From NCBI GenBank assembly GCA_022393335.1, contig JAJEKB010020874.1:184506-248505 (forward strand): a DNA stretch of 64,000 nucleotides, given 5' to 3'. The notes beneath the pieces are model-generated. The model saw nothing but the letters and a program-made list of their open reading frames with translations, did no database searches and was not told the origin of the DNA. The DNA is from Macrotrachela quadricornifera. Taxonomy: Eukaryota; Rotifera; Eurotatoria; Philodinida; Philodinidae. The position numbers and the translations under genes were made by a program. Shown piece by piece: positions 1-64,000 of this stretch. Numbering within the stretch: the stretch's first letter is position 1; every line of letters starts with the position of its first letter.

Positions 1-594
1 ATAGCTCTTAGTTTTATCACTTTTTTTCGTCAAATTAATGAATTCGAAATTTTAAATAATGATGATCGTTTTATATTAGTTAAATACAATTTACACTATC
101 TATTTCTTTTACATAAATGTTCAATTTACGATCCATCGATGGGCTTTTTTTCAGATTTACCAAAAGAAATTGAAAAAGAATTTTCTCCATGGTTAATTAA
201 TTGTCATGAAGCTAGTGAGCTTAGCAATAAATTATTGGATATGATGCTTTTTGTCGTGAAAGTTACTGAACAAGAACCAAATCTGTTTTGTCTCCTTTCC
301 ATTATACTTCTTTTCTCTACTGATATGTTAATGACTGAAGACAATGTTCAACTGAATGATTCGTTAACTGTCTATCGTGCTCAGTCTCATTATGTAAGTT
401 TAATTTGGAATTATCTAATAGACAAACAAGGTGAAGAAAAGTCAATCAAACAATTTACAAAACTAATAGATATGATCTTGCAAACGCCGTTTATCATAAA
501 AAGTCTGAAAGATTTTGTGCGTGCACGAATTATCTCGTTAAATGTCGTTGATCGAATTACTCCATTGATTCAAAGCACATTTAATATTGACTAA
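1..594 (+). CDS. Nuclear hormone receptor, ligand-binding domain (5' end outside window)
   Basis: The frame is open from base 1 to the TAA at 592-594 (197 codons), so the gene begins upstream of the window. The opening residues (FITFFRQINEFEIL, then NNDDRF and LVKYN) match the helix 3-5 signature of nuclear receptor ligand-binding domains, which bind small lipophilic ligands or act constitutively in the nucleus. A mostly helical remainder follows, with the acidic patch [12 protein letters not shown]. The DNA-binding domain is not in view. A close paralogue at 15784-17139 carries the zinc finger, which fixes the family. Many differences between the copies keep both frames open, so this copy may be functional. 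The ligand and subfamily cannot be told. Confidence 0.72.
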   Translation: MALSFITFFRQINEFEILNNDDRFILVKYNLHYLFLLHKCSIYDPSMGFFSDLPKEIEKEFSPWLINCHEASELSNKLLDMMLFVVKVTEQEPNLFCLLSIILLFSTDMLMTEDNVQLNDSLTVYRAQSHYVSLIWNYLIDKQGEEKSIKQFTKLIDMILQTPFIIKSLKDFVRARIISLNVVDRITPLIQSTFNID

Positions 595-959
595 TGGTAG
601 TATATCATTTCGCGCTTTTCCTAGCTAGTGATAAATCGCACGTTCTGCTTATTTTTTTTTACTGAACTTTCTTTTAAACTTTCGCCGTTCCTATCACACT
701 ACAGCTTCTACTTCTTCATCAAAGTTTTGATCAACACTTTAGTGATAATTATCATGAACTACATAGATATTGGTATTATCGTTGAAATGCTTCGCAAAAA
801 AGCAATTGAAGGTGGTGCAAAGGAACGTACCAACAGTAATAATAATGTGGTAAGACCATCATTCGCATCAAATAATAGTTCAACACATATGAAAGACGCA
901 TTGGCAACGATGGCAGACCAATTAAAATTTACAATAGCCCTCTCATTCTTTTTTTATTT

Positions 960-1121
960 TTTACAATATTTTTTTTGAACGTTTACGAAAAGATCGAAAG
1001 ACAGAATGACGATAACAAATACAGAACAGAAAGCATAATATAGTAGTTTGTAGGGGCAATGATAACGAATCGACGTTTCTATTGTTGCTAGGTCATCCGT
1101 TCTTCCGATACCGTACACCGT
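960..1121 (-). mobile_element. tRNA-derived SINE body, head missing
   Basis: This stretch matches the bodies of the SINE-like copies at 17500-17743 and 46780-47044 (landmarks 'tttacgaaaag', 'gataacaaatacagaacag', 'ttcttccgata'). The tRNA-like head that follows in those copies is absent here; the sequence breaks near 1121. The T-rich run at 948-976 would be the A-rich tail on the minus strand. Confidence 0.55.
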
Positions 1122-1132
1122 CAGTAGTGTCA

Positions 1133-1348
1133 AACTTGAAAGTTGAATTCAGGTATTCAACTATTCAAGTATTTCCCTTTCTCAGCGTTCCACCCTCACC
1201 CTCAGCTGGTCCTGTGTGGTGTTGGTACACCCTTCTCCAGGATTTCGCCCTCATCCTAAGCTGGCTCTGTGAGGTTCTGAATCCCCATCTCTCCCCTGTC
1301 CCTTTTCGAATGCTTGAATAGTTGAATACTTGAATTCAAGTTTCAAGT
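1133..1348. mobile_element. Small foldback element with C-rich core
   Basis: The ends are inverted repeats of about 40 bases. The left arm reads acttgaaagttgaattcagg and on through 'tattcaactattcaagtatt'; the right arm is its near-exact reverse complement. The core carries 'caccctcaccctcagctgg', the reverse complement of the G-rich core motif in the larger element at 8472-8946, so the two look like one non-autonomous family. The short open frame across the core is not supported as a gene. Confidence 0.6.
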
Positions 1349-2049
1349 ATTACATATATGTGCAAAAGATATTCATATCACCTCCACATCTCAGACGTTG
1401 ATGACTATTAAAAATAAATCTGACTTCTTCGTGCAAAATAGCCGAAGCCAAGAGTGCGATAATACACTCTGGTAGAACTGATATTAATGAAAAATTTCTC
1501 TGAAAGATCCTTTGTACTATACAAATGTCTCATTGAGGATGCACATTTCCATACATTTTCGGTATAATATATATTTCAGAGAAGGTTTGATTTCCTAAGC
1601 GTCACACTTAATTTCATCCTCGATTATACACTATTTCGATAATAGTTTGATTAAGTTTGTCATTGAGATACTAGACTTGGTTACTAGAGTTCTGAATTGA
1701 GCAAGCTCGATGAAACTTCTAACTCTTATGATGGTTATGATTATTACGCATTAATTTAGGTCTGTGAGAAGCATTAGTTAGGCTCTTGCATTCTTATGAA
1801 GATATGATTACTATTCATTAGATCATGTTTTGGAGAAGTCTTAAAGAGACTTTTACCTTCTATCGGAGTTATATTAATTAGTTGCTGTTGCATTACATCT
1901 AACACATACTCAATAATAAAAACTATTTTAATTATTGCGTTTCAAGTAATATGGATGACCGTGTTATTATTTGATCTAATTGAAATGAGCTCATTTTCAT
2001 AGTGTGAGGGTGTCGCATATATTAGAGATGGTCATTCACAAACGAAACA
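1349..2049. other. Unassigned AT-rich spacer
   Basis: I see no sustained coding frame, RNA gene or clear repeat here. Confidence 0.5.
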
Positions 2050-2476
2050 GTTCATTATCAATTCTTGTTAAATATATCCACTTCTGTCGAATTCATTACT
2101 ACTATAAGAGGTCGTCCGTTAATGGTATTGGAAGGTTTATTATATATTCAATATCGTCGAACTGATACAAAATCTTATTGGCGTTATGAAAATCATAAAA
2201 CTTTCAATTGTCATTTTCGTATACATACATGTAATGAATCTGTTACTACAACACATGTTAAGATATTAAAACAACATGGTAATCATGCAACAGATTGTAT
2301 TGGAAGAAGATTCGAATATTCATACCAGGATCGTTCGAGCCAATGCTGGTGAGCCAGTTAATAAAAAAAAAGAAGTATCAGTACATTGATCAACGACTAT
2401 TTAATCTTGTTTCAAATCCTCATCAAAATATTATTGATCAAATTAATGCCATAGCACATAATATTGTTCTATAACT
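2050..2476 (+). pseudogene. FLYWCH-type zinc-finger fragment
   Basis: The frame from about 2077 reads FITTIRGRPLMVLEGLLYIQ, then SYWRYENHKTFNCHF and later HGNHATDC. This follows the FLYWCH finger layout: a hydrophobic start, RGRP, YWR, a second Cys and a terminal H-x-H. The Cys expected just after YWR is Tyr, which would remove one zinc ligand. Near 2300 the likely frame shifts: the +1 reading gives DSNIHTRIVRANAGEPVNKK and then IDQRLFNLVSNPHQNIIDQI before a stop at about 2476. FLYWCH fingers are common in animal transcription regulators and in Mutator-like transposons. This piece reads as a decayed remnant of one of those. Confidence 0.6.
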
Positions 2477-2621
2477 TTTTTTCATTCTTTGTTTACATAC
2501 TTAATTATTGTGTTTATGATCTTGAAATAAATATGGAAATTTTGTTTTTTCTGTTATCTGTTTGTATCTTCACTACCTTACAAAGTATCGATAATAATTA
2601 CTATGAATTTTTATTTCGTGC

Positions 2622-2645
2622 GCAAGATGCACGTGCGCATCTTGC
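2622..2645. repeat. Short perfect hairpin
   Basis: Nine-base arms (gcaagatgc / gcatcttgc) flank a 6-base loop. There is no adjacent gene to assign it to. Confidence 0.5.
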
Positions 2646-4781
2646 AGTTCGCAAGTGTCGTAGACCCCTTCGTTCTGTCATCATATATAGATGACTCGAA
2701 CCTCACATGGGCTTTTGTTCTCTCTCTCTTCTCTTTTCTATGATCATGGATTCTTCCTATCATTCTTTTTTTCTTTTTCTCACCTGTTTCACGAGTGCGG
2801 GTTTATTCCACCACTCTTCTGGTCATCATCTTTTTGTCCTTATTATCTTCTTCGGATCTTCCCTGATATATGTTATAGTATATTTTTTTCCCCGGTTCAT
2901 TGGTATATATAGTGTGTGTTTTTCTGAATAAAGGGGAAGGAGTTGGTAACGAGCATTCTAACTGACCGAGATAGCATAATTGTTTTTTGTCATGTGTAGA
3001 TTTGACGAATTCAACAGACATTTTCAAAATAGTATGTGAAAAGGAGTTCTTTATTCTTATATGTATTTATTTTTCAAATATTATCATTCTGGCATGTATT
3101 CTGTCTTGAAATTAATGAGTAGTACTCATACATTTATTGAAAATTTATCGACATTTTGTTCTAACAATATATTAATTGTCACAATGATTCTCATCTAAGT
3201 AGTCAACAGAAGATAAATCCTCGGCAGCCAGAATTACATTTTCTATAAAAAAAAAGATAATTAAGGCTGAAAATAACCAATAGATTATGAATCTGTGGAA
3301 AGTAAATCCGATCATGCAAATTATAGCTATAAAATAATACTTGTCTCATGGTAATCTAAAAACTAACAAATTATAGCCAATTAACTTTTTTTTATCATAT
3401 TTTTCCTCATATAATGTTCTTGCAAAATGATAGTTTTGTGTCTCTTGTTTGTCATTTCTTTCTTATTACTCTCTTTATCCATTTGTTTCCTTGATTAGCA
3501 TACGTTATTGTCTATCTTTGATATTTTACTTTGTCTTTTAATAATTGATGTTTATATTTATAAAGGTAATATTTCTATGCTACGTAAAAATATGTAGATA
3601 CTAAATTGATTTTTGCTGAGTAAAATTTTCATTTGCTTCATAGAGAAATAGACTACTGAGTGAAACTATTGAATACTCAATTAATTTGAAGCTCCTCAGT
3701 GATAAGAAAATATTTGCTAAGTTAGATAATTAATATTTCGATAAAAATCTTTTCTTCTAAGTTAATGAATTGTAAACATTGTTACAAAACAAAATTGATA
3801 AACAGAAATTACTGTATTTAACTAATTTTTAATAAGGTACGTACGATTATCTAATTTAGGATGAACCTTTTTATCATGATATGGCGTATACATTTTCTTT
3901 CTCTTAGCATTTAATTATCACTGTAATACATGTGTATGTCATCTATATTTTTCATTTTGATGTCATGTGTAAATGTATACATTTTTGTTTTCAAAGAAAT
4001 TCTAATCCAATAATTTCTTTTTCCTATCACTTAAATCTTTGAAACACAACCTCTTGCGGTTTTTCAAGATATTTTTTTCTATATTTCTCATTATCTCGCA
4101 AGTTTTCGTTTCTGTCCATCTTGTTTTTGTATAACTATCTACTATTGAAAGTTTATTTAAAATTCAAGGTGTGAGTATGAGAGTTTTTGTAAAACGAAAG
4201 TTTTCACTAACATCTAGAATTCACAACAATACACACTAAAATCAACAAAACTCTCCTTTCAAATCAAAGTTGTCAAAAATCGATCTGAATTTGTTCGTAC
4301 ACATAAGGTTGTGGATGGATGTAAGTTTAGGGTATTGGTGCTTATGAACGTTATTTTATTTAAAAGAATCATCTTCTAGACCCTATCACAATAGAAAATC
4401 AGACTGTACTATTGTTTCAGCTGCTTCAAAGAATTTATTTCTAAGCATACTATTCGTATTTTTATTAGATGAAAGTTTTGCAAACCACCTTTATCAGTGA
4501 GAGATATACCACTCATTGAGAGATGAACAAGAGAATGATCAAGAAAAGCAGTAAAAGCTTTATTAGTACAATAATTGTGCAAATTTTTCTACTTAGATAT
4601 TTATGTCTATTTACTTAGCTTTTATTTAAAATTACTTAGCGCTTAAATGGGTGTTATTTATAAGTGATATTAACGGAATGAGGCAAACGTTTTGCATTAA
4701 GTTTGTTTTTAATATAACTGGGCGATTTAATGTCGCAGCGGATTGATCTTTTTTAGTTAGAAAGAGGAAAATCTCTAGTGT
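2646..4781. other. Unassigned AT-rich spacer
   Basis: Several short open frames overlap on both strands, but none has domain content or matching splice signals. No RNA gene was recognised. Confidence 0.5.
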
Positions 4782-5253
4782 AAATTGGTTGGAAAAGTTT
4801 GCTGAAAGTCACGAAAATCTTACGAGGGAATCACTCAAGGTGTCAAAAAGCTTTTCGTTCTAGGATATGATGACTAGATAGGACAGCTAGAAGCGATACA
4901 TCCTAGGTTAGTTCGAGAGCAAGTTGAGATCTGACTGAAATATCGACTTTTTACTAGAATTCCGGTGGAACTCCATCTTACCGATAGAATCAAAGTTGAG
5001 AGTGAGGGTGATTGTTGATATGGGCAAAGTCTCACTTCAGAAATTCAAAACTTTGATTTTATCGGTAAGATGGAATCCCATAGGAAAATTCTAGTAAAAA
5101 GTCGATATTTCAGTCAGATCTCAACTTGCGCCCGAACTAACATAGGATGTACTACTTTTAGCTATATTCTATCTAACAGACCGAAAAGCTTTTCGACACC
5201 TCGGGTGGTTTCCTCGTTAGACCAAAATACTTTGAAAAACTCTTTCACAATTT
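4782..5253. mobile_element. Foldback (MITE-like) element, long imperfect palindrome
   Basis: Two arms of roughly 210-240 bases are inverted copies around a centre near 5020. Matching blocks include 'aaaagcttttcg', 'acatccta' with 'ttagttcg', 'caagttgagatctgactgaa' and 'catcttaccgat' with their reverse complements on the other side. The two halves differ at many sites, so the element is old. Nothing inside is coding; the open frame at 5070-5261 is a by-product of the arm. Confidence 0.7.
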
Positions 5254-8200
5254 TTTTTTAACTTAGAGAAAGTTCTGTATAATTACACAGGTTATCCTTC
5301 TATTCGTGTAATCTAGATTTTATTATATAAAAATAGAGCACTATTGCTCTACAGAAAAAGAAATTTTCTTCATGTCGTATAAAGATCGAAATGATCGATT
5401 TTATGATATTACTTAGAACATTGATTTTGTATTAATCTTAATACCATTTGAAAAAATTAACTTCAATCCGACAGAGAGGTTGTAAGAAACTATATATTTC
5501 CTATGGAGAAGAAAGCCTATTGAGTCTCTTACCAAACGATATTATTTGTAATAGAATGCATTGTTACGTTGAGATATACAGACCAAAGTTTGTTTTCAAG
5601 TTGGAAAATCAGATTTGAACAGTTAATTTTTTCTAGTAAATCTGTCTTCTGTTCATAGTCACGTATGCTACGTCAATTATTTCAATAATAGATGAAAGCT
5701 TTCGTTATAATAAATAAGTGCATGTTTATGGCGCCCGAGACCAGCAAAAGTGGACAAGAGAAATCGCTGTAACAAATATTTTTGAATACCACAAAAGTAA
5801 CTACAGTTGCGGAAGAGTATTTCAACGCTTTTTGTTCGATGATGTTCGTAACCTTCAACAAACATTTTCAACCAATTTCTTTTACATATTTTTGCACTAG
5901 AAACTTTTCTCTTCCTAACAAAAAAAAAGATCAAATTGCTACGACATTCAATCGCACAGTTATATTTTAGTACAATGTTCTTGAGGATTCAAGCATTGAT
6001 AGTGCTTATATAATTTTTGCTATTGACTCACTAGAAAATTTGACAGAAATGAAATAAACGATGTTTTTTAATGAAACCAAGGCAGAAAATGTGCAATAAA
6101 CTTTAGAAAATTTTATTTTTTGTTAAAATAAGTCTATCCTGAAAGAATTAATTATAAAAGTAAAGAAATTAATAACAAATGATACATTATATTTTTAATT
6201 TTGAAAAATTTCCTGAAGCATTATTAATAGTATCATTCAGAATGAGAAAAGTTATATTAGATTTTAGAAACCAATTTAAGATTAGATGCATTTAAGAGAT
6301 ATAAGAGGAAAGAGAATTTATTCTGTTATTCTCTTACTTTAATATATCACATTTTGATCTATCTTCTATAATCTGATGATACTTAGTCTCTTATCCTCTT
6401 ACCTTATCTAATGATGTCAACAGTGACTTTTATAGAAATTAATTAAGACTAATCCACCCCACTCTAATTTCTATTTTAGCTTTTGATCTTCGAATCTTGC
6501 TGAAATTTTTAGAGTTGTATCTCATACTAGGTATCTTACAGTAAATATTTCAGCTCAAAATATTGAGTTTACGAAGTTTTACTTGAAGATTATGGGTCAA
6601 AATGCAGGGATCCTCGCTTCCAAAATCCTATTGCCATTTCAAACGCTAGAAAGCTAGGGCTCGTTTTAAAATTTACCAAAGATCTAGCACTATAGCTGTA
6701 CAAAGCCCGAATTTTAATTTTTTTTTTGTTGAAGTTTATCTCATAGTGTATGGTATTGGTAGTGCATGTAGTGTGATGCATTTTTATGTCATGACACATT
6801 AAACACGAAAACTGTAATTTCGGCTCTGTTAAGTTGTAGAGCTAATCAATCCTTTCAGTTTGAAACCAACTCGAGCTCTGTAGCGTTTAAAATGGCAAAA
6901 AGATTTGGGAAATACGAAAGTGTTAAAGCAAAAAAAAACACATTTTGAGAAAAACGTGAAAGAAGTTATTGATTAGAATAAACTTGGCAAACACATGCAG
7001 AGATTTACGGAAAAAGTTTTATTTGTTCTATATGATTCTAATGTGCACATAGTCAAATCGTTAAAAATTGCTTGGTAGAATATGAAAGAGAACATCTGAG
7101 TTTATATCAATATTTTTATCTCATATAATAATAGTATTTTCGTATAGATACATGTCATAACATGAGAGCATCATAAATAAAATATTTTCTTTTATATAAG
7201 ATTTTTCTTGTCTTTAAAAATATACACATTTTAGATTGATGAAGAAACGCTGAGAAATCCTTGATACGTATTCTCCTAACAAGGGTTGAGTAATACATGG
7301 TTGGTCAATGTTTTCATCCTATTCTGTCATAGCTATTATACTTAGCGATAGATGCTAACTAAAGCGGTCACTGTGAAAAATCAGAAGTTTTTGAAAAAAT
7401 GTTATTTTCTAGAATAGGAAGTCTCCGAAAAATCGATGTTTCTTCATGAAAAATTATTATAAAACCAATAAATTATAGCCCGTTCGGTAGCAGAGACTTT
7501 GCTCTATCTAATGCGCTGTAAATCAAAAAATCGAAAAATTTGATCAAAAATTAACATTTTAAGGGGGTGAGATGTTGTAGCAATATATACCATATATCCT
7601 TGAATTTTTCTACCTCCAACTATTAATATCTTATTAAGGATGAACGCGTATAAAACTAGTAGTATTTTAAGTAACAGAACAATTCTTTTAAAGAAATTAT
7701 TCAGTCCGAAAAAATAGCCTTTATAGTTTAATTGTTTTTTCTTTTTATTTATTATGACAACAATTACTTTTTTTGTGTACTCAAAAAGTGAGTATACTAT
7801 AGAATCGGTCAATGTGGCCAATTGTTTACATGATAACTTTCCAAAAAGCAATCCTATTGAGATTAAAATTTAGCACGCAGAATTGTCTCAACAATATCTC
7901 GACTGAGTTCGAAGATGAGAATGATTCATTAAGAAATTGCTGAGTTATAGCCAACAAAGTTATTATCCTCTGTCATTGTCTATGTAAACGTTTTTCTCCG
8001 CTATTATAAGGATCAAAGATAGAATTGTCCACGTCGATCAGAGTTTTTCAGAATCCTCTATAATTTGTTTCGAACGACCTTGTTTTATGACCTTTGACTC
8101 CTTTTAATAGTATATTCTCTTGACTGCAGTTAGAATCTTAATTCTGGAATTAACTGTGTGTTTGCATGTTTGTACACAATGCAGTGCTATACTATGGAAC

Positions 8201-8471
8201 ATTCTTAGGTCCTCAAGTATTATATATTGAACTATCTCTAAATTCTTAGATGCCGTATAATGGAAGTGCTCAGCAGTCCTCAATAGCTATATTTCGGGAT
8301 ACTCATAGGTGTTCGTAAGTTATATTAGACTAAATAAGTTTATATGTGTGCAAATTAGTAAAGGCTTCGAAACTAGCTTTTCACGTCATCTTACGAGACT
8401 AAAAGAGAACATCCGTAGGATCTATGAATAATTCGTTAGTGCTGTCAAGGATGATTCATTCCATACATGTA
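5254..8471. other. Unassigned AT-rich spacer
   Basis: Only short, low-complexity open frames are present (for example 5677-5934 and 7504-7851 on the minus strand). None shows a motif I can name. Confidence 0.5.
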
Positions 8472-8946
8472 GAACTCGAAGACTCTACTCGAATATTAAA
8501 AATTTTACTCGAGTTTTCAACTATTCAACTATTCAAATTTTAATATTCGAGTACTCGAGTATTCAACTTTTAGAGTTTTAATACTCAAGTACTCGAGTTT
8601 TCAACTATTCAACTATTGATACATGAAAGATTAAGGACGCTAACTACAGGACGCTTCCTGCAGGATGCTAGAAGTAATACATATAATGTTGAGGGTGAGG
8701 GCGTGAGAGGTGAGGGTATGGGTGTGGGTGAGGTTGTCAAAGAACCGCTACCTGTAAGTTACTGCCAGATGCAATGGACAGCATCTTTCCTCCGTGGACT
8801 ACTCTCAGCATCCTGTAGGCAGCATCTTGCAGGCAGCATCCTGTAGACAGCATCCCATAATAGCATCCTTAATCTATCATATAGTAATAGTTGAATAGTT
8901 GAAAACTCGAGTAAAATTTTAATACTCGAATCGAATTAACGAGTTC
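8472..8946. mobile_element. Foldback element with G-rich core and internal minisatellite
   Basis: Inverted termini begin 'gaactcg' and share the block 'ttttactcgagttttcaact' followed by 'attcaactatt' with its reverse complement at 8885-8946. The left arm also repeats the 'ctcgagttttcaactattca' unit in direct order. The core has a G-rich run (8690-8740, gagggtgaggg and similar) and a degenerate minisatellite of about 15 bases built on 'gcatcctgtaggca' (8808-8875). It shares termini and core with the element at 1133-1348. No transposase is present. Confidence 0.7.
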
Positions 8947-11853
8947 TACGCTACTGGTTATTGCATGAAATGCGATGGGAAGATACAGTGAAGGCGATGA
9001 ACATTTTCCGTTAGTACAATGCTATTTTGCAGACGATGTTCATGATGAATGAGTTGATGCGATCATCTCTTATGAGTTGTACCGGTTTGAATGTATAGTC
9101 AAAGTACATTTGAATCGGTATCGAAAGGATGAAAAGGCAAAATTTCTATATATACTGAATATTTAATCATTCTGACTAGCTTTTAGTCCTACTTCCTGTA
9201 TTATTGTAATCTGATATTAATAGTCGTATTGAAAGAGATATATGCGTCTTACAGCTTGCTATCCATTGAAATGTATGAAAGTTTGCCAAACAATTCAGTC
9301 GACGATAGTAAAAGGAAACGTTTTTCCTCTCGCGACAACTGCTGCTTCTAATTTATTTCTCGTAGTTGTATGAACACGACAGCATCCAAATGTGCTATAA
9401 TGACGCGGATATATTCAGGACTCTGAATCTGCATTTGTCACCATTGATGGATGTCCGTTACATAAGTGTTTCGTGCCAATAGCGTTTATAGCGGCGCCTT
9501 GGAACAAGCAGCAAGCGTCATCATGCGCTTCGAAGGAGTGCATTGTGAGTCCTGTGGTATTTTGATAAAAAGACTTCCTTTCTGTCGTCTGATTTGTCAC
9601 TGGGGTTTCATTGTTTTTTTTTGGTCGTTATGTGTCAATGTCTCTGTAGGTGTTAGCTATTATCTTATTCATTTCCAATAATCTAACTCGATCTTCTGCG
9701 AATTACATCATGCATGAGTCTCTACAGCGTATTATTTTTCAGACAAAACTTGGAAACTAAGGGTATTAAACTGCTTTACAACGATAAGTTTTTATCCCTC
9801 CACATGTTTTGAAACTTAGGCTGAAGGTTGAATTCAATGTTACCGTTTGACACATGTTTTTTGTCAGACTCACATGACAGGCAAAAATTCATAATTAGGA
9901 TAAAATTTATTTTTTTCAATAGTACGAAAATAGTGCAATCTGTTTTTCTGATTTTCAAAGTGATATCATGCAATCGAAACTTTATTGTTAATCAAATTAG
10001 AGCCCGGAACGAGGTGAGGTGAAGTGGAAAACGCTGCCTCAACATATATACTACTGCTGCATACCGACGGACATGTATCGTTTTTGAAATGATGCTTTGT
10101 TCTTTTTTCAAAAGAAAGGTATAAAATTGACTGCTTGAATCTTCTAATTCTCTTCTTCATTTATTCAATCATCTTCCTTCTGCTGTTTACAATCTTCAGC
10201 ATCCGTAAAATCATAATAGCATTACATTCTTCGTTTTTTTCTGCTCTTTGAATTTTAGTACAACTTCTCTCAAGTAATTCAGTACATTCTACAGTCCAGC
10301 AAAAATAACATAATCAAATATTGGATTGACTAAATTAAGATTTTCTGCTCATTGCTTTCTTGTTGCGTCAATTAGTTGTCGCTTATTAAATCTAATAAGC
10401 TAAAACTGCTTTAGATATCAAATGACGCAATACCTCTGTATAATGTAACTTTGTTTAAATTTTAATTGTTGTAACTCAGTTTGATGATAAATTATTAGAG
10501 TGATTGTTTTTCTTTATCTCGAACTAAGTGTAATATAAAAATGCTTACTGTGTGAAGGTTTTGATTGCTTATAATATTCATAATCTTACTGCCTTACAAA
10601 TAACTACTAGTAGAACATTCTAAGAGCAATATTCATCAAATTGAAAAAGAAGAAAAGTTTTGCTTTACGTCTCAAGTTACCAGGTACATATGAAACATCT
10701 GAGCAACAATCTTGATCATTTCTTATACTCCAAAACAGTATTAGTTTTCCAGCTTTTCAAATCTCTCTACTGTCAAAAGATTTGAAAGGCAGAAGGACAA
10801 AAGAAGCTTTAGTTTTCATTGAAGTTTATGAAACCAGAGTTCGCGTACCTCGAAAAACCTACTAAATGGTGTGTATGCTAGCCCTTCATTATTTCCATTT
10901 TGTTCTAATTTTGGCAAGTGATTATGACATGTGATTGTAGTTGGTGTGAAAAAGAGAATATGAAGTTTTCTCTATATAGTTGACCTTGGCTATCACATAG
11001 TAAAGAGCGGAAGGTATTTTCTGAAACTAAAACTGAAACGATGCATTTATCTTATTTTTTCTCTTGCAAATCGGGTTAATAATAATAACCGGTTGGTAGT
11101 ACTAGGACTAATTATATAATACAGTTATGTCAAGTAAACGAATCAAATTTCCATGTAGTTTTGGATATCAGAAATATAAAAAATAGTGCACATTTTTAAT
11201 TATTACAACTTTCTCGAAGCGAAGCGAGGCATTGACATTTTACCTCGTTTCGGACTCTGATTCGAACTCAATTTAGGCATCTGACATAACTGATTTATTT
11301 TAAAACTTAGCCATAGACACTTAAATACAAAGTTATACAAAAAATATTTTTATTTTTATTTTCATTTATAATTTTATATAAAATTTACAAATGAAGACTT
11401 CACTCTGAGTTTATATAAAAATATAACTATTTTTTATTCCATTTATATTTATTTATAAATTTTATCTATAATTATTTATTTTATAAATGATATAGAACTT
11501 CTGTAAGTCTATTTATATTATAAGTCGAATTAGACATTTCATATGGATTGGATTGGATTGGGAATTTCATTTTGATATAGAAAATAAATTTTCCAATCCA
11601 GCCGAAACTCAAGGGTTATACTTTATCGCCATATACATTTATATTAGCTATTAATAATAATTGATGCCTGTTATTGATGCAGTGAATTGAATTTGCAGGA
11701 AATTCATTTTATAACTATTTCATTTGAATTTCTAGGAAATTGGAAATTACCATCGCATGATTCTTTTATATAAAATGACATTTAATAATTATTTTTTTAT
11801 GTCTTTTTTCTTTTTCCACATATTATAAAGTTCAACATTTTTTTCTAAACACA
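8947..11853. other. Unassigned spacer, AT-rich
   Basis: No gene is supported. The stretch 11337-11520 is strongly AT-rich, and a short GGATT run lies at about 11543-11558. A short frame near 9466-9600 is more GC-rich than its surroundings but has no recognisable product. Confidence 0.5.
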
Positions 11854-12846
11854 ATGGTTAACTTAAACGACAATTCAACAGAATCTGTAATAGTGTATGA
11901 AACTCAACAGACACGTAATATCAAATTTGGTCTTTTCGTTGCTCTTGAACCACCAGCATTAATCTGCAATAGCATTCTTGTCTATTATCTGATCACCGAT
12001 CGAAAACTACGCAAAACGCTTCATTATCATACTATTTTGGCACTACTTATTGTTAGTTTATTGACAAATCTTGTAGAAGTACCACGAATCATACGTTATT
12101 TACATATTGGCATTGTTACACCACAAACATATGTCAACTGTCTTATTTGGCAATGGTGTGATTATTTACTGTTTAGCACAGCCAATGTTTTGATGTTTTG
12201 GACTTCTATTCAACGTTATCTACTCATCTTTCATACCCGTCTTTACTCTACACAAAAACATCGTTTGTTTTTTCATTATTTGCCTTTAGCAGTAATCATT
12301 ATCTATTTGATCATTTTTTATGCTATAGTTATTTTTGTCTATCCATGTGCGCAACAATCTATTTTCAGTCAACCTCTTTGCGGTTTTCCATGTTATACTA
12401 CACAAACAAATATTTCGTTCTATGATCTTTGTGCTCATACGTGGTTTCCTCTTTTTTTCGATATGGTTCTGAACATTATTCTTGTTATGCGAGCGGTCTA
12501 TCGAAAGCGAACTGGTCTTCAGCAATATAATGGTATACGATGGCGTCGACATCGCAAGATGATTTTTCAACTTCTCCTTATTTCAAGTCATTATTTAGTA
12601 TGTCAAATTCCTTTTGCTGCCGTACTATTTATCCAACTGTTTACCAGTTTGTCTGACTTAGCTGCATATATACAAACTGTCTATTTCTATTACTTATTCT
12701 GGTTACTTACGCTTCTTTTTCCGTTTGCTTGCATCGGATGCTTGCCCGAAGTAGTGAATAAGATTAAAAGATCATTAAAACAACGAATGAGCAAAAAAAG
12801 TATGGTGGTACCTGTGACATTTATTTTGCTTCAATATAGGAAATAA
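11854..12846 (+). CDS. Orphan rhodopsin-like 7TM receptor, single exon
   Basis: This 330-residue frame begins at an ATG and has no intron. Seven hydrophobic segments can be drawn at about 25-47, 59-79, 100-122, 142-163, 195-215, 236-262 and 276-298, the layout of a plasma-membrane G-protein-coupled receptor. N7 lies in an N-glycosylation sequon in the short outer tail. C96 with C176 or C180 could form the usual loop disulphide. The DRY motif at the end of TM3 is QRY (120-122), and TM7 lacks NPxxY, having [12 protein letters not shown] instead. These departures suggest a fast-evolving, lineage-expanded receptor. A peptide or small-molecule ligand is possible, but none can be named. The C-terminal tail is basic and short. 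Confidence 0.75.
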
Positions 12847-13039
12847 TAAATGATGACTTCCAGATTATTAAACTGAAAGTACTTAATGATTTTGAAAAAG
12901 AAAACCCCGATTATTGATTATCAGTTGAACGTGGAAAACATCCAAAAGAGTGTTTGAATAAAACTTAAAGTTGTTGCTTCTTTTTTCAAAAATTTTATTT
13001 TTATTTTTTAACTTCAACAGTACAACTAGTTTTCATTTA

Positions 13040-15365
13040 TATACGCATCACTGGTATCTATGACTTGTCGTCAAACTTTTTCCCACGCAAATGATGAGAA
13101 AGAGAACGAAACAAATGATAATTCGTTGAAGACAAGCCAGGAGAATAAGTTGGATGCGGATGGTAATCCATCCGACCTTCAATAATTTTTCGCAGGCTGA
13201 CTTTGCAACATGGGATTTTGCGTTATCATGCAAATAGTAAATTCGATCCTGCTTTCTCTTGAATTTTTTCAGCAACCCAGCCCAATTGTTGACAGTAAAG
13301 ATCAGCAGTGATGGTGCAACCATTTGGAAGAACTTTCCAGTGAATAATTCCATTGACATCTCACCAAACGTTCAGCATCACCTTCTTGAGATGTGGATCA
13401 GTCTTTGGTGTTGCAACGCCTGTTTAACCAGGGCTTAGCCACTGGTGTCTGTATGTGTAGTTGATACACAACACCCGCTTCTCACCACGGTGATCAGATT
13501 GCGAAGCCATTGATAGTTATGGTGAGATATTATTAAATCCGTACAACCATCAACCCCTCAGGCAAGCAAATAAAGGAAAGGCCTCACGACATGTCTAGTC
13601 CAAAACGTCGACAATAGCTGTCCTGTCTAGTCTAAAATAGTCGGTATGGTCGTTAGGACTAGTCAGTATTTAAAAAAGCGACATACTGACACGACTGAAC
13701 TAGTCGAATCATTTCGAGATACATGTGTGAACTAGTCTGAGACGTTCTAAGTACCAGTCGAGTCTAAAGTGTTCTACTGAAACTAACATGTTGCCTAAAC
13801 TAGACCAGTTTGGAATTCAATATGACCGTCTTATAGCGATAGTTGTATATGTCCTTATCACTCGTCAAGTCTAGTCCACTTGCAAAATTTTAATCAATCT
13901 TTGTGTGTAAACTAATCGATCTTTTATGGAATCTGTTTGTTATATTCAGTTCAATTCATATTGATAGTTACTTATAATTTCTTTCTAATGAAGTTAAAAT
14001 CTTCCGTGACGAAAAGATATGGCTATTTATATGCATGTGTCTACAACGGCCTAATTTGCTTAAAGATTATTTACTATAAAAAATGTTTTATTATTAGGAA
14101 AAAATTATTCAACTTGAGATGATGAAGTTTGTGAAGTGGTATTATTATAAATGTCAAATAGATATTATTTTAGGATTGAAACATCATTACTTTTTCATCT
14201 AAAACATGGCAAAGCGATATTAAAGACAAATGCTTGAATATGTGAACTTCATGGTTATGTTGCTATTTCCTAGTCTCCAATTTAAAAGAAAGTCATTAGG
14301 AAATAGAATTTTTTTCTTGTGAAAAGATTTTCCAGTCTAAATTTCTTGGTATAATTTTTCGAAACAACGTTTTACACAATTAATAAATGGAAACTTTTCA
14401 TTTATGTAAATATAGATTATTACATAATATTTTTGTGCTCATATAAAATATGTCATATTCAACTATATTGTGAATTTTGCTGATCGCTAAGGTACGAAAT
14501 CCATGTCTGAAAGAGCTAGAGGTATCACCGATCATATAGCAGCTTGTATGGTTTAACTGCTTGCGAATATAAGTACGTGACTCAAAGTATGTATGTTCGA
14601 ATCTAACACTTGTCACTTTACTTCTATGAAGTAGACTAGTCCAGACGCCAACGTATAATTAAAAAAATATATTTCAAACGGTATGATTGATTAGTGCTTG
14701 CGTAAAGTATAACATGTAGTGTAGTAGTATGTTCGATATATAACTATATTTTTAAATTTGTAAAGATATCGAAACCCCATTGTATAGGATCGTCAAGACG
14801 AGTCATTTTTTGTGAAAATAACTAGACTTTTTAGATATACTGACGCCCGTCAGTGAGCTAGTTAGAACGCGGCGTGTTGACTCCCAACAATATCAGACTA
14901 GTCATGTCCAGGACGTTTTGAGAAAAAGACTAATGAATGACGGGACATCATGACTGGTACAACTAACTAGTCTTTTTACCCCGTCGTTCGCTCACCTGGG
15001 CCTGTATTGAAGACGATGTGGTGATAACTCATGAGGTATCCAAAATCCATATCTCCATGCTTTTCCAACACAGTATTAGAGCACCCAAGCTACTCTGCTA
15101 TATACAGTGAAGCCGATCGAGGATCTTGCTCGATAGGCTGCTTTAAAATATCCACATTCACTTTTAGTGGTCTGCCCAGTCTAAATAAATCGTCGAGTTC
15201 TAAGTTACCGTTCTTAAAGCGATTGAACCAATGCCGTGCCGTACGAATAGAAAGTATATCCTCGCCCATCACGCTGTGCAGGTTGTTGGCTGCTTTCATT
15301 GCTTTATGATCCAGACGAAATTCGTGACGTAAAAGCTCTCGAACCTTCCTACGAGAAAGATTCAT
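13040..15365 (-). pseudogene. Mariner transposase, decayed and split by an insertion
   Basis: On the minus strand the N-terminal half (15365 down to about 15005) starts MNLSRRKVRELLRHEF and continues through HWFNRFKNGNLELDDL and GRP, the paired helix-turn-helix region of mariner transposases. The C-terminal half (about 13550 down to 13040) gives, across frameshifts, INYTYRHQWLSPG, VNGIIHWKVLPNG, LHDNAKSHVA (second catalytic Asp in HDNA) and HPHPTYSPG with YHLFRSL. About 1.44 kb of unrelated DNA separates the halves. Stops and frameshifts make it inactive. A cut-and-paste transposase acting on TA targets is the family role; terminal repeats were not identified. Confidence 0.85.
13559..14998. 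mobile_element. Non-autonomous element nested in the mariner copy
   Basis: This block interrupts the mariner reading frame. Its ends are short imperfect inverted repeats starting CAGG (caggcaagcaaata against caggtgagcgaacg). Both end regions (13590-13870 and 14630-14970) are crowded with scattered copies of CTAGTC/GACTAG in both orientations, the kind of subterminal repeats that hAT transposases bind. An 8-bp target duplication was not recovered, so the class is provisional. The short frames inside are not convincing genes. Confidence 0.5.
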
Positions 15366-15783
15366 TTTTCAGTTCATGATCAACGTCCATATCGATGACT
15401 TTATTATAATTCAAAAGATATTCATACTCCCTTTATATACCATTAGTATGGAAACTTCTATAACTTTCTCGAATGTTTTAGAACATTTTCAAAAAACGCA
15501 AGAACTTTGCTGCCAACCTAATGCATGGTTAATAATTTGTTATACTAACGTGACATGAATAGAATACGTATTTGTTTATTCTTTCTTATTTTACCTACCT
15601 TGCGAAATTAGATTGTCATTTGTATAGCTTCTCTTTATTTTTTATTTTTTATTTCAATCATATTCTTTCTCCAGTTGATGATTTTATCGTCATTGTTGAC
15701 TATACTACTGTGTAATCAACGAAATAAAAGACTAATAAGAAAAGAAAAAGAACGACTCTTTGTCGATCAGTTAAAACTTCAAA
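15366..15783. other. Spacer upstream of nuclear receptor gene
   Basis: No coding content is recognised. It would hold the promoter of the receptor gene starting at 15784. Confidence 0.4.
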
Positions 15784-17139
15784 ATGATCAATCCGACGAA
15801 AAATATGAGTGTTACCTCTGATACTTTATTGTTTAAGGATAATATTGATGCCATCGATTTGACTCTACCCACTGATCATATAAAACTTGTTAGTATTTCA
15901 CTTTTTGAATACACAGTAAAATTAATAATGTTTTTTGTAGACTCCAGATAGTGATCAAATGCACGTACCAGTTGTGAACTTTTCTCAATCCAATAAATCT
16001 AAAAAAGCTAAGCTGATAAACAAAACTAATGAACGCATCTGTGTTGTTTGTGGTGATCAAGCTTTTGGATATCATTACGGCGCTATAACATGTAATTCTT
16101 GTAAAGTTTTCTTTAGTCGTAATGCTCGTNNNNNNNNNNNNNNNNNNNNNNNNNNNNNNNNNNNNNNNNNNNNNNNNNNNNNNNNNNNNNNNNNNNNNNN
16201 NNNNNNNNNNNNNNNNNNNNNNNNNNNNNNNNNNNNNNNNNNNNNNNNNNNNNNNNNNNNNNNNNNNNNNNNNNNNNNNNNNNNNNNNNNNNNNNNNNNN
16301 NNNNNNNNNNNNNNNNNNNNNNNNNNNNNNNNNNNNNNNNNNNNNNNNNNNNNNNNNNNNNNNNNNNNNNNNNNNNNNNNNNNNNNNNNNNNNNNNNNNN
16401 NNNNNNNNNNNNNNNNNNNNNNNNNNNNNNNNNNNNNNNNNNNNNNNNNNNNNNNNNNNNNNNNNNNNNNNNNNNNNNNNNNNNNNNNNNNNNNNNNNNN
16501 NNNNNNNNNNNNNNNNNNNNNNNNNNNNNACAAACCAAAAATCAAATAGCTCTTAGTTTTATCACTTTTTTTCGTCGAATCAATGAATTTGAAATTTTAA
16601 ATAATGATGATCGTTTTACATTAGTTAAATACAACTTACTCTATCTATTGCTTTTATATAAATGTTCAATTTACGATCCATCGATGGGCTTTTTTTCAGA
16701 TTTACCAAAAGAATTCCAAAAAGATTTTTCTCCATTGTTAATTAGTTGTCATGAAGCCCGTGAATTTCATAATAAAATACTGGATATGATGCATTCATTC
16801 GTGAAAGTTACCGAACAAGAACCTATTCTGTTTTGTCTCCTTTCCATTATACTTCTTTTCTCTACCGATATGTTAATGACTGAAGACAATGTTCAACTGA
16901 ATGATTCATTAACTGTCTATCATGCTCAGTCTCATTATGTAAGTTTAATTTGGAATTATTTAATAGACAAACAAGGTGAAGAAAAATCAGTCAAACAATT
17001 TACAAAAATAATAGATATGATTTTACGAATGCAATTTATAACAAAACGACTGAAAGATTTTGTAGGTGCACAACTTATCTCGTTCAATGTTGTCGATAGA
17101 ATGACTCCATTGATTCAAACCACATTTAATATTAATTAA
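15784..17139 (+). CDS. Nuclear hormone receptor with DNA-binding and ligand-binding domains (gap inside)
   Basis: Exon 1 (15784-15888, ATG start, 35 codons) splices through gttagt...ttgtag to 15941. The second exon carries the first C4 zinc finger, [14 protein letters not shown] to [10 protein letters not shown]; the CNSCK P-box gives DNA half-site choice, and the finger ends at the sequence gap. After the gap the ligand-binding domain resumes at 16531 and ends at TAA 17137-17139. The frames before and after the gap differ (398 bases between codons), so at least one intron or a wrong gap size lies inside; the second zinc finger must be there too. A nuclear transcription factor is the family role. 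The paralogue at 1-594 shares the ligand-binding half. Confidence 0.8.
16130..16529. other. Assembly gap (400 N)
   Basis: Exactly 400 unknown bases, a round number that may be an estimate rather than a measured length. Confidence 0.95.
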
Positions 17140-17670
17140 CAGTAGTATATCATTCCGCGCATTTCCTAGTTAGTGACAAATCACACGTTCTGCTTCTTTT
17201 CTTTACTAAACTTTCTTTTAAACTTTTATCGTTCATATCATACTACAGCTTCTACTTCTTTATTAAAGTTTTGGTCAACACTTTAGTAATAATTATCTGG
17301 AACTACATAGATATCGGTATTACTGTTGAAATGCTTTCCAAAAAAAGGAGTTGATTGTAGTGCAAAGGAATGTACTAACAGCAATGATAATGTGGTAAGA
17401 CCATCATCCACATTATGCAATGGTTCAACACATGGCAAAGACCCATTGGCGGCGTTAGCGAACCAATTAAAATTTACAATAGCCCTCCCATTCTTTTTTT
17501 AATTTTACAATTTTTTTTTCGAAGATTTACGAAAAGATCGAAAGACAGAATTACGATAACAAATACAGAACAGAATAGAAAGCATAGCATAGTAGTTCGT
17601 GGAGGCGGTGATAACGAATCGATGTTTCTATTGTTGCCAGATCATCCATTCTTCCGATATCGTATACCGT
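16546..17670 (+). repeat. Segmental duplication, copy 2 (pairs with 1-1121)
   Basis: Similarity to copy 1 spans the receptor ligand-binding domain and the 3' flank to about 17670. Because it extends past the stop codon into non-coding flank, this is a DNA-level duplication rather than only a shared protein domain. Confidence 0.85.
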
Positions 17671-17743
17671 GTCGGAGGAAGGAATCGAACTTTCTGGTAT
17701 GTGACATTCAGATGCATACGAACGACTACGCCATTTTCGGCAG
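17500..17743 (-). mobile_element. tRNA-derived SINE, copy with degraded head
   Basis: On the minus strand a tRNA-like head (17743 down to 17671) keeps the B-box core gttcgattcc and an A-box-like tggcgtagtcg. The acceptor arms no longer pair well. The body continues to about 17520 and ends at a T-rich run, the A-rich tail of a minus-strand insertion. It matches 46780-47044 and, without the head, 960-1121. Confidence 0.6.
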
Positions 17744-18526
17744 CCTTCTCCATTTTGGAGAGCGTTAAATTGAATAAGCTACAAGTTAATGGCATCATTA
17801 AGTAGCATCTAAGTGGTATCCGCATCATTGATATCCAACTTAGTCGAACAGAAATTTTGACATTGTATGTAACAGATGTCAACTCGTTTAGCCGTTTGGT
17901 AAATGAGTGTACATCAATTCTTGCAAAAAATGGTCAAGCTACAGCAAAACTATGTGTCCCTCCTTCCATTCACAGAATTAAAAACACAGAAAAAGTTGTT
18001 TTTGTTAGAAGAATTGACTTAAAAATTCTTGAAAGTATCATAAAACATTTGTACATCTTGTTTTTCAAATAGATTTGATGCATTTTCCAGCTGAAACAAC
18101 AATCGATAACGTTAATCTGCTGCAATTCTATTTATGCCTTAGATTGTACTGCTGCTACTGATTTATTGAGATACTGCAATTGTAAAGGCAATTATTGAGC
18201 CACTTCAAGTGACTCCTCCTAGTATAAAGAACAAGTAAACCAGAATCATCAACACCAGCAATAGGAATCTGCAAGATCAATTTTCTCTAGTCCCGATTCC
18301 GGTTTTGAGACCACTTTGCAGATCTCTAAGCTCGATTTCGAGAACAATTGATCAACAAATACTGCCCTTGCAAACTTATTTCATATAATTTTCCTTCAGC
18401 TGAGGGAATTCATCAGATTTATTGTTAGAAGCATAGGACGATTAATAATATTTAATATAAGTTAGTATATTTTGAGTAAAAGAGCGAGAAATGTTAATGA
18501 TACGTCAGATAGTTTTTTGCCAATAA
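17744..18526. other. Spacer with one unexplained open frame
   Basis: An open frame at 17857-18072 (71 codons, ending in LYILFFK) has coding-like composition but no motif I recognise and no clear splice partner. The remainder is unassigned. Confidence 0.3.
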
Positions 18527-19925
18527 TTACGAGATACAACAGTGACATGTGTTTAATAAAATGCCAACATTATTTAATGTATTGTCAGTAATAACAATAT
18601 CTAATTCTCCGTCGTTATTGAAATCACCTAAAGAAATCGAAGTAGGAATACTACGAGCTCCGGCTTCATACGTTATTGCAGGTAAAAAAGTTCCATTGTC
18701 AAAACCAATGAATACGGATATACTATGTGCATAATTATTAGTAAGAGCAAGATCTAATTTACCATCATTATTTAAATCACCGACAGCAACAGAAGTTGGA
18801 CGACTATAATAACCAGTCGAATATATGATTTGTGACTGAAATGTTCCATCACCATTACCAATCATTATACCAACATTGTTCCTTTCGGAATTGACAATAG
18901 CTAGATCTAATATATAGTCACTATTGAAATCATTAACAGCGATTGCATTTGGTTCACTAAAATGTTCAAGTGAAAATGTCGTAAGTACACTAAAATGCCC
19001 ATCACCACTACCAAGTAAAACACACACAGATCCTTGCATATTGGTAACAGCAACATCTAATTGGCCGTCTCTGTTAAAATCACCAACACCAATCGACAAT
19101 GGAATTCTACAAGCATCATTGTGATATGTCGTTCGTCTTTCAAAATTGAGTGTACTATTACCAATCAACAAAATTATTTTGTAATTATAATAGGTAACTA
19201 AAGCAATATCCAATTGATTATCTCTGTTAAAATCCCCAACACCAATGGAATTTGGACAGCTACCAGATTGAAGTGAAAAAGTCCTTTGTGCATGAAAAGT
19301 TCCATCATTATTTCCTAATAGAAGACCAACATTATCCGTACCACAATTAGCGACAGCAAGATCTATTTTATCATCTCTGTTAAAGTCACCCAAAGTAAGA
19401 GATCCTGGTTGGCTATCAGATCCCGTCGAATAAGTTATTTGCTCTTCAAAAGTTCCATCATTATTTCCTAATAAGATGCCTATATTTCCCATACCATAAT
19501 TAGTAACAGCTATATCTAAATGACTATCATTATTAAAATCAGCAACAACAATTGATGACGGTCCAGAATCATAACCAGTACTATATGAAACTATTGATTC
19601 AAATGTTAATTGACCAGTTAATCCTAACAAAAAGAATATAGTTAATTAATTTAAACATTAAACCTAGAAAGTTGTTAGCACAATATTTCCTGTCATTAAT
19701 ATGTGAAAAATATCTATTATGCTGACATTCTAATGTCAATTAATTCTGTAGGAAGAAGGAAATTCTATTATAAATCAAAATTATTTTCAATATTAAATTC
19801 TAATTATATTATTTTGTAAAGAGTATTAAATTAAATTGAGAATTACGAACCTGATGAAATCGATCCTGTTGTCGTCGTAATTGTTTTATCAACTGTTAAA
19901 TCTATTGTTGTCATTGTTGAAGAAG
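18527..19925 (-). other. Extracellular Thr-rich linker and FG-GAP/VCBS propeller
   Basis: Exon 11 encodes a Ser/Thr-rich linker (SSTMTTIDLTVDKT, then TTTTG). Exon 12 encodes seven repeats of about 50 residues, each with a DFNxDxxxDxA loop and a GDGTF-like strand, the calcium-binding blades of integrin-alpha-type propellers. The family role is adhesion or ligand recognition. Taken alone this would be read as a separate VCBS gene, but no in-frame start codon was found in exons 11-12. Confidence 0.8.
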
Positions 19926-22900
19926 CTAAATAAAACAGTATATATCATAATGAATATTTCCAATGCATAAAATATAATATGAAAAATAACTCATTGTTAA
20001 TCATTTAAAGGATTCGAAGTGATCCAATCGTTTTGTTTTTCATTCTTGAACTTAACCACTAGACATGATCTTCATCAATATAATTGTTAATATTCTCAGT
20101 AATTATCAGCATTGGGTATTCATAGAAGTATGTTAAATAAACAAGTATGTGTATGGGTATCCACATCTGAAATTTATCTCTCAATAGAATATCCTAGTTT
20201 TGTCGCATTATGTATAGTGACTGTTTTGTTTTGAACACACCGATTCATATAAACAGTCCAATAAAACATAATAAACTAAGTTTTTTTTTGTCTAGATAAT
20301 TCCTTGATTATTTATTAGTCGAGAATATGCTGATTTTGATCGTAAATTGAGAGAGGACTACCTTGAAGTGGTCTCATAGAGATTTGATTAACCCAAGTCC
20401 AATCAAATCTCGAAATTTAACTTGATTTTTCAGAGTTGGAAAAAAAAATTGAAAAAATGTCAATCTCTTTGAAAGAGACAAAACTGAAAAAAGCCAAAGA
20501 TCAAGTTCGATTGTCAACATATTGCAATATTGACAAGAGTATACCTAAAAATACTGTGGAATAGTAGTATCTGATCATTATCATTCCCTAGATACTTTCC
20601 AGCAGAGTACCTAACCAAATCCTTTATATGAATCTTAATGAATTTTAAGATACTTCAGTATCCAAAATTTCCTATGTTCTAGTTAATCTATATAATTGTA
20701 TATAGTTTTGGAATAGATTATAATAAATTATTTCTAGGTAGATAACAATATGAAGATTACGATTTATTTTTTCACAAGTCGATCTATAGAAATATTGAAA
20801 ATGAAACGGTTTTTCTTAAAAAAGAAATTTGATTCATTGTATAACTAAATTAATCATAAAGAGATGAAAACATACTTAATGGTAAACTATAATTTTTATA
20901 TTGTTGATTAAGATAAACTGATGTTATAATAATAGATATAATCATAAAAATAAATATGATAATACTAAATATAAGACACCATAATAATCTTGAAAAAATA
21001 TTTCTCCTATAAAAAAAAATAATTATAGAATATGATTAATAACAAATATAAAAGAATATACGATTGTGTTGAAACAGTAGAAATCAAATTTTGATTGTTA
21101 AGATCAAATTTTATATTATCATTATGAATAATTGATAATTGAATAGATGATATAGGTATAACAATATTTGATTTCTTTTTTCGATAATAATATATTTTAT
21201 CTATAAAATAAACAATATTTGGAGATATCCATCTGAAAACAAATGTAAGACCACCATAAAGACCAAGTAAAGTTGTTATTGTATAAAGATAATTAAATCG
21301 TGGAATATATTTATATGAACATGAACTTGGAGAACATTGATAAAAATATGATGAATAATTAATCATTGTTGACCAATTTTCAATAAAAAGTTCATTTACA
21401 AGATCAATTATAGTTGTATTCATTAAGAAACGAGTCATATTATTAAAAAGAGATAATGGAATATTTGTTATACTAATATTATTTATCTGTTGTTGAATAA
21501 GATAAATACATGATTGATCATAGAAACATTCTAAAGTTGATTGAAGAAATGATTCAGTTGGTCTACATCCCATTTTTAAACCTTTTATTGGTATTATTTC
21601 CGATGAATTTATTTTCATAAAAACAGCTTGAGTAGTACAATTAGAATTTAATGCACATGAACATTCATTATCATAAATAATTGGACGAGTAAATACAGAG
21701 AAATCATTCGATGTATAAGGATAAACAATATATTCAAAATTAGTTCCATAAGATGATATAATTTTATTCCCATGATTTATTGATTGAAGTATATATAGAA
21801 GTCGAGTAAATGTTATAGGAGCATTTGATTTACTCTGTTTAATAATTGAATCAATTTGTATATTAAAAACAGATGGTGATAGAAGATGATTAGTAATAAA
21901 AGATGATGAAAGAAATTGAATTATTAAATCATTTGTTGTTTGAATTGATATATTACATAAACCAGATAAAAATTGTAAATGTGAAGAAATAAAACGACGA
22001 TAATCTCGAATATTATAAACAGAAAGATTAGGAACAAGACCTGATGTTACATTTATTCGCCATTGTTTTGAAATAAATGGACTTGAACATATCTATTTAT
22101 TAATTAAATATTACTAGAATAAATTAACCTTTTAATACCTTAATCAAATTCTATGCAATTTTCATCTGATTCAGCTAACTATTTTTTTTGTTAGAAAAAT
22201 CTCCATTTCAAATTTCTACAAATCTATTCACTTACAACGAAGAAAAACTATAAAAAAAATGTTTTATTTATCGATTTCTGATGATCAAAAAATCAAATAA
22301 AATTTGAGAAAGTTATAGGAAAAATACTCAAAAATTCATTTATTCCAATACCATTCTTTTTTTTTACCTGATGAAATACAGGATTAATTTTTATAAATCG
22401 ATCATATGTTGATGATATTGATGAACAAGGACATTGAAGTGTATTGTTATAATTATTTATAAGATGATAATAAGTATCGAGGGAAGGTTTATTAAATGTA
22501 TTTGTTAACATCTCTGGTTGAATTATAGTATAGAGACCAAGAATACTGAAACCGATTATTAAAAAAATAATAAAAACTCGAGTAGATAATTGACCAAGAT
22601 GTTTAGCTTTTGATCGACTGATATTACTTCCAAATGTATGAATAGGAAATATATTTAAATTGATTAATGTTGTATACAATAGAATAATTAAGTTAATAAA
22701 CATTTTTTTCATTCTATCGAACAATTTTTGATCATCTATGAAGATAAAAAAAGATAATTTATACTATCATTTTTATTTGATATTAAATTATATCTGATTA
22801 ATAATTACCTTTTTGTTGTGTTTTAACCTTTGGTTTAACTAAGGAAAAGACAATATTGACAATTTGAGGTGTGATTATACGTAATGCAAGAATAAGACCA

Positions 22901-25900
22901 CCAATTGTGGAAACCAAATTAATAATTATTCTAATAAAACTATAAGAATGTATTGTATAAGAATAAGTACAATAAATTGGTGCACAAGCATTATAATATC
23001 TATCGAATGAATATGATGGATTCCATTGTTCAACCATTAGTTGTTTAACTATTGTTGATAGTGAAGTATTTGGAGGAAAACGACTCAATGATGAATTATA
23101 AATAAGAGTTTTAATATAAAAGAATTCTACACCTGTATCAAAAGTAGACATTGTTTTATTTATATATTTATATTGAATTGATAAACAAGAATCCGAATAA
23201 TAACATTCAAGTGTTGAAAGTAATAGAGAATCAATAGTAAAACAACCTGTCATCATACCCGGTACGGGAAATGGAATAAAATTGCCATTCTTTGGTTCAT
23301 AGTAGTCAATAAGAGCAGATGGACTCTGACAATCAGGATCAATAGCACAAATACAAGCAACTGAATCACCATTGATATTTATCATTCCGCTTAAATTGAA
23401 TTTTAACTAAAACAAAATAAAGATTACGTATTGTTAGTGATGTATTATCTAGTTTCTGCAAAATTTCCTTACACAATAAAAGATTAACGTACTTTGCTTA
23501 TACATTTTCGTCTGTCTTTCTTTTAGAATATTACTCAACTATTCATTATTCTAGAATATCTCGAAAGATCGCTAGATAATCAAGAATAGAGTGCTTTGAA
23601 GCAGTCTAATCGAAAAGTAAAACAAACTATGTGCCATAATTTTATTTTAGTGTGTTATCCATATGAATTAATGATACTTTTTGTACATGAACTTCTTTTA
23701 AAAAAAAGACAGTTGGAAATAACATCACTAAGAAAAGAAGAAGGGAAAAGAGATTTTTCTTTTCTCATGTTTAGATATATTCAAAGTTTTTTTTTTTTGT
23801 TATAGATTAAGTCAATGAAACTATTTTACTATCAATAATAAAGTGAAATAAAAACATTTTTATTTTTAAATCAAAGAAATACCTGTAACGATTGTTGACC
23901 ATTGATTTCATTTCTCGTATTAATAAGAAATAAATTTGCATTGTCAAAAGTTGTATAAGGTTGATCCACTTGAGTGTATAAATAAACAGTGTCAATAAGA
24001 CGATTAAATTGAATGATCAATGATTCTATGAATTGATTAAGAATTGTATTCATTTGATCATTAAAATCAGATTCAATGAGTACATTTAAAGTTATAAAAG
24101 ATTGCATGTTAAATCGACGAATAGCATCATCAATACTTGTATTAGCTAGTTGACAAAGAGTAGACAATAGTCGAAAATGTTTCGTTCCTAGACCAGTCCA
24201 TGTTGATAATGGACCATTCCAAAGATTAGTATCGAAATATGATAATAATAAAAGCCAATGTTCACTAACTAAATCACTTGAACATACTTGATGAAATATT
24301 GGTGATAATGACATCAATGTATGATAATCTATCACCACGTTCACACAAGAACATTTCAGTTCGTTTGAATGCAAATCTTGTAGATATTTGTATGTTGATA
24401 ATGAAGGATTCGGTACTATCATCGTACTATTTTCAACTCGTACACAACTCAGTATAACAAGAATAAGAATTGAACCTTAAATTATATTAATATAGTTATT
24501 TCTTTAACATTGTCTAATGAGTTTCTATCTTTCTGTAAAATTCTAGTTAGTTATTGAGTTCAACAACTGACTGAGATAGAAACTGGAAAAATTAGGAATA
24601 ATTCTCAGTTGCATATGAATTGACGTTAGTATATGAAGAACTTCTGACTGAACGTCATTATCAGTCTGGAACATTTACACCAGGTGTACAAAATATGATT
24701 CCATTTGTTGAAAAAAATTTGCTTGATTATTTTCAATTCTTTCTTATCTTCACCCATTTTCAATCAATATTTTACAAAGAATTGAAAGTCAATTATAGAC
24801 AGTTTAAAGAAGAATTTTTCAAATTATGTCAATCCAACACAAAATCTCTGCATCAATGAATGTTTCATGTACTGTATTCTCATACAAATATTTTTTTTTT
24901 GTGCTGAAATGGTAGGATAAGCGAAAAGTTCATATGGTTTCAACCATTCATTCGACAGCACATGTAAATTCAGATAAAATATATTGAGAAAATTGGAGAA
25001 GAGATTTGGAAATCTGTCTGCATTTTCAACTACACTAAAAATATGGATGAAATTGTTCGCGTTGACATGCAAATGTTCTTTTCAAAATGTACGAAAAATT
25101 CAGTAAAATGATAGTAGGTAATTTTTTCTATCTATTGGATATAGCAGTATACAATGCATTTATAATTTGTAAAAAATGAAGAATAATATTTCGCACTACT
25201 CGTCTAGTTTTCTGCTCGATTCAATCCGGGAAATTTTGGTAAAGTTCGGGCTAGAAAGGCCGATTACTATTGATAAGACCTTCTCTTCTCCATTTAACGG
25301 CTTGATATTTCCTTTGTTTATTCCACAAACATCGCAACTAGAACGACTTCGATAAAATACAGAGATGAAAATCATATTTAAACATCCTTTAGAAAAAGTT
25401 TGATTTTCGCAAAAATAAAAGCCAAAAGCTAAAGAAATGATTAGTGCTTAACTATTTAAATTTCAAAATTTCTAGTTTTCAAGTTCATTTTGATTTCATT
25501 ATTAAACTACTAAATCTTCTCATTACAATATGGAAGAGAAGGTACCATTACGTTGTCATATAACAGGTAATCTACAATTTACTACTTTATTAAAGAAAGA
25601 ATATTTTATTCGAGACACATTTTAACAAGTCCTTTCGATTTCATCATCGATACAATCTTAGTAGAAACGAATAGGTAAAATTTTACTGTTAATGACAATA
25701 GAGATTTAAACAATAAGAAAAACTTACTTGAAAGAAAAATCAAATAAACACGAGTGGTAATGCGTTGTTGTTTAATATGAATTGGTTCTCTTTCATTTGC
25801 TAATTTAAACATATTCAACTGTTTTATCCATTGAATAATCTTGTCAGTACATGTGAGATGATTAACTAGAAACAAAAATATAAATTTAATAATAAAAAAA

Positions 25901-28702
25901 AATTTATGTTTTAATAAAAATATACCAATGTTTGAATGATTCTTTATTGAATAACGTCTTAATTTTGATGCAATATTGATCAAGAATTCTGCAATTAAAC
26001 GAAGTATGATAATAAGACCACCATATATACCAACTAAAAGTGTAATTGTATAGGAAAAGTTAGTTTGATCCGTTTGAGTATATGTACAGTAGGAAGGAGC
26101 ACACTCAATAAAATATTTCGAGTAATTTATCATTGTTATTGATTCTTCAACAAATAGATTAGCTAAATTATCTTTTAATGAAAAATTTTTAAATTTTGAA
26201 GGTGAAAGAGTCTTTGACCAATTGAAGTTTGTCTAAATAAAAAGTTTTTTTTATATGATAAATAATATAATATGATATATACTTGATTGAGATTTGGAAA
26301 ATAATCATTAAAGAGTTGAAGACAATTGATATTGTATAGACAATCAAGTGTGCTTACAAGAACGGCATCAAATGGAGTACAACCTGCAAAAAATCCATCA
26401 ACGAATGCAGAAGCATTCGGTTCGAAATAAGGAGGATCCTCTGGCCAAAATAGATGATTTTCTACTCTTTCTGAATATGATAACGAATAAAAAGCAGATG
26501 GAACTATTGAATTTTTTAATTGGCAAGGTGAACCAAATTTTGCATAACTATTCGTAGAACTTTTGTTAAAATGATATGTAGATTTAGTAATTACATCAAA
26601 CATTGATTCTGTTACCATCCATATATAAACATCTAAATTTGTATTAAGTGCCGAAATAAAAAAATTTGATCGAAATATTATTTGTAGAAAATTTAATGGT
26701 AAAGTAACTTGAATTGATGTACTAGATTGAATTAATTCAGCATTATCATTTATTTTATATCCAACTTCTTCTTCTGAAAGAAGTTCAACAGTAATCAATT
26801 GACTATTATTGAAATCATCGAGAATTTGTGAAATTGTTTTTTCAGCCAGAAAACAAAGATCGGCAATAAGTGAAAACTAAATATAAACAGAATATTTTTT
26901 TTTCAATATGTACCTGTGCTGAGTTAAAGGTCGAATAAACCAATAGAAGCACAATAGGCAAAAAAACGAGGTCAAAAATAATTCCCAAATGCTAAATCGT
27001 TTTTAGATGAGGATTATGTACATCATATAGACTCTTATGAATGATGAGTATTTTGGAAAAAATCAATTTCCTTGAAACTTTGTGCAAAGAAAGGTCTCAA
27101 TGAGATTAGTTTATTCTGAAAGTTTCACATTCTTTGGAGTTCTTTCTATTTCAAGACATGAGTATAACCACGGAAGATAGATGATGATATACGCACTATC
27201 ACACAACAGACAAAAACTCGAACTAAGAGTCCAGAAAAATCTGAAAAACGAATTGTATCACTGGTTATAACAACTAATGAATATAAATAAATAGTTAATT
27301 TAAAACATGTATCTTTCTTACATAATCTCATTAATGATATTTCCTCATTTGATGTACTTTGTAGTATCTATTTCTTTAACAGATAATCGCTATAAATTCA
27401 ACACCATGGTAGCTTTAATACTAGCTAGGATATCGATTTTGTTGCCTAAATAATATCTCAATATGTGTATATCTGTCACCGGATGAAAAATTAAAGGTTT
27501 AACGTCATATACTAAAGAAGAAAACCATTCGAAAAATATCTCAATTGATTTTATTAATTCGTGTATAAGTATCAGAAATATTAATAAAGCTTTATACAAT
27601 GAAAGTTTTAACTATCAATTAGTAAAAAATTTATCTTGTTTTTTAAAAAAACAATTTTCATTTAATATTTATCAATGTATGATGAAAATCTATGATGAAC
27701 ATGATCCATCACAAAGAACAGTTTTTCAATGTATTCATTCTTCGCAAAATAAATAAATAATTACTGAAACAGATAATCAAACTGTTCTATCCGTTTAAAA
27801 TTAATCAATTATATATATGAATAAAGTATATTCTAACATTTGATCAAACACACGAATGAATTTATTTTTTTAGTTTATAAATAATGATTAATTGTACTTT
27901 TATTATTATCAATCTTAATAAAAATAATCAAATGATCTTATTGAATATCATTAACAAAACTCAATTATGTAATAATAATGTAGATAAATTGTGCAAATAA
28001 AATACTTTCGAATAATTATGAATTATGAAAATAAATTCATCGATATTAATGTAATAATAATATAACTTACTTGCGAACTAGCCGTTGTTCGAAAATCCAT
28101 AACTAAGAATGTACTTGCATCTGTGAGATATAGCGATTCAATCCATTGTTTACTGACAAAAATACTTGAACATAATGGATGAAATGAAATTGTTTTGTAA
28201 GCAAATGCTTTATATGGAATAGTGATAGTTGAACATGGACATGATAATGTTTCTGAATGCTCCAAACGAAGTTGATTGAATAGTGATGGAGTTAGATTTG
28301 ATATGGTTATTATTCGAGTTTGAGGATTTGTTAAAGTAACAAAGAAAAGAATGTAGACAGTTACTAAATAAAATAACGTATATGAAAATTATTGGAAAAG
28401 ATATTTTTAAAAAAATTCCAAAAAGCAATTTATTCATATTCATACATTATCTTTATTCAAAAAATTTTCATCCATTTAAAAAAATAAGTTCAACTGTTAA
28501 TTGATTGATAGAAATAAATCTTATATAACTTACTGATAAGAAGAGGAACATACAATCGAGTTGCATATTGTTGATGTTTGACAGATGTTGCTGCATCTAT
28601 TGTTTCATCATTATTATCATCATATTCATCTTCTTCTGGTATAAAAAGATTATAATCATGGATTTTATCATGAATCCATTGAAATAAATCTCTGATTTTC
28701 AT
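18527..28702 (-). CDS. Three-module 2-TM membrane protein with C-terminal FG-GAP/VCBS propeller, 12 exons, 1,797 aa
   Basis: Exons, 5' to 3' on the minus strand: 28702-28534, 28363-28071, 26876-26283, 26232-25926, 25865-25728, 24475-23883, 23406-22809, 22735-22368, 22092-21062, 21006-20876, 19925-19851, 19623-18527. All junctions are GT-AG, phases fit throughout, and the sum is 1,798 codons with the stop. Three homologous modules follow (about 50-436, 490-890, 950-1314), each TM, Cys-rich N-glycosylated ectodomain, TM. Shared marks are CPCS or CSC near the start, FHxxCSS, GCxxxxxxLxSTLxC, CxPxxCxY and IGG or YGGL in the second TM. Basic cytosolic linkers join them. A seventh TM (about 1371-1394), a Thr-rich linker and seven Ca-binding DxNxDxxxD repeats follow. 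N-in topology puts the propeller outside. I know no named family for the modules. The 950-1,250-nt introns are the weakest joins. Confidence 0.72.
21062..22735 (-). other. Module 3 of the membrane protein (TM5-ectodomain-TM6)
   Basis: A longer linker with an extra hydrophobic stretch (INLIILLYTTLINLNIF) precedes a basic segment and TM5 (RVFIIFLIIGFSILGLY). The ectodomain keeps LQCPCSSISSTYDRF, CSCALNSNC, GCRPTESFLQSTLECFY and QCSPSSCSYKY; TM6 contains LLGLYGGLTFVF. Most of the ectodomain sits in one 1,031-nt exon, unlike modules 1 and 2. Confidence 0.7.
22809..25728 (-). other. Module 2 of the membrane protein (TM3-ectodomain-TM4)
   Basis: TM3 spans the exon 5/6 junction after RVYLIFLS. The ectodomain has LKCSCVNVVIDYHTL, FHQVCSSDLVSEHW, CICAIDPDC, GCFTIDSLLLSTLECYY and ACAPIYCTYSY before TM4 (INLVSTIGGLILALRII). 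Exon 6 has no credible start of its own, because it begins in the middle of TM3. Confidence 0.7.
25926..28534 (-). other. Module 1 of the membrane protein (TM1-ectodomain-TM2)
   Basis: TM1 is split by the exon 1/2 junction after RLYVPLLI. The ectodomain opens with LSCPCSTITIPYKAF and FHPLCSSIFVSKQW. It later has FFAGCTPFDAVLVSTLDC and ends with ECAPSYCTY before TM2 (YTITLLVGIYGGLIIILRL). The central CxCx5C cluster of modules 2 and 3 is reduced to one Cys (SPCQL). Confidence 0.7.
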
Positions 28703-31189
28703 TCTATCAATAAAAATAAATAAATTAATTCAGTTTGTTTCTTTTTCCACATCTTATCGATATTGAATAAATTTGATAGAATTTTAAGCAATAAAAATCT
28801 AACTGTGCAAATATGAGATTTTTTCTTGGTAGAAGATGAATTTGTTTTTTTTTGATATTCACTCTCTTTATATATCGTAAAAAAATCATCAAGACTAATC
28901 AAGTCAATTCATTCAAATAAAGATATTTACGAGATCTTTGCTGCTCGTGCGAAAGTCCTATCATAATTCGACATTCTCGATAATTGAATTCGGTTGTTGT
29001 TGTCGAAAACGACCGACAACTTTGACTAGGATCCATTTGCAAAAAACACTTGTGATCGTAGCAGAAACTAGTGATTCTGATGACTTTCGATCACTTTTTC
29101 GTAGATCTAGCAGCCGAAACAACCGCCCTAGGCCTTCTTATTGTTATCGATTAAACTTCTCATGCTTCTCATTTTAGATATTATTCTACCCATCTTTTCG
29201 CTTAGAAATGTAGAAAAAATGAACTAGGATCCACCGGTCACTGTACCATTTCATCTAAGTTTGCAGTATCAGACATAGATAGTTTTCATAAGGATCTAAA
29301 TCACATAACTCTATATCCCTTTGAGTAAAATCTTCAAAAACTTAACACTTGAAAGTATACATCTATCTACGCATTTATTTCTTAACTAATTAATTAGATT
29401 TCTATTCATTATCGGGAAGGATTTGATGATAAGGTGCATGACAAAATGAAGTTTGTCTGTATGTTCAAAAATATCATGCAGAATATATAAATCAGATATA
29501 CATTATAATCAATTTTTCTCGTTTAACACTAACTTTTTTTCTTTCTATATAGTTATCCACACTTACTTAATAATCAGTAAAATAAATGGAAAATCGGTGA
29601 GTCAAATTGTAAGATTGCTAGTAACAGCTGCTTTCAATACTTTATAAAAGAATAGTTATGTACTTTGAAATGTAAAGAACTTCAAATGTTCTGAAAATAC
29701 AAATATAAATAGAAAAAAAAATAACTAAAACTATTCACTTTTTTAATTGTGTATTTAATATAAAAAGTTATTCCAGTAAGTGGTTGTATTTAGATGGAAA
29801 CGTAAAGAGAGATATATAATTTATCTAGCGAAGTGAATATAAGATTGTTTTATGATAACGTCAGCAAAAAAAAAAAATTTCTTAGTTGGAGAAATAATTC
29901 TGAAGTCATATTCTTACTTATTAGAGAGAAATGAGAATTTTTTTTTCTCGTCAAATTCAACAAGTTTATATTACTCAGTGAGTCGATTAAAATAATACAA
30001 ATAAATATATGATTTATACTGAATTTTCATGTTGATTATATGAATATATGTGCCGAAAAAAAGATATTGAAAATCTAATCAGTGAGTAGTACAAAGTGGA
30101 AATTTGAGCAGGAGATTATATTCACCAAACAATGGTGACTTTGATAGCAGAAAGAGAGCTTATCATCAAGCAAATATACATGCAAATCTTGTGTGTAATT
30201 TTCCTTCAAGAATGTAATTGTCTTTTATCCATTCTACCTGAAGCTTTTTTTTTCAAAATTGAGAAACATCTGACTAATGTCGCAGAGAACATTTTATCAA
30301 GAAAAATCTATTATGTCAAAATTTCTTATGGAATCTTTTTTATATTTGTCCAATCCAATTGGATATGACGCTATGTTACTTAGACAAAACTGAATAATTG
30401 TTTAACATTATGAATTATCATAGATTTATTTATACTTTTTTTATTTATTGAGTATATTCATCGCAGATATGAAAGATGACAAAGCAAGTACAGAATCAAA
30501 GATAGATTATCTACAATAGTAATAAACAATGTCTGCATCAAAGAAACAATTAATCAAAATTCAAAGTTCATGTGATTGGCTTCAGTGTTATAGAAAGAGA
30601 AAACAGAAAAATAGCTCTTGCTGGTATATCTAACGATTCAATCGGACTTGGTAGAGGCTGCTATCAGTACCGGTAAAGAAAAAAATCCTGCCAATCATAC
30701 GCATGATTTGTTTACCTTCATTCAAAACATTAGTAAATACTTTTGTTTAGATTCTTTCATTTTTGACAATAGATATAATGAGACGAACATTTGATGAATC
30801 ATATAAAATTGAAAATTCTCACAAATCTACATTAACTGTTCGAATATCAAAAGTCTATGGTTAAAAATAAAATTTTATGTTACGGTTTTGTGATCATTAA
30901 TAAATATAACACATTCTAAAAAGATTTTCTAGCAAACGTTTTTTACCAAATTGTATAACATTTCTGAATTACTCTTATATCCAAAGCATGAAACCTTTGT
31001 ATTTATAATAATATCTTTATTCTCCTCTACTTACGCGTATACATTATGTATGTCTGTATCCTTATCTAATGCTCTCTTATGAGTCGATCCTGAGATCGAA
31101 ATCCTTCTGATTAAATGTTTGTGTGCATTCTCTAGTTGTAAATCAATTGATGTATGTCAAACCGGAAAAAGTGATTTATTTTTCCCTTT
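28703..31189. other. Upstream region of the membrane-protein gene, mostly unassigned
   Basis: This should hold the promoter and 5' leader of the minus-strand gene. An AG acceptor-like site lies directly before its ATG, so an upstream non-coding exon is possible. No other gene is clear. Confidence 0.4.
30570..30750 (+). pseudogene. Possible decayed coding fragment
   Basis: One frame reads VHVIGFSVIERENRKIALAG then ISNDSIGLGRGCYQY before a stop. The +1 frame then gives VEAAISTGKEKNPANHTHDL. The first part resembles the late strand-helix of a von Willebrand A domain, but it is too short to assign. Confidence 0.2.
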
Positions 31190-31740
31190 TCTGAAAGAAA
31201 GGGTTATATTGTAGAAAATCTACTGCTGAAAATTAATAAAGTTTGTGTCTACCCAAGCCAATCAGAAAAAAGCATGAATTTTATTAATAAGAATAACTAT
31301 TAATCTTTGCTACATACACTGACCAAAGGTTTTTGAGGTTAAGGAATCAATTGCTGGCATTATTTTTTGAAAATTTTTTACAGATAATTTTTTTTAGTAA
31401 AAAGAGAGGTTTTTTAAGAAAAAACCTTTTTTTTATATAAAGTTTAACCAAATCTCTTAGAGATCGAAGAATCTAAATAATATAGTATAAAATAAGTTCG
31501 CAGTTTTACATGTATGGTTCGTTCTAAAGTGTGTCTGTATGTTTGTGAATCCAAGCCAATGAGAAAATGCTGCCGGCTAGATTCATATCGAAAGCTTCTG
31601 ATAGCTTATAAAAACTCTATGAAAAGTAATCGAAGAAAGATATATCGAATCTGGAGTCAAATGTAATTTTAACAACAAGTTAATAGATAATTACTAATTA
31701 GTTTCATACTTTTCTTAAAAACTTTAATCGAAGATCGACA
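31190..31740 (+). repeat. Dispersed repeat, copy 1 (pairs with 60780-61400)
   Basis: Shared ordered landmarks are 'gaccaaaggtttt', 'atagtataaaataagt' or 'gtataaaataagt', 'tgcagt' to 'gtttgt' segments, 'caatgagaaaatg' or 'caataggaaaatg' and 'ataaaaaaactct' variants. The copies are strongly diverged and no coding content is seen. Confidence 0.45.
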
Positions 31741-31784
31741 ATCAAAACTTAGGTGTTTGTTTTTCACATAAGTAATGATCAGTA

Positions 31785-32241
31785 ATGGGTAGATCCATGG
31801 GTATCCTACCACAGTTTTGGAAAAGTATTTTTTTTCGATTTTTTTTCGACAGAAAGATCAAAACGCTCTAGAAAACGTTATTGGTCGAAAAAAAAGAAAC
31901 ACTTTTTGTCGAAATCATAAGGTTCTAGGTCGTTTTCTCGGAACATGTACATGTATATTTCGTGTAGTAGCTCCCATGCTGGTAAATGATCTCTGAACGT
32001 TCGAATTGAGCATTTTATATCGTTTTTTCTCTCTCAGAAGGATACAAGCACGATAAGGGAGATGTTTGGTAAAGAAAAAAAGCATAATATCTAATGAAAT
32101 GATGAAGTTAAAGGCAATTTTTTTGGAATATGCTAAGAAAATCTGAAAATAATCGATAATTATCAACTTTTTCTCCCTTTTTTATTTTTTTCAAAAGTTA
32201 ATTATCTTTTGCTGTTTGAATAAACAAACACAGCTCCAAAC
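31785..32241 (+). repeat. Left terminal inverted repeat
   Basis: About 457 bases, matching 35253-35708 in reverse complement. An 83-codon open frame lies inside each repeat (31915-32166 minus, 35328-35579 plus) and is almost unchanged between them; I treat it as incidental. Confidence 0.85.
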
Positions 32242-32623
32242 AAGTTTTTCCTTTGTCTATTGCTTTTCTAGACGATAGTGTAGAGGAAGAAATGAGCCTC
32301 ACCCCTCAAGCGTCCGCAAAATTCTTATCGAAATTCTGGTTTAGTATTTTCTTTGTGGTATAAGATGATCGTTTTTATATCAATATATTTCGTGTTTCTC
32401 GAAATCATGTGAATAGAATAAAGATCCAAAACTTACATTTAAATACATTGGACAATGATTAAGTGAAAATTAATACGTTCCTGTTACATCAGGACATCTT
32501 TAAATACGAAGTCTGACGTACGGTTGTTTTAATTTTAACCAGTAGATAGATTATGTGACTCATCGATGTAATAAGCTAATCTCTCGACCATTTCTTTTCA
32601 TTCAATTCCTTTTTAACACTACG

Positions 32624-35247
32624 ATGCCAAGACGAAAGTGTTGCAACCATCCAACAAGATATAAAAATGGTGCATCCATTCCAAAAGGAAAAATAGCCGT
32701 TTCTGCGAAATTATCCAAGTTTTTAATTACTCGATATGATCTTGATGATACCCATGTTCGTTGGCTTTGTCCATCATGTCATTCATCAGAAACGAAAGAA
32801 ATGGAAAATTATCAATCAACAGAAACTAGCGATAGTCAAGACGCAAGTAACAATGAATCCGTAACACAGAGCTCTCATAGTGGCGACGATGATAGCATTA
32901 ATGAAGATGAGAATCATCCGTACATGGAGAGTGGCGTCCAAGACGAGTCGATAGTCAACGACGACAATGACGCTGACGATGACGAATCTATGGATGTTGG
33001 CAAATTCGATCATGATGAATGTGATGATGATGAATCTATAAATGATGGTACCTCTGATGATGATGAATCGGATCTTAATGATTCTGACGATGTTCAATCA
33101 GATAATGATTCATATAATCTTGTACATGAACAAAACGAAGCGATGGAAAAATTATCCACTGTATTCCAACTACTTAATATAGCTCCAATTCATGACAAGT
33201 AAGTTTCTAAACTTATTCTCGCTTTGCTAATAAAAATTCTTGGCTTTAGATTGGCAGTACGACCTATTCGAGCTAAAGTTGATGAAACATATCGAATTCT
33301 TCATCAACTTTGTGACGTGTTAGAGAGAAAATCTGACGGTCTGTATGATCCAAATCCACATGATCTACTGGTATCTGAATCAAACCAACTTTTGGATGGC
33401 TTAAAAACATTGTTTAACAAGAGTGACGAAAATGAACAGGTTCGTCTCATGACGATAGCTCCACAACAATGGGGCCGGAAAAAAATTGAAAAATGGTAAG
33501 GACTTTATGCGGAATACATACAATCAAAAATGCCAATTTTTTTATTAATTGATTATAATTTTTTCGTCTATTTTCAGGTTCCAGTCGAAACAAAGTCAGG
33601 CCCGTCGATCACTCATTCTGCGAAAAAATTAAGGTGTGCTTGCTTATCCGCAGTGTTTACGAGGAAATCCGCATCTGTCAGATGCGTCAATCGATGCTGT
33701 TGTTCAATTTTATTGTGAAGACGGCATAAGTCGTGTCTCATCGAATTTCAAGGATACAATTCAAGTCAACAAGAAGCGTGTTCCTGTTAGATTTATGGAT
33801 ATGACAATTTTCGACGCCTTTCGGATATTCGACGAGCGATTTCCTGGTGTTATTGCTAGGTCGACTTTTTATTTACTTCGGCCTCGAACAGTGAAAATTG
33901 CCTCACTACATGAAACATGCATGTGTATAATACATGAAAACATGAATCTTTTGCTGACGGTTTGTATCTGTTGTACATTGATCTGAATGTAGTTTTCCAT
34001 TGATTATAGGCTTGGAATCATTACTGTCTAAAGCATTTCAAGAAAGCAACCGGGAACAATATCGACAAATTCAATATGAAAGACCTTGCCACTCGAATGG
34101 TGTGCACTGTCGAAACAGAAGAATGTTTTTCTGGAATATGTCCTCAGTGTTCAAGACAAAGTCTCATGGATGTTCTCATCAATAGTTACGACGTCGATTT
34201 GGATGATGAATGTTCATGGACATTATGGAAGAAGGTGGACAATAAGTTTGATCTTCAAGAAATGGTTTCTTCAGTGGAATCTCTTCTCACAGAGATTAAA
34301 ACAAGATGGCCGGCATTTCTACTTCATACGTATTGCAATCGACAACAACGTGAATACATAAAGGAACTCCGTGCCCAATCCTCGAATCAAACTTTCATTG
34401 TGGCTCAAATCGATTTTTCAATGAATTACACACTTGTTCGACAGCGTGAAGTTCAACAAGGCTTCTTCAGTCAGCACCAAGCCTCTCTGTTTACCATTCA
34501 TTTGACAATTGGACGAGACCATCGGAACTTAGCAATCATTAGCGATTGTATGGAACACACAACATCCTTTGTTTACTGCTCTCAAAAAATCCTCGTTGAA
34601 TTTATAAAGAAAAATTTCCCGTTAGTAAATAAGATTAACTACGTTAGGTGAGTAGTATCCATCTCACATGCAGGACAGTATTTGAGACAAAAATATATTG
34701 AACAACTTTTCGCCATTGTTTTAGTGACGGTGCCAGCGGGCATTTTAAGAACAATGCCAGTATTTTAAATCTGGTTCATCATAAGGCTGATTTTGGTATC
34801 GATGCATAGTGGACATTTACAGCCAGCGGCCATGGTAAGGCAGCTGGAGATGGTATTGGTGCTGTATTAAAATCAACTGCTCGACGCGTCACACTCTCCA
34901 AAAATATTCTTCTCTCAACACCTAAGGATTTTTATGAGTTCTCACGACAACAACAATTAGAAGCAGCCGATACATCTAGCAAAGCTTATCCTGGTAATGA
35001 AGTCTTCTTTTTCGATGCAAAAGAAATTGAAAAAACCAAAGCTAACGTCCTCAAAGCAAGAAGCGAACAAATAAAAACCTTAAGTAAAGCAAATTTTTTT
35101 TTCTTCTTCTAACAATAACGACTTATTTGTAAAGGAACAATCCAAGGTATTCGTGCTTTACACGAATTTTAGCCTGTTAACAGCAACACTATTCAATGTC
35201 GACCAACATCTTCTTCAAAGAAAATCAAAAGATTTTCATTTCAATGA
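32624..35247 (+). pseudogene. Transposase-like gene, six exons, three in-frame stops
   Basis: Exons 32624-33198, 33250-33495, 33578-33959, 34010-34647, 34725-35083 and 35135-35247 join in phase to 771 codons. The start MPRRKCCNHP and CPSC suggest a zinc-binding N terminus, followed by a long Asp/Glu-rich tract (about residues 75-170). The core has VPVRFMDMTIFDAF, HETCMCIIHENMNLLL, then QIDFSMNYT, SDGASGHFKN and SGHGKAAGDGIGA. The spaced acidic residues in the last three suggest a DDE/D RNase-H-like nuclease, the usual cut-and-paste catalyst. This family appears in many invertebrate genomes as uncharacterised proteins. Stops at 33630 (TAA), 34807 (TAG) and 35170 (TAG) inactivate it. The start at 32624 is chosen over the in-frame ATG at 32555 because MPRRKCC begins the conserved part. 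Confidence 0.72.
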
Positions 35248-35252
35248 TGTTC

Positions 35253-35708
35253 GTTTGGAGCTGTGTTCGTTTATTCCAAACAGCAAAAGATAATTAACTT
35301 TGAAAAAAATAAAAAAGGGAGAAAAAGTTGATAATTATCGATTATTTTCAGATTTTCTTAGCATATTTCAAAAAAATTGCCTATAACTTCATCATTTCAT
35401 TAGATATTATGCTTTTTTTCTTTACCAAACATCTCCCTTATCGTGCTTGTATCCTTCTGAGAGAGAAAAAACGATATAAAATGCTCAATTCGAACGTTCA
35501 GAGATCATTTACCAGCATGGGAGCTACTACACGAAATATACATGTACATGTTCCGAGAAAACGACCTAGAACCTTATGATTTCGACAAAAAGTGTTTCTT
35601 TTTTTTCGACCAATAACGTTTTCTAGAGCGTTTTGATCTTTCTGTCGAAAAAAAATCGAAAAAAAATACTTTTCCAAATCGTGGTAGGATACCCATGGAT
35701 CTACCCAT
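35253..35708 (-). repeat. Right terminal inverted repeat
   Basis: About 456 bases, the reverse complement of the left repeat. It starts six bases after the stop codon of the transposase-like gene. Confidence 0.85.
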
Positions 35709-36532
35709 ATACTAACAGGTGCTACAATAAACTTTTGTACTATTTTGAACTTGGTTCGAAGCTCTACAATCAAAAATTTTCGGAATTAGTGCCAATTCAA
35801 GAATTTGTGTATGTTTAGTTTTTATGCTGAATCTGACAAAAATTCTTTTCAATACTTTACAAGAAGAAAAAAATAGAAAGTTTTAAAGATTTTGAAAAAT
35901 ATGCATTTTTCGAAAAGGGCTACATCCGCGACGTTCTTTCGTATTTTCGACTCAAAAAAAGACATTTGCTAACGCTAAAAAATAGTTTTTCGTGATCAAC
36001 GGACCATGCTTTGTCAAATAATGTAAAAAAGGTAATAAAATTTTATTCGATATTTGAATTGTCTGCACCTTCAAATAAATTCATGTTTCTCAAAGAAAAA
36101 CGCTCCAAAAATGCTGGTGCTACTTTGTTTATACGTGAATTTATCGTGCTTGTACAATTTAACCATTATACTTATGTATATTCATGAAGGGAAAAATCAT
36201 CAAAAAGTTCATTGCAAAAATTAGGATTTCATGTCGTCTGCGAATTAAGGTAGAAACTATTCTATATAGTCAACATTTTTTACAAGACATGATTCTGAGA
36301 TCTTCCTTTTTAGAGTTCAGAGAGTCTACTTGCAAATAAGCGAGTTATATCTAATGTAGCGATCTATTTTAAACTGATTTTTATTTCAGTTCAAGACAGA
36401 TTCTCATTTTTCGAAGTCCTAGGAATCTGCGTAGAATTTATTGTATATAAACTAAGCGATGCGTTCCCATTTGCAGTAAATGAATATTCTCAATAGGCAA
36501 AATAAGCAAAAAGTATTAGTTCATAATCATTA
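35709..36532. other. Unassigned AT-rich spacer
   Basis: No coding or structured element was recognised. Confidence 0.5.
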
Positions 36533-38053
36533 TCAATGATTGTCGAGTGCAAACTTCCTAACTAAAAAATAATACAAAATAGTAGAGAATAAGTTGAACT
36601 TGAAAATTCTAGATGCTGATGAATTCTGTCCGCATACATATTCTCGATCATTCGTTTCAACTGTTTTGCGCAACATATGATCGGCTACTTTTTTTCCAGT
36701 TTCCAGTCCTTCTTTATATGCACCATGAACAAATCCGTAGTGCTTTTGCGAATACGCTTCACCAGCAAAATAAAGTCGCCCAATTCGTCGCCGCAGATTG
36801 TTATGTTGGCATTGTGAAGTGCCAATCGGCCAATTAGTATACGAACCACGATACAATGGATCTAATGTCCATCGATGATAATAAAAATTAGTCGGCTGTG
36901 GAACATTTGTTCCAAACATCGATCTTAATACTGCCATAATTTCTGTCAATGTCTGATTGTTACTTTGTGCTTCAACAACATAAGCTTCGTTGGTGACAAC
37001 AGTGACAAATATAATATTGCTTCCAGGCAGAAATCCAGTTTCACTCAATGACTGCCATTGTGGATAATAGCCCCGTCGATATGGATCAGCATACAAAAAG
37101 AACTGTGTATCATTCCAAAATTTGTAAGGAAATTGAAGAAATATTTTTGTATAAGTTACCATCTTGAATTTAAAGATAGATTCCTGTTTCCATGCTGGAA
37201 ATGGTGGTACAAATTGAATATCATTGTGTTGAAGGACGCCAATTGAAAATGTACAGATGGCATAATCAGCCAAGACGATGAGACCATTTTTCAATGTAAT
37301 GTTTACCGAAGTGTTTGAATACGTCACCATTGTAACAGTACTATTAAAGAGGATGTTTTTACTAGTACCAAATGTTTTGGCTTCCTCACGCGCCAGCGTT
37401 GCATATCCTCGTTCGTCTGTAACCAAATGATTAGTATTTGACCATTGATCGTAAGTCGCAACATCATTACTTGCTGCCTGAATCATACTCGATGCACTTG
37501 GTGTATCAGCATATTCAAAGTCAAATGTCCACCAATCAGCTACCATTTCGTACGGTGTCTCAGGCTTCCATCCATTGAGATTTTGGCTTTGCGCAAATGA
37601 CAGATCTTCGAGATTCGATGTTTCCCTTTCTACTGCATCTTCTAAAACTTGATCATAATAGGAAAACGCTTGACTTACAATATCGGAATAATTGAACCAA
37701 CCGTTCTGATCAAATGTCAATAAGTCATCATTATCGCTGCGGATATTCGTAATATTGTGTTTTTTCGCCAATGTCCATATTGGATTTTCTTCTCCTGTTT
37801 CATTATTTTGGATACCTTGAATCCAATTAGCACCTAATTCAATCGTATGTCCGCCAAATTTCGCTTCTTTCATTCGTCCACCAAGAACTGATTCCGCTTC
37901 AAGAATAAGAAACTCAGAAATTCCATTTTCAGATAAAGTCCGAGCAGCAGCCACGCCAGCCATTCCACCGCCAAGGATGACAACCTTTGTTTTAATAACT
38001 TCAGTGTTACACAAGTTTAGAAAGCCAATCAGGAATAGTAAGCCAAGATACAT
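36533..38053 (-). CDS. Secreted flavin-containing amine oxidase, polyamine-oxidase-like, intronless
   Basis: This single frame of 506 residues starts with a signal-peptide-like segment (MYLGLLFLIGFLNLC). The FAD dinucleotide-binding motif follows at 28-33 (GGGMAG), with E52 at the strand end that binds the ribose. ELGANWIQG (72-80) is the active-site entry motif of polyamine oxidases, and the C-terminal FAD segment is GRLYFAGEAYSQKHYGFVHG. The family oxidises spermine or spermidine to aldehyde, amine and hydrogen peroxide. The length equals that of plant and fungal secreted polyamine oxidases (about 500). A hydrophobic C-terminal stretch (FNLFSTILYYFLV) could be a membrane or GPI anchor. The lack of introns, beside genes with 12 and 30 exons, hints at horizontal origin or retrocopying. 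Substrate is inferred. Confidence 0.85.
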   Translation of the reverse strand: MYLGLLFLIGFLNLCNTEVIKTKVVILGGGMAGVAAARTLSENGISEFLILEAESVLGGRMKEAKFGGHTIELGANWIQGIQNNETGEENPIWTLAKKHNITNIRSDNDDLLTFDQNGWFNYSDIVSQAFSYYDQVLEDAVERETSNLEDLSFAQSQNLNGWKPETPYEMVADWWTFDFEYADTPSASSMIQAASNDVATYDQWSNTNHLVTDERGYATLAREEAKTFGTSKNILFNSTVTMVTYSNTSVNITLKNGLIVLADYAICTFSIGVLQHNDIQFVPPFPAWKQESIFKFKMVTYTKIFLQFPYKFWNDTQFFLYADPYRRGYYPQWQSLSETGFLPGSNIIFVTVVTNEAYVVEAQSNNQTLTEIMAVLRSMFGTNVPQPTNFYYHRWTLDPLYRGSYTNWPIGTSQCQHNNLRRRIGRLYFAGEAYSQKHYGFVHGAYKEGLETGKKVADHMLRKTVETNDREYVCGQNSSASRIFKFNLFSTILYYFLVRKFALDNH

Positions 38054-38288
38054 TTTTTCTTTGGCACTGAGTTCTATTGAAGTAAAAAAACTTCGAATAA
38101 TGTTTTTCTATAATGGGAAGAAAAGACAAAGTTAAAGAAGTAGAACAAGTAAATATAGATGATTGTTAATCGTATTACATATATTCTATATAATTTAATT
38201 TTCTATAGTTTTAATAACTTTACAGATGATTGTTCGATTCGAGATTTTATCCTAGAAGCTCATTTTCACTATCTCTAATTACAGATAC

Positions 38289-38618
38289 TAGAGTCCGACA
38301 CGGGTCATTTTTTTGTGACCCGATTTGACCCGAGCGGATCGCGACCCGACCCGATCCGAGGTAAGGGTTAATTTTTAGCCAATAAAAGTGAGTTTCTTTC
38401 AGTCATTCAGAATCTTTTGAGTAAATCAATACATATTCTTTCGATATTCGAAATAAAGAAATAATTATCACCTCCAAAGTTGTTTTTTTCTTATGTGAAG
38501 TTCGAAATTTTTAGACCTTTTGTGACCCAACCCGACCCGAGCTTAACTATATTTTTCGTGATCCCATCGGACCCGAACATGATATAATCTGACCCGATCC
38601 GGCCCGAGTTGGGCACTG
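38289..38618. mobile_element. Short hAT-type MITE, copy 1
   Basis: This is a 330-bp element with termini related to CAGTGTCCGAC (left end decayed to TAGAGTCCGAC). It is flanked by acagatac and agagatac, a 7-of-8 match, the 8-bp target duplication of hAT transposons. Both ends carry many GACCCG units. The interior (about 38360-38520) is almost identical to the copy at 43754-44037. Confidence 0.8.
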
Positions 38619-40869
38619 AGAGATACAACCATTCTGGCTTCGGCTTTAGAATCAGAATGAGACTCGATTAGAATTGATCATCAGGGAAGTGTTGATATCC
38701 GCTAAATTCAGCTGACAATTCTTAAAATTTTTTGTTTGACCACGACAAGTAACGTTTCCATGCCGTTTAATCATTGAGCCCTATATTGATTGATATAAAT
38801 ATTCTCAATGAGCTACAACGCATGTATTTAGTAGCGTATGTGTAACAGAGATCTGCGAAGCAGATCGGAATCGGTTTTTTAAAGGTTTACAAGATAAAAG
38901 CGTCATACCGCGGGATAAACGGAAGACATTTTTGAAAGACTTTCAATGTCTGTCGTGTAAGGTATGTGGATACTAGTGGTAGTCCTTTTCGAGAAAACCA
39001 AATGACGTATGTTATTGGTTTTTTTTGATAGAATAACAATTTTTTCTCTGGTATTCATATTTAATGGCGCTGATCATTTTTATAACAAATGTAATTAGGC
39101 TATGTTTAATTGTTTCTTATTTGAATCGATTTCCCGTCTGGTTCATCAGTTATCTAATTTTACCGAATATCATCCATACGATATATCCTATACTGCCTGT
39201 CCCATTGCTACTGTCATTGAACGATCGTTCAGTCCTGCCTATATTGTTCGTAGTCAGCAAAGATCTTCTGCCAACCACTGTTCTTCAAAGACTATATTCT
39301 GTTGCGTTGAATTATCTAGCGTTTGGTGGACAGCTCATACCTTTAAATCTATATATTTTTACAACACTAATTCAAATGAAACTGATTTTTGAAATATTTG
39401 CTAATGATGTGCAGTTAACAGAGGTTGACGTTCTTACAAGTAGACATACCGAATTGTCGGTTGACGCTCGACGTCATATTTTGGTCGTCAGTGGATCTCA
39501 TGTGAGACTGAAAAACCGTACAACGATTCGTCCCATGGCCTATTAATAATGAGTTATGTGCGTTTTACCAAACTTTTCTGCTATCCGTAGATATTGAATG
39601 AAAAATCATATAAAAATTTTGGTGTGAAATTTTGTTCACGGATAGGTGTAATGGCTCTTCGAATATCTTAAAAGTTTTGCCTAAAACTAATGTTTCTACC
39701 TCGAAGTACTAATTAATCATATGAACATGATTATTTCTAGCAACTTCGTGACCAGCGATCATATTTTTTAAAATTCACTATCTCGATAAAAGAGCATTCA
39801 TTTTGATTAGACGTATCTGTGGGCAAAAAATCAAGCCAAAATTTCGTAATTTGATCTTTCGATATATACCTATGTATAGAGAAAAAAATCACCAAAACGG
39901 TTATAACTCTTGATCCGTAACTGAAGAGCACGAGTTCTTTGAAGCTTTTCTTAGTCTCACTGATTGTTATTCATAATTTAAGCGTGAGATCGACTAGTAT
40001 TTGACCGTTGGATATGTTCCGTCATCAATATTTTTTCATATTTCGTTTCATTTCTGTGGCTTAGAAAGAAAAACGCTTTTTAAACGAGTTACTATGCAGT
40101 CTTCTGCAAAACACAATATTTTTCAGCTCAATGTTATCTCAGCAGTTGAGTGCGATTCAGATTTGTCCCAATTTTTACTGTCAGTTAAAAACTACACTGC
40201 GCGTTGACTTAATTGTACATCGCGTAAGATAAACGAAAAACAACAGAATGCTTGCAAAGCGAATGCATTAGGCATTTTGACTGAAGAATGAGTAGCTCTC
40301 AATATTTTACTCACTTTTCGCTTGCAAAAGTAAAAATCTACTCAGAATTGTTGAAGTAACAACATACTAGTTGTGCGATCAAAACGACTGAACATTACAA
40401 TTAGAACTCTTCTATTTTCACTAGTCTTTATCTGCCAAAAACCCATGAAAATGTCGATTTTTTGTTCATGAACTACTTAAGAAATTATTACTGCCTTGAA
40501 TATTTTTACGGGTATGAGTTAATACTAGACAAAGATTCATCAAGAAGCCCCAAAACAATTTTTGAAATATCAATTCGATAGGAAACTCTTCTAACTTTTG
40601 GATGACATACTTTTCTTAAAAATAGATATTTTTCGCATTAGATAGATGGAGAAAAAACATGAACCCAAGTCGAGCATTACGACGAATGTAAGTGAGTTTA
40701 CGTACCTGCGCTCTACCGTAGATGGCCAGAAGTGACACCAATAACCAGATACATTATGACAATATCTATACGCTGATGGGCATACCACTATACCTATATC
40801 CTAATGAATATACTACTACTAGCGAGTCTGTGGATACGACAGAGTGGTTTTATTATTTAACGTACGACC
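38619..40869. other. Mostly unassigned spacer
   Basis: Apart from the open frame at 39064-39546, no feature is supported. Confidence 0.4.
39064..39546 (+). CDS. Hypothetical hydrophobic protein, 160 aa
   Basis: This ATG-started frame is unusually long for this AT-rich region. The first 110 residues are strongly hydrophobic with several possible membrane segments (for example FISYLILPNIIHTIYPILPV). The last 45 are polar and contain SVDARRHILVVSGSHV. I recognise no family. A second open frame overlaps it (39102-39392), so chance or a decayed gene is quite possible. Confidence 0.25.
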   Translation: MALIIFITNVIRLCLIVSYLNRFPVWFISYLILPNIIHTIYPILPVPLLLSLNDRSVLPILFVVSKDLLPTTVLQRLYSVALNYLAFGGQLIPLNLYIFTTLIQMKLIFEIFANDVQLTEVDVLTSRHTELSVDARRHILVVSGSHVRLKNRTTIRPMAY

Positions 40870-42263
40870 TTAGACGTTTAACTTTATACCCCGTGGCAGA
40901 CATATAGACACATGATATTATGTATACAGATAGATGGTTTCCTGACCCCTGGAAAACTGCGAAGATTGTAACCTTGAACAAATTAAAAGCAGGGGTGCCA
41001 CGACTCGACCAGACACGTCCAATATCACTTCTCCCCACACATTCCAAGATTTTTGAAAAAATAGTACTTGAAAAAATCAGGATATGGGCAGAAGGTACCC
41101 AACTAATACCTAAAGAGCAGTCAGGTTTTAGACCGGGCGGTCTGCTTCCTACTAGAGTATTGTCGATCTACCAGGAAATTAAGAACAACCTCGCAGCCAG
41201 CATGCCCACGCTGGCCATATACGTAGACTATAGAAAAGCCTACGATATGGTATGGCATGCAGGCCTACTAGTAAAGCTACGTGATCTAGGAATGCCAAGC
41301 GAACTTTTAAAAATGACTGCATCATGGTTAGGAAACCGCCAAGCGTATATTACCTTAGGTGATAGGACGTTGGGAAATTTCGATATAAACATCGGACTAC
41401 CACAAGGTAGTAGCCTAAGCCCCTATTTATTCATAGTTTACCATTGTGATCTAATCCATCGTTTAGGTGCACACTCAGGCCATCTCTTTGCGGATGACCT
41501 GAGTGTTATTATCAGAGCTCCTATTATGAAATCCCTCACCCCAATTGTAGAGTACCTAGAGAAAGAAGGCACTAGGGCGTGTAATGAAATAGCAGATTAT
41601 GCTAAAAAATGGAAACAGCCCATCAATGTACAAAAGACAGTAGCTCAGATTTTTTATTCACAAGTAGAACGCCCTAGAGTAAAAATCACAATGGAAGGAC
41701 AGGAGCTAGATATTGTAAATAAGTTTAGGTATCTGGGATTTATGTGGACTAGTAAAATGTCGCTGAAACCAACAATAGATCATAGCCTGGAAAAAGTCGA
41801 AAAAGCCCTATCTAAATTGAGATGGCTGAAGAAAGGTAGGAATATCTCGACGCCAGTGTTAAGACAATGCCTTTTCGCATATGTTTTTCCACATTTTTCA
41901 TGGATCTTTCCGTTTTATCCTTTTCTCCCTAAGACCCAACGGGAAGCGTTGGATAGGAAGTTTCGAGTAGCAATAAGAATAGTACACAGATGTCCATATG
42001 TTGCTGCTAAGGATTTATTCGTAGTAACCAAAGAGAAGCCACTGGAGTTTTACGTAAAAAGATTTATAAAAAGAAGATTGGAGAGGATATACAGATCAGA
42101 TTTAGGAAGCTCCTTATTCCTTGAAGATATATTCTACTGGGATAAATTTAGAAAAGAGAAGAATGGTGCAGTGAGACATCTATTCAGGCTGAAAAGGGTT
42201 AAGAAACTTATAAATAGACACGAAACTCTCCTAATCAGATGGTTCGACTTCGTACAAGAATAA
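40870..42263 (+). mobile_element. 5'-truncated non-LTR retrotransposon (LINE), reverse transcriptase ORF
   Basis: The frame from 40920 encodes 447 residues of a Jockey-like reverse transcriptase. It begins inside the domain (WFPDPWKTAKIVTLNK), with RPISLLPTHSKIFEKI (33-48), QSGFRPGG, YVDYRKAYD (101-109), GLPQGSSLSP (159-168) and the catalytic FADDL (190-194), followed by a thumb region. The endonuclease and first ORF are missing, as in typical truncated insertions. The retained frame is uninterrupted, so the copy is young or recently mobilised. The clade is uncertain. A stop-containing stretch precedes 40920 and no poly-A tail was clearly seen after the stop. Confidence 0.88.
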
Positions 42264-43753
42264 ACAAGCATTTAATTATGTTAATCATTCCTGTTCTATT
42301 TTAACGCTATATTCCATATCTCCTTCTGAACTAAAAGGAACAGCTCGAAAAAACCCAGTCTTGGCATCTTGAATTACTGGCATCCTTCCAAATTCTAATC
42401 ATGATCTTAATATACTTTCCTTTTTCTATGTAAGCACTCCAGAGTGTCACATATTTAAATAAAAGCAAATACCAAAAACAGATAAATACACACCTCTACT
42501 GCCTCATACTCGTATATCGCACACATTCTTTTGTTCCATATAACCTTCGGCCTTATGCTCATTGCAACTCTTGAAGCGTTATCCTTCTATTATCTGGTCC
42601 CCTTCGTATGTTCCGTCTTATTGATTTGCTCCCATGAAAACTTATAGGTACCTCACAGCATAGCCTTTGAGAAACTATCGGAATCCTTGTATAGCCTTGT
42701 CCGACATAGATACACACACATAGACATTGAACATTATATATAGAGACACTTATCCTCTAATGGGTGTATTTGTATATCTATAGCCTGGTAGATATACTAG
42801 TATAGCTATAACGATAAAGGCTTCAGAATTGGAGTACGCATTTTGATAGAGTAATTGACGTTTTATTCGACAATACCAACATAAGAAATACACCAGATTT
42901 TGGATCAATAAAGCAAAGTAAAAAAAAAACCGTCAAAAATAACGTAATGAGACGGTGTGCTGCTTATATTTAGGCAGGCTGAGCGTTTAATATTAACGAC
43001 TATTTACGATCAGATACGATAAAAAATGGCAATCATAAGTCACACCGTTTACAGTTGACGTTTCCAATACCTTACGATATTTTTCTGGCGTCGTTTACAG
43101 TCACTCCAATATCACAGTAATTATAAACCGCGAATTTTTATCGTCTTTTTTTACCGTGGTAATTGTATACAGTAAAGCATTATTTTAACATACATAGAAT
43201 TGAGAGAAAAACCAACAAAGAACGAAGAGAAATACAGGAATAGAGGTTAAAGAACGATCGCTATCTTGAATAGGTAATTGTAAATACATAAAGAACGCGA
43301 AACCACTTTCAATTTCTTCCAGTAAATATTTACTTCTGGAATAAATGCGTCTGCCACCTCTTTGAATATCAAATATCAGATTCTGTCTAGCAAATATTGT
43401 CAAGAATCGGTTAAAATATAATCCAAATGTCTGTCAAGCAAATATTTTGGCAGATCTCGGATATATCGATCAAACATTTGCGGATTTGTCTGTTGAAAAT
43501 AAATCACATTTTCTATGTAAGCATCTTAGATGAAGTCCATAAATGACAAATTTTTAAATTTCAAACACCAGGCTGTTTAGATGAGCCTACGAAAAATATC
43601 GAAGAACATATTTTTTCTAATTCTGAATATATGTAAAACAATTATGTCATTTTTTTGTGTTCTTCTGACCGTATTTTGAGATTTTCTCTACAACAGCTTA
43701 ATAGTTTAACTTGAACAATATTTTTGAAACTAAGGAATTCTTTTTCTACAAGC
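42264..43753. other. LINE 3' region and unassigned spacer
   Basis: The first few hundred bases may be the LINE 3' untranslated region. Nothing else is recognised. Confidence 0.4.
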
Positions 43754-44037
43754 CAGTGTCAGACATGGATCACTTTTTTATGACCCGATCCTATGCGATT
43801 CGAGCGTATCGCGACCCGATCCGACCCCACCCGACCCGAGGTAAGGGTTAATTTTTAGCCAATAAAAGCGAGTTTCTTTCAGTCATTCAGAATCTTTTGA
43901 GTAAATCAATACATATTCTTTTGATATTCGAAATAAAGAAATAATTATCACCTCCAAAGTTGCTTTTTTTCTTATGTGAAGTTCCAAATTTTTAGACCTT
44001 TTGTGATCCGACCCGATCCGACTCGAGTCGGACACTG
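43754..44037. mobile_element. Short hAT-type MITE, copy 2
   Basis: This 284-bp element has inverted ends CAGTGTCAGAC and CAGTGTCCGAC. It is flanked by ctacaagc and ctacaggc (7 of 8), an 8-bp target duplication. Its interior nearly matches copy 1 at 38289-38618, while the GACCCG-rich ends differ in repeat number. Confidence 0.88.
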
Positions 44038-44045
44038 CTACAGGC

Positions 44046-46385
44046 TATACTATTCGACTTATTATTATCCTAACTGGCAGTATCTTATATAATCACTACA
44101 AAAAAAACTGGATCAGTGAATTTTCAGCATGTAGTGTCCTGCACAAAGCAAAATTTACTGAATATTCAGAAAAAAATGCATGACCTGAGCCAGAATGTTT
44201 GCATATAGATTAGATTTAAGATTTAATAAAAGTTCTTCAAAACGTTGATTTTTGTTTTTCTTTGTGGTTATCCAGCTTTAATTTGTAATATATTAGAACA
44301 TGAATTGTATTTTGTTTATCAGTAAACTGTAGCAAAAATACTCACAATGTTGTATGTGCATATTGATATATATGAGTAACTACTAAGATCTAATGGTGGT
44401 TTTTGCTTTTTTCTGACGTTATTAGACATTGTTGCCATATTGGAGAGTATGTGTCAGCAGAAAAACGATTGTTCTATTACGAGTTATACAATTGAAGAAT
44501 TTGTTTCTTTCAATTATAATAATTGATTGGATCAGATTAACATCATTAATTAGTTTTTGTGACCCAATTTTACAAGTAACTTCATTTCTGTGGATAACCA
44601 TTCTTATTTGATAAGCTCAACATTTTACGCTGATTATTCTTTGTCCTGAAAATTCCGATTCCCAAGAAAACCAACCGTGGTAATTTATACCATGGTGCTG
44701 ATTATATAAGATACTACTATAGTAGTCATGGTAAAATAAGTCGGATGATTTAGTTTGCAGAAAAAATTCTTAGTGCAATTCAAGGAGGAAACAAAGGATT
44801 TTGTACTCCTAGAATTCTCTGAATCTCCAATGGATTCCTAGGGTTTCCATCGTATTTAGAATCCCTGATCCTTTTATTTTATAGATTTGTGTCTTTCTTG
44901 AACGTATTTACAATATCTCCAAGTCTCCATCGTATCATGAGAGTACGATAACGTCTATTCCTTTACAGAAAAACTGTTGGCAAGCGCAACAGGAAAGGGG
45001 CAGAATTCTGAAATCCTAAATAATTTTGGAAATATTAAGATTTATTTGGAAATTTCTAGAATCCCGAAATAAATGGTATAAAAGCCGTTAGATGTACTGA
45101 TATTACAGAACAGTTTGTTACCATAAATGAACAATTAATATAGCATTTCTAATGATATTTTCATAACTTTCTCATTCAGAAGCTCCTATCTTCAAATGTG
45201 AAAGATTCAAAATGAGTGCAACAAATTATAGACTTACCGTCTCAAAATATCTGAACCAAATATTATTATGCTGAGAATCAGCATTGATCCCTGATTAATT
45301 TCCTCCGATTTCTTTGGCACTTTATCATAACTCATTCTTTCATCCCTGAGGATTCCTTCAGGTACAGAAAGCAATTTTTGCCATCTTTCCACTCGAAGTC
45401 TTTGGAGTCTAATAGATTTCAGTGTGTGAATTCCAAATATATTATTTGCCTGAAGACGAGCAGTGTTCCTTGTTTTCAAAAACCATTGATTATTATCCAA
45501 AAATAACATCAATTAAGTATTAAGACTTTTAATAAGAGTAGAACTGCTTTACCAGAAATCGTATTTCAAGTTGAAAACTATCTCATTAGAAAGAGCATAT
45601 TGTATGTATATAAAGTCTCATTTAAAACTGCTAAATTTTGGCGTCCAGTTTGTCTACAAGATATTGGCTTATTTTAATACTGTTTGGTATCCAAGAGAAT
45701 TTTCTGTTTTCGTATGCATCGATTGAACAACTTGACTTGTTAATCATGAGAATATTGTCATAAAGCACATAAAATTTGTGATATGTAATTAATTAGAGAT
45801 AAAATAAAAGGTATGAACACCAGAAAACCATTACAGAAGTTGAAATTGAATTTGATGTTTTCTGGAAATATCAAGCAGATATTTCAATAGGTAGTCAAAA
45901 ACGTAGACTCTGTAGTCGAGATAAACAAAAATAGTATTGTTTCATATGATTATTATGAATTTATTATAGTTTCTGTTGTATATTACACTGAAATAATTAA
46001 ATCAACCGTCGAACAATTAATTATTTCCGATTAATAAAGATAAATCTATGATATACGTGCCATGAGGTTATTTTGAAATGTTTATTTTTTTTATTTATCT
46101 TTTGTATGCATACTGAAGTTTTTAATGTTCTTATCGTAATTTCTTTTCTTTTTGACTTTTCCGTTCATTAATTCGTTCTTCATAATCTTTTTTTTCTACC
46201 AAGTTCAAAATGTATTCTTTGTTGTTATTTGTTTCCTACGATTCAAAAAATAATCTGATCTTCATCGAAAAAATCGACTCAAACTAATGTGACACTCATT
46301 ACAAATATAATCTCGTTTTCTCGCTCATTTTCTATAATTCATGAGTATCTCAGTCTCTGAGCAGAACGTTTCAGTGGCATTAGAT
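44046..46385. other. Unassigned spacer
   Basis: One minus-strand frame (45512-45234, 92 codons) runs into a gtaagt donor at its end and so could be an exon. It has no recognised motif and no partner exon was found. The rest is AT-rich. Confidence 0.3.
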
Positions 46386-46393
46386 GCACAGTA
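46386..46393. repeat. Target-site duplication, left (gcacagta)
   Basis: Identical to 48269-48276 directly outside the other end of the element. Confidence 0.92.
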
Positions 46394-46779
46394 CAGAGAC
46401 GTGCGGGGCAGTGTTTTTTTATGCCCCGCGGGTCCCACCCGCTGAAACTCGTTAACCCGCTCTGCCGATTATTTTTCTGAACGTTACCCACTCCCGCCCC
46501 GCCTCGTTTAGTTTCTACCTCGTCCCGCCCGCTCCCCCGTAAACAAACCTTCTAGACCATCCCGTTCGACCCGTTAATTTTTTCACGGGCCCCGCCCCGC
46601 ATCCGTAAAACCCGAAGAAAATTTGATTTTATCATTTAAGCCATTTTCATTGTTTTATTTTATTCAAGCCCCTACCCCTACCTTAAAAATTGATCTTAAC
46701 CCAGGAACGTTTTTTTTTTTGATTGTGCAGGATTTATTTCGTGCCGTTCATTTTTTATAAGTGTTTTTACAGTATTTTA

Positions 46780-47044
46780 GCGAACGCTTACGAAAAGGCC
46801 GAGGAGACAAGATGATGATAACAAACAGAGGAAAAGACAGAAACAAAGAGAACAGAAAAACATCGCAGACTATGGGCAGCGGTGACGTAATCGTCGTATA
46901 TGAATTTGTCTAGATTGTTTTGTTCTTCCAATACCGTTCATCATGTAACCAGCGACACCGTGCCGGAGGAAGGAATCGAACCTTCTGATATCTGAATTCT
47001 GAATCAGTATTCAGACGCATAGAACCACTATGCCATCCCCGGCA
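46780..47044 (-). mobile_element. tRNA-derived SINE with well-kept head
   Basis: On the minus strand the head (47043 down to 46962) begins GCCGGGG and ends CTCCGGC, a seven-pair acceptor stem with one G-U. It carries an A-box (tggcatagtgg) and B-box (ggttcgattcc) as an internal RNA polymerase III promoter, with a T stem of GAAGG/CCTTC. The anticodon loop is the wrong size and lacks the usual U33, so it is not a working tRNA. The body matches 17500-17743 and 960-1121. It is inserted inside the hAT element. Confidence 0.72.
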
Positions 47045-47751
47045 ACCCAGGAACGTTCAAACGGACTGAAGTGGAGAAGCTGCGGTAAAATTTTCAGCTC
47101 AATATACTGAAATTTGACAGATATCAACCAAACAAAGGTCAAAAATAGCTCATTTTCGTACAAGTATTCTCGGTTTGAACTTGATCAACATATTTAATTT
47201 TTTCTGTCTGAGAGGGCATCTCAAGAGGCAGGGGTCTATAGTCCTTTTTTTCAAAAATTCGTACTTTTTTTAGCGGAAAACGTAATCACAAGTTCAATGA
47301 CTCAAAAAATGCGCCAAAAATGGGTGTCTAATTACATAAATGTCTGTATATATAATAAAAAACAAATCTTAATTAAAAAAAAGGGACTCTATGGTGACCT
47401 GCATCTCAATGCGCTCTTTCAAACAAAAATATTTTAAATATATTTCCTGAGCCTGGACTGAGAAATCCTTGTACCAAGATCAAAAAGTCATAAACCAAGA
47501 AAAAACGAAAAATCTTTTTCGTTTGTCAAAAACAAGCCTTGTTTTTTGAGCAGTTGATTACATAAATCATCGAAATTTTTCACCAAAGAAGGGTTGTTTG
47601 GAAAAAACCTATATCATTTCTGGAAGATCTGAAAACGGGCTATCATCTTCTGCATTTGTCTCTGTTTCGAAATTTTTGACCAAAATTGGCTTTTTTCAAG
47701 GGAGGGAGGCCTAATGAATCAATTTGTTACAAAAAATATAGAAGACAGAGT

Positions 47752-47949
47752 CTATACATGGTCCATTAAGTGAGCTGTAGCTGATTGAGCTAATACAATG
47801 TCATCAATTGTCGACGGCTTAATATTGATTCTTCTCTGAGTTAATATGACACCGACCGAGCTAAACGTACGTTCAACTGTACCAGAAGAAGCGGGGATAC
47901 CGAAAAACAAAGAGTAAATAAAAGAAAGAAAGATATAAACAACTAACAA
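47752..47949 (-). pseudogene. hAT transposase C-terminal dimerisation domain remnant
   Basis: The frame reads GIPASSGTVERTFSSVGVIL, then TQRRINIKPSTIDDIV, the conserved hAT C-terminal block in which the S-x-x-x-ER-x-F-S motif precedes a basic helix. Upstream on the same strand (48175-47966) an open frame with RKKIINRCHFPTCAVKVKN could be the zinc-finger N terminus brought close by a large internal deletion. Confidence 0.85.
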
Positions 47950-48268
47950 GTGAGAATACAGCTAATTAGTTGGAAAGAATGAATGAATCGTTTTTTACTT
48001 TCACCGCACATGTAGGAAAATGGCATCTATTGATAATCTTTTTACGATCCTTCAGTTTGCCCCGAAGAAATTCTTTACCCGGCTCGAACTCGTGAAGTCT
48101 AGCCCCGCCCCGCCTGAGACCCGTGTTTTTTTTTGAGTGTCTCACCCGATCCGGACCGCCCGTATACTGAACCATATCCGTACCTCGCCCAACCCGACAT
48201 ATCTAAAAAAAATGATCCTCGCTTGCCCGTCGCCCCGCGGGTTAAAACCCGTGGACCACACGTCTTTG

Positions 48269-48276
48269 GCACAGTA
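48269..48276. repeat. Target-site duplication, right (gcacagta)
   Basis: Identical to 46386-46393. Confidence 0.92.
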
Positions 48277-50161
48277 TGTGCGCTTATGCTCTGGTGAGGA
48301 AGTTGTCAATCCAGGTGAGAGTGGTTACGTTCAGGATGCATGAGTGTTTTTTCCCTCTTTTGTCACATTCACCGATCGTCACTCCGATTCTTGAGCAAGA
48401 TTGAGTTTCATGTTATCTTAGTACATTGATGTGTAAAAATTTTTTTAGACAAATATATTATATGAATGCAGTGTGATTCTGTATCTTATTGAAGAAAGGG
48501 TTAGCGATGAGAAGATAAACACTACTTGATTTAACCTCTAGCCCAAAGAGATTTTGACCAAGTTGGGTACATTTAAAAAAGACAAAGGAACATTAAGGTC
48601 CCCCCTCACAATGGATTTGCTACTTAAAACAGTCCGTTTGAGCGAAAATTTTCAGGAATAAGTACGCCTAATGAGAAACGCTTCTGGTAACAATTTCAGC
48701 CCGATTTGTCAAACTAGGCCAAATTTTCAACCGGTTTACTAAGTTCCAGAAGAATCATTATAACTTGACTACGATCTAAGATACAGAGCTCGGGTTGGTT
48801 TTAAATTAAAGTTAATGTCTGTGCCCAACTTTTGCCCGAACAGAATTTGGAAATTTTCATCCATTCGTTTTTTATGAAAATTTTAGTACACATGCCATGC
48901 GACATTAGCACAAAACGGGTGATCCTGCAACAGTATATTTCATTTTTCTCAGGCTGAGAGTCAATTATAAAAAATTCGTTCGGACAAAAATTTATTCTTA
49001 TCTAGATCGTCAAAATAAACAAAATATTAGGAATATCTTGAACTATGTGACAGTTATTTAAATTTTATGATCAAAAATCCATGTTTCGAGAAAGACGACA
49101 AACAAATTTTTCGAACAATTTTTCTTTGAAATTTAGAAAAAATCATAATAAAATGGCAAAAAATTTTTAATATACTTCGCTAGACTTTTTCAAAACGCAT
49201 AATAAATAGAACAGACTAACAACATCTATTTTGTTCAAGTATAAGTTTTCTCCCTCTAAATCAAGTGATACATATATTCTTATGCCACTATATTATCTGG
49301 AAATTAATGTTTCGCACTGCTTGCCTGATAAGTTTTAAAAAATTGAAAGAATATTAACAAGAAACAAATAAAATACTACAGGCGAACTATAAACAGCTTT
49401 ATTCATGTTCTATTAATGCATGTATTCTTACACATTATGCCTCAATCATAGATGTTTACTACCGAAAATAGATTAAAAATACAAAAAAATCCATATCTAG
49501 AGCATTTAGAGACGCACGAAGATCGGTGTAAAAATGATTTATTCAGCGTTTGTACAAGTGATATAACGATTATTTTCAAGAAAAAACGTTTTGAAAAATC
49601 ACAAAAAAATTGTTGAAAGTCATGATGGTATGGTGCACAATTTTTTCCATAAGTTTATGAAAATCCCGTCTTTTTTTGAAAACCCGTACATACTCTGAAA
49701 GCTGAGATTCTAGCGCATCCTTCTATGAAAAAAACTCAATATCCATTGTTTTTGAAAAATCGACTTTGGTAAATGGGGGGGGGGGGGGGGCTTAAAAAAG
49801 ATAATGTCATGATATATTTGCTGAGCACAAGCAAATTTCAAAACGATTATCTGTCTAAATGAAAAATATGTGAAGCGACATCGGATGACATTTATACATA
49901 ATCCTCGTGTTGAAAAAGTAAAAAAAGAAAGAAATACGAGACACACATACAAATATGTTCCAGACAGTTGATATTTAAGACGACAAAGGTTGTGAGGAAC
50001 AAAACTTGTTCGATGGTTGATCGTAAAGATGGCGGCAACACATGCACTATTGAAGAAGTATTACTATCTGTTAAGTTCAATAGAAATATCCAAAGTATTT
50101 CCATATATTTTTCTAGACTCATTCATCAGTCTCGACAAGTACAAAACCTGAATCGGACAAC
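48277..50161. other. Unassigned spacer upstream of the P5B ATPase
   Basis: It contains an unbroken run of 16 G at 49775-49790. The last few hundred bases should contain the ATPase promoter; no element is recognisable. Confidence 0.45.
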
Positions 50162-53100
50162 ATGCGCTCATATCAAATAGTCAATGAGGGAACGGATGAT
50201 CAATTTGTATGTTAAGTTTTATCTACAAAAAATTCATTTCAAGCGAGTTAGTTTATATCTGACTTATTGGTTGTTTTCGCTAGGTTTTATATGGCTATTC
50301 TCCTTCACGAGTACGAACAATCCTCACTTGGGCAGGTATCATTCTGACAGTTGGGTTTCTTCGTCTTGTTTTCTACTGGAAACCTCATTGGTTTCTTCGA
50401 TGTCGCTGTCATCAGGCCGATTTAGCTGTTGCTCAATATATTCTACTCAAGGTAAACTCATCACTTCTCGATAAAAGATATCTTTAACGCTTTCTCTGTC
50501 TATTGCAGGATCGATATCAACAGTGGTATGTCGAAAAGGTACTTAACTTCAAGGACAATCATAATGACATTATTCTCAAAGCATCACAGTACATATTCTT
50601 GACATAGATTGATTGACTACTTACTTTCATTGTCATTTTTTCGAAGACGTGAATTGAAGCCAATTGCTGAAGCAGATTGCAATAACTTTTCTCAACAACA
50701 GCAAACCAATGGGGTACGTATAGGTCAAATGAAATTTTCATTGCATCATCTCAAATTGAGACATCTAGAAAAGCTAGTAGAATCGCATGGTGAAATAATG
50801 AATTACAGCATATTGTCTTAGAGAGTATGACTTATGGTATGAGATGAAGGCGAAGAAACTCATTCCATGCTCCGTGCTAACATGCACACAGGCATTTTCA
50901 GTTCGTTCTCTGCATCGTCGCTCCGCACTTAATAGTTTGAAAATATACCGCCCCAATACGATTTCATGTAAAATGCCGTATTGCATCATTTATCGAAATT
51001 CAAAAGAATGTCTATTTACGTGGACTTTGTCACATCTACGACTTTCCGTAGTTTCGATTACATTTACGAATAGTGTTACCCGTAATTCTGAATTGTTTCG
51101 ATGAAACAAGTTGAATTTCTGATGATGCCTAGTTTTGAAGGTAGGTGAACTTGATGACGATGAGAGTAAAGGAAAGATCTTCACCCTTACTTCTTTCGAG
51201 ATTGATCTAAGAGAATCTAAGATTTGACACTAACATATATGCTCAGAGATATATTGCTATCATAACAGCGATTGGTGACAAATAAAGAAAAAAAAATACT
51301 TTAACGGAAGAAGTGTTTCGAAGTTCGAGGAATATAATTTTCAGCAAAAGAAGTAAATTTACGTCCAAAACAACTTGTGAACCTCATTGCATTACTCGCC
51401 TCGGTTTCTAGGTTTGCTAGGGTTTTATTCCTTCTATTCCATTCTAGAGAATTATTGGACGGTATTTTATTAACAAAAAATGGCGCTATGTATGGCATGA
51501 GGACGAATATAAATTTGCCAGACTTGCGTAATTACATCATTTTAATCATTATTTTTTATCTTTCTATATACTATTGTCTCATAGTGGTATTGAACAAAAC
51601 GTCACATGTGAATACTTTTGCCAAATTCGTCCATTAACTGCGAAGGAACGTGAACAAAAGTAAGAAAATACAGATAGAAGTATGTTATCAGTCAATATTT
51701 TGTATTTTATTTTTATTGATAGAAAAATTCAATACGGCGAGAATAGTATCCGTGTTCATCTTACACCGATTTTCACTTTACTAATTCGAGAAGTAAGCTA
51801 TTCGAGATGGTCAATATTATCGTAACCATATTTCATTTGTTACTAGATTCTTTCTCCATTTTATATTTTTCAATTGTTTTCATGTTCGTCATGGTATGCA
51901 GATGAGTATGTCATCTATGCATCATGCATCCTCTTTATTTCGATCATCTCGATCATTGTAACATTATATGCACTTCGAAAGGTAAACGTATGATTATACG
52001 ATTGAAGAATATAACTCAAATAATTTTCTTTTAAAATGATTACTAGCTTAATGCTAAAGAATGGTCTTTCAGAGAAAAGATCCAGTTTTCTTCATTGATC
52101 ATTCTATAAAATTTTCTAGAAGTGGCTCTACTCACCTCTCACTCTCATCCTCAATACATTTGTCATACTAAGCCAAAGCTGATTTCACAATTTCGAGAAC
52201 CATGAGGTTTCTAAATTTCATTGTTTCAAGGTCTTTGAGTATTCAAAATACTGCAAGCTTCATTAATTACTGAACTCGGACAGTTCAACTAGCTTAGTTT
52301 GTTACACATTTTGGACACCACTCTAAAAATTTCAGGTGTAAAAATCTACAATGATAATGGACAATCTGAAATCTTGGAATAAGGCTACGTTTTTAATCGT
52401 TCGATGCTCCGAAAAAATAGAATATGAATTTTGTTTTCAGACAAAGAAAACCACATCAATGGCTAACACTTCAAGTGTTATTCATGCAGAAATAGTCTCA
52501 TTTCTTTTAGAATGAACGTGCTCTACGTGATACTGTCCATAAATCAGAAATGGTGACAGTAATAATCTATAATCCTGAAACTAATGAAGGTGTACGCTTG
52601 CTGACATCATAACCTAATTAATATTCTTGTTTTTTTAGAAGAACAACATGAGATAATGAGTCAAGATATTGTTCCTGGAGATGTGATAGTAGTCCGTGGA
52701 TCGACAACGATGCAATGTGATGCTATTGTTCTCGTTGGAAATGTGATTGTTAATGAATCAATGTTAACAGGCGAGAGCATACCAGTGACTAAAGTACAGA
52801 TTCCCTACTATAAAGCATCAGCTGCTCATGCTGGTCTCACCCAATTGTTTGATAGTCGAGAACACAGTCGATTTATACTTTTTAGTGGTGCAGGTATTAT
52901 TCAAACGCGCTATTATGACGGTGGTGACGTAAAAGCAGTAGTGATTCGAACAGGCTTGTATCAGAAATTCGTTGAAAAAACACAACAATTGTCTTATTTT
53001 TGTTTTAGGATTTAATACTACCAAAGGGGAATTGATTCGATCTATCCTATATCCGAAGCCAGTTGATTTCAAATTCAGCAAGGACACATATAAATATGTG

Positions 53101-56100
53101 GGTGGTATGGCTCTCATTGCTGGTGGCGGTATGATTTTCTCAATAGTTCTTCGAGTAAGTTAAATCGACTGTGACTTGAAGTCAAGCTCTGTTATAGAGT
53201 TACTTGTTTCTTATATTGCTCTTGGTTCTGTAGATCATTCGTCAAGAACCGGTCAACATAATAATCAAACGTACAATTGATATCATAACCATTGCTGTAC
53301 CGCCTGCACTTCCTGCTGCTTTGTCGATTGGTCTTGTTTACGCTCAGAATCGTCTTAAACGTGTCAATATCTTTTGTATTAGTCCTCGTTCACTAAATAT
53401 CTGTGGTTCTATCAATACAGTTGTATTTGATAAAGTTAGTTGACTGTTTGTTTGCCTTTGTGCCTTCTTTCACTCAATCAAAAAAGCCATGGTTTTCATC
53501 TCTTCGTCTCTCGCTTTATATATATTTAGACAGGCACATTGACCGAAGATGGACTCGATTTGCAATGTATTTTGCCCGTGATGCGTGCTTTGCGTATAGA
53601 ACATGAGAGTCAACAAGAAGCATCAATACAATTTGGTCACGAAATAAGCAGTATAACAGACTGGAACTGGCATACTGAGGAGAATCATAGGATGCTAATC
53701 ACTTGTATGGCAGGTAAACGACTAGTACATCAAGAAATTAAGATTTTTGTATCTAATTCAATTGTTTAGCATGTCATACGCTGACAAGAATCGATGGAAA
53801 GATCGCTGGCGATCCACTTGATTTAAAACTGCTAGAATTCACACAATATGAACTTTATGAACCAATAGCAAGCGAACAAATGAATTTTGGTACATTCTTT
53901 CTGACTATTGTTCGTTCAATGAATGCGAATGGTAAAAGACAGTCGATATCTCAATTTTCAGAATCTAAGAGTTCGACTATTGCTAGTGTAAGTGAATTAA
54001 TCAATAAATTATTCATCCATTAACATGTCTAGCATCTCAACATATTTTTAATCTAGAAAATGCCATATGAAATAGGTGTCGTCCGACAACTACCATTCAA
54101 TTCGTCTCTTCAACGAACCAGTGTTATTGTGCAAATATTTAATAGAGATTCATTCGATCTTTTAACTAAAGGTTCACCAGAAAAAATCGCCGAACTTTCC
54201 AGATCAGAAACCAGTGAGTTTAAAAAATGAAGAAATACCACTTTGATTGTTGTACATATTCATATTTGATTTATTTATCTATCAGTTCCAAGAGATTTCA
54301 ATCAAGTTGTATCTGCATATGCCAAACAGGGTTATCGTCTTCTAGCACTTGCCTACAAACCATTAAAATTCAAGTATGATCAAATTGAAAACATTGAAAG
54401 GTGACACATGAATAATTAAAGAAATAATCATAACATATTTCTTTGTGCATATATCTATTTAGGGAGAAAATCGAAAATGATCTCATATTTCTCGGTTTGG
54501 TTGTCATGGAAAATAAATTAAAACCTCAGAGTGAAGGTTGATCATTTTTACTTTTTCTTTCAATTAATTTCACATTCGATGTTCTCTCTACTCAGGTGTC
54601 CTCAAGATTCTTATTGATGCCAAAATTCGTACTATCATGTGTACGGGTGATAATATGTTTACGGCATTGAGCGTTGCACGTGACTGTAAAATGATTTCGG
54701 GTGATGAAAAAGTTATTGTCGTTGATGCAACCGAATCGAATTCCCAGCCAACATTTACTTATGCGGAAACCTACAATCGAGAAGCCAAGGAAGTTTCTTA
54801 TGATTTTAGTGTACGCCAACATATTTTTTGTAAAAAGTCTTTTGACAAAATAATTTTAATATGTCCTGAAATCGAGCAAATCACAATATTTGAGTATTTT
54901 CTCAGAATGGTAGCACTTGGTGTTATGTATCTTATAATAATGCATGAAAACATTTTTTTTTCGTTATATGCGTACAAAATAGAAAAATCATTTCATTTTA
55001 TCGAGATAATAATAGAACACGAGAAAGTTTTCAGTGCAACTCCTCCTATATTAATTTTAGTTTTAACCTTATTTCATACATCTGTTGCAGCCTTATCATT
55101 CAATTAAACTCGATCATCATTCGAATTATCACTTTGCCATCTCGGGTAAATCGTTCGAAATTATTCACGACAAATATCCCGAACTATTTCAAAACGTGCG
55201 TTTGTCTTTCACATGATTCCAATGATTTATTTTTGTTTTTCTATTATCCAATCTGATATTGCAGTTATGTGTCCGTGGTACAATCTTTGCACGAATGTTG
55301 CCCGAACAAAAACAGCAACTGATCGAATCACTTCAAGAACTCGGGTATATCAGTAGTACACTGTTTCACTTTTTCAGGTTTTTTTGCTTCATTGTAAAAA
55401 AAGAAGTCTCGTATGATCTTGAACTCATTTTGTGCTTACCAAAATGTGTCTAATATGTATCTTTTCATGCAAAATCATTACACCATTGGTGTTCATTCGT
55501 GTTCAAAGCCGATCACTTAAACCCCTAAGTCCCTATTTTTTAATTTTTCATTATGTTTTTTTCTTTCTTCTACGCTGATTGTAGTGTTCAATCCCATGTT
55601 TAAAAGACTATAAGCGACAATAAAACTCAGTTCGTTCATTCATTCATTCTCAACTAGGAATATAACAGTTCCAGTTCAAAATAAATGATCAACCTTATGA
55701 GTAGCTTATCCTTTGTGATTAATAATGTTATATTGCTAACCATCAAATAATAATTTATTTATGGATTAATTAGTTATGAATTAATAACTGAGTCAGTTCT
55801 TAAGATTAGAACAGATATCAAACTATACTATTGGTCGACTCCCAATCGATACCTCACCCTAAAATAACATAGTTTTCGCTACACTACGTATCTCTTTCTT
55901 GGCTACTAATAATTTCTTTACTTTTTCCTGTTGTAATACCAAAGAAGCAGAGTGGAAAGTAATGAGTAATCATATAACGCTTGTACTGAACACTACAAAC
56001 GCTCATAATCATTCATTTTTGTTACATTTATATCTTTAAAATCAGCTAGAGGATTACTGAATTGTTTGTGACATATGTTCTCTCTGCAAGCATTTTTATG

Positions 56101-59100
56101 TAACTTCTCACGGCGCTAGGACAATTCGTTGCAACAATATATATAATCCAATTATAGTTTATAATTATTTTTTCATAAACGAATTGACCTATTAACTTAT
56201 GTTTGAAATACACAATCCAATAAGTATAAAAATTATTAAAGACTTTTATAAAGACAAATTCTGAATTTTGATCTGGAGTGGTACAACAATCGTCTTATAC
56301 ACGTAAAAAGCCAGATTATGTGAATTATGTCAGAAGCAAAAATTTTCTTATAGAAGCAGAAGTAACACTGCATCTTTCTATTAATTCCTATCGCAGCTCA
56401 AGACTTACGTTACGACACATAGAAAACTACTTCGATAAGATAAGCGGAACATAGTGTTCACTGACAAAGATTAGTTTTCATACAACAAAAAAAACTTTTA
56501 AACAAGTCTTTTTACGAAATCTTCGTATTTTATGTGCAAATTGTGTTAGCTTAAAGACTATTAGCTTGATTTGACATCTTTAACACTAAACTAGTTTGAA
56601 TTAATCGATGATTTATGCAGTGGTAGCACTACGTGTGATGGTTTCTGAAAACCGACGTTTTTTCATCTCATCGATATTAATCATAAAATAGAAAATGGAT
56701 CCGACTTTTTTATCAAGCCATAGTTTCTTATGAAAATACAACCGAAACAAGAAACCAAACCCTAGTCATCAGAAATAGTGTCTATAATTTTTATATTCAT
56801 TGAATTGTGTGTTTCAAACATAAGTTAATAGGTCAATTCGTTTATGGAAAAATAATTATAAACTATAATTGGATTATATATATTGTTGCGACGAATTGTC
56901 CGGTCATCCTTCTTACCACAGCTGATGTTTATGTTCGTGATGCTTTGCTAATTCGTAAAATTTCATAAATACTCGACAAACAGTCGCATAAACCGACATG
57001 AATTTTTGCTAGTTTGAAATAAATTCAATCAGCCCGTCTTAGCTCTTTGAGCTCGGGATTATTTCTAACTTATAAAATTTTTTTAAAATTTGAAATCAAT
57101 ATCTATTTTTGAAAAATGGGATTATCAATAATCATCAGTTAGTATAGATGATCTTAAACGCGCAAATATCCAAGAAGTTCACGTTATTAAAACATCGATA
57201 GATCATATTTTTTAAAGTCGTCCAGAGTACAAATTCTCATAACGAGAATTCTTGTCTCTCGGCCTCAAAGAGTTAGTATATTCAAATAGTAGAAATGAAA
57301 AGATTTTTGAACAAGGCACTTAAAGATAGTTTTTCTTGAGCGTCTAATCATTTCTGTTTCTCTAAATACGCATAATCTTATATATTGGGACAGAAAAGCT
57401 ATGAAATATCTATGAAACTCTTCTACAAAAACATATTGATGTTTAGAATAAGCGAAAGACATGTCGACTTCAATCTGTTCTGTAAACTCGAAATGTTTGG
57501 TATCTGAAACAATCAATTTTTAGATTTTTCAAAGTGACAGAGTGTATAGTTCCTGAATGGTTTGCTATTGAAGGCTCTGGTTTATATGCAATTTTTGGAG
57601 TCTTATGAATACTGCAGAGTAAAATTATTATTTCTATCGATTTTGGTGAACCTTAGTCGCTCGTAGGAAACAGTCTAGAAGAAAATCGTATATTGGACAC
57701 GCCATTCATTGTATAACTGTAAATATATATATATATCATTTGTATTCGAATATGATTGACTGTTTGTGACATAGATGGTCAGCACTAACGAGGGAAACTG
57801 CCGAAAAAACAAAGACTAAATGAAGATCATTACAGAGCCACTTTTGTAATTTTGAGATTTCTATAGGTATTATGTCTCGATGTGCGGTGATGGAGCAAAT
57901 GATATGGGTGCATTAAAGGCAGCTCACGCCGGGATATCATTATCAACTACTGATGCATCTGTGGCTAGTCCATTTACATCGAAAACACCAACCATTGAAT
58001 GTGTACCAACGATTATTCGGTAAGGACCTCAGATAGATCATCTTGATTGTGTATTAGATAATTTCTTTAAACCTAGTGTTGTTTCTCTTACTATCTTAAT
58101 ATTCAATGCAAGAGGATTTTTATTTGAGTTACATCTTTTCGAAATTGACCTTTCACCATACTCGAAGTACTTTTGTTTAACTATGAAAAGATGAAATTGC
58201 CATTTGAGTCAAAAAAAAAGTGACTCAATTCATTTCTCAACATATATCATATTTTGTTTGTATTCTCGCCTTATTTTAGGGAAGGACGTGCCGGTAAAAG
58301 AAAACCTCATCGATAATTTAATAATCAGCTAACATTTATAATTGATTTTCACAGCTTTAGTAACATCATTCGGTGTTGTTAAATATATGGTCGCCTACAG
58401 TCTTACTCAATTCTTAACTGTGATTATTTTATATACGGTAGTATACTCTTATATTGCTCATTACCACTATATATATATATATATATATATATATCTTCTC
58501 TCGTTAACAATACTAGATTGGAAACAATTTAACCGACTACGAATTTCTTTACATCGACTTAGGTCTAATCACACTACTTGTTTTACTCTGTAAGTAATTG
58601 AAGTTCGATGTAAATAATAATAAGAACAAATGAATCTTGAATTCCTTTAGTTAGCCGAACAGCTGCCTATCCAAATTTAGACCCGAGGCCACCACCTACT
58701 AAATTAATCTCATGGTAAGCTAATACAAAATAAAATGCGCTGTTTTCACATGAATCAATATGTCTTTGATTGACTAGGCGACCCTTGTTTTCACTTCTTG
58801 GACAACTGAGTATATGCGCTGCTTTTCAAGCGTTTATATTCGAATTTGTCAAGAAACAAACATGGTAAAATGAGATTAAACTTATTCTTATAATACAATT
58901 GAATATGTCTCATTGAGGTACGAACCATTTGAAAATAATATGAACAAAGTGTATGTTTCTCACGCCAATACCGTAATATTTCTTCAATCAATATTTCAAT
59001 ATATCTGGCAACCTATTATCTTTTCATATGGTGCACCCTATCGAAGATCGATCTTCTACAACTGTATGTTAATTGATAGCCGATTAAAAACGATATTTCA

Positions 59101-59696
59101 CATATTTTCATTTCATTTTGGTTTCTTTCAAGGGCTTTTTTTGATAGCTATCGCTGTCGCGTTTATTGTCAACACCATTCTTCTCTTTCTGCCTTCGGAA
59201 GCCCTCTACGATTTCTTTGAGGTTATATATTCTCTTGTGTTAACCATTGCTTTCAATTTTTCTTTACATTACAGTTGAAGCTCATTCCTGAATGGAAATT
59301 CAAATTCATTATTTTCGGTTTGGCTCTAATCAATTTTGTGGTCATGTTCGTATTTGAAGTAAATTATTTCGTTATCGATCTTTGCAAATGAATGTTTCTA
59401 ATATTTATTTTCTTCACATTCAACAGGATTATGTCATTGAAAATGATTGTGCTCGTTGCAAAAGATTCGTTCCTTTCTGCAAATCAAACAAAATTTCACA
59501 TTCAGCATTACCTCATGTCAAAATTGAACATCAACTTCAACTTTCACCTGATTGGCCAAAGATTACACCCAAATCAGATGTCAAACAAAATCAAAACTCC
59601 GTATTACTCAATGTAAGCAATCAGAGTAATGGTCATTTGACAACAGTAGCATCAACCAAAATATTTACGAGTATCGGACAATCAACACGATTCTAG
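50162..59696 (+). CDS. P5B-type cation-transporting ATPase, ATP13A-like, 30 exons, 1,223 aa
   Basis: Exons: 50162-50206, 50284-50451, 50509-50588, 50647-50713, 51448-51527, 51585-51659, 51723-51792, 51847-51981, 52511-52589, 52639-52953, 53009-53154, 53234-53434, 53530-53713, 53770-53987, 54057-54213, 54286-54400, 54463-54536, 54596-54810, 55091-55195, 55265-55344, 57867-58019, 58280-58293, 58355-58437, 58517-58589, 58651-58714, 58778-58864, 58918-59063, 59133-59221, 59275-59358, 59427-59696. Phases fit throughout. Marks: TGES actuator loop (310-313), PPALP in TM4 (443-447, P5B rather than the P5A form), phosphorylated D486 of DKTGT, KGSPE (659-663), TGDN (753-756), GDGAND (877-882) and six C-terminal TMs. 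The start [15 protein letters not shown] leads directly into the P5B N-terminal hairpin ([17 protein letters not shown]). P5B pumps move polyamines out of endolysosomes; exact substrate is inferred. The joins at exons 3-5 are the least certain. Confidence 0.93.
56119..56901. mobile_element. Foldback/MITE-like element inside ATPase intron 20
   Basis: Inverted repeats of about 100 bases (56119-56222 and 56802-56901) begin GGACAATTCG and share 'aatccaattatagtttataa' and 'cgaattgacctattaactta' blocks. The 783-bp element has no coding content and no clear target duplication. It lies in the 2.5-kb intron 20, by far the longest of the gene. Confidence 0.8.
58469..58494. repeat. (AT)n microsatellite in an ATPase intron
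   Basis: Thirteen or so uninterrupted TA/AT units between exons 23 and 24. Confidence 0.9.
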
Positions 59697-60465
59697 ACTG
59701 ATATGCTCACTATTTTTTATGCAAATGATTTATCGTTTACTGCTTCTCTCTTTTTTTTTCAAAAAGAAACAAACTTTTATCCTTTGTAGAATTAATCAAT
59801 CTTGAACAGGGGTTTTACATTGCTATTGCTTTTACTAATACACAATGATTGACAATAATTATTAATATTTTTATTACTTCTTATTGTCTATTATCATTTT
59901 CTCTGTTTTTTTTTCATTGTTTTTTATTTGGGAAATGCGAAATAGTTTTTTATAATTTTAATTTCATTTCGGAAAGAATGAGTATGTGGAACGGAAATTG
60001 TTCGTCTGTCTGTCTGCATTCTGAAATCGAGTTTTGAAAAGCAAGTTTCACCAAAGATATTACCAAAGGTAAGTTTGAATTGAATATACTGTCTCTATAG
60101 TTTTTAAACATTAGTCTTAGAGTTTAACTTTCTATGCATAACGAAGTGGCTGCAATTAATCAGATTCTTTCTCAAATATTTTTTGATCAATAAAATTTAT
60201 TTTTGGTTTTTCTTAGATTAATTAGATCGTTTTCTTTGATTTTTGTACACAACAAAATTTGTTCTTGACTTTTCTTCAATGAATCAGATTTCTTTATTCA
60301 ATTGTCTCTTAAAATCACGAGCATCAACATGTGCATATGTTCATTAATCTATTCACTTACTCAGGAAACAATATATTCTCAAGAAAGTGCCATAAGTTAC
60401 AAAAAAATTAATAAAATATTAAAGTAAAACTAATGAAAATATGATCACGTGTAGAGTATGCTTTT
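59697..60465. other. ATPase 3' flank, unassigned
   Basis: AT-rich with no feature beyond the expected 3' untranslated region; two 'aatcagattctttct'-like segments recur. Confidence 0.4.
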
Positions 60466-60730
60466 TATTCCCTCGACTGTAGGGAGGGTCATATGAAAAA
60501 AAATAGTTTGTCTGTCTGTCTGTCTGTCTGTCTGTGGGTTTGTGTCAGGGTCAAAAAAACATCATATAGAATGGGTTCAAAGGTCAAAAAAACATNNNNN
60601 NNNNNAAAAAACATCATATAGAATGGGTTCATAGGTCAAAAAAACATCATATTACCTCGACTGCAGAGAGGGTTATATGAAAAAAAAGTAGTTTGCCTGC
60701 TTGCTTCTCGTCAGGATCAAAGGTCAAAAA
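60466..60730. repeat. Tandem short repeats with (TCTG)n and a 10-N gap
   Basis: A (TCTG)6 run lies at 60511-60534. Units of 'aggtcaaaaaaacatcatat' with 'agaatgggttc' recur two or three times around an assembly gap (60596-60605), and the 'ctcgactg' with 'agagggt.atatgaaaaaaa' leader is repeated at 60465 and 60657. The repeat is probably collapsed in the assembly. Confidence 0.75.
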
Positions 60731-60779
60731 AACATGTTCTTAGAAAAATCGATAAAACAATCACACTTCACGGTCAACT

Positions 60780-61400
60780 CAACGCTTAACGTATGACCAA
60801 AGGTTTTCTTGGTCAGGGAACCGAATGGCACTATTAGTTTTTCAATTTTTCCGAATAATTTTTTTTTGCTAAAAAAGGCTTTTTTTAAGAAAATAATGAT
60901 TTTTTTTATGAAGTTTTACCAAAGGTAATCGTGCTCGGGTAATCGAATGACACGCTCGGTTTTTTTATGATTTTGGAAAATTTTTAATGCAAAAAAAATA
61001 TTTTTCTTTTTAAAAATAGTGATTCTTTATAAAGTTTGATGAAAGATTGTTCAGATCGAGAAATCGATCGATAGTATTAGTGTTTGTAAAAATTTTTATA
61101 GGAATTTTTGATTGCAGAAGGTTTTTGTTAAGATAATAACAATTTGTTCCCCGAATTGAAGCATGGATCATATCGTATAAAATAAGTCTGTAGTTTTGCA
61201 GATATGTTTGTTTCAAAAGGTTGTCCGCATATTTGTGTCTTCACTCCAATAGGAAAATGGTGTCGCCTAGATTAATATTTAAAACCTATGATGTTTTATA
61301 AAAAAACTCTTTGAGGGGTTGTTGAAGGTATAGATTTGAAATTTCGAGGCAATTTTGAGGTTAAAAGCAAGTAAATATGCAATTTATAGTTTTTTTTTGC
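60780..61400 (+). repeat. Dispersed repeat, copy 2 (pairs with 31190-31740)
   Basis: It has the same ordered landmarks as copy 1, including 'gaccaaaggtttt', 'tcgtataaaataagt' and 'ccaataggaaaatg'. A second partial unit ('gttttaccaaagg') follows within it, suggesting internal tandem growth. It is non-coding. Confidence 0.45.
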
Positions 61401-62103
61401 ATTTTTCTTAAAAAGATTCATTGAAGCTAACCGAAGATCGATAAATCAAGACTGAATGGCTGTTACCAAATAATTAATAATAAATAATATAAACTGTGTG
61501 CAGTGAATAGCCACCAAATATAATTTGCTATGGGAAACCCAACTATGAGGTTAGTTTTTCAATATTGTTAGTTATTAATTAACGATAAATGAATGAATTA
61601 TAGCTTTTGATAAAACTTGACTGACTGTTAAAAAGTGCGGAAAATCCGAATTCAAAGTGAAGAAAAGCTTTTTTGATCTATTTCTTAGCTTTTTAATGAA
61701 CTTCTTGTTATTTTAAGGTTGAACTAAGAATAATCGATGGTCATGAATCCATGTTGGACATTTATTCTAATAGAAACATTTTTCTTTGTACATTGCTATA
61801 CGTCAGAGTTTTGAGTAAGATTGGTACAGAAATATGTGAAAAAAAGAGGTGGCTGCTTGACGTTCTGTTGTTGAATCTTCATAAACGTCAACCTTCAAAT
61901 ACCATTCAAACTAGGCGAAGATTTCTCTTAGACCACAATATAGTGTACTCTACTGGTAGCAGTTTTTGAATAGTTTCTCTTTTTTAGTTCCTAAAAGAAT
62001 GTACTAACAAATGTTCAGCAACTTTTTGAGAGGAATTCAAACGAGATGCATCTATTCGGTTCAAACCTAAACTAATAGAGAAGGATGTAGCGGTGTTAAA
62101 TAT

Positions 62104-62164
62104 GGAAACGGCTGGTCGTGAGTGGCTGACCGGAGGGAGGCCGACGAACGACTAGACGTTGGCT
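62104..62164 (+). repeat. Hairpin-forming dispersed motif, unit 1
   Basis: Core 'ggctggtcgtgagtggctga' then 'ccgacgaacgactag'. CTAGTCGT-like and ACGACTAG ends can pair to form a stem around a GC-rich loop. Direct copies lie at 62436 and 63891. Confidence 0.7.
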
Positions 62165-62435
62165 TAGAACGTTACTTCAAAGCCTAGCTTTGAAATAAGT
62201 CTCAAGTAATTTAAGTGGATTTTTCAAGAACCGAATTAATCTTGTTTGATAATAAATCCAGCAAAATATCATTTTGTAAAAACAAAAAAAGAAATTGAAA
62301 ACTGATGAAAACTACACAATGTCATCTGAGTGTTGAAAGTTTTCGATTGCGTATTGATATGTTATGAATAAGAAATTTTTGTGCGCATGATACACCTAAT
62401 ATGACAGATGACAAACAGAAAAATTAACTGTACAT

Positions 62436-62493
62436 AGAAACGGCTAGTCGTGAGTGGCCGACCGAAGGGAGGCCGACAAGCTACTAGTCGTTG
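62436..62493 (+). repeat. Hairpin-forming dispersed motif, unit 2
   Basis: Core 'cggctagtcgtgagtggccg' then 'agggaggccgac' and 'actagtcgttg', in the same orientation as unit 1. Confidence 0.7.
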
Positions 62494-63890
62494 ATTTAAA
62501 AAATTTATCATAAGTGCATTAAGTGAGATTTGGAGTACCTTAATAGATTCTCAAATAACTCGATTCATGAGGAAAAATAATTTTTTATTACACATTTTAT
62601 GTAACAGAGCATATCCAGTAAAGGAATTGTGAATACTAATATTGTGTTATTTGCCTATTGTAGCGTAAGCAGAAATATATGTAGTCATGTCGTCCTAAAA
62701 CTTTAAGAAGCTGTCCGAGATTCTCTAGTTTGGAGAAAGATACTATCTTCATAGAATTGTGGTTTGGAGTGATTGCCACCTGGTCATGCTACTGAACTTG
62801 ATGAACAAAACGAAGCATCTAAATCGTATGTAATTCCGTTTTTTTAAAGAAACAGTCATATACTGATAAATATTGCGCTTAAAAAAACATGAATGTTTGT
62901 CTCTTCGTTTTGTTTAAAAAAGTCAACGTTCAGGATTGGAAAATATGACGTCCCAAACTACTGAATATGGTCAGATATCTATATTAGATTTGATCAAACT
63001 CAATCGAAGACGAAGAACTCGAACTTGAGGTTTGCTTGTTGTCTACATATGAATCTATATAGGGATGTTTCTATAAAACGATCATTGCTAGAGTGGATGT
63101 TTTGTTTTGTAGCTTTCATGCAATCAAGGAGATTGAGATATAAGATAACCCAAATAAAAATTGTTTTCAATGATAATCACACCGAATTTTCTTTCAGAAA
63201 AAGGTCAGCGAATTCGTAGGGTTCGCGTTACTTGTAATTATAAGAAATTTTTTTTCGTCTTCCACTTTTAAAATGCGATATCTTTTTAAGTGAGTAGTGA
63301 CAAAAGTGTAGAAATGAACACTGGTATAAATCCTCGACGAAGGGAGGGTTGAGCAAATTAAAATAAGCTTGCTTGTTACCTAGCCAAAAGAACATCGGCT
63401 TAAAGATCACGGCTCAGTTAGTTGCACTATACAGCTTTCGTTCAATCAGACTATTGAGTCTGTGAACTCAGCCGATGTCATACGTTTTACATCGAACTTT
63501 TGACCATTCAGACTCTATCTGTTTAAAATTTCAGTCAATGAAATGCTTCCCAAAATCTATCTTTCATCCAATCAGATTTTGAGAATCTAAGCTTGAAAGT
63601 AATCAATATTTTGTGATTTTATTCCTCCTTGAATCAGATTTTGAGGAACTCATGCATCTAAAATATTCGTTATTTGCAAAAAAAAATAATTAAGATTTCG
63701 CAGCGATGTTTCATAAACTTAGTCATGGTCCACTTATTTATAGATATTTGTGTCTTTACTTGTTTTTCTTCAAATTTCCTATACAGGCTTCTTGCGTTGC
63801 AGATCCTGTAATTCTTTTGAGCTAGTGGAACGTGAATGAGCGTGGTTTTGAACACAAGATAGTGAACTCATGTGAAAATAGACTTCAACA
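62494..63890. other. Unassigned spacer
   Basis: Degenerate 'caatcagattttgag'-like segments recur at about 63440-63640. No gene is supported. Confidence 0.4.
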
Positions 63891-63952
63891 TGGACGCAGC
63901 TAGTCGTGAGTGACGATGCGTAGGGACGTCGACGAATGACTAGTCGCTAGTT
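63891..63952 (+). repeat. Hairpin-forming dispersed motif, unit 3
   Basis: Core 'cagctagtcgtgagtgacga' then 'gtcgacgaatgactagtcgc', in the same orientation. It is the most diverged of the three. Confidence 0.65.
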
Positions 63953-64000
63953 TATTAAATTTGCTTTAGTTGTTATACTATCTGTACACGATTTTTTGCA

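Follow-up and report, generated by a model that had tools for sequence, protein, structure and literature searches.

The window analysed here, the whole stretch of 64,000 nucleotides from the rotifer Macrotrachela quadricornifera (contig JAJEKB010020874.1), contains a minus-strand gene (28702..18527) that was rebuilt from the raw sequence. Its 12 exons are separated by introns that all (11/11) carry GT-AG borders and are consistent in phase, and the spliced frame, open over exactly 1,797 residues up to a stop codon at 18527-18529, reproduces exactly what the initial annotation had described. The same annotation had seen a single gene encoding three modules with two transmembrane segments (TMs) each, a seventh TM (TM7), and an FG-GAP propeller, and this architecture was confirmed by the frame, the homologs, BLASTP comparison of the modules, hydropathy, and Pfam (Table 1).

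Table 1. Positions in the window of the exons and modules (M1-M3) of the three-module gene and of neighbouring Pfam matches
Feature	Position	Strand	Content or source
Exon 1	28534..28702	-	start codon, cytosolic N-tail, first part of TM1a (TM1a = residues 50-68)
Exon 2	28071..28363	-	remainder of TM1a, beginning of ectodomain 1
Exon 3	26283..26876	-	ectodomain 1
Exon 4	25926..26232	-	end of ectodomain 1, TM1b (26046..25990), basic residue R430 (26001..25999)
Exon 5	25728..25865	-	M1-M2 cytosolic linker, first part of TM2a
Exon 6	23883..24475	-	remainder of TM2a, ectodomain 2; intron 5 directly 5'
Exon 7	22809..23406	-	ectodomain 2, TM2b (22929..22873), basic residue R874 (22881..22879)
Exon 8	22368..22735	-	M2-M3 cytosolic linker (hydrophobic stretch 909-927 inside), TM3a (22577..22521), start of ectodomain 3
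Exon 9	21062..22092	-	ectodomain 3, TM3b (21279..21223, by homology), basic residue R1307 (21234..21232), cytosolic tail
Exon 10	20876..21006	-	seventh TM (20978..20922)
Exon 11	19851..19925	-	most of the Ser/Thr-rich stalk
Exon 12	18527..19623	-	seven FG-GAP blades, stop codon
Module 1	25801..28582	-	residues 41-476
Module 2	22659..25776	-	residues 485-923
Module 3	21070..22604	-	residues 942-1361
Rhodopsin-type receptor PF00001	11779-12843	+	Pfam
Flavin amine oxidase PF01593	36536-38107	-	Pfam
Reverse transcriptase PF00078	40908-42260	+	Pfam
P-type ATPase piece PF00122	52605-53012	+	Pfam

In the neighbouring sequence, a nuclear-receptor zinc finger (PF00105, 7.3e-12) was detected within 15941-17136, where it runs into a 400-base run of N (16130-16529). 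The ORF that follows has no Pfam match and by eye resembles the ORF at 1-591, suggesting that the two are tandem copies. A module-profile search of the other ORFs within the 64-kb window gave no match.

Six homologs from Adineta steineri and A. ricciae (1,741-1,835 aa), which are gene predictions themselves, align with the window protein in all five segments, with an identity of 46-57% over 416-469 residues for each module, 32-51% for TM7 plus stalk, and 37-45% for the propeller. Introns 1, 2, 3, and 8 show no indels in any of the seven aligned rows, and at introns 4-7 and 9-11 at least one row has gaps or insertions within approximately 10 residues. Most of these differences fall in the stalk or the cytosolic linkers; outside these regions, residues are missing from P0003 where TM2a begins, and a few from P0005 and P0006 near intron 6 (ectodomain 2). 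The agreement of frames from separate paralogs over approximately 1,800 residues would be difficult to account for if the gene model were wrong, and the exon joins are, judging from this alignment, not due to chance. It is highly improbable that the gene model merges two genes, one for a three-module protein and another for a separate TM/FG-GAP protein: many homologs do stop after module 3, with neither TM7 nor propeller, but the splice at intron 9 is in phase, and the TM7/stalk/FG-GAP part is present in 6/6 of the Adineta homologs compared, with 67-69 of 69 residues aligned for TM7 plus stalk and 343-362 of 365 for FG-GAP.

The last exon matches the FG-GAP families PF13517 (2.6e-59) and PF01839 (5.5e-28), and its seven DxNxDxxxD motifs are spaced by 50-51 residues; both the spacing and the seven loops are as expected for a putative seven-bladed propeller. 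TM7 and the stalk, in which residues 1393-1432 are 42.5% Ser/Thr, join it to module 3, and no other domain of note besides FG-GAP was found by Pfam in the window pieces. Seven FG-GAP repeats with calcium-type loops of this form are common to the integrin-alpha-type propeller; unlike the latter, the one described here is fused behind a multi-pass core.

The same three-module core is followed in different homologs by FG-GAP repeats, NHL repeats, or no such part. Among 139 well-covered chains, 50 have at least three FG-GAP loops, 77 end no more than 60 residues past the last module and hence have no propeller (a figure inflated by the third search, which took only shorter proteins), and 12 have other C-terminal content or too few loops to count. 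A Pfam scan of five chains identified NHL repeats in P0036, FG-GAP in P0098 (PF13517, 7.1e-25), and nothing in P0053. NHL stands in place of FG-GAP behind the core of P0036 and P0041, and both occur together in P0057. Long tails free of FG-GAP loops (857 and 623 residues) were seen in the three-module homologs P0011 (after approximately residue 1387) and P0017, respectively; the former looks, on inspection by eye, like a repeated unit, its sole Pfam match being Calpain_III, below the cut-off of that family. In the Adineta vaga gene model P0302, a rhodopsin-type 7TM domain (residues 31-249, PF00001, 2.1e-10) lies ahead of the modules, possibly as a result of merged annotation.

Within one chain, the three modules are mutually homologous (BLASTP E-values of 2.4e-30, 5.5e-51, and 8.3e-44; identity 25.8-30.5%), and cysteine columns are conserved in each (10 in M1, 12 in M2, and 12 in M3), which bears out an earlier remark that they share cysteine and TM motifs. 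All three have a conserved GG, after which the commonest residues in 131 chains read L-x-x-x-L-[R/K]-x-I-x-P, and in the window protein the second TM of each module carries a basic residue (R430, R874, and R1307). Pfam matches of the module pieces from the window were no better than chance (best E 0.02). Ahead of every module's first TM lies a cytosolic motif (YNLF, LNMF, and LNIF at residues 17-20, 471-474, and 924-927); among 125 chains with three modules, such a motif was seen near the start of M1 in 69, of M2 in 94, and of M3 in 78.

At a hydropathy cut-off of 1.6, TM segments were found at residues 50-68, 415-433, 494-512, 858-876, 951-969, and 1374-1392, the last of which (TM7) is the strongest. 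The second TM of module 3 (TM3b) falls below this cut-off and was assigned from homology and from the predicted structure of a homologous module. A further stretch of the M2-M3 linker, residues 909-927 with a hydropathy of 1.88, is above the cut-off and extra to this scheme, and the topology of the chain would change if it crossed the membrane. Because some homologs (such as P0099) are by eye charged there, we tentatively take the stretch for an amphipathic helix. The distribution of N-glycosylation sequons, 30 of 32 lying in segments predicted to be outside (themselves 1,437 of the 1,797 residues), lends weak support to the predicted topology.

Protein searches, which took only proteins of 0.55-1.75 times the query length, gave 207, 235, and 330 matches; the best 120 of each were listed, and 349 different proteins were fetched. 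All listed matches with an organism name belong to Adineta, Rotaria, or Didymodactylos, which are bdelloid rotifers, and the others are mostly metagenome proteins. The family is a large, uncharacterised, bdelloid one. Of the best 120 of the 207 matches, which are long, 90 have a rounded module coverage of three and the other 30 a coverage of two; a value of four does not occur. The order M1-M2-M3, which the initial annotation had proposed to look for in other rotifer proteomes, was read in 156 of the 349 chains that could be classed (the window's own and 348 fetched), the others being M3 only (97), M2-M3 (70), or other (26). The position-specific profiles used for this had been trained on 131 chains of this set, and one chain of the 350 was left unclassed because its pieces were too short. 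Queries from module 3 or M2-M3 bias the fragment classes, and fragments among the homologs were kept in the counts; the large minor classes (M3 only and M2-M3) are partly a product of queries and length limits.

None of the 350 chains has more than three modules, the largest summed coverage being 2.80 model lengths; the 27 chains with at least four partial matches reach 2.72 at most, and three is also the number of modules in chains of 2,052, 2,244, and 2,444 aa. Near-complete two-module chains number 59, among which 52 are M2-M3. In a comparison of ten two-module homologs with P0241, a protein with three modules, eight (P0170, P0185, P0294, P0303, P0251, P0213, P0295, and P0336) matched best its modules 2 and 3 (from residue 415-448 to 1193-1201), and P0237 and P0138 fit it in other ways. 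Such homologs may be complete two-module genes or models without the first module; should any of them be complete, the full set of three would not be obligatory.

A tree was built from 84 modules, taken from 15 three-module chains (of 55 complete ones) together with 39 modules from shorter chains. The first modules of the 15 chains form one group (support 100/100), the second modules form another with M2-type shorter records (100/98), and the third modules do likewise (100/99). These position-specific clades imply that, in these chains, the triplication preceded the family expansion and the order was kept. Intron 1 in M1 and intron 5 in M2 share their phase and lie at a homologous first-TM codon (57 and 501, each 8 residues past the conserved Arg of a 'TR' motif). 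Phase 1 is also common to introns 4 and 7, which lie in the tails that follow the second TM, and module 3 has no TM intron. Such a pattern would be expected if a phase-1 exon block had been duplicated within the gene, and the clades and the intron common to M1 and M2 are the mark of an old intragenic triplication.

The structure of a single module, P0129 (89-row alignment), was predicted with a pLDDT of 88.0 and a pTM of 0.72. In this model, a long TM1 leads at once into a strand, two long successive helices (131-161 and 172-208) follow, and the later part comprises late strands, a Cys-rich helix region, and a strand running into a long TM2. A PDB search with it gave 0 matches at E<=0.001, and none of the PDB searches with module models gave a significant match. 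For a three-module homolog, P0091 (1,197 aa, 64 rows), which ends ahead of the second TM of module 3 (its third module spans 23-318 of the 414 positions in the profile), AlphaFold2 gave a pLDDT of 79.3 and a pTM of 0.74. By a rough formula of our own (2 Å within modules), the pTM expected for loosely placed modules is 0.41-0.48 at 20-30 Å and 0.56 at 15 Å. Because 0.74 was obtained against 0.41-0.48 for loose modules, the predictor seems confident about the relative placement of the three, and the modules of one chain are predicted to take a defined relative position. The P0091 prediction consisted of these confidence scores, and a three-fold ring is not claimed. Mean-field DCA of 131 three-module chains in a reduced alphabet had no power and gave no usable signal of inter-module covariation; even the intra-module scores were not reproducible (correlations 0.02-0.04), and the overlap of same-orientation with respect to opposite-orientation scores was without clear excess. 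Of the concatenated trimer first proposed for this gene, three modules per chain and their predicted defined placement stand, whereas three-fold symmetry was not seen.

DEG/ENaC channels contain three subunits per assembly and have a G-x-S (GAS) selectivity tract in TM2. Like these proteins (ASIC, ENaC, and FaNaC; PF00858), each module has two TMs, one large Cys-rich ectodomain, and both ends inside, this sidedness being predicted; in contrast to their three separate subunits, three modules are fused in one chain here, and TM7 and a propeller are added. In the comparison with channel folds that had been suggested for module and chain, ASIC1 ranked first among the structural matches of the three-module model, weakly, with no significant match in the PDB. 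PF00858 was not found in 8 window pieces (E<=1) or in P0129, and was absent among the 25 of 54 families listed from a scan of 89 homologs. Comparison by hhalign of a profile of 434 diverse modules with stretches of ASIC1 and alpha, delta, and gamma ENaC (4 sequences, without TM1) gave a probability of 0.3% and a score of 18.0; after column shuffling, 30 repeats gave scores of 11.1-21.5, of which 5 exceeded the true score. Judged by the commonest residues in 131 chains, TM2 of the three modules has no G-x-S filter and contains a basic residue. The earlier view that only the topology matches and no motif proves DEG/ENaC kinship agrees with these results. A very divergent concatenated DEG/ENaC channel, in which each module would have the DEG/ENaC fold and three would form a cation pore gated by the ligand of the propeller, is considered unlikely.

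P2X receptors assemble from three 2-TM subunits, each with an ectodomain rich in disulphides, a plan that the modules with their putative disulphides resemble. No P2X Pfam match was found in the window pieces, and no P2X chain is among the Foldseek matches listed, which leaves room for a P2X fold. The four-repeat Nav/Cav channels, which are thought to have arisen by fusing alike subunits, offer a precedent for oligomeric-channel subunits joined in one chain with a fixed order of repeats.

To our knowledge, neither function nor structure is known for any relative. The reading that we favour, with some reserve, is a single-chain, fixed-order, three-module membrane assembly that would sense an extracellular cue through its propeller, its modules being packed like trimeric 2-TM subunits. 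Each module would have both ends in the cytosol and a Cys-rich ectodomain of approximately 340 residues outside, and the three diverged modules would pack together, perhaps in a three-fold arrangement, like the separate subunits of trimeric 2-TM receptors or channels. After module 3, TM7 would cross the membrane, and the Ser/Thr stalk would hold the seven-bladed propeller outside, where it may bind calcium and also a partner outside the cell, be it a ligand, a glycan, a particle, or an adjacent cell, and deliver this partner to the core. The core would then pass a signal across the membrane by pore opening or a shape change, and the cue may be received via the propeller, where present, and via the variable ectodomains.

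The main rival is an adhesion or recognition receptor rather than a channel, in which the modules would be a rigid scaffold, and the ectodomains and propeller would recognise cells, food, or microbes. The number and diversity of paralogs in Adineta, Rotaria, and Didymodactylos, which befit a large lineage-specific family, the differing C-terminal propellers, and the basic residue in TM2 speak for such a receptor. So do the roles in defence, chemosensation, and cell communication suggested for expanded bdelloid families, FG-GAP and NHL proteins among them, in the available portion of a 2013 article on Adineta vaga (PMC3846280); that portion is alike in its FG-GAP/NHL content, names only the repeat motifs, and does not describe the three-module core. 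However, a receptor of this kind leaves unexplained why three 2-TM modules are kept in fixed order, and the propeller is absent from many members; it is conceivable but somewhat doubtful. A further, rather improbable reading is that the protein could be a natural single-chain trimer, the first family with three 2-TM trimeric-type channel subunits fused in fixed order, in which the TM2 basic residues would ring a pore and favour anions, and exchangeable propellers would be built-in sensors diversified in bdelloids. A fused channel of either the DEG/ENaC or the anion kind is rather improbable.

In the accessible parts of the literature on rotifer DEG/ENaC channels and natural concatemers (PMC9949801 included), with bioRxiv and most subscription papers falling outside, the three-module family was not found among the matches listed. 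Fused trimeric 2-TM proteins were likewise not found among the matches listed. We know of no fusion of trimeric 2-TM subunits. What is new is the family and its architecture, function being no part of the claim; that a large family in animals combines a constant triple module with propellers that vary may surprise membrane-protein specialists, and the question of a concatenated trimer is directly testable. Fusion of alike subunits lets each of them diverge and fixes their stoichiometry. If the protein is a fused trimer, the family would be a second independent fusion experiment beside Nav/Cav, carried out within one animal lineage and with very many copies that can be compared.
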